The translations under genes and the position numbers were made by a program. The notes under the pieces are model-generated. The model saw nothing but the letters and a program-made list of their open reading frames with translations, had not been told where the DNA came from and did not search any database. DNA of 48,734 nucleotides from Acidimicrobiaceae bacterium (GTDB lineage: Bacteria; Actinomycetota; Acidimicrobiia; Acidimicrobiales; RAAP-2), in NCBI GenBank assembly GCA_027314705.1, contig DAHVAJ010000014.1:1-48734 (forward strand). Direction: 5' to 3'. This document shows, piece by piece, positions 1 to 48,734 of this stretch. How positions within the stretch are numbered: position 1 is the stretch's first letter; every line of letters begins with the position of its first letter.

Positions 1-1247
1 GCGAACGTCCAGCCGTAGTAGCCCCCGGCCACCAACACCGCTTCCTCTTCGATGGGGTAGGAGGTGGTTGGCAGTCCCTGGCACATCGCAGCGACGACGG
101 CAGAGCGTGTGGCACTCGGTCCGAGGCCGAAGAGCTGCGGGTCGAGCGGCTGGTACCACACCCACGCCAGCGCGTTGACGCCGCTCCCAGCGCAGTCCAG
201 CGGGCCGGCCGTCCCGTCGGCGTACCCGACGACGGGCAGCCAACATTCCGTAGTGGCAGGAGGCGCAGTGGCGCCAGGCAGGACGGCCGACGTCGACGGT
301 TGCTGGACCGGGGCGTCGAAACCGAAGGTCTGCCCGTCCTTGGCGGCCAACCAGTAGCCCCCGGTCGCCGGGTCGGTAGCCATGGCGACCACCGAGGTGC
401 CGGGAGGCGGTTGACCGCCCAGGGAGCCGTCGAAGGTGGCATTACCGAAGGCGAAGATACCGCCGTCAGCGGCGGCAACGCGGTAGCCATCGCCACCGGT
501 TGATGCCGAGATGGCGACGACGGGCTGGTTCAGGTGGAGGTTCCCCGTCGACCCGTAGAACGGCGCTCCGAAACTGAAGACCCCGCCGTCCGCTGCGACC
601 TCCCAGTACCCGCCCGTCGCCGGATCCACTGCCATGCCGACCACGGGCTGGTTGAGCGAGCGGCCACCCATGGAACCGTAGAACTGGGCGTCGCCGAAGG
701 CGAAGACGCCACCATCAGCGGCGACTTCCCAGTACCCGCCGTTGTCGGGAGTTGGGGCGATGCCCACGACGGGGGCGTTCAGGTGCCGGCCTCCCATCGA
801 GCAGTAGAACCTGGCGTTCCCGAACGCAAAGACGCCGCCATCCGCTGCCACTACCCAGTAGCCCTCGGCGTCGGACGTCGAAGCGATAGCCACGACGGGC
901 TGGTTCAGCGCATCGTCGTACTGACCGATGCCGATATTCCAGACCTGCGCATGCGAGCCGTAGAAGGGTGCGGCTCCATAGGGGAACACGTTGCCGAACG
1001 CGCTGACCTGCCAGTAGGAGCCATTGCCGGCGGAGGCGATCCCGACGGTTCCGTCGGGCTGTGGGCCGGTACTCGACGCCGTGACGGGCGGTGTCGCCGC
1101 CGCGCCGGCCACCCGTGGTGCCACGGGCACGAAGGCCCCGAGCACGGCGACGCACAGGGCCACGAGCATCAGCCCCGCCCTGCGGAGCCCGCTGCCGGCG
1201 CCCGCTGATCGAGGGATCCAGGCATCCTGATTCACGTTCGACAGCAT
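1..1247 (-). CDS. Secreted repeat protein with 'GYW-VAADGG-F-FGDA-FYGS' repeats (C-terminus outside window)
   Basis: The reading frame runs off the left edge, so about 415 codons are visible. The N-terminus has Arg residues, then a hydrophobic stretch (LMLVALCVAVLGAFVPVA, about residues 27-44), which looks like a signal peptide. From about residue 75 it holds six copies of a roughly 48-residue unit with the core GYWEVAADGGVFAFGDAQFY and the linker LNQPVVGIA; the first and last copies are degenerate. This repeat is typical of exported Acidimicrobiia proteins and is probably a beta-propeller-like fold. After the last copy comes a Thr/Pro-rich linker, then a different region containing three Cys, perhaps a catalytic or binding domain. 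Two starts are possible: ATG at 1247, or GTG at 1235, which lies 7 nt after a TATGCT box and fits the leaderless pattern of this genome. The function is unknown; a cell-surface role is inferred. Confidence 0.8.
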   Translation of the reverse strand, partial: MLSNVNQDAWIPRSAGAGSGLRRAGLMLVALCVAVLGAFVPVAPRVAGAAATPPVTASSTGPQPDGTVGIASAGNGSYWQVSAFGNVFPYGAAPFYGSHAQVWNIGIGQYDDALNQPVVAIASTSDAEGYWVVAADGGVFAFGNARFYCSMGGRHLNAPVVGIAPTPDNGGYWEVAADGGVFAFGDAQFYGSMGGRSLNQPVVGMAVDPATGGYWEVAADGGVFSFGAPFYGSTGNLHLNQPVVAISASTGGDGYRVAAADGGIFAFGNATFDGSLGGQPPPGTSVVAMATDPATGGYWLAAKDGQTFGFDAPVQQPSTSAVLPGATAPPATTECWLPVVGYADGTAGPLDCAGSGVNALAWVWYQPLDPQLFGLGPSATRSAVVAAMCQGLPTTSYPIEEEAVLVAGGYYGWTF

Positions 1248-1424
1248 AGATAGTGGGCTCGCGAGAATCAGTACTCGGGCAGAGGTTGTGCCGCGGCCGT
1301 GGCTACCTCGCACTGCCCCGGGTAACCCCCCCGCCAGCCGTCCCGGTTCGCTGTCTGCCAGCATGACGTGAGACACCTGTTGTAGCCCACCATCGCACCG
1401 GGGCGGGACAGGAACACGCAGACC

Positions 1425-1840
1425 ATGGCCACGACCCCTGCACCGTTGGCCGCGCGCGCCCACACCGGCGTCGTGCCCGACGACGACCCGGCGGCGAAGC
1501 CGGTGAGGCGACGGTTCACCGCCGCCGACCAACTCGCCATGTAGGAGGCGTACGAGCAGCTGGCCGATCCAGGAGCCAAGGAGCGCTGCTGCGACGCGAG
1601 GGGCGGTACACGAGCCACATCGTGGAGTGGCGCCGGGCCCGTGACGCCGGGGTGATCGAGGGGCTCACCGCGAAGACCCGGTGTCCCAAGGCCAGGGCCC
1701 AGCACAAGGAGATCGAGCGGCTGCGCCTGCGCAGGAGCGGCTCGAAGACCAACTCGCCAAGGACGAGCAGGCTCTGGAGATCCAGGGAAGCGAAGCGGAA
1801 CTCTTGGCGAGGCCTCTCGCGGACCGATGATCCCCGGCAG
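1425..1840 (+). pseudogene. Decayed IS3-family transposase OrfA (HTH subunit)
   Basis: Three pieces of one OrfA-like protein can be read in three frames. Piece 1 starts at ATG 1425 and contains VRRRFTAADQLAM, then an in-frame TAG at 1542-1544, then EAYEQLADPGAK. Piece 2, from about 1583, reads ALLRREGRYTSHIVEWRRAR, followed by DAGVIEGLTAKTRCPKARAQ. Piece 3, from about 1732, reads QERLEDQLAKDEQALEIQG. In intact IS3-type OrfA proteins these follow one another (HTH, then a leucine-rich coiled coil ending in E-x-QGK). One stop and two frameshifts (near 1580 and 1730) make it non-functional. No OrfB (DDE integrase core) and no terminal inverted repeats were found. It sits just beyond the 3' end of a tRNA gene, a common landing site. 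The 177 bp between the repeat-protein start and this remnant hold nothing recognisable. Confidence 0.72.
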
Positions 1841-2041
1841 GCTGCGTGGTTCGCCGACCGGTTCCGGAACTGCCGGCCAGCGACCTTCGTCTTCAAGGTC
1901 ACGGTCGATCCCCATCGCGTCCTGGCCATCATCGGAGGCAGGAACGAGAACGAGGTCGTCCTGAACCCCTACTGCCTTCGGGGCAAGGCGACGCCCTCGG
2001 TCGTAGACGGTCCGCCTCGGTTCGAGAAGCCCCAGACGTAG
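1838..2041 (+). CDS. Possible gene remnant or small ORF, unrecognised
   Basis: Downstream of the transposase remnant an open frame ends at TAG 2039-2041. It reads like real protein (WFADRFRNCRPATFVFKV, then TVDPHRVLAIIGGRNENEVV). No start codon or ribosome binding site is evident at its left edge, and it is continuous with the second transposase frame only by chance. It may be the 3' end of another decayed accessory gene. No function can be assigned, and it could be a spurious frame. Confidence 0.25.
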   Translation, partial: QAAWFADRFRNCRPATFVFKVTVDPHRVLAIIGGRNENEVVLNPYCLRGKATPSVVDGPPRFEKPQT

Positions 2042-2122
2042 TCCGGTCTGGCCCGGGCGTTCCGGCGTGGGTCGGCTGTCGTGGGCACCTTGATTGGCGA
2101 CGAGCCTCGCCGACGAGATGGC

Positions 2123-2165
2123 GTTGACAAACGGTTGACAAACTCCCGTGTCAACCAGCGTCAAC
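2123..2165. repeat. Cluster of GTTGAC/GTCAAC repeats with an 8-bp perfect inverted repeat
   Basis: GTTGAC occurs at 2123 and 2135 in direct orientation, and its complement GTCAAC at 2151 and 2160. The inner pair forms GGTTGACA (2133-2140), an 8-nt loop, and TGTCAACC (2149-2156). It lies 35 bp from the 3' end of the tRNA-Ala gene. It may be a hairpin or a set of recombinase arm-type sites left by a lost integrative element; that is inference. Confidence 0.45.
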
Positions 2166-2199
2166 GGCGGCCGACAAGCCGCTGACCTGCGATTCCGAG

Positions 2200-2273
2200 T
2201 GGAGGTGATGGGACTCGAACCCACGAACCTCTTGACTGCCAGTCAAGCGCTCTACCAGCTGAGCTACACCCCC
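2200..2273 (-). tRNA. tRNA-Ala (anticodon GGC)
   Basis: The cloverleaf folds by eye. The acceptor stem is GGGGGTG/CACCTCC and includes the G3:U70 pair that marks alanine tRNAs. The D arm contains GCTC..GAGC. The anticodon stem CTTGA/TCAAG closes the loop CTGGCAG, giving anticodon GGC. The T arm is GTGGG-TTCGAGT-CCCAT, and the discriminator base is A. CCA is not encoded (CTC follows). The 74-nt gene reads codon GCC, among the most used codons in such a GC-rich genome. Confidence 0.93.
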
Positions 2274-2284
2274 GCGGGTGGGAA

Positions 2285-2290
2285 GAGGAT
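2285..2290 (-). promoter_or_regulatory. -10 box of the tRNA-Ala gene
   Basis: TATCCT on the minus strand ends 11 nt before the mature tRNA 5' end, the usual distance for a tRNA promoter. No clear -35 box was seen. Confidence 0.45.
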
Positions 2291-2493
2291 AGCAGTACCC
2301 CGCCGGCTGCCCGGAGGGCGTCCGGCGCGGCTCGCACCCCGCCGCGGACAACGCTGCGCCCCTCCTTTGTACGATGTCCCCCCGGACGGCGCCGCTCACC
2401 CGGCGTGCGTGCCAGGTTGCGGTCCGGCCGGCCCGTGCGAGGTCGTGCCGGTCCGGGCGGGCTGGGGCGATCATGACGACGAGAGGGGCACGA

Positions 2494-3696
2494 GTGAGCG
2501 ATTCGATGGAATTCCAGGACGGCGTCTTCGTGGCCGGCCCGGCGGCAGGGGACCGGCGTCACACGACCGGCGCCACCGGGTCGGCCCTCCTGGTCCGACC
2601 GACCGACGCCCTCGCCGTGCCGCCCGCCCCCGGGTGCCTCGCTCCGGCCCGGCCGGGGGGTGCCATCGCCGGGGCCGGCTCCTCGCCCCCCGGACCGGGC
2701 ACGGCAGGGGGGCGCACGAGCCGCCGCCGGCCCCGCCCTACGGCCGTCGCCGTGGCCGTGGCCGGAGTGCTCGGCGCGGTGGCCGTCGGTGCCGCCGTGC
2801 TCGGCGGGGCGACGGGTTCCCCCGGGCATGCCCTCCCCTCCGGTTCCGGAGCACTCTCCGGGGCCGCCGGGGCGGCCACCACCGCCCAGACCGCGCAGTT
2901 CACGCTGGAGGCCACGCAGACGGCCGGGGCCACGGTGACCACCCTGGTGACCGGCTCGGGCGCCTTCGACCTGACCCGCGGGGTGGGCCGCCTCTCCGCG
3001 ACCGTGCCCGCCCTGGCCCCTGTGGCGGGCGGAGCTGCCGACACCGTGACCGTGGTCACCGACGGTGCGGCCGTCTACGTGGACGCTCCGGCGTTGGCCT
3101 CCCTGACCGGCCGCTCGACCTGGCTCAAGGCCACCCTCCCCACCGCGAGCTCCGCCCACCGGACGGGTACGCCCACCCTGGCGCTGCTGGCCGACCCGGG
3201 GGCCCTCCTGGCGCTGTTCCGCTCGGTCGGGGGCCCGGTGACCACCGTGGGCCCCTCGGACGTCGCCGGCACCCCGACCACCGAGTACCGCACCACCGTC
3301 ACGGCCGCCTCCTTGGCAGCGCGAGCCGCCAAGGACGGCGCCGCCGGGTCGAAGGCGGCCGCAGTGCTCCGGGCCCTGGGGAGTACCGCCGTCCCCGTGA
3401 CCGCATGGGTCGGGACGGACGGCTACCTGCGGCAGCTGACCGTGTCGGCGGATCTCGTGCCGACCTCGTTCAGCGGGCTCATCGGGGGTGCCGCCCCGAC
3501 CCGGCCGACGAGCTCGGGTCCGGGCTCGGGCGCTGCCACCACGGTGACCGTCGGCTTCTCGCACTACGGTCAGCCGGTCGACGTCCAGGTGCCCCCGGCC
3601 TCCGAGGTGACCGACCTCGGTCCGCTGGTGGGCTCGCTGCACACCGCCGTCGCCGCTCTGGGCCACGCCGTCTCGTCCCTGGCCGCTCGGTTCTGA
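2494..3696 (+). CDS. Membrane-anchored secreted protein, LppX/LprG-like extracellular domain
   Basis: The protein has about 400 residues. A Pro/Gly/Arg-rich cytoplasmic-looking region (1-82) is followed by one hydrophobic segment (PTAVAVAVAGVLGAVAVGAA, about 82-105), then an Ala/Thr/Gly-rich extracellular domain. That domain contains TWLKATLP and YLRQLTVSADL, which recall the substrate-pocket fold of LppX/LprG/LprA-type lipid carriers. There is no lipobox Cys, so the anchor would be the transmembrane helix. GTG at 2494 is chosen because GAGAGGGG lies 5 nt upstream; ATG at 2473 is in frame and possible. A TACGAT -10 box at 2370-2375 would give a leader of about 110 nt. The role is not known; binding of a hydrophobic ligand at the cell surface is inferred. 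Confidence 0.7.
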   Translation: MSDSMEFQDGVFVAGPAAGDRRHTTGATGSALLVRPTDALAVPPAPGCLAPARPGGAIAGAGSSPPGPGTAGGRTSRRRPRPTAVAVAVAGVLGAVAVGAAVLGGATGSPGHALPSGSGALSGAAGAATTAQTAQFTLEATQTAGATVTTLVTGSGAFDLTRGVGRLSATVPALAPVAGGAADTVTVVTDGAAVYVDAPALASLTGRSTWLKATLPTASSAHRTGTPTLALLADPGALLALFRSVGGPVTTVGPSDVAGTPTTEYRTTVTAASLAARAAKDGAAGSKAAAVLRALGSTAVPVTAWVGTDGYLRQLTVSADLVPTSFSGLIGGAAPTRPTSSGPGSGAATTVTVGFSHYGQPVDVQVPPASEVTDLGPLVGSLHTAVAALGHAVSSLAARF

Positions 3697-3751
3697 GCCG
3701 ACCCCCCCCGGCCGTCGTCGGTGGCCGGGAAGGGGAGGGGGCCGGGCCCGG

Positions 3752-3757
3752 TACGAT
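3752..3757 (+). promoter_or_regulatory. -10 box of leuS, leaderless type
   Basis: TACGAT is followed by 8 nt and then the ATG of leuS. No ribosome binding site lies in between, so the transcript probably begins at or very near the start codon. Confidence 0.5.
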
Positions 3758-3765
3758 CCACCCCC

Positions 3766-6273
3766 ATGGCACGGGCCTACGACGTCAGGGCGGTCGAGCG
3801 GAAGTGGCAGCGTCGCTGGAGCGACGAGGGCACGTACGAGGTCGACGCCGACGACCCGCGTCCACCCTGGTACGTGCTGACCATGTATCCCTACCCGTCG
3901 GGCCCGGCCCACATGGGCCACGTGCGCAACTACACCTTCGGCGACCTCCTGGTCCGTCACCGCACCATGCTCGGCCACGCCGTGCTGTCACCCTTCGGCT
4001 TCGACTCGTTCGGCCTCCCGGCTGAGAACGCCGCCATTCGCACCGGGACCCACCCCCGGAGCTTCACCGACGCCCGCATCGAGGAGCTGAAGGAGTCCAT
4101 CACGTCGCTCGGGGCCGTCTACGACTGGCGCCGGGAGATCCGGAGCCACGATCCCGAGTACATCAAGTGGAACCAGGTCATCTTCGAGCGGTTCCTCGAG
4201 GCGGGCCTGGCCTACCGGGCGACCGCCCCGGTCAACTGGTGTCCGGGCTGCCAGACCGTGCTGGCCAACGAGCAGGTGCTGGCCGACGGCACCTGCGAAC
4301 GCTCCGGCGACGTCGTCGTCAAACGCGACCTCGAGCAGTGGTTCCTCCGGATCACCGCCTACGCCGACGAGCTGCTGGCCGGCTTGGACGATCTCGAGTG
4401 GCCGGAGCGGGTCAAGACCATGCAGCGCAACTGGATCGGTCGCTCCGAGGGCGTCGAGTTCGACCTCGTGGTCGAGGGTCGTGACGGGTCCCACGGTCGT
4501 CCCCGTCTGGCGCTCCGGGTGTTCACCACCCGTCCGGACACCTCGTTCGGGATGACCTACGCGGTGGTGGCGCCCGAACACCCCATGGTCGACGAGCTGA
4601 CCACGGCCGAGCACCGCCCGGCGGTGGACGCCTTGCGGGCCCGGGCCGCCGCAGCCTCCGACGTGGAGCGCCTCTCGGAGTCGGGGGCGGCCGGCCTCGG
4701 CAAGCGCGGCGCCTTCACGGGCTCGTCGGTGGTCAACCCCTTCACCGGGCGACCGGTGCCCGTCTTCGTGGCCGACTACGTCCTCATGGGCTACGGCACC
4801 GGGGCCATCATGGCCGTCCCGGCCGAGGACACCCGGGACTGGGAATTCGCCCGGGCCCACGGTCTGCCCGTCGTCCGGACGGTGCAGCCGCCCGAAGGGT
4901 GGGACGAGCACGGTGGCCCCGACGGTGGCCCGGGCGGGGCATGGACCGGCGACGGCGCCAAGATCAACAGCGACTGGCTCGACGGACTGGACATCCCCAC
5001 GGCCAAGGAACGGGCCGCCGCGTGGCTCGATGAGCAGGGCCTGGGCACCCGCACGGTCAACTACCGGCTCCGCGACTGGCTCGTCTCCCGCCAGCGGTTC
5101 TGGGGCTGTCCCATACCGGTCGTCTACTGCGAGCGGGACGGGATCGTCCCGGTGCCCGAAGCCGAGCTCCCCGTCCTCGCCCCCGACGACGTCGAGTTCC
5201 GGCCCACGGGGGAGTCTCCCCTCGCCACCCACCAGGGATTCCTGCACACGACGTGTCCGCGCTGCGACGGCCCCGCCCGGCGGGAGACGGACACCATGGA
5301 CACCTTCGTCGACTCGTCGTGGTACTTCCTCCGCTTCACCGACCCGTGGACGCCGGGGATGCCGTTCGACCCCGAAGTGGCCCGGCACTGGATGCCGGTC
5401 GACCAGTACATCGGGGGCATCGAGCACGCCATCCTCCACCTCCTCTACGCCCGCTTCTTCACCAAGGCCCTCGGTGACGTCGGGCTCGCCCCCGCCGGTC
5501 TCCGCGAGCCCTTCGCCCGACTGTTCACGCAGGGCATGATCCGCATGGACGGCAAGAAGATGTCGAAGTCAAAAGGCAATCTGGTGGCACCGTCGGGCTA
5601 CCTCGAGACCGTTGGGGCCGACGCTCTGCGACTCTTCCACCTCTTCGTGGGTCCCCCGGCAGACGACGTCGACTGGACGGACCAGACCGACTCGGTCATC
5701 GAGGGGTGTGCCCGCTTCCTCGACCGAGTCTGGCGCCTGTCCGTGCCGGCCGACGGCCCGGCCTCGACGGCCTCCGACGCCCTGGCGCCCGAGGATCTCG
5801 CGGTGCGGCGGGCCGTCCACCGGCTCATCGACAAGGTGACGCGGGACTACGAGCGGTGGTCCTACAACACGGCGGTGGCGGCATGCATGGAGTTCGTCAA
5901 CCTGCTCCACCCCTACGCCCGGTCAGACGGCCGCCACGAAGTCGTGGGGGAGGCGGTCGACACACTTCTGCTCCTCCTCGCTCCCATGACCCCCCACCTC
6001 GCCGCCGAGGCGTGGGAGCGCCGCCACGGCGATCACGTGCACGCCCGAGGCTGGCCGGTGGCCGACCCTGCGCTCCTCATCGAGGAAACGGTGACCATGG
6101 TCGTCCAGGTCAACGGCAAGGTGCGGGACCGCATCGAAGTGCCCCCCGAGGTGGACGAGGGGGAAGCCGAGCGGCTGGCGCTGGCGTCGGCGGCCGTGAT
6201 CGGCGTCCTCAACGGTGTGGCGCCCGAACGGGTCGTGGTTCGGCCACCGCGTCTCGTCAACATTGTCGTCTGA
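3766..6273 (+). CDS. leuS: Leucyl-tRNA synthetase
   Basis: This 835-residue class I aminoacyl-tRNA synthetase charges tRNA-Leu with leucine in the cytoplasm. The first ATP-binding signature, YPYPSGPAHMGH, is at residues 41-52 and the second, KMSKSKGN, at about 598-605. The inserted editing domain (CP1) carries the threonine-rich motif TTRPDTSFG at about 254 and GTGAIMAVPAED at about 345. The catalytic-domain motifs RQRFWGCPIP and DTFVDSSWYF are present, as is the C-terminal VQVNGKVRD. Length is normal for bacterial LeuRS. ATG 3766 is preferred over the in-frame GTG at 3721 because family members begin near Y-x-x-x-x-x-E-x-K-W, and because the -10 box at 3752 would lie inside the longer form. 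Confidence 0.97.
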   Translation: MARAYDVRAVERKWQRRWSDEGTYEVDADDPRPPWYVLTMYPYPSGPAHMGHVRNYTFGDLLVRHRTMLGHAVLSPFGFDSFGLPAENAAIRTGTHPRSFTDARIEELKESITSLGAVYDWRREIRSHDPEYIKWNQVIFERFLEAGLAYRATAPVNWCPGCQTVLANEQVLADGTCERSGDVVVKRDLEQWFLRITAYADELLAGLDDLEWPERVKTMQRNWIGRSEGVEFDLVVEGRDGSHGRPRLALRVFTTRPDTSFGMTYAVVAPEHPMVDELTTAEHRPAVDALRARAAAASDVERLSESGAAGLGKRGAFTGSSVVNPFTGRPVPVFVADYVLMGYGTGAIMAVPAEDTRDWEFARAHGLPVVRTVQPPEGWDEHGGPDGGPGGAWTGDGAKINSDWLDGLDIPTAKERAAAWLDEQGLGTRTVNYRLRDWLVSRQRFWGCPIPVVYCERDGIVPVPEAELPVLAPDDVEFRPTGESPLATHQGFLHTTCPRCDGPARRETDTMDTFVDSSWYFLRFTDPWTPGMPFDPEVARHWMPVDQYIGGIEHAILHLLYARFFTKALGDVGLAPAGLREPFARLFTQGMIRMDGKKMSKSKGNLVAPSGYLETVGADALRLFHLFVGPPADDVDWTDQTDSVIEGCARFLDRVWRLSVPADGPASTASDALAPEDLAVRRAVHRLIDKVTRDYERWSYNTAVAACMEFVNLLHPYARSDGRHEVVGEAVDTLLLLLAPMTPHLAAEAWERRHGDHVHARGWPVADPALLIEETVTMVVQVNGKVRDRIEVPPEVDEGEAERLALASAAVIGVLNGVAPERVVVRPPRLVNIVV

Positions 6274-6311
6274 CCCAAGCCCGCGGCGTCCTGCGGTCCG
6301 GGTCGGGCCGG

Positions 6312-7316
6312 TCAGCGGAAGCCGGCGAGCACCTCGGCCCACCGCTCCGCCGTGACGCCGGCCGGAGCGTCGACGTTGAACCGGTCCACCAGCCCGCCGT
6401 AGCGCTCCCGCACCCGCGCCCCGATGGAGTCGAGGTCGTCGACGACGGCGAAGGTCTCGAGGATCTCGTCGTCGACGAGGGCGGCCATCTCGTCCCACGC
6501 CCCACGCCGCGAGAGCCGGTGGAGCTCGAGGTGGAGATCCCCCCACCCGTGGAGTTCGAGCACCGGCCGGTAGGCCGGAGTCGAACCGTAGAAGGCGAGC
6601 TGCTTGCGGGTGGCGGCCCGGCTGGCCTCGGTGGCCGCGTCGTCCACCCCGCTCACCACCATCCCCGGGAGGGACACCTCGACGTCGGCCCGGACCCGCC
6701 CTCCGGCCGCCAGGCCGCGCTCGAGCGCCGGGAGTGTCACCTCCCGCAGGTACCGCTCGGTGGTGAAGGCGTGGGCCAGCAGACCGTCGGCCACCTCGCC
6801 GGCGACCTCGGTCATCTTCGGGCCCACGGCGGCCAGGAAGAGGGCCGGATTGCCGTAGGGGTTGGGGCCGGGGTCGAACATGGGCGTCATGAGCGTGTGG
6901 CGGTAGAACTCGCCGCGGAACGCCAGCCTCGTGCCGTCGGCCCAACTGGCCCAGATGGCCCGTACGGCGAGGACCAACTCGCGCATTCTCGGCGCCGGGT
7001 GCGACCAGGGCATGGAGAACCGCTTCTCGACGTGGGGCTTGATCTGCGAGCCGAGGCCGAGCACGAATCGCCCTCGGCTCAGGGTCTGGAGATCGTTGGA
7101 CACCATGGCCAGGGTCATGGGGTTGCGGGCGAAGGCCACGGCGATTCCGGTTCCCACCTGGAGGCGCTCGGTGTGCTCGGCGGCGAGGACGAGGGGGAGG
7201 AAGGGATCGTGACCGGTTTCGGCCGACCAGATGCCGTCGTAGTCCGCCGCTTCCGCCGCCCGGGCCTGGGCCACCACGCCCGAGGGCTCGAATCCCACGG
7301 TGCCGTCGACGCGCAT
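6312..7316 (-). CDS. LLM-class F420-dependent oxidoreductase
   Basis: The protein has 334 residues and the luciferase-like TIM-barrel fold. It begins VDGTVGF, then shows DYDGIWSAETGHDPFLPL, the strand VGTGIAVAFARNPMTLA, SRGRFVLGLGSQIKPHVEKR and FLAAVGPKMTEVAGEVADG. Actinobacterial proteins of this subfamily mostly use cofactor F420 for hydride transfer; the substrate here is unknown. The ATG at 7316 is preceded by TACCGT (7327-7322) with 5 nt between, fitting a leaderless start. It is convergent with leuS (38-bp gap) and divergent from the DUF1707 gene. A second LLM protein is encoded at 37726. Confidence 0.88.
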   Translation of the reverse strand: MRVDGTVGFEPSGVVAQARAAEAADYDGIWSAETGHDPFLPLVLAAEHTERLQVGTGIAVAFARNPMTLAMVSNDLQTLSRGRFVLGLGSQIKPHVEKRFSMPWSHPAPRMRELVLAVRAIWASWADGTRLAFRGEFYRHTLMTPMFDPGPNPYGNPALFLAAVGPKMTEVAGEVADGLLAHAFTTERYLREVTLPALERGLAAGGRVRADVEVSLPGMVVSGVDDAATEASRAATRKQLAFYGSTPAYRPVLELHGWGDLHLELHRLSRRGAWDEMAALVDDEILETFAVVDDLDSIGARVRERYGGLVDRFNVDAPAGVTAERWAEVLAGFR

Positions 7317-7368
7317 GGGCCACGGTACCAAGGGCGGGGGGCACCTCCCGGGAAAAAAAGCATTCTGA

Positions 7369-7381
7369 GTAGTTGCACTAC
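7369..7381. promoter_or_regulatory. Small palindrome in a divergent intergenic region
   Basis: GTAGT-TGC-ACTAC is a perfect 5-bp inverted repeat in the only A/T-rich patch between the LLM gene and the DUF1707 gene. It could be an operator; no regulator is assigned. Confidence 0.3.
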
Positions 7382-7408
7382 CACGTTCAGTGAGGGGAGA
7401 ATGGATCT

Positions 7409-8032
7409 GTGACCACGGTGCCCCTGCAACAGGCGCCACGACGGCCGGCGCCCCGCCCTGTCCCCGAGCTGCAGCTCGGGGACGATGGCCTGCCCCTCCC
7501 CGGGGCGCTGCGGTTCGCCGGTGCGCCGCCGCCCCCACCCCCGCCACCTCCCGTCCACGTCCCCGGTGGGCCCGCCCCCGTGTCCGACGCGGACCGCAAC
7601 CGCTACGGCGCGCTCCTCGATCGGGCGGCCGAACGCGGGCTCCTCGACGCCGCCGAGTACCAGGTGCGCCTGGTGGCACTGGCCGAGGCCACCACGCTCG
7701 AGCAGATGCACCGGATCGTGACCGAGCTACCGGTCTTCTCCGCTCCGCCCGCCAAGCAGCGGGGCGGCCGCGCCGGGCGGCTGCGCCGGGCGCCGCACCC
7801 GGTCTCCCCGCTGCCCGTGCCTCCCGGCGGCGAGCCGGTGGCGGCCGTGACCGGGCCGACGGCAGCCGGGGTGCCCGCCCACCGCAACTCGTGGCTCGTC
7901 CTCGTGGCCCTGGTAGCGGTGCTGGTCGTCTCGCTGGTGGTCCTGGCCGTGGTGGCCGCCCACCTCGCCCACCCGGCGTCGGGTGCCCTGGCCACCCCGG
8001 CGGCCCGGGTGCTCAGCTCCCTTCGTCTCTGA
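7409..8032 (+). CDS. DUF1707-type small membrane protein
   Basis: The protein has 207 residues. A Pro-rich N-terminus includes a run of nine Pro (about 41-49). It is followed by a DUF1707-like helical motif, VSDADRNRYGALLDRAAERG and DAAEYQVRLVALAEATTLEQ (about 57-105). A basic linker and one C-terminal transmembrane helix (LVLVALVAVLVVSLVVLAVV, about 166-190) follow. DUF1707 modules occur in many actinobacterial membrane proteins; their role is not established. GTG 7409 has GAGGGGAG nine nt upstream. The last 20 bp overlap the 3' end of the convergent PAC2 gene. Confidence 0.75.
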   Translation: MTTVPLQQAPRRPAPRPVPELQLGDDGLPLPGALRFAGAPPPPPPPPPVHVPGGPAPVSDADRNRYGALLDRAAERGLLDAAEYQVRLVALAEATTLEQMHRIVTELPVFSAPPAKQRGGRAGRLRRAPHPVSPLPVPPGGEPVAAVTGPTAAGVPAHRNSWLVLVALVAVLVVSLVVLAVVAAHLAHPASGALATPAARVLSSLRL

Positions 8033-8921
8033 GGAAGCGCTCGAACTCGGCGGCGATCTCGTCGCCACTCGGAAGCTCGGCGTCGAGGCCCAGCGGGGTC
8101 CCCTCCTCCGAGTCGATGGCCGTCTCGAGCCGCCGCACCATCTCGAGGTGGTCGGGGTTGGCCCCGATGAGCTCGTCGACCTGCACCCGGGAGGCCTCCC
8201 CGGCCGTGCGCAGCGGTGTGGCGTCGAGCACGAGGCCGGTCACGGCGCAGAGCCCCTCCACCAATGCCGCGCTGGCCTCGGGATAGGGCATGGCCGACAC
8301 GTAGTGGGGAACCCGGGCCCACAGTCCGATGGCGGGCACGCCCGCGGCGCCGAGGGCCACCTCCAGTGCCGCCTGGATGCCCGCCGGCACCTCGAGGGTG
8401 CCGTGCACCGTGCCCAGCCGGCCGGCGAGCCCGGTGGATCCTGGCGGGACGGTCGAGGCCAGCCGGACCGGACGGGTGTGGGGCGTCGGGGCGGGGAAGG
8501 CCCCGAGGCCCACGACGGTCCGCACCCGGAGCGTCCCGATGAGATCGGTCACCGCGCGCAGGAAGGTCGGCCAGAGGAAGTCGGGTTCGGGCCCGGTGAG
8601 GAAGAGCACGTCGGCACCGGCCCGGTCCCGCCCGGCCAGGAGGCGGATGGCCGGCCAGGTGAGTTCGGTGGTGACTCCGTCCTCGATGCGGGCGATGGGC
8701 CGGCGGGCCCGCTGGTCGATGAGCGGCTCGGTGTCGAAGTCGGCCACGGGGACCGTCCGCGTCGTGGCCAGGAGATGGGCCAGGGCGGCCGACGCCCCCA
8801 TTCCGGCGTCCACCCATCCCTCGAGGGCGACGACGAGGACCGGGGCGGCGAGTCGGATGCCCGGGGGCGTCCCCCAGTCGGGGTCGAAGGCATAGAGGGC
8901 CGACGGGTCGACGGCGCTCAC
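8013..8921 (-). CDS. PAC2-family protein (proteasome assembly chaperone-like)
   Basis: The 302-residue protein begins with the PAC2 core: PVLVVALEGWVDAGMGASAA at about 28-47, then FDTEPLIDQRARRP, followed by LTGPEPDFLW and VVGLGAFPAPTPHTRP. Eukaryotic PAC2 helps assemble the 20S proteasome, and actinobacterial homologues are common next to proteasome or ligase genes. No such genes are in this window, so the role stays open. The GTG start overlaps the stop of the upstream kinase gene (GTGA, 8921-8918), so the two are probably translated from one mRNA. The 3' end overlaps the convergent DUF1707 gene. Confidence 0.85.
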   Translation of the reverse strand: MSAVDPSALYAFDPDWGTPPGIRLAAPVLVVALEGWVDAGMGASAALAHLLATTRTVPVADFDTEPLIDQRARRPIARIEDGVTTELTWPAIRLLAGRDRAGADVLFLTGPEPDFLWPTFLRAVTDLIGTLRVRTVVGLGAFPAPTPHTRPVRLASTVPPGSTGLAGRLGTVHGTLEVPAGIQAALEVALGAAGVPAIGLWARVPHYVSAMPYPEASAALVEGLCAVTGLVLDATPLRTAGEASRVQVDELIGANPDHLEMVRRLETAIDSEEGTPLGLDAELPSGDEIAAEFERFLRDEGS

Positions 8922-9991
8922 AGGGACTCCACCTCGGCCAGCGCGCGTTCGCCCAGCCAGCCGACGTGGTTCGCGAACTGGTCGACTCCGCTGCGGTCAC
9001 CGGCGGCCGCGCCGCCCACGTAGCGGGCGTAGACGCCCTGGAGGATGCAGGCCAGCTTCCAGTAGCCGAACGCCCGGTAGTAGGGGACCGAGCTGACATC
9101 CCGACCGGAGCGCGCCGCGTACCGCTCGAGGAGCTGGGTCCGGGTGGCGAAGCCGGGGAGAGTGGTCGGGGCCACCCCGAGGAGGGCCTGGCCGCCGTCG
9201 GAGGCCTCGGCCCAGTAGACGAGCAGGAGGCCCAGGTCGGCGAGGGGGTCCCCGAGGGTGCAGATCTCCCAGTCGAGGATGGCCAGGACGTTGCCGCCGT
9301 CGTCGAGCACCGTGTTGTCGAGCCGGTAGTCGCCGTGGACGATGGCGGTGCCCTGCTGCTCGGGGATGCGGGCGGCCAGGAGCCCGTGGACCTGGTCGAT
9401 GACGGCCGGTCCGGGGACGCCGCCCACCGCCGACTGCGTGAACTGTCCGTGCCACCGTTTGAGCTGCCTTGCGATGTACCCGTCGCGCCGTCCGAAGTCG
9501 CCGAGGCCGACGGCGTCGACGTCGACGGCGTGGAGCGCGGCCAGGGTGTCGATCAGCGACTCGCCGGCATGGGCCCGGGCGGCCTCGGACAGCGCGGCCG
9601 CCGCCGCCTCGTTTCGGAGGATGTGGCCGTCGACGAAGGCCATCACGTAGAAGGGTGCCCCGTTGACGTCAGGGTCGTCGCACAGGCCGAGAGTGCGGGG
9701 CACGGGCACGGCGGTGGTCCCGAGGGCCGTGAGGACGGTGTGCTCCCGCGTCATGTCGTGGGCGGTGGGGAGCACGTGGCTCACCGGCGGCCGCCGCAGG
9801 GCGAGGACGTGGCCGACCGCGTCGGTCACCCGGAAGGTGAGGTTCGACCGCCCGCCTGCGATGAGCTCGAAGGAGAACGGCGGCTCGGCCCCTTCTACGT
9901 GGTCGGCCAGCCACGCCGTGACCCGTTCGCGGTCGATGCCTTCGATCTCGGACGGGCTGGCGGCGTCAGGGCTCGAGGCGGGGGCGTCCAT
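8918..9991 (-). CDS. APH-fold phosphotransferase, ACAD10/11-kinase type
   Basis: The 357-residue protein has the aminoglycoside phosphotransferase/choline kinase fold. It shows an N-lobe motif GGRSNLTFRV, the conserved LALRRPP (ATP-lysine replaced by the RRP form of this subfamily), VMAFVDGHILRNE, the catalytic loop VHGDYRLDNTVL and the metal-binding ILDWEICTLGDPLADLG. This subfamily is related to the kinase domain of ACAD10/ACAD11, which acts on 4-hydroxy fatty acyl-CoAs; antibiotic resistance is unlikely. ATG 9991 is preceded by TAGCGT with 6 nt between. It is the first gene of a two-gene unit with PAC2. Confidence 0.87.
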   Translation of the reverse strand: MDAPASSPDAASPSEIEGIDRERVTAWLADHVEGAEPPFSFELIAGGRSNLTFRVTDAVGHVLALRRPPVSHVLPTAHDMTREHTVLTALGTTAVPVPRTLGLCDDPDVNGAPFYVMAFVDGHILRNEAAAAALSEAARAHAGESLIDTLAALHAVDVDAVGLGDFGRRDGYIARQLKRWHGQFTQSAVGGVPGPAVIDQVHGLLAARIPEQQGTAIVHGDYRLDNTVLDDGGNVLAILDWEICTLGDPLADLGLLLVYWAEASDGGQALLGVAPTTLPGFATRTQLLERYAARSGRDVSSVPYYRAFGYWKLACILQGVYARYVGGAAAGDRSGVDQFANHVGWLGERALAEVESL

Positions 9992-9997
9992 ACCCCG

Positions 9998-10003
9998 ACG
10001 CTA
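9998..10003 (-). promoter_or_regulatory. -10 box of the APH-like gene, leaderless type
   Basis: TAGCGT on the minus strand is followed by 6 nt and ATG 9991, with no ribosome binding site. Confidence 0.45.
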
Positions 10004-10059
10004 CCCGCGCCACTCGCGGGCCCCTGTCCGCCGGTGGCGGGCCGTTCGGGCGGGGCCGG

Positions 10060-10065
10060 TAGGGT
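10060..10065 (+). promoter_or_regulatory. -10 box of the thioredoxin gene, leaderless type
   Basis: TAGGGT is followed by exactly 7 nt and then GTG 10073. It lies 57 bp from the divergent -10 box of the APH-like gene. Confidence 0.5.
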
Positions 10066-10072
10066 CGTGGGC

Positions 10073-10792
10073 GTGACCGAAGTGACCGACGCCACGTTCG
10101 AGGAGGCCGTGCTCCACCGATCGGCCGAGGTCCCCGTGGTGGTGGACCTCTGGGCACCCTGGTGCGGGCCGTGCCGGACCCTGGGGCCCCTGCTCGAGCA
10201 GGCGGTGGCCGACACCGACGGCGCCGTGGAGCTGGCCAAGGTCAACGTCGACGACAACCCGAACGTGGCCGCCAGCTTCCAGGTCCAGTCGATCCCGGCC
10301 GTCTTCGCCGTCCGCGACGGCGCCGTCGTCGATCAGTTCATCGGGGCCCTGCCCGAGCCGGCGGTCCGGTCCTTCGTCGCCCGGCTGGCGCCTGCCCAGT
10401 CCGAGGCCGATCTGCTCGTGGCCGAGGCGGCCGCCACCGGGGCCGAGGCACCCCTGCGGCGGGCACTCGAGCTGCAGGCCGACCACCCGGGCGCCATCGG
10501 CGCCCTGGCCGCCCTCCTGGTGGAGCGCGGGGAGGCCGACGAGGCCATCTCCCTCCTCGGCCGCATCCCCGAGACGCCGGAGACCCGCCGCCTGTTGGCG
10601 GCGGCCCGCTTGGCCGCGCATCCCGGGGAAGGCGACGCCACCGACGTCGACGCCCGCCTGGCCGACCTGCTCGAGCGGGTGCGCGATGACGAGGACGCCC
10701 GGCAGGAGTACCTCGACCTGCTTGAGACGCTCGGCCCTGAGGACTCCCGCACCGCCTCCTACCGCAAGGCCCTGGCCTCGCGCCTGTTCTGA
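10073..10792 (+). CDS. Thioredoxin-TPR protein (CnoX/YbbN-like)
   Basis: The 239-residue protein has a thioredoxin domain (1-105) with the active site WCGPC at residues 30-34 and the cis-Pro segment QSIPAVFAV. A C-terminal tetratricopeptide-like helical region (about 118-239) contains LRRALELQADHPGAIGALAA and EYLDLLETLGPEDSRTASYR. This is the architecture of CnoX/YbbN, a redox-active holdase that hands substrates to chaperones. Unlike E. coli YbbN, whose motif is degenerate, both active-site Cys are kept here, so disulfide chemistry is likely. The GTG start is set by the -10 box 7 nt upstream. Confidence 0.88.
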   Translation: MTEVTDATFEEAVLHRSAEVPVVVDLWAPWCGPCRTLGPLLEQAVADTDGAVELAKVNVDDNPNVAASFQVQSIPAVFAVRDGAVVDQFIGALPEPAVRSFVARLAPAQSEADLLVAEAAATGAEAPLRRALELQADHPGAIGALAALLVERGEADEAISLLGRIPETPETRRLLAAARLAAHPGEGDATDVDARLADLLERVRDDEDARQEYLDLLETLGPEDSRTASYRKALASRLF

Positions 10793-10823
10793 ACGGCCGG
10801 GCCCGACGGTGGCTCCCGCCGGA

Positions 10824-10829
10824 TAGCGT
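10824..10829 (+). promoter_or_regulatory. -10 box of the folP-holA unit, leaderless type
   Basis: TAGCGT is followed by exactly 7 nt and then GTG 10837, the same spacing as in the thioredoxin and imuA' genes. Confidence 0.5.
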
Positions 10830-10836
10830 CGGCCCG

Positions 10837-11679
10837 GTGCGAGCCACCACCCTCCGTCTCGGCGGGCACACCGTCGCCATCGGCGAGCGGGCGCTGGTCA
10901 TGGGGATCCTCAACCGGACCCCCGACTCCTTCTACGACCGTGGCGCGACCTTCGCCCTCGACGACCTCCTCCGGCGGGCCGACGTCCTCGTCGGCGAAGG
11001 TGCCGACATCCTGGACGTGGGCGGGGTGAAGGCCGGACCCGGTCCGGAGGTGGGCGAGCAGGAGGAGCTCGACCGGGTCATCCCGGCCATCGAGGCCCTG
11101 GCCGCCCGGGTCGACGCCGCGCTCTCGGTCGACACCTGGCGAGCCCCGGTGGCCCGGGCTGCCTACCTCGCGGGCGCCGTGGTCGGCAACGACATCAGCG
11201 GCTTCGCCGACCCCGACTACCTCCCGGCGGCAGCCGAGGCCGGGGCCACGGTGGTGGCCACCCACATCCGCCTCGGTCCTCGAATCCCCGACCCCGAGCC
11301 GGTCTACGAGGACGTGGTCGGGTCCGTGACCGCGTTTCTCCTGGAGCGGGCCGAGCGGGCCCTGGCCGCCGGGATCACCCGGGACCGCATCGTCCTCGAC
11401 GCCGGCCTCGATCTGGGCAAGACGGCCGAGCAGTCGCTCACCTTGCTGCGCGCCTCGGACCGCCTGGCCGACCTCGGCTACCCGCTGCTGCTCTCCGCCT
11501 CCAACAAGCGGTTCCTCGGGGACGTGCTGGGCCTCGAGGTCGGTCAGCGCCAGGACGCCTCGCTGGCCGCCACCGCCCTCGGTGCCGCCCTCGGTTGCCG
11601 CGTGATGCGGGTGCACGAGGTCGGCGCCCAGCGGCGGGTCTGCGACGTGCTGGCCGCCGTCGAAGGGGCGAGGCGGTGA
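10837..11679 (+). CDS. folP: Dihydropteroate synthase family protein, FolP2-like
   Basis: The 280-residue TIM-barrel protein has the DHPS signatures [15 protein letters not shown] (22-36) and [20 protein letters not shown]. Further motifs are [45 protein letters not shown] and [13 protein letters not shown] condenses 6-hydroxymethyl-pterin pyrophosphate with p-aminobenzoate in folate synthesis. However, [10 protein letters not shown] in place of the usual GG(E/Q)STRPG, and ATHIRLGPR in place of the MH loop, are features I associate with the mycobacterial paralogue FolP2, reported to lack DHPS activity. So true folate synthesis is not certain. The stop codon overlaps the start of holA (GTGA). 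Confidence 0.85.
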
Positions 11680-12689
11680 GCGCCCGGGCGGACCCGGTCA
11701 CCGAGGTGGGACCGCGGGCGGCCTACCTGGTCAAGGGGGGCGACCCTTCCCTGGTGGCCCAGGCCGTCCACGCCCTGGTCGAACGCTTGGTCGACGGGGC
11801 GGACCCCGCCCTGGTGGTCGAGGAGTTCGGCGGACCCGGCATCGACCACCTCGACGTGGGCGCCGTCGTCGACGCCTGCACCACGCCGCCCTTCCTCGTG
11901 GACCGGCGGATCGTGGTGGTGCGCGAGGCCGGGCAGATCTCCGCGACCGATGCCAGGCGCCTGGCCGCCTACTTGGCCGACCCCCTGCCCACCACCTCCC
12001 TCGTGGTGGTGGCCGGGGGTGGAGCCCTGGCCCCGGCCCTCACCAAGTCCGTCGGGGCGGCCGGGGAGGTCGTCGACACCTCGGTCGGCAGCGGCAAGGC
12101 CCGGACGCTGTGGCTGGCCGAGCACCTGAGGGGCGGCCCGGTACGGCTCGACGGTGCCGCACAGGCGCGGCTGGCCGAACACCTCGGTGCCGACATGGGC
12201 CGCCTGGTCGGGCTGCTCGACTCCCTGGCCGCCGCCTATGGCCCGGGGTCCACGGTCGGCCTCGAGGACCTCGAGCCCTTCCTGGGCGAGGCCGGGGCCC
12301 TCGCCCCCTGGGACCTCACCGACGCCATCGACGCGGGGTCGACGGCCACCGCGCTGGCCGTACTGCGCCGGATGCTCTGGGCCGGTGACACCCATCCGCT
12401 CGTCGTGGTGACGATGCTCCACCGGCACTACCGGCAGCTGCTGGCGCTCGACGGCTCGGGAGCGACGACGCCGGAGCAGGCCGCCGAGGTCCTCGGCCTG
12501 AAGAGCACGTTCCCGGCCAAGAAGGCGCTGGCCCAGTCCCGCCGGCTCGGGGCGGCCCGCACGGCGCGTGCCGTCGGACTCCTGGCCGCGGCCGACCTCG
12601 ACGTGCGGGGCTCGACCGCCATGCCCGCCGAGGCGGTCCTCGAGGTGCTCGTGGCCCGGCTCAGCCGGCTGGTCCGCCAGGGACGGTAG
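11676..12689 (+). CDS. holA: DNA polymerase III delta subunit
   Basis: The 337-residue clamp-loader subunit opens the sliding clamp during replication. Family features are the opening [33 protein letters not shown] (about 60-85); [28 protein letters not shown]; the domain II-III motif PWDLTDAID; and the C-terminal collar [19 protein letters not shown] with [13 protein letters not shown]. Length is normal. In many Actinobacteria holA lies beside rpsT and lepA; here it is coupled to folP instead, with rpsT-lepA 29 kb away. The GTG start overlaps the folP stop by the GTGA pattern. Confidence 0.9.
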
Positions 12690-12692
12690 GGG

Positions 12693-12708
12693 GGCTGGCA
12701 GACCAGCC
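12693..12708. terminator. Hairpin between convergent holA and the DUF2510 gene
   Basis: GGCTGG-CAGA-CCAGCC is a perfect 6-bp stem with a 4-nt loop placed right after the holA stop. There is no T-tract, as is common in very GC-rich genomes. It could serve both convergent genes. Confidence 0.45.
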
Positions 12709-12741
12709 GGCCGGGGGTGGAGCCGGGAGGTCGCGGGGCGG

Positions 12742-13434
12742 TCAGGCCAGGACGGTGTCGCGGGCCTGGACGCCGGAGTCGGCGACGTTCTCCGTCCAGT
12801 GGGAGCCGTCCCAGTAGCGGAACTGGTGCCGGCCGGTGGGATCGGCCTTCCACCCCGGCGGCACGCCGGCCGCACGGGCCGGTCCGGCGGCGACGGCCGC
12901 GGGGACCCGGGCGGGTGCGGTGTCCTCGAGCGACGTGCGCTGGTGGGGCCGGTAGGCGCGGGACTGGCCCATCGGAGGTCGGATGGCCGTCGTGGCCATC
13001 CCCCCGGTGCTGAAGAAGGCACCCGCCACCCCGCCGATCGGGAGGTCGTCGGCGACCTCGTCGGCCGCGACCGTCCGCAGCTCGCCGAAGCTGCCGAGGG
13101 TGGCCGGTGCTGCGATCGGCTTCGGACGACGCCGCTCGGCGCGCTGGTTCTGGACGGCGTCGTCGCCGAACCGCTCGAAGGGGAGGCTGGCGGCACGTCC
13201 GGCCGAGGCGATGGAAGCGACCTTCGGGCGGACCCCGAAGAGGTACATGCCCAGGCCGACGAGGGGGAGGAGGAGGACGAGGACGAGGTAGGCGACCTTC
13301 GACTCCTCGGCCCGCTTCCAGGCCCATCCCGGTTGGCGAAGCAGGTCGGTCGCTCCGGCGAGCGTGGCGACGGCGACGATGCCGATCACCAGCTCCAGGG
13401 AGAACATGTTGGGTGCTGCGATCTGCGCGGTCAT
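12742..13434 (-). CDS. Membrane protein with phospholipase D-nuclease-like N-terminal helices and DUF2510 tail
   Basis: The 230-residue protein has two N-terminal transmembrane helices (LVIGIVAVATLAGATDLL and VAYLVLVLLLPLVGLGMYLF, about 14-65), the two-helix pattern called PLDc_N. A long charged linker follows, then a C-terminal DUF2510 motif, GWKADPTGRHQFRYWDGSHW. DUF2510 is a short Trp-rich module found in many actinobacterial membrane proteins; its role is unknown. AGGAGG lies 9 nt upstream of the ATG. The 284 bp upstream (13435-13718) hold no gene. Confidence 0.72.
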   Translation of the reverse strand: MTAQIAAPNMFSLELVIGIVAVATLAGATDLLRQPGWAWKRAEESKVAYLVLVLLLPLVGLGMYLFGVRPKVASIASAGRAASLPFERFGDDAVQNQRAERRRPKPIAAPATLGSFGELRTVAADEVADDLPIGGVAGAFFSTGGMATTAIRPPMGQSRAYRPHQRTSLEDTAPARVPAAVAAGPARAAGVPPGWKADPTGRHQFRYWDGSHWTENVADSGVQARDTVLA

Positions 13435-13673
13435 GGTGCACAGCCTCCTGTCGTCGCCGATGTCACGGTGTTCCTGCCTCTGTCACTGAGGACACTGGTA
13501 CCGCCGGACGCGTGCCGCCGGCCCTCCGGGGCCGCCGGTCCGACCGGCCCGATGGTGGCCGGCGGGGTGGTCGAGCGGGTGGTGCCGGGCCGTTTCGGCC
13601 CTGCGTGGTCAATGACGTGCGTGCGGAATGGAATTCATCGGCGCTGCTGTGCACTGCAACATCACTCTTAGTG

Positions 13674-13699
13674 TTGACTAGATTACTCTAAGTAGTCAA
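13674..13699. promoter_or_regulatory. A/T-rich palindrome between dnaE2 and the DUF2510 gene
   Basis: TTGACTA and TAGTCAA form a perfect 7-bp inverted repeat with a 12-nt centre. On the minus strand the centre and right flank also contain a direct repeat, ACTTAGAGT and ACTAAGAGT. It is the most A/T-rich patch for several kb. It may be an operator for the downstream minus-strand gene, or a weak terminator after dnaE2 (20 nt past its stop). Confidence 0.4.
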
Positions 13700-13718
13700 G
13701 AGGGAGATGGGAATTTCC

Positions 13719-16700
13719 TCACCGGAAGTCCCGGGAGCGGGGGGTGGCTCCGAGGGCCAGCGGCTCGAACCGCTCGGCCACCAGGGTCGTTGCCCCCTCC
13801 GAACGCTCGATCCGCCCCCGGACGACCAGGGCCGGGCTCGACCGGGCCACCTCCCTCCACCGTGCCCAGGCGCCCCGTGAGCAGACCACGTTGACCATGC
13901 CCGTCTCGTCTTCGAGATTGAGGAAGACCGCCCCGTGGGCGCTCTCGGGCCGCTGGCGGTGGGTGACCACCCCGCCGACGGTCACCCGCTCGCCGGTGGA
14001 CCGGCCGGCCAGTTCCCGGGCGGCCACCACGCCCCGCCGGTGCAGGCCCTCCCGGGCCAGTTCCATGGCCGTTGCGTCCGGGGACAGGCCGAGCGACCAG
14101 AGATCGTCGGCCACCCCCTCCCAGGGGGTGGCCGACGGGAGTGCCGGCGGTTCGGCCCCGGTGACCACCCCGGGCAGCCGCTCCGCGGTGGCCTGTGCGG
14201 CCGCGCCCGCCCCCCACACCAGGGACCGGCGCCCTCCCGGCCGGCCGCCTCCCCCGGGAAGCCCGTCGAGGGCCCCGCCGGTGGCCAGGGCCTCGAGTTG
14301 GGCCCGGGTCACCCCGGCCCGGCGCACCAGGTCCTCCATGCTCGACCACGGCGCCCCGTCCTCGATGCGGGCGGCCGCCTCGGACCCCACACCGCGCACC
14401 GAGGCACAGCCGAGCCGCACCGCGGCCCGTGCCTCCGGCCCGACGCCACCGCCTCGTGCCTCCGGCTCGAGGGTGGCGTCGGCCCGCCCGGCGTTGACGT
14501 CGGGTCGTCGCACGACCACCCCATGGCGCTTGGCGTCGGCGACCAGGCTCTGGGGGGACCAGAACCCCATGGGCTGGGCGTTGAGCAGCCCGGCGGTGAA
14601 GGCCGCCGGGTAGTGGAGCTTGTGCCACGCCGTGGCGTAGACGAGGTGGGCGAAGGCCACCGAGTGGCTCTCGGGGAAGCCGAAGTTGGCGAAGGCGGCG
14701 AGGGCGGCGTAGACCTGCTCGGCCGCCGCGTCGGAGACGCCCTTGGCGGCCATGCCGGCGAAGAGCCGGTCGCGGAGGCGGGCCATGCGCTCCCCCGACC
14801 GTTTGGCGCTCATGGCTTGGCGCAGCTCGTCGGCCTCGGTCGGGGTGAAGCCGGCCACGTCGATGGCGATCTGCATGAGCTGCTCCTGGAAGAGAGGCAC
14901 CCCGAGCGTGCGCTCGAGGGCCGGCCGGAGCAGCGGGTGCAGGTAGGTGACAGGCTCGACCCCGTTGCGCCGGCGGATGTAGGGGTGGACGGCGTTGCCC
15001 TGGATGGGCCCGGGACGGATGAGGGCGACCTCGATGGCCAGGTCGTAGAAGCAGCGGGGGCGGACCCGGGGCAGGGTGTTCATCTGGGCCCGGGACTCGA
15101 CCTGGAACACGCCCACCGTGTCGGCCCGGCACAGCAGGTCGTAGACCTCCTCCTCCTGCTCGAGCCGGCCCAGGTCGACGACCGTGCCGTGGAAGGAGCG
15201 CACCAGGTCGACCATGTGGTGGAGGGCGGTGAGCATGCCGAGGCCGAGGAGGTCGAACTTGACCAGCCCGGCCGCCGCGCAGTCGTCCTTGTCCCACTGG
15301 AGCACGCTGCGTCCCGGCGTCCGTCCCCACTCCACCGGACAGACCTCGACGACGGGCCGGTCACAGATGACCATGCCCCCCGAGTGGATCCCGAGGTGGC
15401 GCGGGAAGTCGAGGAGCTCGGTGGCCAACCGTCGCACCAGGGGTGGCAGGTCGTCCCGCCCGGCGAGGGGCTCGTCCCGCTCGACCGCTCGGGCCCAGGC
15501 GTCGATCTCGCCGGGGTCGTGGCCGAGCGCCTTGCCCAGGTCGCGCAGGGCCGAGCGCGGTCGGTAGGCGATGACGTTGGCCACCTGGGCCGCGTGCAGC
15601 CGCCCGTAGCGACCGTAGACGTACTGGATGACCTCCTCCCGCCGCCCCGACTCGATGTCGACGTCGATGTCGGGCGGGCCGTCCCGGGCGGGGGAGAGGA
15701 AGCGTTCGAAGAGCAGCCCCAGGGAGACGGCGTCCACGTTGGTGATGCCGAGGGCGTAGCAGACGGCCGAGGTAGCGGCCGAGCCGCGGCCCTGGCACAG
15801 GATGTCTTCCCGCCGGCAGAACTCGACGATGTCCCACACGGTGAGGAAGTAGCCGGCGAACCCGAGCGTCCCGATGACCCCGAGCTCGTGGTCGAGCCGC
15901 GCCCAGGCCTCCGGGAGCCGCGGCGCCTCCCGGGGCCCGTAGCGCGCCGTGGCGCCCCGGCGAACCAGCTCGGTCAGCCACGTCTGCTCGGTGTGCCCCG
16001 CCGGTACCGGGAAGTCGGGCAGCCGGGGGGCGACGAGGCGCAGGTCGAAAGCGCAGGCCGCGGCGAGCTCGGCGGCCCGTTCGACGGCGCCGGGCCACCG
16101 GGCGAACCGCCGGCGCTGCTCGGCCTCGCCCCGCAGGCAGGCACTGGCCGAAGGCGGCAGCCACCCCTCGAGGTCCTCGAGGGGCCGCCGGGCCCGGACG
16201 GCGGCCAGGACGGTGGCCAGGGGGAAGCGGGCCGGGGTGGCGTAGTGCACGTTGTTGGTGGCGACCGGGGCGACCCCCCGTTCGGTGGCGAGGACGGCCA
16301 GCGCGTCGTTCCGGGAGGTATCGATGGGGGTGCCGTGGTCCCACAGCTCGACCGCCACCTGGTCGCGGCCGAAGCGGTCGACGAGCTCCTCGAGGGCCCG
16401 GGCTGCGGCGGCCGGCCCCTCGGCGGTCAGCGCGGCAGCGAGGGACCCCTTGCGGCACCCGGTGAGCACCTGCCAGTGTCCACCGTGCGCCTCGGTCAAG
16501 GCGTCGAGGGTGAGGACGGGTCGGCCCTTCTCCCCGCCGGCCAGGTGGGCCTCGGCCAGGGTCCGGCTGAGGCGGGCGTAGCCCTCGGGGTCGCGGGCCA
16601 GGACCACGAGGTGGGTGCCGTCGGGGTCGGGCATGCCGGTGCGCACGGGGGAGGTGCCCGGTCCGGCGAGGGTGACCTCGGCGCCGAAGACGGTGGGCAG

Positions 16701-16874
16701 GCCGAGGGCCCGAGCGGCTTCGGCGAAGCGGACCACGCCGTAGAGGCCGTCGTGGTCGGTGAGGGCCAGCCCCGAGAGGCCGAGTCGGACCGCCTCGGCG
16801 GTGAGCTCCTCGGGGTGGCTGGCGCCGTCGAGGAAGGAGAAGTTGGAGTGGGCGTGGAGCTCCGCGTAGGCCAC
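13719..16874 (-). CDS. dnaE2: Error-prone DNA polymerase DnaE2
   Basis: The 1051-residue family C polymerase carries out damage-induced translesion synthesis. The PHP domain begins YAELHAHSNFSFLDGASHPE and has LALTDHDGLYGV. The catalytic Asp pair is in PDIDVDIESGRREEV (about 398-412). Other motifs are CQGRGSAATSAVCYALG, DFPRHLGIHSGGMVICDRPV, FDLLGLGMLTALHHM, LIRPGPIQGNAVHPYI and NFGFPESHSVAFAHLVYATAW. A C-terminal OB fold (VTVGGVVTHRQRP) ends in RSRDFR, typical of DnaE2 rather than replicative DnaE1. GTG 16874 lies 10 nt after the imuB stop. It is the third gene of the SOS operon and probably depends on ImuA' and ImuB for access to the clamp. Confidence 0.95.
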   Translation of the reverse strand: MAYAELHAHSNFSFLDGASHPEELTAEAVRLGLSGLALTDHDGLYGVVRFAEAARALGLPTVFGAEVTLAGPGTSPVRTGMPDPDGTHLVVLARDPEGYARLSRTLAEAHLAGGEKGRPVLTLDALTEAHGGHWQVLTGCRKGSLAAALTAEGPAAAARALEELVDRFGRDQVAVELWDHGTPIDTSRNDALAVLATERGVAPVATNNVHYATPARFPLATVLAAVRARRPLEDLEGWLPPSASACLRGEAEQRRRFARWPGAVERAAELAAACAFDLRLVAPRLPDFPVPAGHTEQTWLTELVRRGATARYGPREAPRLPEAWARLDHELGVIGTLGFAGYFLTVWDIVEFCRREDILCQGRGSAATSAVCYALGITNVDAVSLGLLFERFLSPARDGPPDIDVDIESGRREEVIQYVYGRYGRLHAAQVANVIAYRPRSALRDLGKALGHDPGEIDAWARAVERDEPLAGRDDLPPLVRRLATELLDFPRHLGIHSGGMVICDRPVVEVCPVEWGRTPGRSVLQWDKDDCAAAGLVKFDLLGLGMLTALHHMVDLVRSFHGTVVDLGRLEQEEEVYDLLCRADTVGVFQVESRAQMNTLPRVRPRCFYDLAIEVALIRPGPIQGNAVHPYIRRRNGVEPVTYLHPLLRPALERTLGVPLFQEQLMQIAIDVAGFTPTEADELRQAMSAKRSGERMARLRDRLFAGMAAKGVSDAAAEQVYAALAAFANFGFPESHSVAFAHLVYATAWHKLHYPAAFTAGLLNAQPMGFWSPQSLVADAKRHGVVVRRPDVNAGRADATLEPEARGGGVGPEARAAVRLGCASVRGVGSEAAARIEDGAPWSSMEDLVRRAGVTRAQLEALATGGALDGLPGGGGRPGGRRSLVWGAGAAAQATAERLPGVVTGAEPPALPSATPWEGVADDLWSLGLSPDATAMELAREGLHRRGVVAARELAGRSTGERVTVGGVVTHRQRPESAHGAVFLNLEDETGMVNVVCSRGAWARWREVARSSPALVVRGRIERSEGATTLVAERFEPLALGATPRSRDFR

Positions 16875-16884
16875 CGGTGCCTCT

Positions 16885-17982
16885 TCACCCGTAGGTCGCC
16901 TCGACCCGCCACCGGCCCCGCTCGGTCACGAGGAGGTGGGCCGCCGCGTCGGTGACGACCTGTAGGCGCGCCCCCCGCCGGCGCGACCGCGACCACCACC
17001 GCTCCTCTGACGGCCAGGGCCCGGCCCAGGCCGCGAGCTCGGCCCAGGGCCCGCCGTCGACCGACAGTCGGGCCGGGGTGGTGGTGAGGAGCCCCCGGGC
17101 CGAGACCCGCGCCGGCTCTCCCCGGCCGTCGGCCAGCTCGGCGTGCAGCGGGGTGGGGTGGACCACGGCGGGCGCCGGTGGCGGGATACGCCCCGGCCAC
17201 GGGGCCGTCGACGCGGTCTCCCGGGCCGGCCGCCCGCCGGCCCAGGTGACGAAGCGGGCCCGCGCCGCCGGGTCCCGACCACCCTGGAGGCGGGCCGTCA
17301 GCACGGCTGCAGGGCCGAGGAGTTCCTGCACGGCGGCCAGGCTGCGGGCGGCCCGGACGTCGGCATCGCTCGCGCCGCCCCAGAATCCCGCGCCGGAGGG
17401 GCCACCGTCGTACCCGGCCTCCCGGGGCCGGTCCTGGCGCAGCTGGTCGAGGACGCCGGCGGTGCGCGGCTCCCGCAGGTCCCCGGCCTCACCGTCCCGG
17501 CCGGCGGCCACCCGGTGGCAGAGGGCGCCGGCGGCCCCGAACCGCCCGAGCACGTGGGCCTCGGGCAGCGCGGCGAACTGGCCGAGGGTCCGGATGCCGA
17601 GGCGGCCGAGGAGCCCGGCCAGGTCGGGGCCGGCCAGTGTGGTGACCGGCCGAGGGGCGAGGAAGGCGGCCGTCCCGCCGGCCGGGACGACCACCCCCTC
17701 GCTGGCGGCCAGCACGGCGGCGGCGAGCCCGTCGGCCACGCCGACCTCGGCCGGGGTGACGGTGGCCACGGTGTCGCGCACCAGTGCGACGAGGGCGGTC
17801 TCGCCCCCGAAGTAGCGGGCCGGCCCCCGGGCCGGGATCGAGCAGACCCCGGGACGCACCGGGGTGACCCACGGGCAGTAGGTCCCGACGGCGGCCACGA
17901 CCGTGGCGAAGGCGCGCAGGGCGTCGCCGTCCTCGTCCTCGCCGAGGAGCTCCGGGCAGCGCACGACGAGCAGGCGATCCAT
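16885..17982 (-). CDS. imuB: ImuB-like inactive Y-family polymerase
   Basis: The 365-residue protein belongs to the DNA polymerase Y/ImuB family. It starts RLLVVRCPELLG and continues PVRPGVCSIPARGPARYFGG, VGVADGLAAAVLAA, LGRLGIRTLGQFAALPEAHV (helix-hairpin-helix) and the little-finger-like GPAAVLTARLQGGRDPAARA. ImuB lacks polymerase activity and acts as a clamp-binding adaptor for DnaE2. Compared with the mycobacterial protein as I remember it, about 65 N-terminal residues are missing, so the first palm segment is absent. ATG 17982 comes 1 nt after the imuA' stop. No obvious clamp-binding pentapeptide was recognised. Confidence 0.85.
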   Translation of the reverse strand: MDRLLVVRCPELLGEDEDGDALRAFATVVAAVGTYCPWVTPVRPGVCSIPARGPARYFGGETALVALVRDTVATVTPAEVGVADGLAAAVLAASEGVVVPAGGTAAFLAPRPVTTLAGPDLAGLLGRLGIRTLGQFAALPEAHVLGRFGAAGALCHRVAAGRDGEAGDLREPRTAGVLDQLRQDRPREAGYDGGPSGAGFWGGASDADVRAARSLAAVQELLGPAAVLTARLQGGRDPAARARFVTWAGGRPARETASTAPWPGRIPPPAPAVVHPTPLHAELADGRGEPARVSARGLLTTTPARLSVDGGPWAELAAWAGPWPSEERWWSRSRRRGARLQVVTDAAAHLLVTERGRWRVEATYG

Positions 17983-17983
17983 C

Positions 17984-18763
17984 TCAGGCCCCCGGCCCGC
18001 GGGTGCCGTCCGGGGCGTCGACGGCCGCCACCGTGCCGTCCGGGGCGGGGAGCCAGAGCCGGCACTGCCGGGCCCGGGCCGCGGAGCGCCGGCCCTGGGC
18101 CGTCACGACCACGAGGCGGCGAGTCAAGTGGCCCGCACCGGCAGCGGTCCCCTCCCACGTTGCCTCCTCCACCAGCAGACGGAGGTCGGGAGGCTCGGGC
18201 CAGCCCGTCCGCCCCGGGAGGGCGACGAGTACGGTGCCGCGCTCGCGGGCCCGGGCCACCAGCCGCCGGGCCATGGCCGGCCGGGGGGCGAAGGGCGGGA
18301 CGAGGACCACGAGGTCCACCCCGTCGATGAGGGTGGCCGTCGTTTCCGCCCAGGCCGGACCGGGCCGAGGGACGACGGCCAGACGGTCGAGGTCGACGCC
18401 GAGGTCGCTGGCCGCCACCGCACCGAGGCCGTCGTGCCCGACCAACGCGCACCAGGAGCCGGTCCGCGACGCCTCCGCCACCAGGGCGAGGGCCAGGCTG
18501 AGGACGGCCTGCTCTCCGGGGCCCCCGACCACCAGGGAGGAGCCGCGTCGCAGGGCGCCGTCGGGCAGCAGTCCGGCCACCACCCCGGACACCGGCAACA
18601 GGCGGGTCCGGCTGGCGGCGACCGGCCGGGTGCGTACGGCCAGCCGGGCGAGGGCGGCCCGGGCGTCGGGGTCGAGGGTCCGGTCGATGGCCTGCCGGGG
18701 GGCGGCCCCGCCCGCGGGCGGCGGTGCATCCGCGGCCCGGGGCCGGGGAGGTACGACGAACAT
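17984..18763 (-). CDS. imuA: ImuA' (RecA-fold SOS mutasome factor)
   Basis: The 259-residue protein has a RecA/SulA-like core: LLPVSGVVAGLLPDGALRRG, then SSLVVGGPGEQAVLSLALAL in place of an ordinary Walker A, WCALVGHDGLGAVAASDLGV, LIDGVDLVVLVPPF and RARERGTVLVALPGR. The P-loop Lys is absent, as expected for the ImuA' group. It heads the imuA'-imuB-dnaE2 operon. The start is ATG 18763: it lies 7 nt after the -10 box TACTAT and inside an SOS box, so the transcript is probably leaderless and repressed by LexA directly at the start site. A longer in-frame reading to 19009 would run through the promoter and is rejected. Confidence 0.88.
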   Translation of the reverse strand: MFVVPPRPRAADAPPPAGGAAPRQAIDRTLDPDARAALARLAVRTRPVAASRTRLLPVSGVVAGLLPDGALRRGSSLVVGGPGEQAVLSLALALVAEASRTGSWCALVGHDGLGAVAASDLGVDLDRLAVVPRPGPAWAETTATLIDGVDLVVLVPPFAPRPAMARRLVARARERGTVLVALPGRTGWPEPPDLRLLVEEATWEGTAAGAGHLTRRLVVVTAQGRRSAARARQCRLWLPAPDGTVAAVDAPDGTRGPGA

Positions 18764-18776
18764 ACGTTCGATAGTA
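18757..18776 (-). promoter_or_regulatory. LexA (SOS) box overlapping -10 region and start codon of imuA'
   Basis: On the minus strand the sequence reads TACTAT (-10), directly followed by CGAAC-GTAT-GTTCG. The latter is a perfect 5-bp palindrome and an 11-of-12 match to the actinobacterial SOS box TCGAAC-N4-GTTCGA. The ATG of imuA' lies within its centre. LexA bound here would cover the transcription start point. Confidence 0.85.
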
Positions 18777-18839
18777 CCGAGGTTCGGGCGGCCCTGCCCA
18801 GCCCGGCCCGGGGCCCGTCCGGCCTGCCATCCTGGCGGG

Positions 18840-19385
18840 ATGATCACCACCCTCGAGACCGACCGCCTGCTGCTCCGGCCGTTCGCCGCGGCGGACCTCG
18901 ATGCCCTGGCCGTCCTCCACGCCGAGGAGGCCTTCTGGTGGTACCCACTCCGCCGGGCGATGACCACAGAGGAGACCGGACGGTTCCTCGACCGGGTGCT
19001 GCAGGACACCGCTGACCCCGGTCGGCCGGCCTTCCACGCTGTGGTCGAGCGGTCGACCGGGTCACTCGCCGGCTGGGTCGGCCTTGCGGTCCCGGACTTC
19101 CTCCCCGAGGTCCTGCCCGCCGTCGAGGTCGGCTGGCGCCTCGGCCGCGCCTACCGCGGTCGGGGCTATGCCACCGAGGCCGCCGCCGCCACGCTCCGCT
19201 GGGGATTCGACGGACTGGCCCTCGACGAGGTGCTCAGCATCTTCGAGCCGGAGAACGTCGCCTCGGGCCAGGTCATGGACCGGCTCGGCTTCGACGCCGG
19301 AGTGTCGACGGTGCATCCGGCCTTTGGCCTGCCGCTGGTGGTGCGCACCCTGACCGCCGGGGCGTGGCACCGTCGGCCGGTCTGA
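18840..19385 (+). CDS. GNAT-family N-acetyltransferase (RimJ/RimL-like)
   Basis: The 181-residue protein begins TLETDRLLLRPFAAADLDAL, the typical opening of RimJ/RimL-like acetyltransferases, and carries the acetyl-CoA loop GWRLGRAYRGRGYATEAAAA (motif A, about 99-118). It then shows LDEVLSIFEPENVASGQVMD with the conserved N for the catalytic region. The substrate is unknown; such proteins acetylate protein N-termini, antibiotics or small amines. It diverges from imuA' with 76 bp between the two starts, so the SOS box might also affect it. There is no clear ribosome binding site; GGCGGG lies just before the ATG. Confidence 0.87.
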   Translation: MITTLETDRLLLRPFAAADLDALAVLHAEEAFWWYPLRRAMTTEETGRFLDRVLQDTADPGRPAFHAVVERSTGSLAGWVGLAVPDFLPEVLPAVEVGWRLGRAYRGRGYATEAAAATLRWGFDGLALDEVLSIFEPENVASGQVMDRLGFDAGVSTVHPAFGLPLVVRTLTAGAWHRRPV

Positions 19386-19401
19386 CCGGTCGTCCGCCTC
19401 C

Positions 19402-21330
19402 CTACCCGAACACGAAATCGTCCGGGTCGGGTTCCCTCGTCCAGGCCCAGTAGTCGACGAGCCGCCACGGGCTGAGGCCGTGGATCTCCCCCATCGAGTT
19501 CTTGAAGAACGAGTGCTCGATGGAGGGCTGGGACCACACCAGGCCCCGGAGCTCTCGCTGGCTGCGCTCGTGCCAGTCGTCGTAGCGCTCCCGGCGCGGC
19601 TCCATCGTCCGGTGACCGCCGGCGATCAGTGTCTCGAGGCACCCGGTGATGTAGCGCATCTGGCACTCCGAGTGGAAGATGAGGCTGCCCCCGTGGGCCA
19701 GGTTGGTGCCGGGCCCGTACATGCAGAAGAGGTTGGGGAACCCGGGCACCGTGATACCCAGGTAGGCGGCCGGTCGCTCCCCCCACATCTCCCGCAGGTC
19801 GAGCCCGTCCCGGCCCACCACGGCCATCGGGAAGAGCATCTTGGAGGCCTGGAAGCCGGTCGCGTAGACGAGCACGTCGGCCGGGTACCGCCCCCCGTCG
19901 GACGTCACCACGGCGCCGGGCTCGATGTGGCCGATGGGGGTGCGCACGAGCTCCACGTTCTCGCGGGTCAGGCAGGAGAGCCACGCCCCGTTGTCCTGCA
20001 GGGTCCGCTTTCCGGTGGCCGGGTAGTCGGGGACGACCTTGTCGATGAGATCGGGTCGGTCGCCGATCTGGTCCGTGATCCACGTCGTGAACATCTGCCG
20101 GGTGAGTTCGTTGGTCTCGCTCACGGCCCGCTGCTGGTCGGGGTAGTGCGGATCGACCCGGGCCGCCTCGAGGCCCTTGTCGCACCCGGGCCAGAAGAGG
20201 AGGAAGCGGTACCAGCGACCGTAGAAGGGAAGGTGGCGCAGGGCCCACTGCACTCCGGGCCCGACCGCCGCGTGGTAGTTGGGGTTGGGGAACATCCACT
20301 GGGCGGTGCGCTGGAAGATGGTGAGCGAACCGACCTCCGAGGCGATCGTCGGCGCGATCTGGAAGCCGCTGGCCCCGGCCCCGATCATGGCCACCCGCTT
20401 CCCGGCGAGGTCCACGTCGTGGTCCCACCGGGCCGAGTGGAACAGGGGCCCGGCGAAGGAGGCGGCGCCGGGGAGGTCGGGGACGTAGGGGCGGTTGAGC
20501 TGGCCGACGGCCGAGATGACGGCCCGGGCCTCGAGGGTCGCCTCGGTGCCGTCGGCCGCCCGGGTCCGGACCGACCAGACGGCCCCGCCCTCGTCCCAGG
20601 TGGCGCCCAGGACCTCGGTCTCCCACCGTACGTGGGGGCCGATGCCGTGCTTGTCCATCACCGACTGGAAGTACTGCTGGAGCTCCGGTTGGCGGGCGAA
20701 GTACTCGGTCCAGTGGTCGCTCGGCTCGAAGCTGTAGCAGTAGAAGTGGTTGCCCACGTCGACCCGGGCGCCGGGGTACGTGTTCTCCCACCAGGTCCCG
20801 CCTGGCCCGGCGTTCTTCTCGACGATGGTGAAGGGGATGCCCGCCTCCCGGAGGCGGATGCCGGCGAGGAGGCCCGACTCACCGCAGCCGATGACCACCA
20901 CGGGGACGGCCTCGCGCTGCTCGGCCGTCCCGGCCGGCGCCACCCGGCGAGCGTCTCGGCCGTCGAGCTCCATCTCCTCGAGCAGGAGGGGGACGTACTC
21001 GGCGGGCACCTCTTCGCAGACGAGCCATGCCATCATCTCGTGGAGCAGCTCCGGCCCCACCGGCTCGGGTTCCGGGCAGCCCCGGTCCCGATAGTCGCGG
21101 ATGACCTCGAGGGCCAGGGCCCGGGCCTCGGCCTTGTCCTCCTCGGACAGGTACCCCTGGACCTCGTTGAGGAACAGGCCGGCCGGACGGAGCCGCCCCC
21201 GGATGATGCCGGGGTCGCCGGACATGTGCACGCAGGAGAGCAGCAGCGTGGGCACGCTCACATCGAGCAGGGCCGCGGCGATCTCGCGGTCGGGGGTAGC
21301 GAAGGGCTCGCCGGCGTGGGGGTTCCGCAT
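19402..21330 (-). CDS. Flavin monooxygenase, Baeyer-Villiger / 4-hydroxyacetophenone type
   Basis: The protein has 642 residues. An N-terminal extension of about 140 residues, like that of 4-hydroxyacetophenone monooxygenase, precedes an FAD-binding Rossmann motif VVVIGCGESGLLAG (145-158) and GGTWWENTYPGARVD. The Baeyer-Villiger fingerprint appears as FAGPLFHSARWDHD (about 290-303), followed by an NADPH-binding GAGASGFQIAPTIA. FPNLFCMYGPGTNLAHGG is also typical. Family members insert oxygen next to ketones using NADPH. The substrate is not evident; ketone intermediates from the P450 island are one idea. ATG 21330 has TAGTGT 6 nt upstream. Confidence 0.9.
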   Translation of the reverse strand: MRNPHAGEPFATPDREIAAALLDVSVPTLLLSCVHMSGDPGIIRGRLRPAGLFLNEVQGYLSEEDKAEARALALEVIRDYRDRGCPEPEPVGPELLHEMMAWLVCEEVPAEYVPLLLEEMELDGRDARRVAPAGTAEQREAVPVVVIGCGESGLLAGIRLREAGIPFTIVEKNAGPGGTWWENTYPGARVDVGNHFYCYSFEPSDHWTEYFARQPELQQYFQSVMDKHGIGPHVRWETEVLGATWDEGGAVWSVRTRAADGTEATLEARAVISAVGQLNRPYVPDLPGAASFAGPLFHSARWDHDVDLAGKRVAMIGAGASGFQIAPTIASEVGSLTIFQRTAQWMFPNPNYHAAVGPGVQWALRHLPFYGRWYRFLLFWPGCDKGLEAARVDPHYPDQQRAVSETNELTRQMFTTWITDQIGDRPDLIDKVVPDYPATGKRTLQDNGAWLSCLTRENVELVRTPIGHIEPGAVVTSDGGRYPADVLVYATGFQASKMLFPMAVVGRDGLDLREMWGERPAAYLGITVPGFPNLFCMYGPGTNLAHGGSLIFHSECQMRYITGCLETLIAGGHRTMEPRRERYDDWHERSQRELRGLVWSQPSIEHSFFKNSMGEIHGLSPWRLVDYWAWTREPDPDDFVFG

Positions 21331-21336
21331 GGCCGG

Positions 21337-21342
21337 ACACTA
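21337..21342 (-). promoter_or_regulatory. -10 box of the flavin monooxygenase gene, leaderless type
   Basis: TAGTGT on the minus strand is followed by 6 nt and ATG 21330. Confidence 0.45.
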
Positions 21343-21415
21343 CGCTCCGCTGGGGGCCTCCCACAGTCTGTGGCACACTCCGGGCGTCCCGTCCACCGAG
21401 CCCTCCGGGGGAACC

Positions 21416-22441
21416 GTGCAGCACGTGATCATCGAGGGCCGGGGCCGGGTCCGCCTGGCCGACGCGCCGGACCCGGTGCCGCCCGGGCCCGACGGTGCGG
21501 TAGTGGCCGTCGACGCCACCGCCATCTGCGGGTCCGACCTCCACTTCTACGACGGCGACCTTCCGTCGGAGGGCGGGGTGGCGGTGGGCCACGAGTTCCT
21601 CGGCACGGTGGTCGAGGTGGGCCCGGCGGTGCGCCGGTTCCGCGTGGGCGACCGCGTGCTCACCGCCTCGGTGGCCGGGTGCGGGCGCTGTGACGGGTGC
21701 GCCACGGGCGACCCGGTGTGCTGCGTGGAGGGGCCGAAGGTCTTCGGCTCCGGCATGCTCCCCGGGGGCCAGGCGACGGCCGTCGCCGTTCCCGCCGCCG
21801 ACTTCCAGCTGCTGGCCGTGCCCGAGGGGCTCGATGACGAGGCCGCACTGCTCCTCACCGACAACCTGTGCACGGGCTGGGCCGGGGCCCAGCGAGCGGA
21901 CGTCCCGCCGGGTGGCACCGTGGCCGTCCTGGGCCTCGGGGCGGTCGGTCTCTGCGCCGTACGCTCGGCACTGGCCCTCGGTGCGGGCCGGGTCCTGGCC
22001 GTCGACCCGGTGGCCGGACGCCGGACGCGTGCCGTCGCGTCAGGGGCCGTCGCCGTCGAGGGCCCGACGGTCGAGGGGATCCTCGAGGCCACCGGCGGCC
22101 GCGGCGCCGACGCGGTCATCGACGCCGTGGCCCTCGATGCGAGCCTCGACCACGCCCTGGCCGCCGTCCGGGCCGGGGGCACCGTCTCGGTCGTCGGCGT
22201 CCACGACCTCGCCCCCTACCCCCTCCCGCTGCTCCTCACCCTGCTGCGCAGCGTCACCCTGCGCACGACCACCGCGCCCGTCCACCGCACCTGGGCCGAG
22301 TTGGTGCCCCTGGTACAGCAGGGCCGGCTGCGGACGGACGGGATCTTCACCCACACCTTCCCCCTCTCCGAAGCGGCCGCCGCCTACGAGGTCGTGGCCG
22401 CACGGACCGCCGAGTGCGTGAAGGTCCTCCTGCGGCCCTGA
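21416..22441 (+). CDS. Zinc-dependent alcohol dehydrogenase (MDR family)
   Basis: The 341-residue protein has catalytic zinc ligands in ICGSDLHFYDG (Cys38) and GHEF (His59, Glu60). The structural zinc motif GCGRCDGCATGDPVCC supplies Cys89, Cys92, Cys95 and Cys103. A Rossmann segment, VAVLGLGAVGLCAVRSALAL, and GGRGADAVIDAVA bind NAD(P). It oxidises an alcohol or reduces an aldehyde; the substrate is unknown. GTG 21416 is chosen because GGGGG lies 5-6 nt upstream and the family begins at about this point. It diverges from the monooxygenase gene, with 85 bp between the starts. Confidence 0.88.
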   Translation: MQHVIIEGRGRVRLADAPDPVPPGPDGAVVAVDATAICGSDLHFYDGDLPSEGGVAVGHEFLGTVVEVGPAVRRFRVGDRVLTASVAGCGRCDGCATGDPVCCVEGPKVFGSGMLPGGQATAVAVPAADFQLLAVPEGLDDEAALLLTDNLCTGWAGAQRADVPPGGTVAVLGLGAVGLCAVRSALALGAGRVLAVDPVAGRRTRAVASGAVAVEGPTVEGILEATGGRGADAVIDAVALDASLDHALAAVRAGGTVSVVGVHDLAPYPLPLLLTLLRSVTLRTTTAPVHRTWAELVPLVQQGRLRTDGIFTHTFPLSEAAAAYEVVAARTAECVKVLLRP

Positions 22442-22509
22442 GCTCCGGGATCGGGCCGTCCCGCCGCCAGCCGGCCGCCGGGATGGGCCGACCCGGATGC
22501 GGCCGGCGC

Positions 22510-22515
22510 TACCAT
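22510..22515 (+). promoter_or_regulatory. -10 box of a short independent transcript
   Basis: TACCAT lies 69 bp after the alcohol dehydrogenase stop. By the spacing seen elsewhere in this window, transcription would start near 22522. The -35 region is not recognisable. Confidence 0.4.
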
Positions 22516-22535
22516 GGGCGGACCAGAGGAAGGAG

Positions 22536-22589
22536 GTGGTCCAACTGCACAGTCAACGTTTCGGGACCCTGGAGGTGGCTGGCCGCTGA
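22536..22589 (+). CDS. Possible 17-residue leader peptide
   Basis: GTG 22536 to TGA 22587-22589 encodes VQLHSQRFGTLEVAGR after the initiator. The start is fused to the Shine-Dalgarno run, so initiation here would be unusual, and a CTG four codons in is a further option. It is listed because a strong ribosome binding site with nothing else to translate asks for an explanation. Confidence 0.25.
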   Translation: MVQLHSQRFGTLEVAGR

Positions 22590-22707
22590 GGCGGCTCGCT
22601 GTACCACCTGGCGAATCCCAGCCAGACACCCACCGGACCACCTAGCCGGACCCAGGTCCCATCCGGCGCTCCACGGGGGGCACGGTGCCAGCACAGCAAC
22701 GTGGTAC

Positions 22708-22737
22708 CTGCGGGGCGCCTCCTGGGGCGCCCCGCAG
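22708..22737 (+). terminator. Strong 12-bp hairpin, probable intrinsic terminator
   Basis: CTGCGGGGCGCC, a 6-nt loop TCCTGG and GGCGCCCCGCAG form a perfect stem. It is the longest perfect hairpin noticed in the window. No T-run follows, as is usual in this genome. Confidence 0.65.
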
Positions 22738-22990
22738 CGCGCCGCCGGTCGACCCGGGTGCCGCCGCCGCCAGGTCGGGATGACGGGGTCCGGGGCAGGC
22801 GCCTTCCGGAGTCGACCGTCGTCACGGACCGTCCCATGAGCCCACTCACGACGATCGACGGTCGGATGACCACGGTGCCGGGCCCGGCCCGCGCCGGTTC
22901 CGGCATCGCCGCGGCCCCCCGGACGTCGGCCGCTCACCTCGGCGCCCTCGTCCGGCCCGGTCGTCGGCGGTCACCAGAGGCCGCGGCCCG
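22738..22990. other. Gene-free gap before the MFS gene
   Basis: No convincing gene is seen. An open frame beginning near ATG 22837 ends with the TGA that overlaps the MFS start, but its Pro/Arg/Ala-rich product looks like noise. The MFS promoter should lie here but no clear -10 box was found. Confidence 0.4.
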
Positions 22991-24277
22991 GTGACCGCGG
23001 CCTCGGCCCCACCCGGACGTCGGGGCCGGGCGCTGCTGCTCCACGGGTGGTCCGATCCGGTCGTCCTCGGTGTCGTCCTCGCCGCCCTGGCCTCGGGGTT
23101 CGGGCAGTTCGGCGCCGTGGCCGCCCTCGGCGACGTGGCCCGGTCCTTCGGCAGACTCACCCACGGGGCCACGTTGGCCGACCGGGCCGGGCTGTCGGGG
23201 ACGGAGCTCGGGCTGGGGCTGGCCGTGCTCCGCCTGGCCTCGTTGGGCGGTCTTCCACTGAGTGGCCTGGCCGACCGGATAGGACGTCGCACCGTGCTCC
23301 TCGCCACCGTGGCCGTCGGGCTGGCGCTCACCTCGGCGGCGGCACTGAGCCCCGGGTACTGGTGGTTCGTGGCCATCTTCGCCTTCGGTCGGCCCTTCCT
23401 GAGCGCCACCAACGCCCTCGCCGGCGTGATGGCCGGCGAGCAGACCGCCTCGAACGCCCGGGCCAAGGCCGTGGCCTTCGTGGCCGCCGGGTACGGCGTC
23501 GGCGCCGGCCTGACCGCCATCGTGCACAGCCTGTTCTCTTCTGCGCTCGGCTTCCGCGGGGTGTTCGCACTGGCCCTGGTGCCGCTCGCCCTCCTTCCCC
23601 TCGTCGCCCGGTGGGTGAGCGAGCCGGACCGGTTCGCGGTCGCCGTCGCCGCCCGCGACCGCCCCCGGCCCGTGCTCGGGGCCGTCGGGCCGCGCTTCCG
23701 GAGGCGCCTCGGACTGCTCCTGGCCCTGGCCTTCGCCATCTCGTTCATCACCGGCCCGGCCAACAGCTTCATCTTCCTGTACGCCCAGAACGTGGTCCAC
23801 CTCTCGGGCGTGGCGACGGCAGCCATGGTGGCGGCCGCCGGTGTCACGGGTCTGACCGGCCTCCTCGTCGGCCGCTGGATGGCCGACCGTGCCGGTCGCC
23901 GGTCGACCACCGTCGTCGGGGTCGTGGCCACCGCCGCCTTCGGGGTGCTGGCCTACAGCGGCACGCGCCCGGCCCTGGTGGCCGGCTACGTGCTCGGTGT
24001 CCTTTCGGGTTCCCTCCTGGCCCCGGCCATCGGGTCCATGGTGGTCGAGCTCTTCCCCACCGGGGTCCGCGCCTCGGTGGCCGGGTGGTGGCTGGTCGCC
24101 GGCGTGCTCGGCGCCTCGGTCGGCCTGGTGGTGTTCGGCGCCGTGGCCGACGTGGGCAACCGATTCGGCCGGGCTGCCGCACTCACCTTCCTGCCCGCTG
24201 CCGCACTCGTCGCCCTGTGCTGGCTGCTGCCCGAGACACGCGCCCGGGAGCCCGAGGACCTGTGGCCGGATCCGTGA
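22991..24277 (+). CDS. MFS transporter
   Basis: The 428-residue protein has about 12 hydrophobic segments. The loop 2-3 signature GLADRIGRRTVLL (about 92-104) and its second-half copy GRWMADRAGRRSTTVVGVV are diagnostic of the major facilitator superfamily. The C-terminal half has VVELFPTGVRASVAGWW, as in sugar/acid-type symporters. The substrate is unknown. The stop overlaps the next start (GTGA, 24274-24277), so the transporter is probably made together with the two small membrane proteins that follow. Confidence 0.88.
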   Translation: MTAASAPPGRRGRALLLHGWSDPVVLGVVLAALASGFGQFGAVAALGDVARSFGRLTHGATLADRAGLSGTELGLGLAVLRLASLGGLPLSGLADRIGRRTVLLATVAVGLALTSAAALSPGYWWFVAIFAFGRPFLSATNALAGVMAGEQTASNARAKAVAFVAAGYGVGAGLTAIVHSLFSSALGFRGVFALALVPLALLPLVARWVSEPDRFAVAVAARDRPRPVLGAVGPRFRRRLGLLLALAFAISFITGPANSFIFLYAQNVVHLSGVATAAMVAAAGVTGLTGLLVGRWMADRAGRRSTTVVGVVATAAFGVLAYSGTRPALVAGYVLGVLSGSLLAPAIGSMVVELFPTGVRASVAGWWLVAGVLGASVGLVVFGAVADVGNRFGRAAALTFLPAAALVALCWLLPETRAREPEDLWPDP

Positions 24278-24690
24278 GAGGCGTCGGTCTCCCTCTGGCC
24301 CCCGTGGCGGTGGCCGTCGCGGCCACCGCCGAGGTGGTCGGCCTCGCCCGGAGCCGACCCTTCACGCTCGCGTCCGAGCTGCTCGTGTCCGCCGCGCTGG
24401 GCGCCGCGGTGGCCGTGGTGGTGGCCCAGCGTCTCGCAACCACGGTCCCGGCCGGGCTCGGTCGGCGGACGCCGCCGGCCGGAGTCCGGGCCCTCGGGGT
24501 CCGGTGGCTCTGGCTGGTGGTGCCGGTGGTGGCCGTCGTGGTCTGGGAGGTGGCCGCCTACGTGGGCGTCCCCCGGGTCGACCATCCGACGCTCAGTTCG
24601 CTCCTCGACGCCGTTGACCGGACCGCCGCCGGCCGGGGGGCGACGGCGATCGCCTGGCTCGCCCTCGGACGTGAGCTGGTCACCCGTTGA
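24274..24690 (+). CDS. Small membrane protein, unrecognised
   Basis: The protein has 138 residues and three hydrophobic segments: LAPVAVAVAATAEVVGLA, LLVSAALGAAVAVVVAQ and WLWLVVPVVAVVVWEVAAYV. The motif VWEVAAYVGVPRVDHPTLSS links the third helix to a short soluble tail. The family is not known to me. It is tightly coupled by GTGA to the MFS gene and by TTGA to the next one, suggesting a shared job in the membrane. A region on this strand starting further upstream is excluded because the MFS gene occupies it in a better frame. Confidence 0.65.
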   Translation: MRGVGLPLAPVAVAVAATAEVVGLARSRPFTLASELLVSAALGAAVAVVVAQRLATTVPAGLGRRTPPAGVRALGVRWLWLVVPVVAVVVWEVAAYVGVPRVDHPTLSSLLDAVDRTAAGRGATAIAWLALGRELVTR

Positions 24691-24887
24691 CGGACCGCGA
24701 CGTCACCCTCGGCGTCTGGATCGCCCTGGCCGCCGTCCTCGTCGCCGTCGAGGTGGCCGGCCGCCGGTCCGCCGGCCGGCTGCCCGTGGTCGCCGACGCC
24801 GTGCGGGCCGTCACCGCCCCGGTCGCCGGCCGGGTGGTGGTCCTCCTCGGTTGGGCCTGGCTCGGCTGGCACGTGTTCGCCCGTTAG
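24687..24887 (+). CDS. DUF6186-like 66-residue membrane protein
   Basis: TTG start at 24687 overlaps the previous stop (TTGA). The product has an N-terminal helix, TLGVWIALAAVLVAVEVAGR, a basic loop, and a C-terminal helix VVVLLGWAWLGWHVFAR. The ending GWAWLGxHxFAR matches what I recall of the DUF6186 family of short actinobacterial membrane proteins. The function is unknown. Confidence 0.65.
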   Translation: MTDRDVTLGVWIALAAVLVAVEVAGRRSAGRLPVVADAVRAVTAPVAGRVVVLLGWAWLGWHVFAR

Positions 24888-24925
24888 TCGGGCCCCGGGG
24901 GCATCGTCCGGTGGGACCGGGCGGG

Positions 24926-25144
24926 TCAGGACTCCTCGGGCTCCACGGTGATCGCCCCGCACGGGCACTCGCTCACGCAGAGGCCGCGGCCCCTGCCCAA
25001 GTGGTTGCCGAACCGGTAGCGCTGCGCCGGCCCGAGCCCGCGCACCGAGTTGTCGGGGCAGGCCCCGGAGCGGTGGTCGCATGCGATCCAGAGGCCGGGT
25101 GACAGCCACCGACGTGCTGCGAAGAGGGCGTTGGACTCGTCGAG
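24926..25144 (-). pseudogene. Decayed C-terminal 4Fe-4S ferredoxin domain (cysteines lost)
   Basis: The minus-strand frame reads LDESNALFAARRWLSPGLWI, then ACDHRSGACPDNSVRGLGPA, then GLCVSECPCGAITVEPEES and TGA. It aligns by eye with the di-cluster tail of GltD-like and pyruvate-oxidoreductase-linked proteins, in which RCLSCGxC, CDxCxGxCPDNAV and CKGCGLCVxECPCGAI carry the Cys ligands. Here several ligands are replaced (Cys to Trp, Pro, Trp, Arg, Gly and Arg), most by single-base changes; only CD, AC, LC, EC and PC remain. No start codon or N-terminal domain is present. It is best read as a remnant that can no longer hold two clusters. The 117 bp between it and the next gene contain nothing recognisable. 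Confidence 0.6.
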
Positions 25145-25262
25145 GCCCCCGCCACCTGGTCCGCCCGCAGGCGGCGGTCGAGGTGGATCTGCGGGGCCGA
25201 TCGTCCGCCTGCCCGGTCACGGGACGGTCTCCCCGACCGTGACCGGCGTCCCGGATCGGCGC

Positions 25263-25655
25263 TCAGGGACCCTCGGTGGCGTCGCGCAGGGAGCGGGCGG
25301 CCAACTGCTTGGTGATGGCCCAGTGGGAGGCCACGTCGTCCACCGTCATGCCCTGGGCCGCCGCCAGGGCCATGAGGCCCAGCCGGGCCCGGCGCCGGGC
25401 GCGCTCGTACTCGGCCAGGGCCGCAGTGATGGTCGGGCGCCACTGGGAGAATGCCAGCCGTTGCAGGGTGCCGTCGAGGGGATCACCCCGGTGCACGGCG
25501 GCGATCAACTCGCGACTCACCTCCGCACTGGCCGCCAGGTGGCCGCGCAGGCACTCCGATGCCTCGTGCAGGCGTTCGATCTCCCGCTCGACGGCAACTC
25601 GGTCGACCCCGGTCTCCCCACCGGGGCCAGCAGTTGGCATGGCACATTCTTGCAC
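25263..25655 (-). CDS. Small helical protein with HTH-like C-terminus, unrecognised
   Basis: The 130-residue protein is predicted almost all helical: REIERLHEASECLRGHLAAS at about 23-42, a middle helix GTLQRLAFSQWRPTITAALA, a basic ERARRRARLGLMALAAAQG, and an HTH-like ending MTVDDVASHWAITKQLAARS. The last part resembles a small DNA-binding helix-turn-helix. The start is GTG 25655 or ATG 25640. It lies 14 bp from the end of the broken antiporter gene on the same strand. It may be regulatory; this is a guess. Confidence 0.6.
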   Translation of the reverse strand: MQECAMPTAGPGGETGVDRVAVEREIERLHEASECLRGHLAASAEVSRELIAAVHRGDPLDGTLQRLAFSQWRPTITAALAEYERARRRARLGLMALAAAQGMTVDDVASHWAITKQLAARSLRDATEGP

Positions 25656-25669
25656 GCCCGGCCGATCGG

Positions 25670-26868
25670 TCAGGGTCGCACGGTCGTCTCGTCGACGTCG
25701 AGCGCAGCCCGGGCTGCTTCGGCCACGCGCCGACTGACCCTGCGTCGGGCCACCAGCCGGTCGAGCTGGGCCTCGTACCCGCGGCGGACGCGTTCGAGGA
25801 CGTCACCGGGCACGTCGTGGTGCCCGGTGAGGTCGTCGATCCGCTCGAGGGCCACCACGGTGAGCCGCCGCCGGGTCTCGACCAGGAGGACCGGGTCCTG
25901 TTGGTCCCGCGTGACCAGGCCGAGCCGGCGGATGAGCGGCGGAAGGGTGAGGCCCTGGCCGACCAGCGTGGCCACGATGACGGCCAGGGTGAGGAAGGCG
26001 ACGAGGTCACGCCCGGGGAACGCCTGGGGCAGCGCCAGCGCCGCGGCCGTGCTGACCGCTCCGCGCCTGCCGGCCCAGCCCATCACCGTGGCGTCTTGCC
26101 GGGTCGCCGGGACGCCCTGGTCGGCGCTGAACAGGTTCCGGGCTGCCGCACTGAGCGACCGCGCCCCGCGGTGACCGAAGGTGAGCCCGGCGGCCACGAC
26201 GGCCAGGACACCGGAAGCCCCGAACTTGTCGGCCGGCAGGTACGCCGCGAAGGGGAGGATGAGCGGCACGGTGTTCTCGATCACCGGTGTCTCGGTCATG
26301 GCCAACAGGCTGCTGCCCACCCGCCGGCGACGCCGATGGCCACGCCGAGGGCGACGGCGAAGGCGAACCTCCCGATCACGTCGGCCCCCGTGAAGGCCGA
26401 GCCGACGGCCACGACGGCCAGCTGATAGGCGGTGAGGGCGGTGGCGTCGTTCATGAGGCCCTCGCCGCCCAGGATGGTCACGAGGCGCCTGGGCAGGCCG
26501 GGCTTCCCGGCGATCTGGGTGGCTGCCACCGCATCCGGTGGCGAGACGATCGCTCCGAGGGCGAAGGCCTCGCCCCGGCTCAGACCGGGGACCAACGCGT
26601 GGAAGACGACGGCCACGGCCACCATGGTGGCCACCACCAGTCCGACCGCCAGGAGCAGGACGGGCCGCCAGTGGGACCGCAGCTCCTGGACCGAGGTGTC
26701 GAGCGAGGCGTCGTAGACGAGGGGCGGCAGGAAGACGAGGAGGAAGAGGTTCGGGTCGAGCTGGACCCGGTGGTGAACGGGCAGGAGGGCCACGGCGAGC
26801 CCGACGATGACCAGGAGGATGGGGTAGGCCGTCCGGAGCCGGTCGGCCAGCGCGGCCACCGCCACCAC
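25670..26868 (-). pseudogene. Na+/H+ antiporter (CPA1/NhaP type), split by a frameshift
   Basis: Two frames together give one antiporter. The upstream frame has ALADRLRTAYPILLVIVGLA, NLFLLVFLPPLVYDASLDTS, FALGAIVSPPDAVAATQIAG and LVTILGGEGLMNDATALTAY, the family's ion-binding helices (SPPDA and GEGLMNDA), and ends at TGA 26296-26298 after GGWAAACWP. The other frame, 25670-26320, resumes exactly where it is lost, with NTVPLILPFAAYLPADKFGA, WAGRRGAVSTAAALALP and a cytoplasmic tail. Restoring one G in the TGGG run at 26316-26319 would rejoin them into about 399 residues. A sequencing error or a real inactivating deletion both fit. GTG 26868 is the first good start; ATG 26945, coupled to the upstream gene, lies in another frame. 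Confidence 0.75.
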
Positions 26869-26941
26869 GCCGATCAGGAGGGCGAGGGCGATCCCGATGC
26901 TCGCCGGACGCCGTCCCGGCGTCGACCCCCGCCCGTGCCGG

Positions 26942-27598
26942 TCATGCCCAGGGACCGAGGGTCGGGAGGTGCTCGGGCCGGATCCGGCCGAGGAGCCAGG
27001 CCAGCTCGTCGCGAGGGTCGACCGTCCCCGGAGCGGGGAGCCGAGCCCCGGCCGGCAGTCGGTCCCCGGCGCCGACCCGCAGGCGGGGCAGGAAGGCGGA
27101 CACGAAGGCCTCGGGCCAGTCGTCGGTGGTCGGTCCGGTGCCGAGGTCCACCAGGTGGACCTCGAGCTCCAGCCATCGCCGGCTCGGCAACTCGAGCAGA
27201 GGCCGGAGTCGTCCGCTGAGGTCACGGGTGACGTTGACCCACGCCTCGGTGGGCACGTCGGCCCACGCGGCCAGGAGCCCGGTCGAGGACGCGTGCAGAT
27301 CGGCGAGCACGGCGGTGGCGTCCCGCCGGGCACCGGCCGCGATCTCCGCCGCCCGCTGCTCGGCGCCGCCGGGGTACTGGTCGACCACGATCCCGTCGAC
27401 GGCCGCCCGGGTACGCCGCAGGTGGCTCTCGGCATTGTTCGCCACGTGGGTCAGCAGGTGCGCGACCGACCATTCGGGCAGGAGGGTCGCCCGGCCCATG
27501 GCGGCGTCGTCCATGCCGGCTACTGCGCCCAGGAAGCGGTGCTCGGCCTCGGCTACCCGGGCGAGGTCGTCGGCGGGTCGCGGGTCGGGAGCGGTCAT
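26942..27598 (-). CDS. DinB-fold protein, mycothiol-dependent maleylpyruvate isomerase family
   Basis: The 218-residue protein begins DLARVAEAEHRFLGAVAGMD and has LLPEWSVAHLLTHVANNAES with the metal-binding His of the DinB/MDMPI fold (about 38-57). The C-terminal half has WLELEVHLVDLGTG with a second conserved His, as in mycothiol-dependent isomerases. Members use mycothiol as a cofactor or S-transfer partner; the actual substrate is unknown. Its stop overlaps an ATG (ATGA) that leads only into a dead frame before the antiporter. Confidence 0.8.
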   Translation of the reverse strand: MTAPDPRPADDLARVAEAEHRFLGAVAGMDDAAMGRATLLPEWSVAHLLTHVANNAESHLRRTRAAVDGIVVDQYPGGAEQRAAEIAAGARRDATAVLADLHASSTGLLAAWADVPTEAWVNVTRDLSGRLRPLLELPSRRWLELEVHLVDLGTGPTTDDWPEAFVSAFLPRLRVGAGDRLPAGARLPAPGTVDPRDELAWLLGRIRPEHLPTLGPWA

Positions 27599-27705
27599 GC
27601 CCGACAACCTACGCGGCGCACCTTCGGTCCCGGCGGTTCCTGGGGGGGCGCTCGGAGGACCGGGAGCCTCGTCCGGCCACCACGTCGGGACGGCCTTCCG
27701 GCCGG

Positions 27706-27723
27706 GACGCCGGTCCCGGCGTC
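27706..27723 (-). terminator. Hairpin after the cyp51 operon
   Basis: GACGCC-GGTCCC-GGCGTC is a perfect 6-bp stem 10 nt beyond the stop of the last gene of the minus operon. The loop can extend the stem by two more G:C pairs. No T-run is present. Confidence 0.4.
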
Positions 27724-27732
27724 GGGGTGGGG

Positions 27733-28308
27733 TCAGCCGGCGGTGGGGTGCACGCCGTCCCAGAGGCCGACCGGGGCCCCGCCGACGGGGTGGTGCCCGG
27801 GTTGGCGCCCACCCTTGCCCACCCGTTCGAGCCGGGCTTGCATGCCGGGGTCCAAGGCGCCGGCCGTGATCATTTCGACGTAGGTGGCGGTGGCGTTGCC
27901 GACGTCGAAGAAGTCGCGCTGCCAATTCCAGAGGAAGTCGCCGGCATAGCGGAACCAGCTGCCGCCGAGACCGGCGATCTCGTAGTGGCTGCCGTCCGGT
28001 CGTGTGGCGTCGGCGATCTGCTTCCAGAGACCGAGGATCTCCCCCTGGGCCTCGTCGATGAGGATGCGCTGGTAGGGGTAGCTCCATCCGCCGAGCCCCT
28101 CCATCTCGAGGCCGACGGCCCACTCCCGGATCTGCTCCCGGCCGACCGCCATGAACTCGTCGTTGGGTCCGACGTTCCATCCGTAGGTGGCATCCTCCGT
28201 GTACATGTCGGCGAGCGGTGACCAGTCGAGCGCGGCCTCGCAGCGCTGGTTGAGGTCGAGCCAGCGCTGCATCATCTCTTCGAGCTCACTGCGGGGGAAC
28301 GACGGCAC
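27733..28308 (-). CDS. NTF2/SnoaL-like protein
   Basis: The 191-residue protein has an NTF2-like fold: LEEMMQRWLDLNQRCEAALD, then DMYTEDATYGWNVGPNDEFM, ILIDEAQGEILGLWKQIADA and SWFRYAGDFLWNWQRDFFDV. Such cone-shaped folds bind or isomerise hydrophobic molecules, including steroids. In M. tuberculosis an NTF2-like steroid-binding protein (Rv0760c, from memory) is near cyp51, which suits a role here as isomerase, dehydratase or ligand carrier. GTG 28308 comes 3 nt after the ferredoxin stop. It is the last gene of the minus operon. Confidence 0.8.
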   Translation of the reverse strand: MPSFPRSELEEMMQRWLDLNQRCEAALDWSPLADMYTEDATYGWNVGPNDEFMAVGREQIREWAVGLEMEGLGGWSYPYQRILIDEAQGEILGLWKQIADATRPDGSHYEIAGLGGSWFRYAGDFLWNWQRDFFDVGNATATYVEMITAGALDPGMQARLERVGKGGRQPGHHPVGGAPVGLWDGVHPTAG

Positions 28309-28311
28309 GGA

Positions 28312-28512
28312 CTACTCCTCCTCGTGGACGGTGATGGCATGGGTGGGGCAGTAACGGACGGCACCCTCGACACCGGCCCGGGCCGCCTCGGGCGGGCGGT
28401 CGTCGAGGAGCTCGACGGGAGGGCGCTTGCCCAGGGCGAAGACCGCAGGCGCCTCGGCCTCGCAGACGCCGTGGCCCTGACAGAGATCGGGGTCGACGGC
28501 GACCCGCATCAT
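28312..28512 (-). CDS. P450-associated ferredoxin (3Fe-4S type)
   Basis: The 66-residue protein has the motif CQGHGVCEAEAPAVF, where His replaces the second Cys position, and a distal YCPTHAITV. Only three Cys are available, which indicates a [3Fe-4S] cluster as in the ferredoxins that feed electrons to actinobacterial P450s. It is coupled to the CYP51 gene by ATGA (28512-28509), so CYP51 is the obvious partner; CYP123 may share it. No ferredoxin reductase gene is in the window. Confidence 0.92.
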   Translation of the reverse strand: MMRVAVDPDLCQGHGVCEAEAPAVFALGKRPPVELLDDRPPEAARAGVEGAVRYCPTHAITVHEEE

Positions 28513-29882
28513 GTGCCGTCCACGACGCGGCGCCGGTAGCGGACCCGCACCGGTTGCTCGAGCTGGATCACCATCTTCGACAGGTCGGCCCGGTAGGTGT
28601 CCACCGGCTGGGCCAGCTCGAACTCCCACCCGGTGAGCAGGACCGAGAAGATGGTCTTCAGCTGCATGAGGGCGAAGGCGGCCCCGACGCAGCGGTGGCG
28701 CCCGGCCCCGAAGGGGATCCAGGTCCACGGGTTGGCCCGCTCCTCGTCGCGCGGGGCCAGGTAGCGGCCCGGGTCGAATCGCCCGGGGCCGGGGAAGTCC
28801 TCGGCGATGCGGTTCGACACCCACGGGGAGGCGCCGACCATCTGGCCCGTCTCGATGGCGAACTGGCGGAAGGCGAGGTCCTCCTTGGCCACCCGGAGCA
28901 ACAGGATGAGGGGCGGGTGGAGCCGGAGCGTCTCCTTGAGGGCGGCCTCGAGCCGGGGCATCTCCCGGAGGGCCTGGTAGCTCACCTCGTCCCCGGCGGC
29001 GTGGTGGCCGTCCAACTCGTCCACGACCGGGGCCAGTTCGTCGGGGTGGGTGAGGAGCTCGATCACCATCCACGATGCCGTGGTCGAGGTGGTGTGGTGG
29101 CCGGCGAACATCATCGAGATGAACATGCCCGTGACCTGGTCGGCGCTGAAGCGAGGCGCGCCGTCCTCGTCGCGGATCGAGAGCAGGACGTCGAGCAGGT
29201 CCCGCTGGTCGTCGGCCGGCGCCGGCCCGGACGAACGGCGGTCCATGATGCCGGCCACCAGCTGCACCAGCTCGGCACGGGCCTCGTCGCGGCGCCGGAA
29301 GCTGTCGATGGGGGCGTAGGGGTCCACGAAGGCCAGGGCGTCGGTGCCACGTTCGAGATCGTGGTAGAGCGACGCGAAGCGACCGTCGAGCTCGTCCCGG
29401 AACCGCTTGCCGATGAGGCAGGCCGACGAGGTGTAGATGGTGAGCTCGGCGAACCAGTCGAGGAGGTCCACTTCGCCCTCGTCATCCCACTGGGCCACCA
29501 TCGCCCCCACCTCCGCGGCGATGGTCGTGGCGTGGCCGCGCATGAACTTGTCGCGCAGCGCCTGGTTGTGGAGCATCTCCCGGCGCCGCTCGGGGGAGGC
29601 GTCGAACACGACGCCCGGGCCGAAGATGGGCGTCATGAACGGATAGGCCTCGGCCTGGTCGAGGACGTCCTCCGGCGCCCGGAAGAACAGCTCGTTGGCC
29701 TCGGCCCCGCTGAGCAGGACCACGTCACGTCCGGCGAGCCGGAACACCCCGATGTCACCGCACTCGGCACGAACCCGCTCGAGCAACGCGATGGGGTCGG
29801 TGCGCAACTCGTCGAGGTGGCCGTTGGCCCCGTCGCCCCCGGAGACTCGGGGCGGCTCACCGAGTGTGACGTCGACGGTCAT
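28509..29882 (-). CDS. cyp51: Cytochrome P450 of the CYP51 (sterol 14-alpha-demethylase) type
   Basis: The protein has 457 residues. The I-helix reads MMFAGHHTTSTTASW (about 258-272), the hallmark of CYP51, where most P450s have AGxET. The K-helix ETLRLHPPLILLLRVAKEDL gives the E-x-x-R motif. The heme loop FGAGRHRCVGAAFALMQLKT has the axial Cys at about 398. The ending KMVIQLEQPVRVRYRRR closely follows bacterial CYP51. The enzyme removes the 14-alpha-methyl of sterols by three oxidations; whether this organism makes or only takes up sterols or similar terpenoids cannot be told here. The ATGA overlap with the upstream SDR and downstream ferredoxin shows tight co-expression. Confidence 0.93.
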   Translation of the reverse strand: MTVDVTLGEPPRVSGGDGANGHLDELRTDPIALLERVRAECGDIGVFRLAGRDVVLLSGAEANELFFRAPEDVLDQAEAYPFMTPIFGPGVVFDASPERRREMLHNQALRDKFMRGHATTIAAEVGAMVAQWDDEGEVDLLDWFAELTIYTSSACLIGKRFRDELDGRFASLYHDLERGTDALAFVDPYAPIDSFRRRDEARAELVQLVAGIMDRRSSGPAPADDQRDLLDVLLSIRDEDGAPRFSADQVTGMFISMMFAGHHTTSTTASWMVIELLTHPDELAPVVDELDGHHAAGDEVSYQALREMPRLEAALKETLRLHPPLILLLRVAKEDLAFRQFAIETGQMVGASPWVSNRIAEDFPGPGRFDPGRYLAPRDEERANPWTWIPFGAGRHRCVGAAFALMQLKTIFSVLLTGWEFELAQPVDTYRADLSKMVIQLEQPVRVRYRRRVVDGT

Positions 29883-30688
29883 GGGTCCTCCTCGCGATCG
29901 GGCTGGTCGGGAACGGGCAGCACCGGCGCCTCGGGCTGGAGCTCGATGACGGTGGCGTGGGTGCCGCGGGGGAGCGACACCGCGGCCACGATCGCCTGGG
30001 CCACGCCGGCCGGTCGCATGAACCCCGAGTGGCGGGCGAACCCCCACAGCGCCCACCGGTCGATCACCTGGGCGGTGACGTCCGGGTCCCAGTCCATGCC
30101 CATGCCGGTGAGGGTGGGTCCCGGCCGCACGATGGTGGCCCGCACCCCCGTTCCCTCGAGTTCCATCTGGAGGGCGCGGACGTAGCCTTCCAGGCCCCAC
30201 TTGGAGGCCACGTAGGCGGCCATGGTGGGACGGGGGCGCTCGACCACGTCCGAGGTCACGAAGACGACGTCGCCGCGGCGGCGGGCCACCAGGTCGGGAA
30301 GGAGGGACCGTACCAGCCGGTGGGTCCCCGAGACGTTGACGTCGAGGACGCCCTCGAACGCCACCGGCGCCGTGTCCAGCACGGCGCCGGCCCGGTTCTG
30401 TGCGGCGTTGGACACGATGATCTCGACCTCGCCCAGGGACTCGACGGCCGCGGCGGCGAACCGCTCGACCGAGGTGGGGTCGGCCAGGTCGAGGTGCACG
30501 GCCGCCGCCTCCCCGCCGGAGGACCGGATGGCGGCGGCGGCCTCCTCGCAGGCGTCGACCCGACGGGCCCCGAGCACCACCGGGTGGCCCAGGGCGGCCA
30601 GGGCCTCGGCCACGGCCCGTCCGATGCCCGACGAGGCCCCGGTCACCACGGCCGGTCGACGTTCGGGCCAGGGAGCGAACCTCGGCAT
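29879..30688 (-). CDS. Short-chain dehydrogenase/reductase
   Basis: The 269-residue SDR has the NAD(P) loop TGASSGIG (about 18-25), the SNAAQN motif and the catalytic YVASK (Tyr-x3-Lys). The substrate is unknown. Its place between the two P450 genes, with ATGA couplings on both sides, matches the Rv0765c position beside M. tuberculosis cyp51 as I recall it. It probably oxidises an alcohol produced by one of the P450s. Confidence 0.92.
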   Translation of the reverse strand: MPRFAPWPERRPAVVTGASSGIGRAVAEALAALGHPVVLGARRVDACEEAAAAIRSSGGEAAAVHLDLADPTSVERFAAAAVESLGEVEIIVSNAAQNRAGAVLDTAPVAFEGVLDVNVSGTHRLVRSLLPDLVARRRGDVVFVTSDVVERPRPTMAAYVASKWGLEGYVRALQMELEGTGVRATIVRPGPTLTGMGMDWDPDVTAQVIDRWALWGFARHSGFMRPAGVAQAIVAAVSLPRGTHATVIELQPEAPVLPVPDQPDREEDP

Positions 30689-31887
30689 CAGCGGGGCACC
30701 ACTGTGACGGGTAGGGAGGCGAAGCCGCGCACGTTGACGCTGTGGACCCGTTCGGCCTGTCCGGCATGGACGTCGTAGTCCGCCACCCGGGCCACGAACT
30801 CCTCGAGGACGACCCGGCCCTCGAGTCGGGCCAGGGGAGCGCCCATGCAGAAGTGGCGGCCGTTGCCGAAGCTGATGAACTTCGACGTGTCGCGCTCGAG
30901 GTCGTACCGGTCGGCGTTCGGGAAGACCTCCTCGTCGCGGTTGCCCGACCCGATGAGGAGGAGGATGCGTTCCCCGGCGGGGATGTGGACGCCACCGACC
31001 TCGACCGGTGTCCGGGTGACGCGCAGCACCATCTGGCTCGACCCGTCGTAGCGAAGGGTCTCCTCGACCCAGTCGGGGATGCGCCCCGGATCTCGGAAGG
31101 GCTTCACCCGTTCGTCGGGGTTGCACCACGCCCAGTAGAGGGCGTTGCCGAGGAGCTTGGTGGTCGTCTCGTTGCCGGCCACCACCATGAGGAAGAGGAA
31201 GGCGATGAGCTCGTCGTCGTCCAGGCGGTCACCGTCGATCTCGGCGTGGAGGAGCTGCGAGGTGAGGTCGTCCTGTGGCCGGGCCCGGCGGGACCGCACC
31301 ATGGCGTCGTAGTAGGTGATCAACTCGAGCGCGGCGGCCATGCCAGCTTCGGGCACGTCGTAGAGCCCCTCCTCCCGGTGGACGACGAGCTCCGCGAGCC
31401 GCCGGAGCTCGGACCGGTCGGCCGCCGGGACGCCGACGAGCTCGGAGATGACGTCCATCGGCACGTTCCCGGCCACGTCGGCGATGACGTCGAAACTCCC
31501 CCGTTCGACGGCGGGTTCGAGGTACCCGAGGGTGATCTCGCGGATCCGGTCCTCGAGGAGGGCCACCGTGCGGGCCGTGAAGCTCTTGCCGACGAGGGAG
31601 CGCATCCGGGTGTGGCGCGGTGGGTCCATGGCCAAGAAGGACATCGTGCGATGGGCGTCGGGGCGGAAGGCCGAGGGGTCGAGCGAGACCCCGTAGGCGT
31701 TGGAGTAGGCGTCGACGTTGCGAAAGGCACCGAGCACGTCCTCGTGCCGGGCGTACGCCCAGAAGTCGAACTGGTCGCTGCGGTAGACGGGTGCCTCTCG
31801 GCGCAACCATGCGTACGTCGGGTACGGGTCCTCCTGGAACTCGTAGGCGTAGGGGTTGAACGTACGTCCTTCTTCCGGCACGCTCAC
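30688..31887 (-). CDS. Cytochrome P450, CYP123-like
   Basis: The 399-residue soluble P450 has the I-helix VVAGNETTTKLLGNA (about 235-249), the E-x-x-R in WVEETLRYDGSSQ, and the heme loop FGNGRHFCMGAPLARLEGRV with Cys at about 347. The motif MDPPRHTRMRSLVGKSFT is typical of class I bacterial P450s. The link to CYP123 is by gene order (next to SDR-cyp51-ferredoxin) and general similarity, not by alignment. The substrate is unknown. GTG 31887 overlaps the TetR stop (GTGA). Confidence 0.88.
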   Translation of the reverse strand: MSVPEEGRTFNPYAYEFQEDPYPTYAWLRREAPVYRSDQFDFWAYARHEDVLGAFRNVDAYSNAYGVSLDPSAFRPDAHRTMSFLAMDPPRHTRMRSLVGKSFTARTVALLEDRIREITLGYLEPAVERGSFDVIADVAGNVPMDVISELVGVPAADRSELRRLAELVVHREEGLYDVPEAGMAAALELITYYDAMVRSRRARPQDDLTSQLLHAEIDGDRLDDDELIAFLFLMVVAGNETTTKLLGNALYWAWCNPDERVKPFRDPGRIPDWVEETLRYDGSSQMVLRVTRTPVEVGGVHIPAGERILLLIGSGNRDEEVFPNADRYDLERDTSKFISFGNGRHFCMGAPLARLEGRVVLEEFVARVADYDVHAGQAERVHSVNVRGFASLPVTVVPR

Positions 31888-32483
31888 CGCCCGGACCCGC
31901 CGTCCGTCATCCGCCGGGCCGCCTCAGCCACGAACCCGGGCACGCGGTCGTAGGCCATGTGCCCCATCCCGGCCGTAAGCAGGGCGCCGAAGTAGGTGGT
32001 GACGAGGACGCCGACCACGGCGGGGTCGGCGTCCTCGCCCACCGCGGCCGCCAGTCGGCGTCTCACCTCGTGGCCGATACGGTCACGCAGGACCTTCACG
32101 TCGGGATTCGAGCTGAGGAGCGCCTGGGTGCACGCCGCCACCACCGCCGGTTCGCGACCCACGATGGTGCCGAGGTCCTCGACCACGACTCGGAGTCGGC
32201 TGGCCACGGGCCGGCCGGCGTCGACCGCCGGTTCCGGGACCTCGAGGAGGCGGCGCCACAGCAGTTCGGCCAGCAGGTGGTCCTTCGAGCTCACGTAGGT
32301 GTAGGCGGTGGCCGGGGCCACACCGGCCCGGCGGGCGACGGTGCGGACCGACACGCCCTCGTAGCCGTGCTCGGCGGCCTCCGCCTCGACCGCCTCGAGG
32401 AGCTGGTCGACGGCCTCGGCCTGGCGTTCGGTGAGCCGCCGCCTCGTGGGCTCGACGTCGACCACGGGGCCCGCGGGGACCAC
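31884..32483 (-). CDS. TetR-family regulator of the P450 island
   Basis: The 199-residue protein has an N-terminal helix-turn-helix VSVRTVARRAGVAPATAYTY (45-64) followed by VSSKDHLLAE, the TetR layout, and a variable ligand-binding domain. GTG 32483 is preferred; it begins just 2 nt after the stop of the upstream gene. As the second gene of the operon it probably represses both its own operon and the divergent one from the operator at 33224-33256. The inducer is likely a terpenoid or sterol-like substrate, by inference from its neighbours. Confidence 0.88.
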   Translation of the reverse strand: MVPAGPVVDVEPTRRRLTERQAEAVDQLLEAVEAEAAEHGYEGVSVRTVARRAGVAPATAYTYVSSKDHLLAELLWRRLLEVPEPAVDAGRPVASRLRVVVEDLGTIVGREPAVVAACTQALLSSNPDVKVLRDRIGHEVRRRLAAAVGEDADPAVVGVLVTTYFGALLTAGMGHMAYDRVPGFVAEAARRMTDGGSGR

Positions 32484-32485
32484 GG

Positions 32486-33223
32486 TCAGGACCGGTCCCC
32501 CGGCACGTCGCTCGGCAGGTGGGGCGTGCCGTCGCGCATCGGTGGGAAGGCGAAGGTGGCGGCCGTGGTGCCCCGGGTCACCGCGGTGATGTCCGCTTCG
32601 GGCAGCGTCTCGTTCTCGTCGTCGATGGTGAGCTCCCACCGGCAGTGGGGCGCCCGGTCGGCCGGCCTCCGGGGCGGCCGGTGGACGTGGCGGATGTGGG
32701 CCTTCGGATTGATGGCCTGGGCGGTGTAGTCGAAGGTGCCGTCTTCGATGTGGTGGCACATGCCGGTCACCATGCGGTCGCCCCAGGGCTCGGCGTCCAT
32801 CAGCGCCCCGCAGTAGGCGAGTTCGAAGAAGCCGTGGCGCTCGTCGACCACCTCGTAGCGGACGTCGAGGTAGTGGTGGGGGAAGCCGGGGTCGAGCTGG
32901 AGCACCTTGAAGATGGCTTCGACCCCGTCGCCTTCGATGCCCATGATCCGGCGGATGCGCTCGCCGTAGACGGGGCTCGCTCCACGCCACTCCTCGATGG
33001 CCAGACGTTGCACCTCCTCGAGGCCGTGGGACATCCCGATGGCCGCGCACATCGACCGGTCCAGGATGTGGACGGCTTGGGCGTACTCGCGGACCAGCCG
33101 GACCAGCGCGGTGCGCGAGAGGTCCTCGTAGCGGAGGTCGGCGCGGAAGGGCCCCGAGTAGTCGGGCAGGCCACCGCGGTCTGCCCCCGGGCCGGCCGGG
33201 GCGGGTCGGGTGGAGTCGGTCAT
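32486..33223 (-). CDS. Conserved protein heading the P450 operon, unrecognised
   Basis: The 245-residue protein has no signal peptide or membrane segment. Visible features are DLSRTALVRLVREYAQAVHI, LEEVQRLAIEEWRG, HHYLDVRYEVVDERHGFFEL, then YCGALMDAEPWGDRMVTGMC and HHIEDGTFDYTAQAINPKAH. The conserved-looking Cys/His in the last two suggest a metal or catalytic site, somewhat like L-2-amino-thiazoline hydrolase-type proteins. No function is assigned. It is the first gene of the minus operon and starts 8 nt after a TATAGT box, so it is probably read from a leaderless mRNA. Confidence 0.7.
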   Translation of the reverse strand: MTDSTRPAPAGPGADRGGLPDYSGPFRADLRYEDLSRTALVRLVREYAQAVHILDRSMCAAIGMSHGLEEVQRLAIEEWRGASPVYGERIRRIMGIEGDGVEAIFKVLQLDPGFPHHYLDVRYEVVDERHGFFELAYCGALMDAEPWGDRMVTGMCHHIEDGTFDYTAQAINPKAHIRHVHRPPRRPADRAPHCRWELTIDDENETLPEADITAVTRGTTAATFAFPPMRDGTPHLPSDVPGDRS

Positions 33224-33256
33224 GTGTCCAAACTATAGTCCAGACACTTGTCCGGA
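33224..33256. promoter_or_regulatory. Shared divergent promoter and TetR-like operator
   Basis: ACTATAGT (33232-33239) is its own complement and gives a TATAGT -10 box on each strand (minus 33237-33232, plus 33234-33239). The minus box is 8 nt from the start codon at 33223. Next to it lies the palindrome TCCAGACA-CT-TGTCCGGA (33239-33256; one mismatch). A third half-site, GTGTCC (33224-33229), flanks the other side; its GTGTC pairs with GACAC at 33243-33247. Half-sites (TGTCC/GGACA) on both sides of the -10 boxes are what a TetR protein would need to shut both operons. Confidence 0.7.
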
Positions 33257-33355
33257 TCCCGGGGTCGTCCCGGCCGTCCGGCGGGACGCCGTCGGCCACC
33301 GAGTCCGGCGGCGACCGGACGGCCCGGAGGCGGTCGCCGGGGAGAGGGAGGACCC

Positions 33356-34222
33356 GTGCCCGAAGACAGACCGACCGTCGGCGTGGTCGGCCTCGGGGCC
33401 ATCGGGTCCGGGGCGGCCACCAGCCTGGCCGCCGCCGGCCTGCCGCTCGTCGTGTGTGACGTCCGGCCGGAGGCGACCGGGGCGTTCGCCGACCGGGCCG
33501 AGGTGGCGGCCACGCCGGCGGCCCTGGCCGCCGGCTGCGACGTGGTCCTGATCGCCGTGGTCGACGACGCCCAGGTGCTCGAGGTCCTCGACGGGCCTGA
33601 CGGGGTGCTCGCCACGGCCGGGGCGGGCACCGCCGTGGTCGTGGTGAGCACCATCTCGCCGGCGTGCATCGCCGCCGTCGGTGGGCGCTCCGGTGCGGCG
33701 GGCGTGGCCGTCGTCGACTGCGGGGTGAGCGGCGGCCCGGCCGCCGCGGCCTCCGGCGACCTGGTCTGCATGGTGGGCGGTGACCCGGCGGTGGTGGCGC
33801 GGCTCGCCCCGGTCTTCGAGGCCATCGGCTCGCTGACCGTGACCATGGGCCCGTTCGGCACGGGGATGGCCGCCAAGCTGGCCCGCAATCTCATCCAGTA
33901 CGGCGGGTGGCTCGCCGCCTACGAAGGCCAGCGCCTGGCCGAGTCCTCCGGCGTCGAATTGGCCCGTCTGGCCCAGGTCGTCCGCGAGAGCGACAAGCGG
34001 ATCGGCGGAGCGGCGACCCTCATGTTCCGTGCCACGGTCGCTCCCTTCACCGATGCGGACGACGCCGGGCTCGTCGGGGCCATGCGCTCGGCCGCCACCC
34101 TGGCCCACAAGGACCTGCAGGCCGCGCTGGCCCTGGCCGACTCGCTCGGCGTCGACCTGCCGCTGGCGGCCATGGCCGACGCCCGCTGCGACGACGTCTT
34201 CGGCGTCGGGGGCGGGCGATGA
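33356..34222 (+). CDS. 3-hydroxyisobutyrate dehydrogenase-like NAD(P)-binding protein
   Basis: The 288-residue protein belongs to the 6-phosphogluconate/3-hydroxyisobutyrate dehydrogenase family. It shows the Rossmann motif VGVVGLGAIGSGAATSLA (about 8-25), the substrate motif DCGVSGGPAAAASG and the catalytic-lysine segment MGPFGTGMAAKLARN. It would oxidise a beta-hydroxy acid. GTG 33356 has GGAGAGGGAGG a few bases upstream. It is the first gene of the plus operon; in M. tuberculosis a similar protein (Rv0770, from memory) also belongs to the cyp51 neighbourhood. Confidence 0.87.
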   Translation: MPEDRPTVGVVGLGAIGSGAATSLAAAGLPLVVCDVRPEATGAFADRAEVAATPAALAAGCDVVLIAVVDDAQVLEVLDGPDGVLATAGAGTAVVVVSTISPACIAAVGGRSGAAGVAVVDCGVSGGPAAAASGDLVCMVGGDPAVVARLAPVFEAIGSLTVTMGPFGTGMAAKLARNLIQYGGWLAAYEGQRLAESSGVELARLAQVVRESDKRIGGAATLMFRATVAPFTDADDAGLVGAMRSAATLAHKDLQAALALADSLGVDLPLAAMADARCDDVFGVGGGR

Positions 34223-34277
34223 CCGGATCGGTGGGGCGGTCCCGACCGCGGGGCGCCGACCCGACGGAGGAGGAACG

Positions 34278-35753
34278 ATGACCCAGGCGATGGTGGTGAC
34301 GGGCGAGGAACGGCTGCTGGTCGACGGCGTCCTGCGGCCGGCTCGGTCAGGGCGGGTGTTCGAGACGCTCAACCCGGCGACCGAGGAGGTCCTCGGTGTG
34401 GCCGCCGACGGGGCCGCCGAGGACATGGACGAGGCGATTGCCGCGGCCCGCCAGGCGTTCGACGAGACGACCTGGTCGACCGACGTTGGCCACCGGGTGG
34501 CGTGCCTGCGCCAGCTCCGCGACGCCTTCGTGGACCACGCGGAGGAGCTCCGGGGCCTCACCGTGGCCGAGGCCGGCGCCCCCCTGTCCATGACCCACCA
34601 CGCCCAGCTCGACTCGCCGGTCGAATCGCTCGCCTGGGTGGCCGACCTGGCCGAGTCCTACGAGTGGGAGCGCGACCTCGGCGTGGCCGCGCCACTGGGC
34701 CTGCCCTCGCACCGCTGGATCCGCCGGGAGGCCACCGGGGTGGTCGGGGCGATCACCCCGTGGAACGTGCCCCACCAGATCAACCTGGCCAAGCTGGGTC
34801 CGGCCCTGGCGGCGGGCAACACCGTGGTGCTCAAGCCCGCGCCGGACACGCCGTGGTGCGCCACCGTGCTCGGCCGGCTCGTGGCCGAGGAGACCGACAT
34901 CCCACCGGGCGTGGTGAACGTCGTGGCGTCCTCCGACCATGCCCTCGGCGCACTGCTCGCCACCGACCGCCGGGTCGACCAGGTCAGCTTCACCGGGTCG
35001 ACGGCCACGGGGCGGAAGGTCATGGCCGCGGCGGCCGGGACGGTGAAGAAGGTGTTCTTGGAGCTCGGAGGCAAGTCGGCCTTCGTCGTGCTCGAGGACG
35101 CCGATCTGGCGGCCGCGTGCGCCACGGCGGCCTTCACCGTGGCCACCCACGCCGGGCAGGGGTGCGCCATCACCACCCGTCTGCTCGTCCCGCGTCGTCT
35201 CTTCGACGAGGCCGTCGAGGCCACGGCCAACGTGCTGGCCGGGCTGCCGGCGGCCGACCCCGTCGATCCGGGCACGGTCTGCGGTCCCCTCATCAGCGCC
35301 CGCCAGCGCGACCGGGTCGAGGGCTACCTCCGCCTCGCCGTCGAGGAGGGGGGCTCCTTCGTCTGCGGCGGTGGACGTCCCGACGGGCTCGACCGCGGGT
35401 ACTTCATCGAGCCGACCCTGGTGGTCGGCGTCCCCAACTCGGCCCGGGTGGCCCAGGAGGAGATCTTCGGTCCCGTGCTCTGCGTGATCCCCCACGACGG
35501 TGACGACGCCGCCGTCGCCCTGGCCAACGACTCGGCCTACGGTCTCTCTGGCTCCGTGTGGTCGCGCGACCGCGACCGGGCCATCGCCGTGGCCGGACGC
35601 ATCCGGACCGGCACCATCGGCGTGAACGGTGGCCTCTGGTTCAGTCCGGACGTACCCTTCGGCGGGTACCGCCAGTCCGGGGTGGGCCGGGAGTCCGGTG
35701 TGGCCGGCTTCGAGGAGTACCTCGAGACCAAGTCGCTGGCCGAGCCGGCCTGA
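34278..35753 (+). CDS. Aldehyde dehydrogenase
   Basis: The 491-residue NAD(P)-dependent aldehyde dehydrogenase has ITPWNVPHQ, VVLKPAPDTPW, SFTGSTATG (about 238-246), the general base in LELGGK (Glu262), the catalytic Cys296 in AGQGCAITT and EEIFGPVLCVI. ATG 34278 has GGAGGAGG upstream. It oxidises an aldehyde to an acid; given the P450s, the aldehyde may come from oxidised methyl groups. It corresponds in context to Rv0768 (aldA) opposite M. tuberculosis cyp51, as I recall. Confidence 0.94.
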   Translation: MTQAMVVTGEERLLVDGVLRPARSGRVFETLNPATEEVLGVAADGAAEDMDEAIAAARQAFDETTWSTDVGHRVACLRQLRDAFVDHAEELRGLTVAEAGAPLSMTHHAQLDSPVESLAWVADLAESYEWERDLGVAAPLGLPSHRWIRREATGVVGAITPWNVPHQINLAKLGPALAAGNTVVLKPAPDTPWCATVLGRLVAEETDIPPGVVNVVASSDHALGALLATDRRVDQVSFTGSTATGRKVMAAAAGTVKKVFLELGGKSAFVVLEDADLAAACATAAFTVATHAGQGCAITTRLLVPRRLFDEAVEATANVLAGLPAADPVDPGTVCGPLISARQRDRVEGYLRLAVEEGGSFVCGGGRPDGLDRGYFIEPTLVVGVPNSARVAQEEIFGPVLCVIPHDGDDAAVALANDSAYGLSGSVWSRDRDRAIAVAGRIRTGTIGVNGGLWFSPDVPFGGYRQSGVGRESGVAGFEEYLETKSLAEPA

Positions 35754-35775
35754 TGGGCGGAGAGAGGAGCGAGCG

Positions 35776-36171
35776 ATGAGCGCCACGGATGCCGGGCACC
35801 GCCGGGCCGAGGGACTGGCCAAGATGGAGGAGGTCTACGGGTTCTCCGTCGATCCCGCCACGGTCGAGGGCCCGTATGTCGACGCCACGGTCGACCACCT
35901 CTTCGGGGAGATCTGGACCCGGGACGCCCTCCCGGTCCGGGACCGCCGCATGGTCACCATCGGGGTGCTCGCCGCCCTCGGGCAGGCCGGCCTCCTCGAG
36001 ATCCAGTTCCGGTCGGCGCTGGCCAACGGCGAGCTCGACGAGGAGCAGGTCCGCGAGCTCGTGCTCCACCTGGCCCACTACGTCGGGTGGCCGCTGTCGA
36101 CCGGGGCCAACCAGGCGGCCGAGAAGGTCATCGCCCAGCGCCGGAAGGCGGAGGGGGAGGAGGGGGCATGA
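35776..36171 (+). CDS. Carboxymuconolactone decarboxylase family protein
   Basis: The 131-residue protein has the CMD signature: WTRDALPVRDRRMVTIGVLA, followed by ALANGELDEEQVRELVLHLA and HYVGWP. No Cys is present, so it is of the decarboxylase type rather than the AhpD peroxidase type with CxxC. The true gamma-carboxymuconolactone reaction is not implied; relatives in steroid and aromatic clusters are of unknown action. SD GAGAGGAG precedes the ATG, and the stop overlaps the next ATG (ATGA). Confidence 0.88.
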   Translation: MSATDAGHRRAEGLAKMEEVYGFSVDPATVEGPYVDATVDHLFGEIWTRDALPVRDRRMVTIGVLAALGQAGLLEIQFRSALANGELDEEQVRELVLHLAHYVGWPLSTGANQAAEKVIAQRRKAEGEEGA

Positions 36172-36959
36172 GCGCCGCACCGGCCGGCGCCGGGGACCCC
36201 ATGGTCCGGTTCGACTTCACCGGCAAGGTGGCCGTCGTCACCGGCGCGGGGGGTGGGATCGGCCAGGCCTACGCCGAGGCCCTCTCCGGTGCCGGGGCGT
36301 CGGTGGTGGTGGCGGACATCGCCGGCAAGCAGGCCGAGGCCGTTGCGGCCGCCATCGTGGCCGGGGGCGGCTCCGCCCTCGCCGCCTCGGTCGACGTGGC
36401 CGACCCGTCCTCGGCCGAGGCCATGGCCGCGCTGGCCGTGGCCGAGTTCGGCGGGATCGACTACCTGGTCAACAACGCGGCCATCTTCGGTGCCATGAAG
36501 CTCGACCTGCTCCTGACCGTCGACTGGTCCTATCTCGAGCGGTTCCTGGCCGTGAACATGCTGGGCGCGCTCAACTGCGTCCGAGCCTGCCACCCGGCCA
36601 TGGCGGCCCGGGGCGGCGGGGCCGTCGTCAACCAGTCGTCGACCGCCGCCTACCTCTACGCCGGCTTCTACGGCTTGGCCAAGGCGGGGGTCAACTCGAT
36701 CACCCAACAGCTGGCCCACGAGCTCGGTGGCCAGGGCATCCGGGTCAACGCCATCGCCCCCGGGCCCATCGACACCGAGGCATCCCGCACGGTGGTGCCG
36801 GAGGTCTTCCTGCAGCCGATACTCGCCGGGCTGGCCCTCAAGCGGCAGGGGTTGCCGGCCGACCTGGTCGGCACGTGCCTGTTCCTGCTCTCCGACGCCG
36901 CGAGCTGGATGACGGGGCACGTCGTCAACGTCGACGGCGGCCAGATCTTCCGGGCGTGA
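36168..36959 (+). CDS. Short-chain dehydrogenase/reductase
   Basis: The 263-residue SDR has the cofactor loop VTGAGGGIGQAYAEAL (about 21-36), ADIAGKQ, YLVNNAAIFG, the catalytic Ser in NQSST, and YGLAK (Tyr-x3-Lys). It ends with the usual WMTGHVVNVDGGQ. ATG 36168 overlaps the CMD stop and has a long G/A-rich ribosome binding site. It could act on a hydroxy-steroid-like or hydroxyacyl-CoA intermediate. Context equals that of Rv0769. Confidence 0.92.
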   Translation: MSAAPAGAGDPMVRFDFTGKVAVVTGAGGGIGQAYAEALSGAGASVVVADIAGKQAEAVAAAIVAGGGSALAASVDVADPSSAEAMAALAVAEFGGIDYLVNNAAIFGAMKLDLLLTVDWSYLERFLAVNMLGALNCVRACHPAMAARGGGAVVNQSSTAAYLYAGFYGLAKAGVNSITQQLAHELGGQGIRVNAIAPGPIDTEASRTVVPEVFLQPILAGLALKRQGLPADLVGTCLFLLSDAASWMTGHVVNVDGGQIFRA

Positions 36960-37720
36960 CCGCCGGACGGATCGAGCTCGAGACCGGGGACGGGGTCCTC
37001 CTGGTGGCCTTGGCCCGTCCCGAGGTCCGCAACGCCTTCGACGCGGCCATGTACCGGGCCGTGACCGACGCCCTCGCCGGTGCCCTGGCCGACGACGCCG
37101 TGCGGGCCGTGGTGCTCACCGGGCGGGGTCCGGCGTTCACCGCCGGACAGGACCTCCGCGAGATGGCGGTCATCGCCACCGGTGGGGCCGGACCCGACGC
37201 CGGGTCGGGCTTCCGCGGCCTCCTCGACGTCCTCGGGGCCTTCGACAAGCCGCTCCTCGCCGCCGTGCACGGGGTCGGGATGGGGCTCGGCTGCTCCCTC
37301 CTCGGCCACGTGGACCTGGTCCTGCTCGACGAGGACGCCCGGCTCAAGGTCCCCTTCGCCGAGCTCGGGGTGCCCCCCGAGGCGGCCAGCAGCTACCTCC
37401 TGCCGGCTCGCATGGGGTGGCAGCAGGCGTCCGCCGCACTCCTGGCGTCGGCGTGGATCTCGGCCGAACAGGCGGTGGCCTCCGGCCTCGCCCTCCGCAC
37501 CTGCCCAGCGGGGACGGTGCTGGACGCGACGATGGACCTCGCCCGGACCGTCGCCGCCCACCCCGCCCACGCCACCCGGGCCATCAAACAGCTCATGCTG
37601 GCGGCCCGCGGACCGCACGTGGCCGAGGCCCGGGCGAGAGAGGAGGCCGCCTTCGCCGCCCTCTTCGCCGATCCCGACCGGAACCCGGGGGCGGGACTGA
37701 CCGACGGGCTCGGGGGCTGA
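36956..37720 (+). CDS. Enoyl-CoA hydratase/isomerase family protein
   Basis: The 254-residue crotonase-fold protein begins LETGDGVLLVALARPEVRNA. It has the oxyanion-hole segments FTAGQDLREM (about 59-68) and AAVHGVGMGLGCSLLGHVDL (about 100-119), then FAELGVPPEAASSYLLPARM. The Glu of ELGVPPE sits where the catalytic glutamate is expected. It would hydrate or isomerise an enoyl-CoA in beta-oxidation-like side-chain or ring degradation. GTG 36956 overlaps the SDR stop (GTGA). Confidence 0.9.
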   Translation: MTAGRIELETGDGVLLVALARPEVRNAFDAAMYRAVTDALAGALADDAVRAVVLTGRGPAFTAGQDLREMAVIATGGAGPDAGSGFRGLLDVLGAFDKPLLAAVHGVGMGLGCSLLGHVDLVLLDEDARLKVPFAELGVPPEAASSYLLPARMGWQQASAALLASAWISAEQAVASGLALRTCPAGTVLDATMDLARTVAAHPAHATRAIKQLMLAARGPHVAEARAREEAAFAALFADPDRNPGAGLTDGLGG

Positions 37721-37725
37721 GCACC

Positions 37726-38583
37726 GTGCGCCTCGGGATCACCGCATTCCTCACCGACCGCGACATGGCCCCGGCCGACCTGGCCCGAGCGGTCGAGGCG
37801 CGTGGCTTCTCGTCCTTGTATCTCCCCGAGCACACGCACCTCCCGGTGCGGGCCGACGAGCCCCCGGCCCTCGTCGAGGGGGTCCGTGCCGACGACTACC
37901 GGCGCGGCCTCGACCCGCTGGTGGCCCTGGCCACGGCGGCCACCGTCACCTCCCGCCTGCACCTGGGCACCGGGGTCGTCCTCGCCGCCCAGCACGACCC
38001 CATCGTGCTGGCCAAACAGGTCGCCACCCTCGACCACCTGAGCGGCGGGCGGGTGGTGCTCGGGATCGGATTCGGCTGGAACCGGGACGAGGCGGCCGAT
38101 CACGGCCTCGAGTTCGGGGTGCGCCGGGCCGTGGCCCGGGAGCACGTCCTCTGCATGCAGGCCCTCTGGCGGGACGACCAGGCCGAGTTCCACGGCGAGC
38201 ACGTGGACCTCGGGCCCTCCTGGAGCTGGCCGAAGCCCGTCCGGCGGTCCGGGGTGCCGGTCCTGGTGGGTGGCGGGGCCCACGACTCGGTGTTTGCCGC
38301 CGCCGCCGAGTACGGGGACGGGTGGCTCCCCATCGGGGGTGCCGGGCTGGCCGAGGCCGTGCCCCGCCTCCGCCGGGCCTTCGAGGTGCGCGGGCGCGAC
38401 CCGGCCGCGGCCCGCGTGGTGCCGTTCGGGACGATCCCGACCGAGGCCAAACTCGAGCGCTACCGGGCCCTCGGGATCGACGAGGTCGTACTGCGGGTGC
38501 CCTCCGGGCCGGCCGAGGCCATGCTGGCCACGCTCGATGCCCATGCCGCCTTCCTGGCCCGGTTCGGGGACGACCGTGGCTGA
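37726..38583 (+). CDS. LLM-class F420-dependent oxidoreductase
   Basis: The 285-residue TIM-barrel protein shows LGITAFLTDRDM, GFSSLYLPEHTHLPV, LHLGTGVVLAAQHDPIVLAK, the phosphate-binding SGGRVVLGIGFGWNRDEAAD and VPVLVGGGAHDSVFAAAAEY. The EHTHLP and GFGWN-x-x-E motifs are typical of the F420-dependent subgroup in actinobacterial steroid and lipid clusters. The substrate is unknown; reduction of a conjugated double bond is plausible. GTG 37726 starts 5 nt after the hydratase stop. Confidence 0.9.
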   Translation: MRLGITAFLTDRDMAPADLARAVEARGFSSLYLPEHTHLPVRADEPPALVEGVRADDYRRGLDPLVALATAATVTSRLHLGTGVVLAAQHDPIVLAKQVATLDHLSGGRVVLGIGFGWNRDEAADHGLEFGVRRAVAREHVLCMQALWRDDQAEFHGEHVDLGPSWSWPKPVRRSGVPVLVGGGAHDSVFAAAAEYGDGWLPIGGAGLAEAVPRLRRAFEVRGRDPAAARVVPFGTIPTEAKLERYRALGIDEVVLRVPSGPAEAMLATLDAHAAFLARFGDDRG

Positions 38584-39298
38584 CGGCCCGTCGCGCCGGC
38601 CGGGCCGGCCGTGGAGCGGTGATGGGCGCGAGGAGCTTGCCGCCGCCGTCCGCCGGCTGATGGAGCTGACGGTCACGTCGGCACCGCCACCGGGCGTCCT
38701 GGCCGGGGTGGCAGCCGAGCTCGAGTCCGCGGCCGACCGTCTGGAGGCGGACGTCCCCGAGGAGGCGGGAGTGCCGGAGGGCCGTTTCGCCGAGCGGACC
38801 GTCGGGTCCGACGAGGTGGCGACCCTGGCTGCCGCCATGCCCTTCGACGTCATCATCGGCACGTGCAACCCGCTGGCCCCACCCATCGAGATCACCTTCG
38901 AACCGCCCCTGGCCCGGGGTCACGTGACCTTCGCGCCCACCTACGAGGGGGCGCCGGGGTGCGTGCACGGGGCGGCGCTCGCCGGCTCGTTCGACATCCT
39001 GCTCACCGCGGCCAACGTGCTGGCCGACGGGGCCGGTCCCACGGTGGAGCTCAGCATCCGCTACCTCCGCCCCACCCTGATCGGCGTGCCGTGCGAGTTC
39101 GAGTCCTGGGTCACCGAGCAGACCGATCGCCGGACACACAGTCGGGGCCGGCTGCTCCAGGACGGGGTCGTGACCGTCGAGGCGGTGGGGGAGTTCGCCC
39201 GGTTGGCCCGGTCCCGCATCGACGCCATGCACCGCCGTCCCGGGGACGCCGACGGCGGCACGAAGGAGCGCACTGCGGCCGGGCCGAGCGGTGCCTGA
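38576..39298 (+). CDS. Hotdog-fold (PaaI-like) thioesterase
   Basis: The 240-residue protein has an N-terminal helical part and a hotdog domain from about residue 90: CNPLAPPIEITFEPPLARGH, then TFAPTYEGAPGCVHGAALAG, SFDILLTAAN and VELSIRYLRPTLIGVPCEFE. The G-x-VHGG-like loop (GCVHGAALAG) is the acyl-CoA binding and catalytic region of PaaI-type thioesterases. It probably releases CoA from an acyl intermediate of the pathway. GTG 38576 overlaps the end of the LLM gene by 8 bp. It is the last gene of the plus operon. Confidence 0.85.
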   Translation: MADGPSRRPGRPWSGDGREELAAAVRRLMELTVTSAPPPGVLAGVAAELESAADRLEADVPEEAGVPEGRFAERTVGSDEVATLAAAMPFDVIIGTCNPLAPPIEITFEPPLARGHVTFAPTYEGAPGCVHGAALAGSFDILLTAANVLADGAGPTVELSIRYLRPTLIGVPCEFESWVTEQTDRRTHSRGRLLQDGVVTVEAVGEFARLARSRIDAMHRRPGDADGGTKERTAAGPSGA

Positions 39299-39333
39299 GC
39301 CGAGCTCGCCTCCCGAGGCGCTGCGGAGTTCTC

Positions 39334-39358
39334 TAGAGTCGGGGCACCGGGCGGTGCC
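39334..39358 (+). promoter_or_regulatory. -10 box and leader hairpin of the solute-binding protein gene
   Basis: TAGAGT (39334-39339) is a good -10 box. It is followed at once by the hairpin GGCACC-GGGC-GGTGCC (39343-39358), which would sit at the very 5' end of the mRNA and may stabilise it, or may end the upstream operon. The leader to the GTG start is about 67 nt. Confidence 0.45.
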
Positions 39359-39412
39359 GGGGGAACGGGTCGCGGACCCGTCGGGACCGCTGCCTATGAA
39401 GGGGGAGACATC

Positions 39413-40759
39413 GTGACGCATTCCGTCCGTCCGCGTCTGCATCGGCGGTGGGGGAGGGCACGCGCCGTCGGCGTGCTGGCCGTAGCCGTGGTCATCCCGC
39501 TCGCCGCCTGCTCGTCGACGACCGGCGCGCCGGCGGGTTCGGGGCCGTCCCCGGCCACCGGCTCGTCCAACGGCTCGCCGGTCAAGGAGCCCCCGATCCC
39601 GGCGTCGGCCTTCCAGGACACGACCGGCCTCACCGGCTCCACCGTCACGGTCGGCAACATCTCGACCCTCTTCGCCGGTCTGTTCAAGGGTGCCGACGTG
39701 GGCACCGAGGCCTACGCCGCCTATGTCAACGCCCAGGGCGGGGTCGACGGCCGGCGGATCGTCGTCGATTCGTACGACGACGGGTACCAGGGCGGGCCCA
39801 ACAAGCAGGAGACCCAGGCGGCCGTGGCCAAGGACTTCGCCCTGGTGGGCGGGTTCTCCCTCCAGGACAACTTCGGTGGCACCGTCCTGGCCGCCAATCC
39901 CGGGGTCCCCAACGTCACCGTCTCCCTCGACGACGCCACCGCCAACCTGCCCAACACCTTCAGCCCCGATCCGGCAGCCCACGGCTGGCCGCTCGGCCCA
40001 CTCGCCTACTTCCAGTCCAAGTTTCCTGCCGCGGTGACCAAGGCCGGCGCCCTCGTGGCCGATCAGCCGTCGGCCATCTCCAAGTGGAACGACGAGAAGG
40101 CCACCATGGAACATCTCGGCTACAAGGTCGTCTACGACAACCAGTTCGACATCACCCAGGTCGACTTCACGCAGAATGTCGTGGCCATGCGGAACGCAGG
40201 GGTCAAGATCCTCTTCATCGAGCAGATGCCCCAGAACTATGCGGCCGCAGTGATCAAGGACCTCGACCGTCAGAATTTCCATCCGATCGTCGTGCTCGGT
40301 GCGTCGACCTACAGCGAGGCGCTCGTCCCGAACGCCGGCGGGGCGGCAGCCATCGACGGCGCCTATCTCGAGCAACCGACCTCCCTCTTCCTCGGCGAGG
40401 ATGCCTCGGCGATCCCGGCGGTCAGCACCTTCCTCACCTGGGTGCAGAAGGTGGCGCCGGGATTCAAGCCCGACCTGTACACGCTCTTCGGCTGGGTCTC
40501 TGCCGAGCTGTTCGCCCAAGCGCTGCGCACGGCCGGTCCCCATCCCACCCGTGGTTCGGTCCTCCAAGCCCTCCGCGGCATCACGACGTTCTCGGGCAAC
40601 AACCTCATCGCCCCGGCCAATCCGGCAGGCAAGATCCCGGCCAACTGCTACGTGATCGCCCGCATCACGAACGGCAAGTTCCAGCGGCTCGACGACCCGC
40701 CAACCACCGGTCCGACCCACGGCTACCGCTGCGACCAGCCCTACTACTACACCAAGTGA
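39413..40759 (+). CDS. Branched-chain amino acid-type ABC transporter solute-binding lipoprotein
   Basis: The 448-residue precursor has Arg residues, a hydrophobic core and the lipobox PLAACS with Cys33 for lipid attachment. A Ser/Gly/Pro linker follows, then a Leu/Ile/Val-binding-type periplasmic fold: VTVGNISTLFAGLFKGADVG, AYAAYVNAQGGVDGRRI, VDSYDDGYQ and VKILFIEQMPQNYAAAVIKD. No permease or ATPase of a Liv system is nearby, so it is an orphan binding protein that may feed a distant transporter. Uptake of the island's substrate is a reasonable guess. GTG 39413 has GGGGGAG 5-6 nt upstream. Confidence 0.88.
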   Translation: MTHSVRPRLHRRWGRARAVGVLAVAVVIPLAACSSTTGAPAGSGPSPATGSSNGSPVKEPPIPASAFQDTTGLTGSTVTVGNISTLFAGLFKGADVGTEAYAAYVNAQGGVDGRRIVVDSYDDGYQGGPNKQETQAAVAKDFALVGGFSLQDNFGGTVLAANPGVPNVTVSLDDATANLPNTFSPDPAAHGWPLGPLAYFQSKFPAAVTKAGALVADQPSAISKWNDEKATMEHLGYKVVYDNQFDITQVDFTQNVVAMRNAGVKILFIEQMPQNYAAAVIKDLDRQNFHPIVVLGASTYSEALVPNAGGAAAIDGAYLEQPTSLFLGEDASAIPAVSTFLTWVQKVAPGFKPDLYTLFGWVSAELFAQALRTAGPHPTRGSVLQALRGITTFSGNNLIAPANPAGKIPANCYVIARITNGKFQRLDDPPTTGPTHGYRCDQPYYYTK

Positions 40760-40802
40760 CCCGGTCCCCGGTCTGAGCGGGGGCGGGTCCGTCCGGAGGT
40801 CG

Positions 40803-40808
40803 TAGGCT
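40803..40808 (+). promoter_or_regulatory. -10 box of the SRAP gene
   Basis: TAGGCT lies 10 nt before ATG 40819; no ribosome binding site is seen between, so the mRNA is nearly leaderless. Confidence 0.4.
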
Positions 40809-40818
40809 CCGGATCGTC

Positions 40819-41559
40819 ATGTGCGGCCGGATCTCCCTCTACACGCCGCCGGAACGGCTGGCTCGCATCTTCCACGCCGAGCTGGAACCCGGCATCGACG
40901 CGGAAGCCCGTCCAAGCTGGAACGTGCCCCCGACCCGACCGATCCTCGGCCTCGTCGACCCGGCCGGCGACGGCACCGGCCCGCACCGGACCCTCGGACG
41001 GTACCGGTGGGGGCTCGTCCCGTCGTGGGCCAAGGACCCGGCCGTCGGCAACCGCATGTTCAACGCCCGGGCCGAGACGGTGGCGACCAAACCCTCCTTC
41101 CGGGCGGCCTTCGCCGCCCGACGCCTGGCCGTGGTGGCCGACGGCTTCTACGAGTGGCAGCGAGGTCCCGGAGGCGAGCGTCTGCCCTACTACTTCACCC
41201 GGGCCGACGGGGCGCCGCTGGCCCTCGCCGGCCTGTGGGAGCAGTGGTGGGACCGGTCGGCCGGAACGAGAGACGGCGGTGGGGAGGACGTCCGCCCACC
41301 GGACCTGCGCACCTGCACCGTCATCACCACCGGAGCAGGTCCGGACATGACCGGCATCCACGACCGCATGCCGGTGGTGCTCGGCGCGGACCTGCTCGAG
41401 GAGTGGCTGGACCCCGCCCACCGGGACACGCCGGGCCTCGAGTCGCTGCTCGTCCCGGCCGTGGCGGGGACGCTGGTACGCCACCGGGTGGACCGCCGGG
41501 TCGGCAACGTCCGCAACGACGGTCCGCAACTCGTGGACGAGGTGGCGTCCGGGTCCTGA
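40819..41559 (+). CDS. SRAP-domain protein (HMCES/YedK-like)
   Basis: The 246-residue protein begins MCGR; the Cys2 exposed after Met removal forms a covalent bond with abasic sites in single-stranded DNA. Other active-site segments are SWNVPPTRP, RWGLVPSWAKDPAVGNRMFN followed by ARAET, VVADGFYEWQR (Glu) and GIHDRMPVVL (His). The protein shields abasic sites at stalled replication forks. Length matches the family (about 220-250). Confidence 0.95.
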   Translation: MCGRISLYTPPERLARIFHAELEPGIDAEARPSWNVPPTRPILGLVDPAGDGTGPHRTLGRYRWGLVPSWAKDPAVGNRMFNARAETVATKPSFRAAFAARRLAVVADGFYEWQRGPGGERLPYYFTRADGAPLALAGLWEQWWDRSAGTRDGGGEDVRPPDLRTCTVITTGAGPDMTGIHDRMPVVLGADLLEEWLDPAHRDTPGLESLLVPAVAGTLVRHRVDRRVGNVRNDGPQLVDEVASGS

Positions 41560-41579
41560 CCTGTCCGGGCCGGTGGGTG

Positions 41580-41598
41580 GGGGTCGGCCCGGGACCCC
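41580..41598. terminator. Hairpin between convergent SRAP and rpsT genes
   Basis: GGGGTC, a 7-nt loop GGCCCGG and GACCCC form a perfect stem 20 bp past the SRAP stop. It may serve both genes. Confidence 0.45.
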
Positions 41599-41630
41599 TC
41601 AGTCGGACGGGGAGATCGCCCTCGTGCGGG

Positions 41631-41668
41631 CGGGGGTCTCCTCAGGCGGCGGGGGTCTCCTCAGGCGG
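41631..41668. repeat. 19-bp perfect tandem duplication at the rpsT stop
   Basis: CGGGGGTCTCCTCAGGCGG occurs at 41631-41649 and again at 41650-41668, head to tail. The second copy contains the rpsT stop codon (TGA on the minus strand, 41663-41661), so the first is a downstream copy of the gene's last bases. Confidence 0.85.
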
Positions 41669-41930
41669 AAGGCGTGGGCTTCGCCGCCCGGCGCATCAAG
41701 CGGGACTTGCGGTTGGCGGCCTGGTTCTTGTGGATGACGCCCTTGGCCGCGGCCTTGTCGATCCGCTTCACGGCCAGTCGCAACGCCTCGTCGGCGCCCT
41801 CGGCGCCGCTCTCGACGGCGACGGCGGCGGTCTTCGACCGCGTGCGCATCTCCGACCGCACCGACTTGTTGCGGGCCTGGCGCTTCAGCGTCTGCCGGTT
41901 GCGCTTGATCTGACTGCGGAGGGTCGCCAC
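41661..41930 (-). CDS. rpsT: 30S ribosomal protein S20
   Basis: The 89-residue protein binds 16S rRNA in the body of the small subunit. It shows the S20 pattern: RSQIKRNRQTLKRQARNKSV, RSEMRTRSKTAAVAV and GVIHKNQAANRKSRLMRRAA. GTG 41930 follows GAGGACGAG. Autogenous control through a non-ATG start, as known for E. coli rpsT, might apply, but no element was identified. It diverges from lepA with 249 bp between the starts, the usual neighbourhood in Actinobacteria. Confidence 0.96.
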   Translation of the reverse strand: MATLRSQIKRNRQTLKRQARNKSVRSEMRTRSKTAAVAVESGAEGADEALRLAVKRIDKAAAKGVIHKNQAANRKSRLMRRAAKPTPSA

Positions 41931-42164
41931 TGCTCGTCCTCGTCTTCGTGGCCGCGGCCCGGGGGGTGGGCTGCTGCCGGTGGCGCCGGCGGCGGGTCGC
42001 GGCCGGCCGTCGGCGTGACTGGGGTGTGCCGCCGGATGCCCGGGCGGGCGTCCGTCGGGGACACCACAGGCTAGCAGGTCGTCCCGGTGCGCTCCGACCG
42101 GCCTGCCGTCGGGAGCGCCCGTGCCGGCCCGGCTCCGGGCGGCGGATGCGGGGTGTGGCTTGGG

Positions 42165-42170
42165 TACGCT
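42165..42170 (+). promoter_or_regulatory. -10 box of lepA
   Basis: TACGCT lies 9 nt before GTG 42180, without a ribosome binding site in between. Confidence 0.45.
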
Positions 42171-42179
42171 GGGCGGCCC

Positions 42180-43967
42180 GTGGCCCCCATCGACCGCATC
42201 CGCAACTTCTCCGTCATCAGCCACGTCGACCACGGAAAGTCGACGCTCTCCGACCGCATTCTCGAGCTCACCGGGGCGGTCGACCCCCGCCAGATGCGCG
42301 AACAGTACCTCGACTCGATGGACATCGAGCGTGAGCGGGGGATCACCATCAAGGCCCAGAACGTGCGGGTGACCTGGAGGGACCACACGCTCCACCTCAT
42401 CGATACCCCGGGCCACGTCGACTTCGGGTACGAGGTCAGCCGCTCGCTGGCCGCCTGCGAGGGTGCCGTCCTGCTCGTCGACGCCTCCCAGGGCATCCAG
42501 GCCCAGACCCTGGCCAACTGCTACCAGGCGCTCGACAACGACCTCGAGATCGTGGCCGTGCTCAACAAGATCGACCTGCCCGCCGCCGACCCCGAGCGCT
42601 GTGCGGCCGAGATCGAGCAGGTCCTCGGACTCCCGGCCGCGGGCATCCTGCACATCTCGGCCAAGACCGGTCAGGGCGTCCCCGACCTCCTCGACGCCGT
42701 CGTGGCCCGTGTCCCGGCCCCCGGTGGCGACCCGGACGCGCCGCTGCGGGCCCTCATCTTCGACTCGGCCTACGACCAGTACCGCGGGGTGGTGAGCTCC
42801 ATCCGGGTGGTGGACGGCACCCTGCGGGGCACCGACCGGCTCCGGTTCATACAGTCGGGGGCCAATCACGAGATCGAGGAGATCGGGGTCCGCACCCCGA
42901 CCACCGTGCCCGTCGCGTCCCTCGGCCCCGGTGAGGTCGGCTACCTCATCGCCGGGATCAAGGACGTGGGGGGTGCCCGCTCGGGTGAGACGGTCACGAC
43001 CGCCGTCCGTCCGGCCGACGCGGCCCTCGCCGGCTACCGCGATCCGAAGCCCATGGTCTTCTGCGGGCTGTTCCCCATCGACGGCGACGAGCTGCCCGAC
43101 CTGCGCGACGCCCTCGAGAAGCTCCGCCTCAACGACGCCAGCGTGACCTACGAGCCCGAGTCGTCCCGGGCCCTCGGCTTCGGGTTCCGCTGCGGCTTCC
43201 TCGGCCTGCTCCACATGGAGATCGTGCGCGAGCGCCTCGAGCGCGAGTTCGACCTCTCGCTCATTGCCACCGCCCCGTCGGTCGCCTACCGCGCCTATTT
43301 GACCAACGGCGCCGAGGTCGACGTGGACAACCCGAGCGAGCTGCCCGAGCCGGCGCAGCTCGACCACGTCGACGAGCCCATGCTCCGGGCCACCATCCTG
43401 ACCCCGGCCGAGTACACGGGCACCGTGATGGAGCTCTGCCAGAACCGGCGCGCCGAGATGGTCCGGATGGAGTACCTCTCGCCCGAGCGGGTCGAATTCG
43501 TCTACGTGCTCCCCCTCGCCGAGGTGGTGGTCAGCTTCTTCGACCAGCTGAAGAGCCGGACCAAGGGGTATGCGAGCCTCGACTACGAGCCCGAGGGGTA
43601 CGCCACCGCCGACCTGGTCAAGGTCGACCTGCTCATCAACCGGACCCCGGTGGACGCCTTCTCGACCATCGTCCACAAGTCGCAGGCCGACACCTACGGC
43701 CGGCGGATGACCGAGAAGCTCCGGGAGCTGATCCCCCGACAGCTCTTCGACGTGCCCATCCAGGCGGCCATCGGGGGCCGCGTGTTGGCCCGCGAGACGG
43801 TCAAGGCCCGGCGCAAGGACGTCCTGGCCAAGTGCTACGGCGGGGACATCACCCGGAAGCGGAAGCTCCTCGAGAAGCAGAAGGAGGGGAAGAAGAAGAT
43901 GAAGAACATCGGCCGGGTCGAGGTCCCCCAGGAGGCCTTCGTGTCGGCCCTCCGTCTCGACGACTGA
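42180..43967 (+). CDS. lepA: Elongation factor 4 (ribosomal back-translocase LepA)
   Basis: The 595-residue GTPase has G1 SHVDHGKST (14-22), the switch [11 protein letters not shown]3 [16 protein letters not shown]4 NKIDLP and ISAKTGQGV. LepA-specific stretches include [47 protein letters not shown] and the C-terminal [20 protein letters not shown] with [18 protein letters not shown]. It acts on the ribosome in translation under stress and in subunit assembly. GTG 42180 is preferred over 42087 because the protein family starts near the IRNFSVISH motif and a -10 box stands just upstream. Confidence 0.97.
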
Positions 43968-44074
43968 CCCCCGGGCGGCCGGTTCGCCGACCCGGGATGC
44001 CTGATGCCGGATGCCATCCTCCGCAGCGATCCGGGGACGCCGGCGAACGGTCCGGCGGCTGCCCGGCTGACCAC

Positions 44075-44080
44075 TATCGT
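44075..44080 (+). promoter_or_regulatory. -10 box of the polysaccharide ABC exporter operon
   Basis: TATCGT is followed by exactly 7 nt and ATG 44088. This decides the start against the longer in-frame reading from 44004. Confidence 0.5.
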
Positions 44081-44087
44081 GGCCGAG

Positions 44088-45296
44088 ATGCCCGACGGAT
44101 CGTCGATCACCGTCTCCCAGGTGTCCAAGACCTACCGGATCCTCCGCCAGGAGGACAAGGACAACTACGCGGCGGAAGCCCTGATCAAGCGGCTCAAGGG
44201 CCGCAAGAAGCGCCCGGAGACGTTCGAGGCGCTCCATGACGTGTCCTTCACCGTCGGTTGGGGCGAGGTCGTGGGCATCATCGGCCGCAACGGTGCCGGC
44301 AAGAGCACGCTGCTCAAGATCATCAACCGCATCACCGCGCCGACGACGGGTCGGATCGAGCTCGGCGGCCGGGTCGGCAGCCTGCTCGAGGTGGGCACCG
44401 GCTTCCACCCCGAATTGACGGGCCGGGAGAACGTCTTCCTCAACGGCACACTGCTCGGGATGCGGCGCAAGGAGATCGCCGAGCGGTTCGACGCCATCGT
44501 CGAGTTCGCCGGCACGGCGAAGTTCCTCGACACCCAGGTCAAGCGGTACTCGACCGGCATGTACGTCCGCCTGGCCTTCGCCGTCGCCGCCCATCTCGAC
44601 TCGGAGATCCTGGTCGTCGACGAGGTCCTCGCCGTGGGCGACTCGGACTTCCAGGCCAAGTGCCTGGGCAAGATGCGCGAGGTGGCCAGGGACGGCCGCA
44701 CCGTCCTGGTGGTGAGCCACCAACTCCAGACCGTGTCCGACCTGTGCACGTCGGCCCTCTATCTCGACGCCGGCCGCCTGGTCCTCCACGGCACGGTGGA
44801 AGAGGCCCTCGAGGAGTACAAGCGCAGCTTCGCCCGCTCGGCCTCGGCCCGCCAGGTGCCGCGGCACCGGCCCGGGACGGGTGAGCTCCGCTTCACCGGC
44901 GTGGGCACGGCCTCGGACATCACCCGGCCCGGGGAGGACGTCTGCGTGGAGTTCGCCGTCGGGGCCAATCCCGGATTGGGCAAGCGGTACTACGTCTCCG
45001 CGTTCGTGGTCAACGAGGACGGGATGGTGATCGCCCAGTGCGATTCCCGGGTCGTCGACTTCTGGCTCGACCCCTCGACCGATGTCCAAGGGCGCCTCCT
45101 CATGCGGACCCCCTGGCTCAAGTCCGGTACCTACGCGGTCGACCTCTTCCTCTATGCCGGCGGTCGGGCCACGGACATCTGGGAGCAGGCCTGCCACTTC
45201 CAGGTGCTGCCCGTGACTCCCTACGCGCACGCCACCACCCCTGACGGCACCGACCACGGTGTCGTCTACCCCGATTTCGACTACGCGGAGACCTGA
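44088..45296 (+). CDS. wzt: Polysaccharide ABC exporter ATPase, Wzt-like with C-terminal carbohydrate-binding domain
   Basis: The 402-residue protein has Walker A GRNGAGKST (66-74), the Q-loop region LLEVGTGFHPELTGRENVFL, a signature YSTGMYVRLAFAVAAH and Walker B EILVVDEVLAVGD. From about residue 270 it carries a beta-rich domain (FAVGANPGLGKRYYVSAFVV, then GTYAVDLFLYAGG), the Wzt C-terminal domain that recognises the glycan chain. With the adjacent permease it would export an O-antigen-like or teichoic-type glycan across the membrane. The gap to the permease gene is 6 bp. Confidence 0.92.
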   Translation: MPDGSSITVSQVSKTYRILRQEDKDNYAAEALIKRLKGRKKRPETFEALHDVSFTVGWGEVVGIIGRNGAGKSTLLKIINRITAPTTGRIELGGRVGSLLEVGTGFHPELTGRENVFLNGTLLGMRRKEIAERFDAIVEFAGTAKFLDTQVKRYSTGMYVRLAFAVAAHLDSEILVVDEVLAVGDSDFQAKCLGKMREVARDGRTVLVVSHQLQTVSDLCTSALYLDAGRLVLHGTVEEALEEYKRSFARSASARQVPRHRPGTGELRFTGVGTASDITRPGEDVCVEFAVGANPGLGKRYYVSAFVVNEDGMVIAQCDSRVVDFWLDPSTDVQGRLLMRTPWLKSGTYAVDLFLYAGGRATDIWEQACHFQVLPVTPYAHATTPDGTDHGVVYPDFDYAET

Positions 45297-45302
45297 GCCC
45301 TC

Positions 45303-46124
45303 GTGCGCACCGTCGTCATCACACCACCCCGGCGCTTCTCGCTGCCCAAGGTCTCCGAGTTGTGGGAGGCGCGCGAGGTCCTCTACCGGTTCGGCGCCAG
45401 GGACGTCACCCTGCGGTACCGCCAGACCCTCCTCGGCGTGGTCTGGGTCATCCTGCAGCCGCTGCTCACCGCCGTGGTCTTCACGCTCGTGTTCAACAAG
45501 GTCGCGGGCCTCAAGGCTCCCGGCGGGGTCCCCTACGCCATCTTCAGCTTTGTGGGCCTGCTCGCCTGGAACCTGTTCAGCGGGATCATCAACCGGTCGC
45601 AGGGATCGCTCGTCTCCAACCGGGACCTGGTGTCCAAGGTCTTCTTCCCGCGCATGCTGGTGCCGCTGGCCACGGTGTATTCGTGCGTGGTCGACTTCGT
45701 GGTGTCGACGGCGTTCCTCGTCATCCTGATGATCGTCTACGGAATCTCCCCGAGTGCGGCCGTCGTGCTCGTCCCCGTGTGGACGCTCATGGTCGTCCTG
45801 TTGGCGAGCGGCGTCGGGCTCGTGACCTCGGCACTCACGGTTCGCTACCGGGACGTCAGCTACTTCGTCCCCTTCTTGCTCCAGTTCCTGCTGTACGCCA
45901 GCCCGATCGCCTACGCGGTGACGGCTGTGCCGGCCAAGTACCGCTGGGTCTACGAGATCAACCCGCTCACCTGGATCCTCCAGGAGTTCCGCTGGGGCTT
46001 CCTCGCCCAGCCCATGCCACCGGCCTGGCAGATCGTGCTCTCCGTGGTGGTTCCGGTGGCGGTGTTCCTCGGTGGTGCGGTCATCTTCGAGCAGATGGAG
46101 CGGGGGTTCGCCGACGTCATCTGA
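45303..46124 (+). CDS. wzm: Polysaccharide ABC exporter permease, Wzm/ABC-2 type
   Basis: The 273-residue protein has an N-terminal amphipathic segment with RDVTLRYRQTLLGVVWVILQ, typical of Wzm/TagG permeases, then six hydrophobic helices (for example TAVVFTLVFNKVAG, VDFVVSTAFLVILMIVYG and LLQFLLYASPIAYAV). The conserved YEINPLTWILQEFRW is the pre-helix motif of the family. It forms the channel for the Wzt ATPase. GTG 45303 lies 6 nt after the Wzt stop, and no clear ribosome binding site is seen. Confidence 0.92.
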   Translation: MRTVVITPPRRFSLPKVSELWEAREVLYRFGARDVTLRYRQTLLGVVWVILQPLLTAVVFTLVFNKVAGLKAPGGVPYAIFSFVGLLAWNLFSGIINRSQGSLVSNRDLVSKVFFPRMLVPLATVYSCVVDFVVSTAFLVILMIVYGISPSAAVVLVPVWTLMVVLLASGVGLVTSALTVRYRDVSYFVPFLLQFLLYASPIAYAVTAVPAKYRWVYEINPLTWILQEFRWGFLAQPMPPAWQIVLSVVVPVAVFLGGAVIFEQMERGFADVI

Positions 46125-46893
46125 GCCTCGATCCATCGACCGTGACCTGGGCGGCGTGCTGCACCCCGGGCTGCCTGCTCGTCCCCGACGCTGGAGGTTC
46201 CCCACCCTCCGACCACGACCGTCGGGGTGACCTCCATCGTGGCCGTGGGCCGGCCATTCGAGGCTCCGGGCCTCCCAGGGGCTACACTCCCGCGTCGGCA
46301 ATGCTCGCCCGGCGCGCTCCTTCTCCATGCCCAAGACCCTCGTGGAGTACCGTCGCCAAGGAGACAATGCCATCGCTTCCCATCACCCTGACGCAGACCG
46401 GGTCATGAGTTCGGGTCTGCCTACTCGTCCCCGGTGGGCAGGAGGCACCGCAGACGAGCCTGATGGCCCGGCCGCTCGCATCCGTCGGCATCGCCCACGA
46501 AGGCACGAGCAGTGACCGTTCATCACCGAGCCGCACGCTCGGGATGCACGCCGACCGGACCCCGCCCCCCGTCTCCTCCCCAGCCTGCAGCCGTCCTCGG
46601 GCTCCCGTCTTCAACTTCACGGTGCGGCATGGTCGGCACTCGACGCCTGCGTTCCCGGCGGACGGCCGGCCATCACCACCGTTTGTCACCCCCGGTGACC
46701 CCCCGTCCCTCAGCACTCGTGAGTCGTCAGCTCGGCCCACGGTCAACCCCCGCCGCACGTAGACCCCAATTCGATCCGAGCCCTTCAACGCCTCGTGAGC
46801 GGCGGAGTCTGCCCTGGTCCGGGGGCGCGTACCGACCTCCGCTGGCTTCGCAGTGCGTCCTCGCCGCCTCTCTCGTTGATCGGAGCCCTCGAC
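46125..46893. other. 770-bp gene-free stretch in the polysaccharide locus
   Basis: No frame on either strand looks like a real protein. It holds a promoter-like TACACT (46282-46287) and, 80 nt on, AAGGAG before an ATG at 46367 that opens only a 13-residue frame. A perfect palindrome, GTCACC-CCC-GGTGAC, is at 46685-46699. The DNA is less GC-rich than the core genes. It may be the long leader and operator region of the glycosyltransferase gene, or the scar of a lost gene. Confidence 0.45.
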
Positions 46894-48057
46894 GTGACTA
46901 GCCGCATTCGGTGCCTGCTGGTGTCCCCCCTCCCACCGGGCGACGCAGAGAGCGGGGACTGCCAGTACACCCGAGATCTCCTGGCCGATCCTCCGGACGG
47001 CGTCGAGTATGTGCACTACAGCGAAGCCCTGGAGACGGGTGAGCTCCGCGCCGGTGCGTCCTGGACGCTGGGCGAGCGCACTCCGCACAGCGTCGAAGAC
47101 GTCCGTACGGCCACGATCCGTCTCAAATTGCATGCATTGCGCCGGCTGGGGGTGCTGTTGCCGGAGCCGGTCCGCTGCTGGCACGTATCGGGCTCCTTTG
47201 ACGTGATCCACGTCCACTACATGCCGACACGCTTCACGGGAGTCGTGCCTCCCGTCGTCGCCACCGACAGTGCAGGTGGCTTCTGGTACTGGAGGTACGG
47301 TCACGGTATACCGGCGGAGCGGGTGTGGTCGATGCTGCGGCGCGAGCGCAAGCTCGCGCAGCGCTACTCGTATGTTCATCCGACCGCTCGCCCAGACGGG
47401 GCCGCCGCCTGCCTGTTCTTCGTCGAGTCCGGTATCCGGTTGGCCGCGGAGCTCGGAGCGACCGGGCCCGGACTGAGGACCTGCTCGCCCGGGATCCCCT
47501 CGGCCAGGGCCCAGACGCAGCGCCAGGCCGTGCCGACGCTCGCCTTCGTCGCTCGCAACTTCGAGATCAAGGGTGGACCTGACGTGCTCGAGATTCACCG
47601 TCGCGTGCGTCAGGAGCATCCCAATGCGCGGTTGCTCGTCGCCGGACCCGAGCAACGCCCGGACGCTGGTGACGGCGTCGACTGGCTGGGGCCGCTTTCG
47701 CGCGAGGACGTTTATGACCGGGTCTACTCGCAGGCGGATGTCCTCGTGTACCCGTCGCGGCTCGACACGGCCGGATTCGCGGTGCTCGAGGCACTGGCCC
47801 ACGGGGTACCGGTCGTGGCGCCGAGGACGTTCGCGTTTCCGGACATGGTCCGGGACCACAAGACCGGGTTTCTCTTCGAGGCGGGGGACGTGGAAGCGGC
47901 GACCAGTGCCACGTTGCGACTTCTCGCAGACACCGAACTCTGGACGTCGATGTCTGCAGCGGCCCGCACCGACTTCGAAGCGCGGTTCTCGGTCCCTGCT
48001 CGGGCACGCACCCTGCGTGCCGCCTATGGCGAGGCAGCCCGAGCCCGGCGCCGATAG
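46894..48057 (+). CDS. Glycosyltransferase (GT-B fold, GT4-like)
   Basis: The 387-residue protein has an N-terminal acceptor half (IRCLLVSPLPPGDAESGDCQ, FDVIHVHYMP) and a C-terminal donor half: TLAFVARNFEIKGGPDVLEI, ARLLVAGPEQRP, DVLVYPSRLDTAGFAVLEAL and AHGVPVVAPR. The E-x7-E signature appears as TAGFAVLEAL with only one Glu, so the donor site is slightly unusual. It would transfer a sugar from an activated donor onto the exported glycan. GTG 46894 is preferred since the frame upstream to 46795 looks non-coding. Codon use is less GC-biased than in the housekeeping genes. Confidence 0.82.
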   Translation: MTSRIRCLLVSPLPPGDAESGDCQYTRDLLADPPDGVEYVHYSEALETGELRAGASWTLGERTPHSVEDVRTATIRLKLHALRRLGVLLPEPVRCWHVSGSFDVIHVHYMPTRFTGVVPPVVATDSAGGFWYWRYGHGIPAERVWSMLRRERKLAQRYSYVHPTARPDGAAACLFFVESGIRLAAELGATGPGLRTCSPGIPSARAQTQRQAVPTLAFVARNFEIKGGPDVLEIHRRVRQEHPNARLLVAGPEQRPDAGDGVDWLGPLSREDVYDRVYSQADVLVYPSRLDTAGFAVLEALAHGVPVVAPRTFAFPDMVRDHKTGFLFEAGDVEAATSATLRLLADTELWTSMSAAARTDFEARFSVPARARTLRAAYGEAARARRR

Positions 48058-48152
48058 GAGGGAGCGGCGCCCCGGGGACTACCAGCCCGTCGTGGCCCCT
48101 CCCTCACCCCCTGATCCGGCTCACTCCGTCGACCGTGGGAGTCCTCGGCCCC

Positions 48153-48734
48153 TCAAGGGCCCACCCTGCGCCACCATTCGGCGTGGACGGCCGCACTGGC
48201 CTCCCAGGTGTACCGGCCGGCCCGGATCCTGCCCCGGGCCACGAGGTCGTCCGTCTCCGTCCCCCCGGCCACGGCGGCCTGGATCCCGGCGGCCAGTCCC
48301 GGACCATCCGGCTCGACCAGGTAGGCGGCCTCTCCACACACCTCGGGGAGCGAGCTGCGACGGGCGGCCACGACGGGCACACCGGCGGCCATGCCCTCGA
48401 GGACCGGGAGGCCGAAGCCCTCGTAGGTCGACGGGACCACCAGGGTCGAGGCGGCACCGAGGACGCCGAGCGCAACGGCGTCGTCGAGCCTGCCCGTCCG
48501 GACGGTGCGGTGATGTCCGGCGAACAGACGGTCGCGGCGGGGGTCGGCGGGGCCCATGAGCACGAGCTGGACGTCCGGGAGCGCCGGTTCGAGCAGCGAC
48601 CAGGCATCCGCCAGGCCAGCGAGGTTCTTGCGGTCCGTGCACCCCCCGGCGTGCAGCACGAACGGGCGTCGGATCCCGAGCTCGGCAAGCTCGGCATCCC
48701 CGAGGGGCGACGCGTCGAAGAAGCGCTGGGCCAC
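48153..48734 (-). CDS. Glycosyltransferase family 4, C-terminal half (5' end outside window)
   Basis: About 193 residues of the donor half are visible: FVLHAGGCTDRKNLAGLADA, VQLVLMGPADPRRDRL, ASTLVVPSTYEGFGLPVLEG with the E-x7-E signature, MAAGVPVVAARRSSLPEVCG and EAAYLVEPDGP. The GTG at the very edge is unlikely to be the real start because GT4 proteins are about 350-400 residues long and the missing part is the acceptor domain. It is convergent with the upstream glycosyltransferase; the 95-bp gap between them holds nothing clear. Confidence 0.88.
   Translation of the reverse strand: MAQRFFDASPLGDAELAELGIRRPFVLHAGGCTDRKNLAGLADAWSLLEPALPDVQLVLMGPADPRRDRLFAGHHRTVRTGRLDDAVALGVLGAASTLVVPSTYEGFGLPVLEGMAAGVPVVAARRSSLPEVCGEAAYLVEPDGPGLAAGIQAAVAGGTETDDLVARGRIRAGRYTWEASAAVHAEWWRRVGP

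Follow-up and report, generated by a model that had tools for sequence, protein, structure and literature searches.

A divergent RNA of Acidimicrobiia related to the Ms_IGR-5 family, with a conserved short reading frame behind an extended Shine-Dalgarno element

An intergenic RNA and its relation to RF02471

The DNA analyzed here, designated the window, was a stretch of 48,734 nucleotides on contig DAHVAJ010000014.1 in the 2.69-Mb draft genome of an Acidimicrobiaceae bacterium. Between two of its genes, at positions 22510-22737, lay a segment that the initial annotation had described as a candidate novel structured RNA with a Shine-Dalgarno (SD) element that could be sequestered. A check of the sequence found the letters to be as described, with AAGGAGGTG at 22530-22538, AGGTGGTCC at 22534-22542, an exact 9-nt complement of the latter, GGACCACCT, at 22635-22643 (spacing 92 nt), and GGACC-CA-GGTCC at 22648-22659. 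A small folded RNA seems to be made from this intergenic stretch, with a 5' end that probably lies near 22522; the features assigned to it are collected in Table 1. In folding stability the window RNA did not exceed its dinucleotide shuffles (z -0.40).

A TANNNT box just upstream, at the distance of the TACCAT of the window, was found in 172 of 261 homologs; two control windows gave counts of 0 and 6. A consensus scan of the window returned neither a promoter nor a terminator. The 12-bp hairpin described at the 3' end was present but had no T tract. In the relatives whose sequence extends that far, a G+C-rich hairpin was seen by eye at the terminator position.

Table 1. Features of the unit and the kind of evidence for each (window coordinates)
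Feature	Sequence and remarks	Position	Strand	Evidence
-10-like box	TACCAT	22510-22515	+	sequence
P1, 5' strand	CCAG, pairs with CTGG at 22569-22572	22523-22526	+	covariation
Extended SD element	AGGAAGGAGGTGGTCC, in the P1 loop	22527-22542	+	16 nt complementary to the 16S 3' end GGAUCACCUCCUUUCU, G-U allowed
Micro-ORF (candidate)	CTG start, (M)HSQRFGTLEVAGR, stop TGA at 22587-22589	22545-22589	+	fixed stop in homologs
Pseudoknot, 5' strand	GGGACC, inside the ORF	22563-22568	+	covariation
P1, 3' strand	CTGG, inside the ORF	22569-22572	+	covariation
P2, 5' strand	GGTGGCTGG, inside the ORF	22574-22582	+	covariation, inner part
P2, 3' strand	CCAGACACC	22622-22630	+	covariation, inner part
P3, 5' strand	CACCG, pairs with CGGTG at 22683-22687	22631-22635	+	by eye in alignments
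P4, 5' strand	GCCGGA, pairs with TCCGGC at 22662-22667	22645-22650	+	covariation
Pseudoknot, 3' strand	GGTCCC, in the P4 loop	22655-22660	+	covariation
P4, 3' strand	TCCGGC	22662-22667	+	covariation
P3, 3' strand	CGGTG	22683-22687	+	by eye in alignments
Terminator-like hairpin	12 bp, no T tract	22708-22737	+	sequence

A search of the whole window against Rfam at gathering thresholds returned only a tRNA. In an E-value search, RF02471 (Ms_IGR-5, an actinobacterial sRNA) matched the interval 22400-22800 with 42.1 bits (E 2.3e-8), 2.9 bits below the gathering cut-off of 45, and the match spanned the full model, with 22522-22693 corresponding to model positions 1-184. All eight relatives that were searched matched RF02471, two of them above the cut-off (L020, 50.5 bits; L028, 47.8 bits) and six below. 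In the class, 35 of 148 genomes matched at E<=0.01, one above the cut-off, and in the phylum 70 of 396 genomes, 34 above the cut-off.

A covariance model, R1, built from 27 sequences of the window's order only, matched 145 of 296 genomes of the class and 93 of 396 genomes of the phylum, the window's own genome being included in both counts. The two models gave an identical place in all 41 genomes matched by both. Their union comes to 122 genomes, provided that the 396 drawn for one model are also those drawn for the other, which their labels imply. The scores of R1-found homologs against RF02471 were 175.9 bits for L160, 182 for L169, 97.9 for L175, 43.5 for L092 and 24 for L164. Nine of 14 R1-found homologs tested had no RF02471 match at E 0.1, so that either R1 has a longer range than the Rfam model or RF02471 covers just part of a larger group. 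By DNA similarity, the unit was matched in 56 of 100 genomes searched, its own included, at the loose limit of E<=0.01, five of the matches being weak and short (E >1e-4).

The R1-matched genomes carried one copy of the RNA each, except G212 and G572, which had two. Two other genomes, G044 and G009, each had two strong DNA matches to the unit, on different contigs. Many genomes, including small ones of the window's own family, gave no R1 or RF02471 match in these searches, which lose weak matches, and no similar DNA was found in plasmids and phages. Among the matches listed in a pattern scan of named genomes, the RNA was present in records whose titles name Acidimicrobiia, Solirubrobacterales/Thermoleophilaceae and numerous genera of the Actinomycetes. 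Two copies, L212 and L253, occurred in metagenome-assembled genome records titled Acidobacteria/Acidobacteriota; a mis-binned contig is likely for L253, because it encodes exactly the peptide of the window.

By sequence comparison, the unit is a divergent Acidimicrobiia relative of the RF02471 Ms_IGR-5 family; the initial description is supported in calling the RNA structured but not in calling it novel. The results support a self-contained, structured and conserved RNA of about 215 nt. It matches RF02471 over the full length of the model and has the same 5' SD block, and by eye the pseudoknot strands are shared with the Rfam consensus. As to the consensus secondary structure, its 3' hairpin agrees by eye with P4 and its first helix lies outside the fold that covaries here. 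The Rfam description mentions neither a micro-ORF nor a match to 16S rRNA. L160, L169 and L175, which are far above the Rfam cut-off, also hold the micro-ORF described below.

The family was reportedly described originally by Li et al. in 2013. Its members have been reported as transcripts in Streptomyces and M. smegmatis: the S. lividans member, SLIV_16488 of strain TK24, is transcribed according to RNA-seq (PMC8079986), S. avermitilis has a transcription unit for such an sRNA (PMC8780764) and, in M. smegmatis, there is an overlap with a detected sRNA gene (PMC10454040). The available portions of the open-licence literature contained no account of a micro-ORF, a 16S match or a pseudoknot in the family.

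The conserved fold

Alignment A1 comprised 27 of 30 aligned loci, with two incomplete loci (L013 and L025) and one near-duplicate (L024) left out. The helices were tested against 500 shuffles in a sequence-only alignment of 70 of the 100 A2 rows (length up to 186). The 100 A2 sources were picked by hand, as were 60 regions and another 20 regions.

For P1, the pseudoknot, the inner part of P2 and P4, the number of double-change cells was above that in every one of the 500 shuffles. P1 was paired in 99.6% of 280 cells with 29 double-change cells (shuffle mean 4.7, maximum 11); among the matches listed for the named genomes, a separate set, it was fully paired in 62 of 80 rows (shuffle mean 20.3, maximum 29), while nine rows had no pair at this register. 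The pseudoknot was 95.4% paired (shuffle mean 91.7, maximum 93.0) and had 11 double-change cells (shuffle maximum 6). The four pairs of inner P2 (22579-22582 with 22622-22625) were 96.8% paired with 54 double-change cells (shuffle maximum 28), and P4 was 79.4% paired (shuffle maximum 67.2%) with 85 double-change cells (shuffle maximum 52). The four pairs of outer P2 were 66.8% paired, equal to the shuffles; this part seems to be misaligned, and in another listing of homologs it pairs by eye. The comparative analysis thus showed a conserved fold that consists of P1, inner P2, P4 and the pseudoknot.

Other candidate helices were rejected. Neither P2b (CCGC/GCGG) nor P2a had an excess over the shuffles, and pairing of the SD with an ACCACCU loop near 22602-22610, at 87.8% by letters, was equal to them. 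RNAalifold, applied to the 27 A1 rows, returned a different nested structure, for which the covariation term was only -0.48.

The initial annotation had proposed a riboswitch-like unit in which 22635-22643 masks the SD. The 9-bp complement is exact and the helix is present in the computed minimum free energy structure of the window RNA; energy alone, in a comparison that does not count the pseudoknot, favors this helix by 13.2 kcal/mol (-102.2 for the free minimum versus -89.0 with the conserved nested fold forced). The relatives argue against it on three counts: 1) the partner, GGACCACCTAG, was found in one of the 27 order-level A1 rows, which is the window itself, 2) an exact 9-nt complement anywhere in the next 220 nt was present in only 16 of 261 homologs and 3) in the 70 rows, 44.3% of the cells of the 22534-22542/22635-22643 stem were paired, compared to 44.1% after shuffling. 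The alignment and the shuffle counts largely refute SD masking as a conserved mechanism, and such a unit is very improbable. The competing hairpin, GGACC-CA-GGTCC, would need a 2-nt loop, and GGTCCC is the 3' strand of the conserved pseudoknot. The unit as a whole was conserved (56/100 genomes) while the two stems originally named were not.

A short reading frame and an extended SD element

The initial annotation had noted a frame of 17 codons, from GTG at 22536 to TGA at 22587, which is the micro-ORF of Table 1 read from a GTG inside the SD. This observation was upheld as a conserved short frame behind a strong SD. All of 100 hand-picked R1 hits had a stop at GAGGTG+15 (UAG in 68, UGA in 22 and UAA in 10), and 81 had an in-frame ATG, TTG, CTG or GTG 8-13 nt past GGAGG; the start was CTG in 19 of the 100. 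With a looser anchor that did not require a stop, 146 of 153 matches had the stop at the fixed place, and of the other seven, six were off target by inspection while the last, L173, has the look of a diverged member.

In the pattern scan of named genomes, which tests the frame most cleanly, the SD, GGAC and GAGGTG were fixed while start and stop were left free; it gave at least 120 stretches and at least 80 loci, and the 80 listed were all used. Among the matches listed, the stop was at one fixed place in 80 of 80 homologs and 79 had an in-frame start (ATG, GTG, TTG, CTG or ATC) 7-13 nt after GGAGG, compared to 27 and 3 for the other two frames. When only ATG, GTG and TTG were admitted, these 80 loci gave 69 starts in frame versus 16 and 0 in the others; CTG served as the start in 7 and ATC in 3. 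The distance from the SD to the stop covered all values modulo 3 (44, 23 and 13 of the same listed loci) and the start was still in frame, indicating that the start moves with the frame. Nearly all distinct frames (227 of 230) had 12-15 codons, according to the length of the linker. In the window the start is CTG, a weak codon. The comparison of homologs thus showed a short frame, with its start and stop conserved, behind a very strong SD element.

The 3' end of eleven 16S rRNA genes from seven genomes of the phylum was GGATCACCTCCTTTCT. A search of the draft genome that holds the window showed no 16S gene, and the 16S end was taken from these relatives, the last base of the mature rRNA being assumed. 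All 16 letters of the extended SD element were pairable with this end in 144 of 153 loose matches, six of the 144 being off target; since nine of the 16 positions are set or limited by the search anchor, only seven constitute a free test of the match. At the free positions the changes were mostly A to G opposite U, with retention of the pair. The calculated duplex was -27.3 kcal/mol with the 16S end, compared to -18.3 kcal/mol with the partner at 22635-22643. The initial annotation had considered binding of ribosomes or mRNAs by an "anti-SD-like" element, but the element predicted to pair with the 16S 3' end is the SD-like strand itself.

The pattern AGRRRGGAGGTGRTCC, which misses variants such as those with G at the first position, had 27 sites in 25 of 31 genomes. 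Twenty-two of these sites were this RNA. The remaining five carry AGAAAGGAGGTGATCC, which complements the 16S end exactly, and are apparently 16S genes.

A weak match to RF01867 (CC2171, a Caulobacter sRNA) was also observed, both in the window (22520-22602, 14.2 bits) and in L020 (1441-1658, 27.4 bits), against a cut-off of 75. The RF01867 consensus holds GAAAGGAGGUGAUCCAG near its start, which is likewise complementary to the 16S end, and it may possibly represent a similar ribosome hook in another phylum.

The encoded peptide was much less constant than the frame. Among 256 homologs, the P1 codon specified 10 different residues and the P2 codon 12, and the residues of the linker were mixed (Ser 28%, Asp 9%, His 8%). 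In a test on 230 distinct frames, confined to pairs with 1-3 differences, which are not independent, the linker had 135 synonymous and 440 non-synonymous differences, a synonymous share of 0.235 versus 0.177 expected. By codon position the differences numbered 267, 387 and 279, with no excess at the third. Weak selection on the peptide may exist, as the synonymous share was somewhat above expectation, but the linker gave hardly any sign of amino-acid selection and what appears to be kept is the frame rather than the peptide.

These observations bear on the possibility that the RNA is a dual-function sRNA in which the peptide is the product that matters. In its favor, T (246/256) and R (213/256) were nearly constant near the C-terminus, and the linker had a small synonymous surplus; E and V at this end are set by the search anchor. 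Nevertheless, the T and R codons fall in constrained RNA strands, the residues at the P1 and P2 codons vary freely and the third positions of the linker show no excess. SgrS and SR1 are sRNAs that also hold an ORF (PMC11133741); here, by contrast, the peptide shows little sign of selection. This explanation is quite improbable.

Neighboring genes and a proposed translation-operated switch

In 34 of 151 distinct loci, the RNA was followed by a co-directional gene for an uncharacterized protein of 60-70 amino acids, at a distance from the SD of 228-321 nt in 32 of them and of 499 and 708 nt in the other two. The protein (L030, 2015-2233, and 33 other loci of order- and class-level relatives) had the form RFEHxRxLGDKRTQxVYDLD...FGPDTLAEARNRGYR. 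No Pfam or NCBIfam family was found for the L030 copy, and the protein had no match in the window's own genome in a search run without a positive control. Among the matches listed, the next gene was convergent in 52 of 80 named genomes and co-directional in 22, and none was picked in 6, by a crude gene picking; the downstream genes also differed among 20 further loci. In five class-level loci (L177-L180 and L187) the convergent neighbor is presumably a cysteine synthase. Upstream of the RNA, 13 loci among L003-L024 had a minus-strand ORF that resembles an ImuA/RecA-like protein; an ORF of similar appearance lies at 17984-19009 of the window, also on the minus strand.

Neighbors that vary and are mostly convergent point to an RNA that stands by itself, although it may act in cis in certain clades. 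A cis-acting attenuator, in which a translated leader decides whether a terminator forms ahead of the downstream gene, would fit the loci where the 60-70 amino acid protein is encoded co-directionally. As a general explanation it is improbable, given the predominance of convergent neighbors, the variety of the downstream genes and the failure to match the small protein in the window's genome. A riboswitch acting on one linked gene is likewise unlikely across the phylum, as the loci examined had no constant linked gene and convergent neighbors prevail among the 80 listed. In leader-peptide attenuators of the trp type and in regulatory uORFs, a short frame stands behind an SD, together with overlapping helices and a downstream hairpin, as it does here. 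The present RNA differs in that there is no constant downstream gene, the linker residues are hardly constrained and codons for a single regulatory amino acid were not found in the linker.

The reading that we favor, with a probability of roughly 60%, is that of a self-contained RNA related to RF02471 whose fold would be opened by ribosomes as they translate a frame of mostly 12-15 codons. According to this proposal, a ribosome would be caught by the SD, the 16 nt of the P1 loop that are pairable with the 16S 3' end, and would then initiate at a start 7-13 nt past GGAGG (CTG in the window), read through the short frame and halt at the fixed stop just after the 5' strand of P2. As the 5' strand of the pseudoknot, the 3' strand of P1 and the 5' strand of P2 all lie inside the frame, its translation could proceed only if P1, P2 and the pseudoknot were opened. 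The RNA would switch between two forms, one free and folded, the other open and held by the ribosome, and would refold when free. Because the amino acids change under a conserved frame, it is probably the act of translation, not the peptide, that matters functionally. With hook, frame, stop and fold conserved and the peptide drifting, the most plausible reading is a switch that is operated by translation and acts from its own transcript. The ribosomal reads on family members, taken up below, also speak for it. Against it weigh the score of the window below the Rfam cut-off, the preference for the other helix on energy alone and the weak CTG start, and the co-directional small gene in 34 loci would fit cis control in those clades. 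Transcription and translation in the window's organism, the switch itself and an action in trans are what we infer from these comparisons.

The same elements could be combined differently, in that the RNA may be a trap that holds the 30S subunit by the 3' tail of 16S rRNA, with translation of the micro-ORF as the release step, by analogy with 6S RNA. Several observations are consistent with a trap: 1) the 16-nt match and the strength of its calculated duplex, 2) the near confinement of the 16-mer pattern to this RNA, 3) the weak starts, CTG in 19 of the 100 R1 hits and CTG or ATC in some of the named-genome matches listed, and 4) the significant ribosomal reads reported on Ms_IGR-5 homologs of M. 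abscessus and M. smegmatis (PMC4974804). However, a well translated mRNA likewise has a strong SD and an ORF, and in that report ribosomal reads are not specific, being found also on other non-coding RNAs, including 6C, F6 and tRNAs (PMC4974804). A trap is a possible but doubtful explanation.

The resemblance to 6S RNA would be that the RNA mimics the site to which a central machine binds and is set free when that machine works; here the predicted partner is the ribosome instead of RNA polymerase. In the case of 6S RNA, it is the synthesis of a short transcript that frees RNA polymerase. Extended to the whole phylum, the analogy suggests, as a speculation that we consider unlikely, a pseudoknotted ribosomal counterpart of 6S RNA that captures the 16S 3' tail of the 30S subunit and parks this subunit at a start codon. 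Translation of the frame would then release the RNA and let it refold, the peptide being irrelevant. If this were true, the state of the RNA would report or buffer initiation capacity.

For the family, the favored translation-operated switch would move the question from which mRNA pairs with the RNA to what translation does to the RNA. An RNA so far listed as an sRNA holds a kept frame (stop in 80/80 and start in 79/80 of the matches listed), and its SD hook is the only site of the 16-nt pattern in 31 genomes of close relatives, apart from apparent 16S complements. With the fold, the frame and their coordinates now given, the proposal can be tested in Streptomyces.
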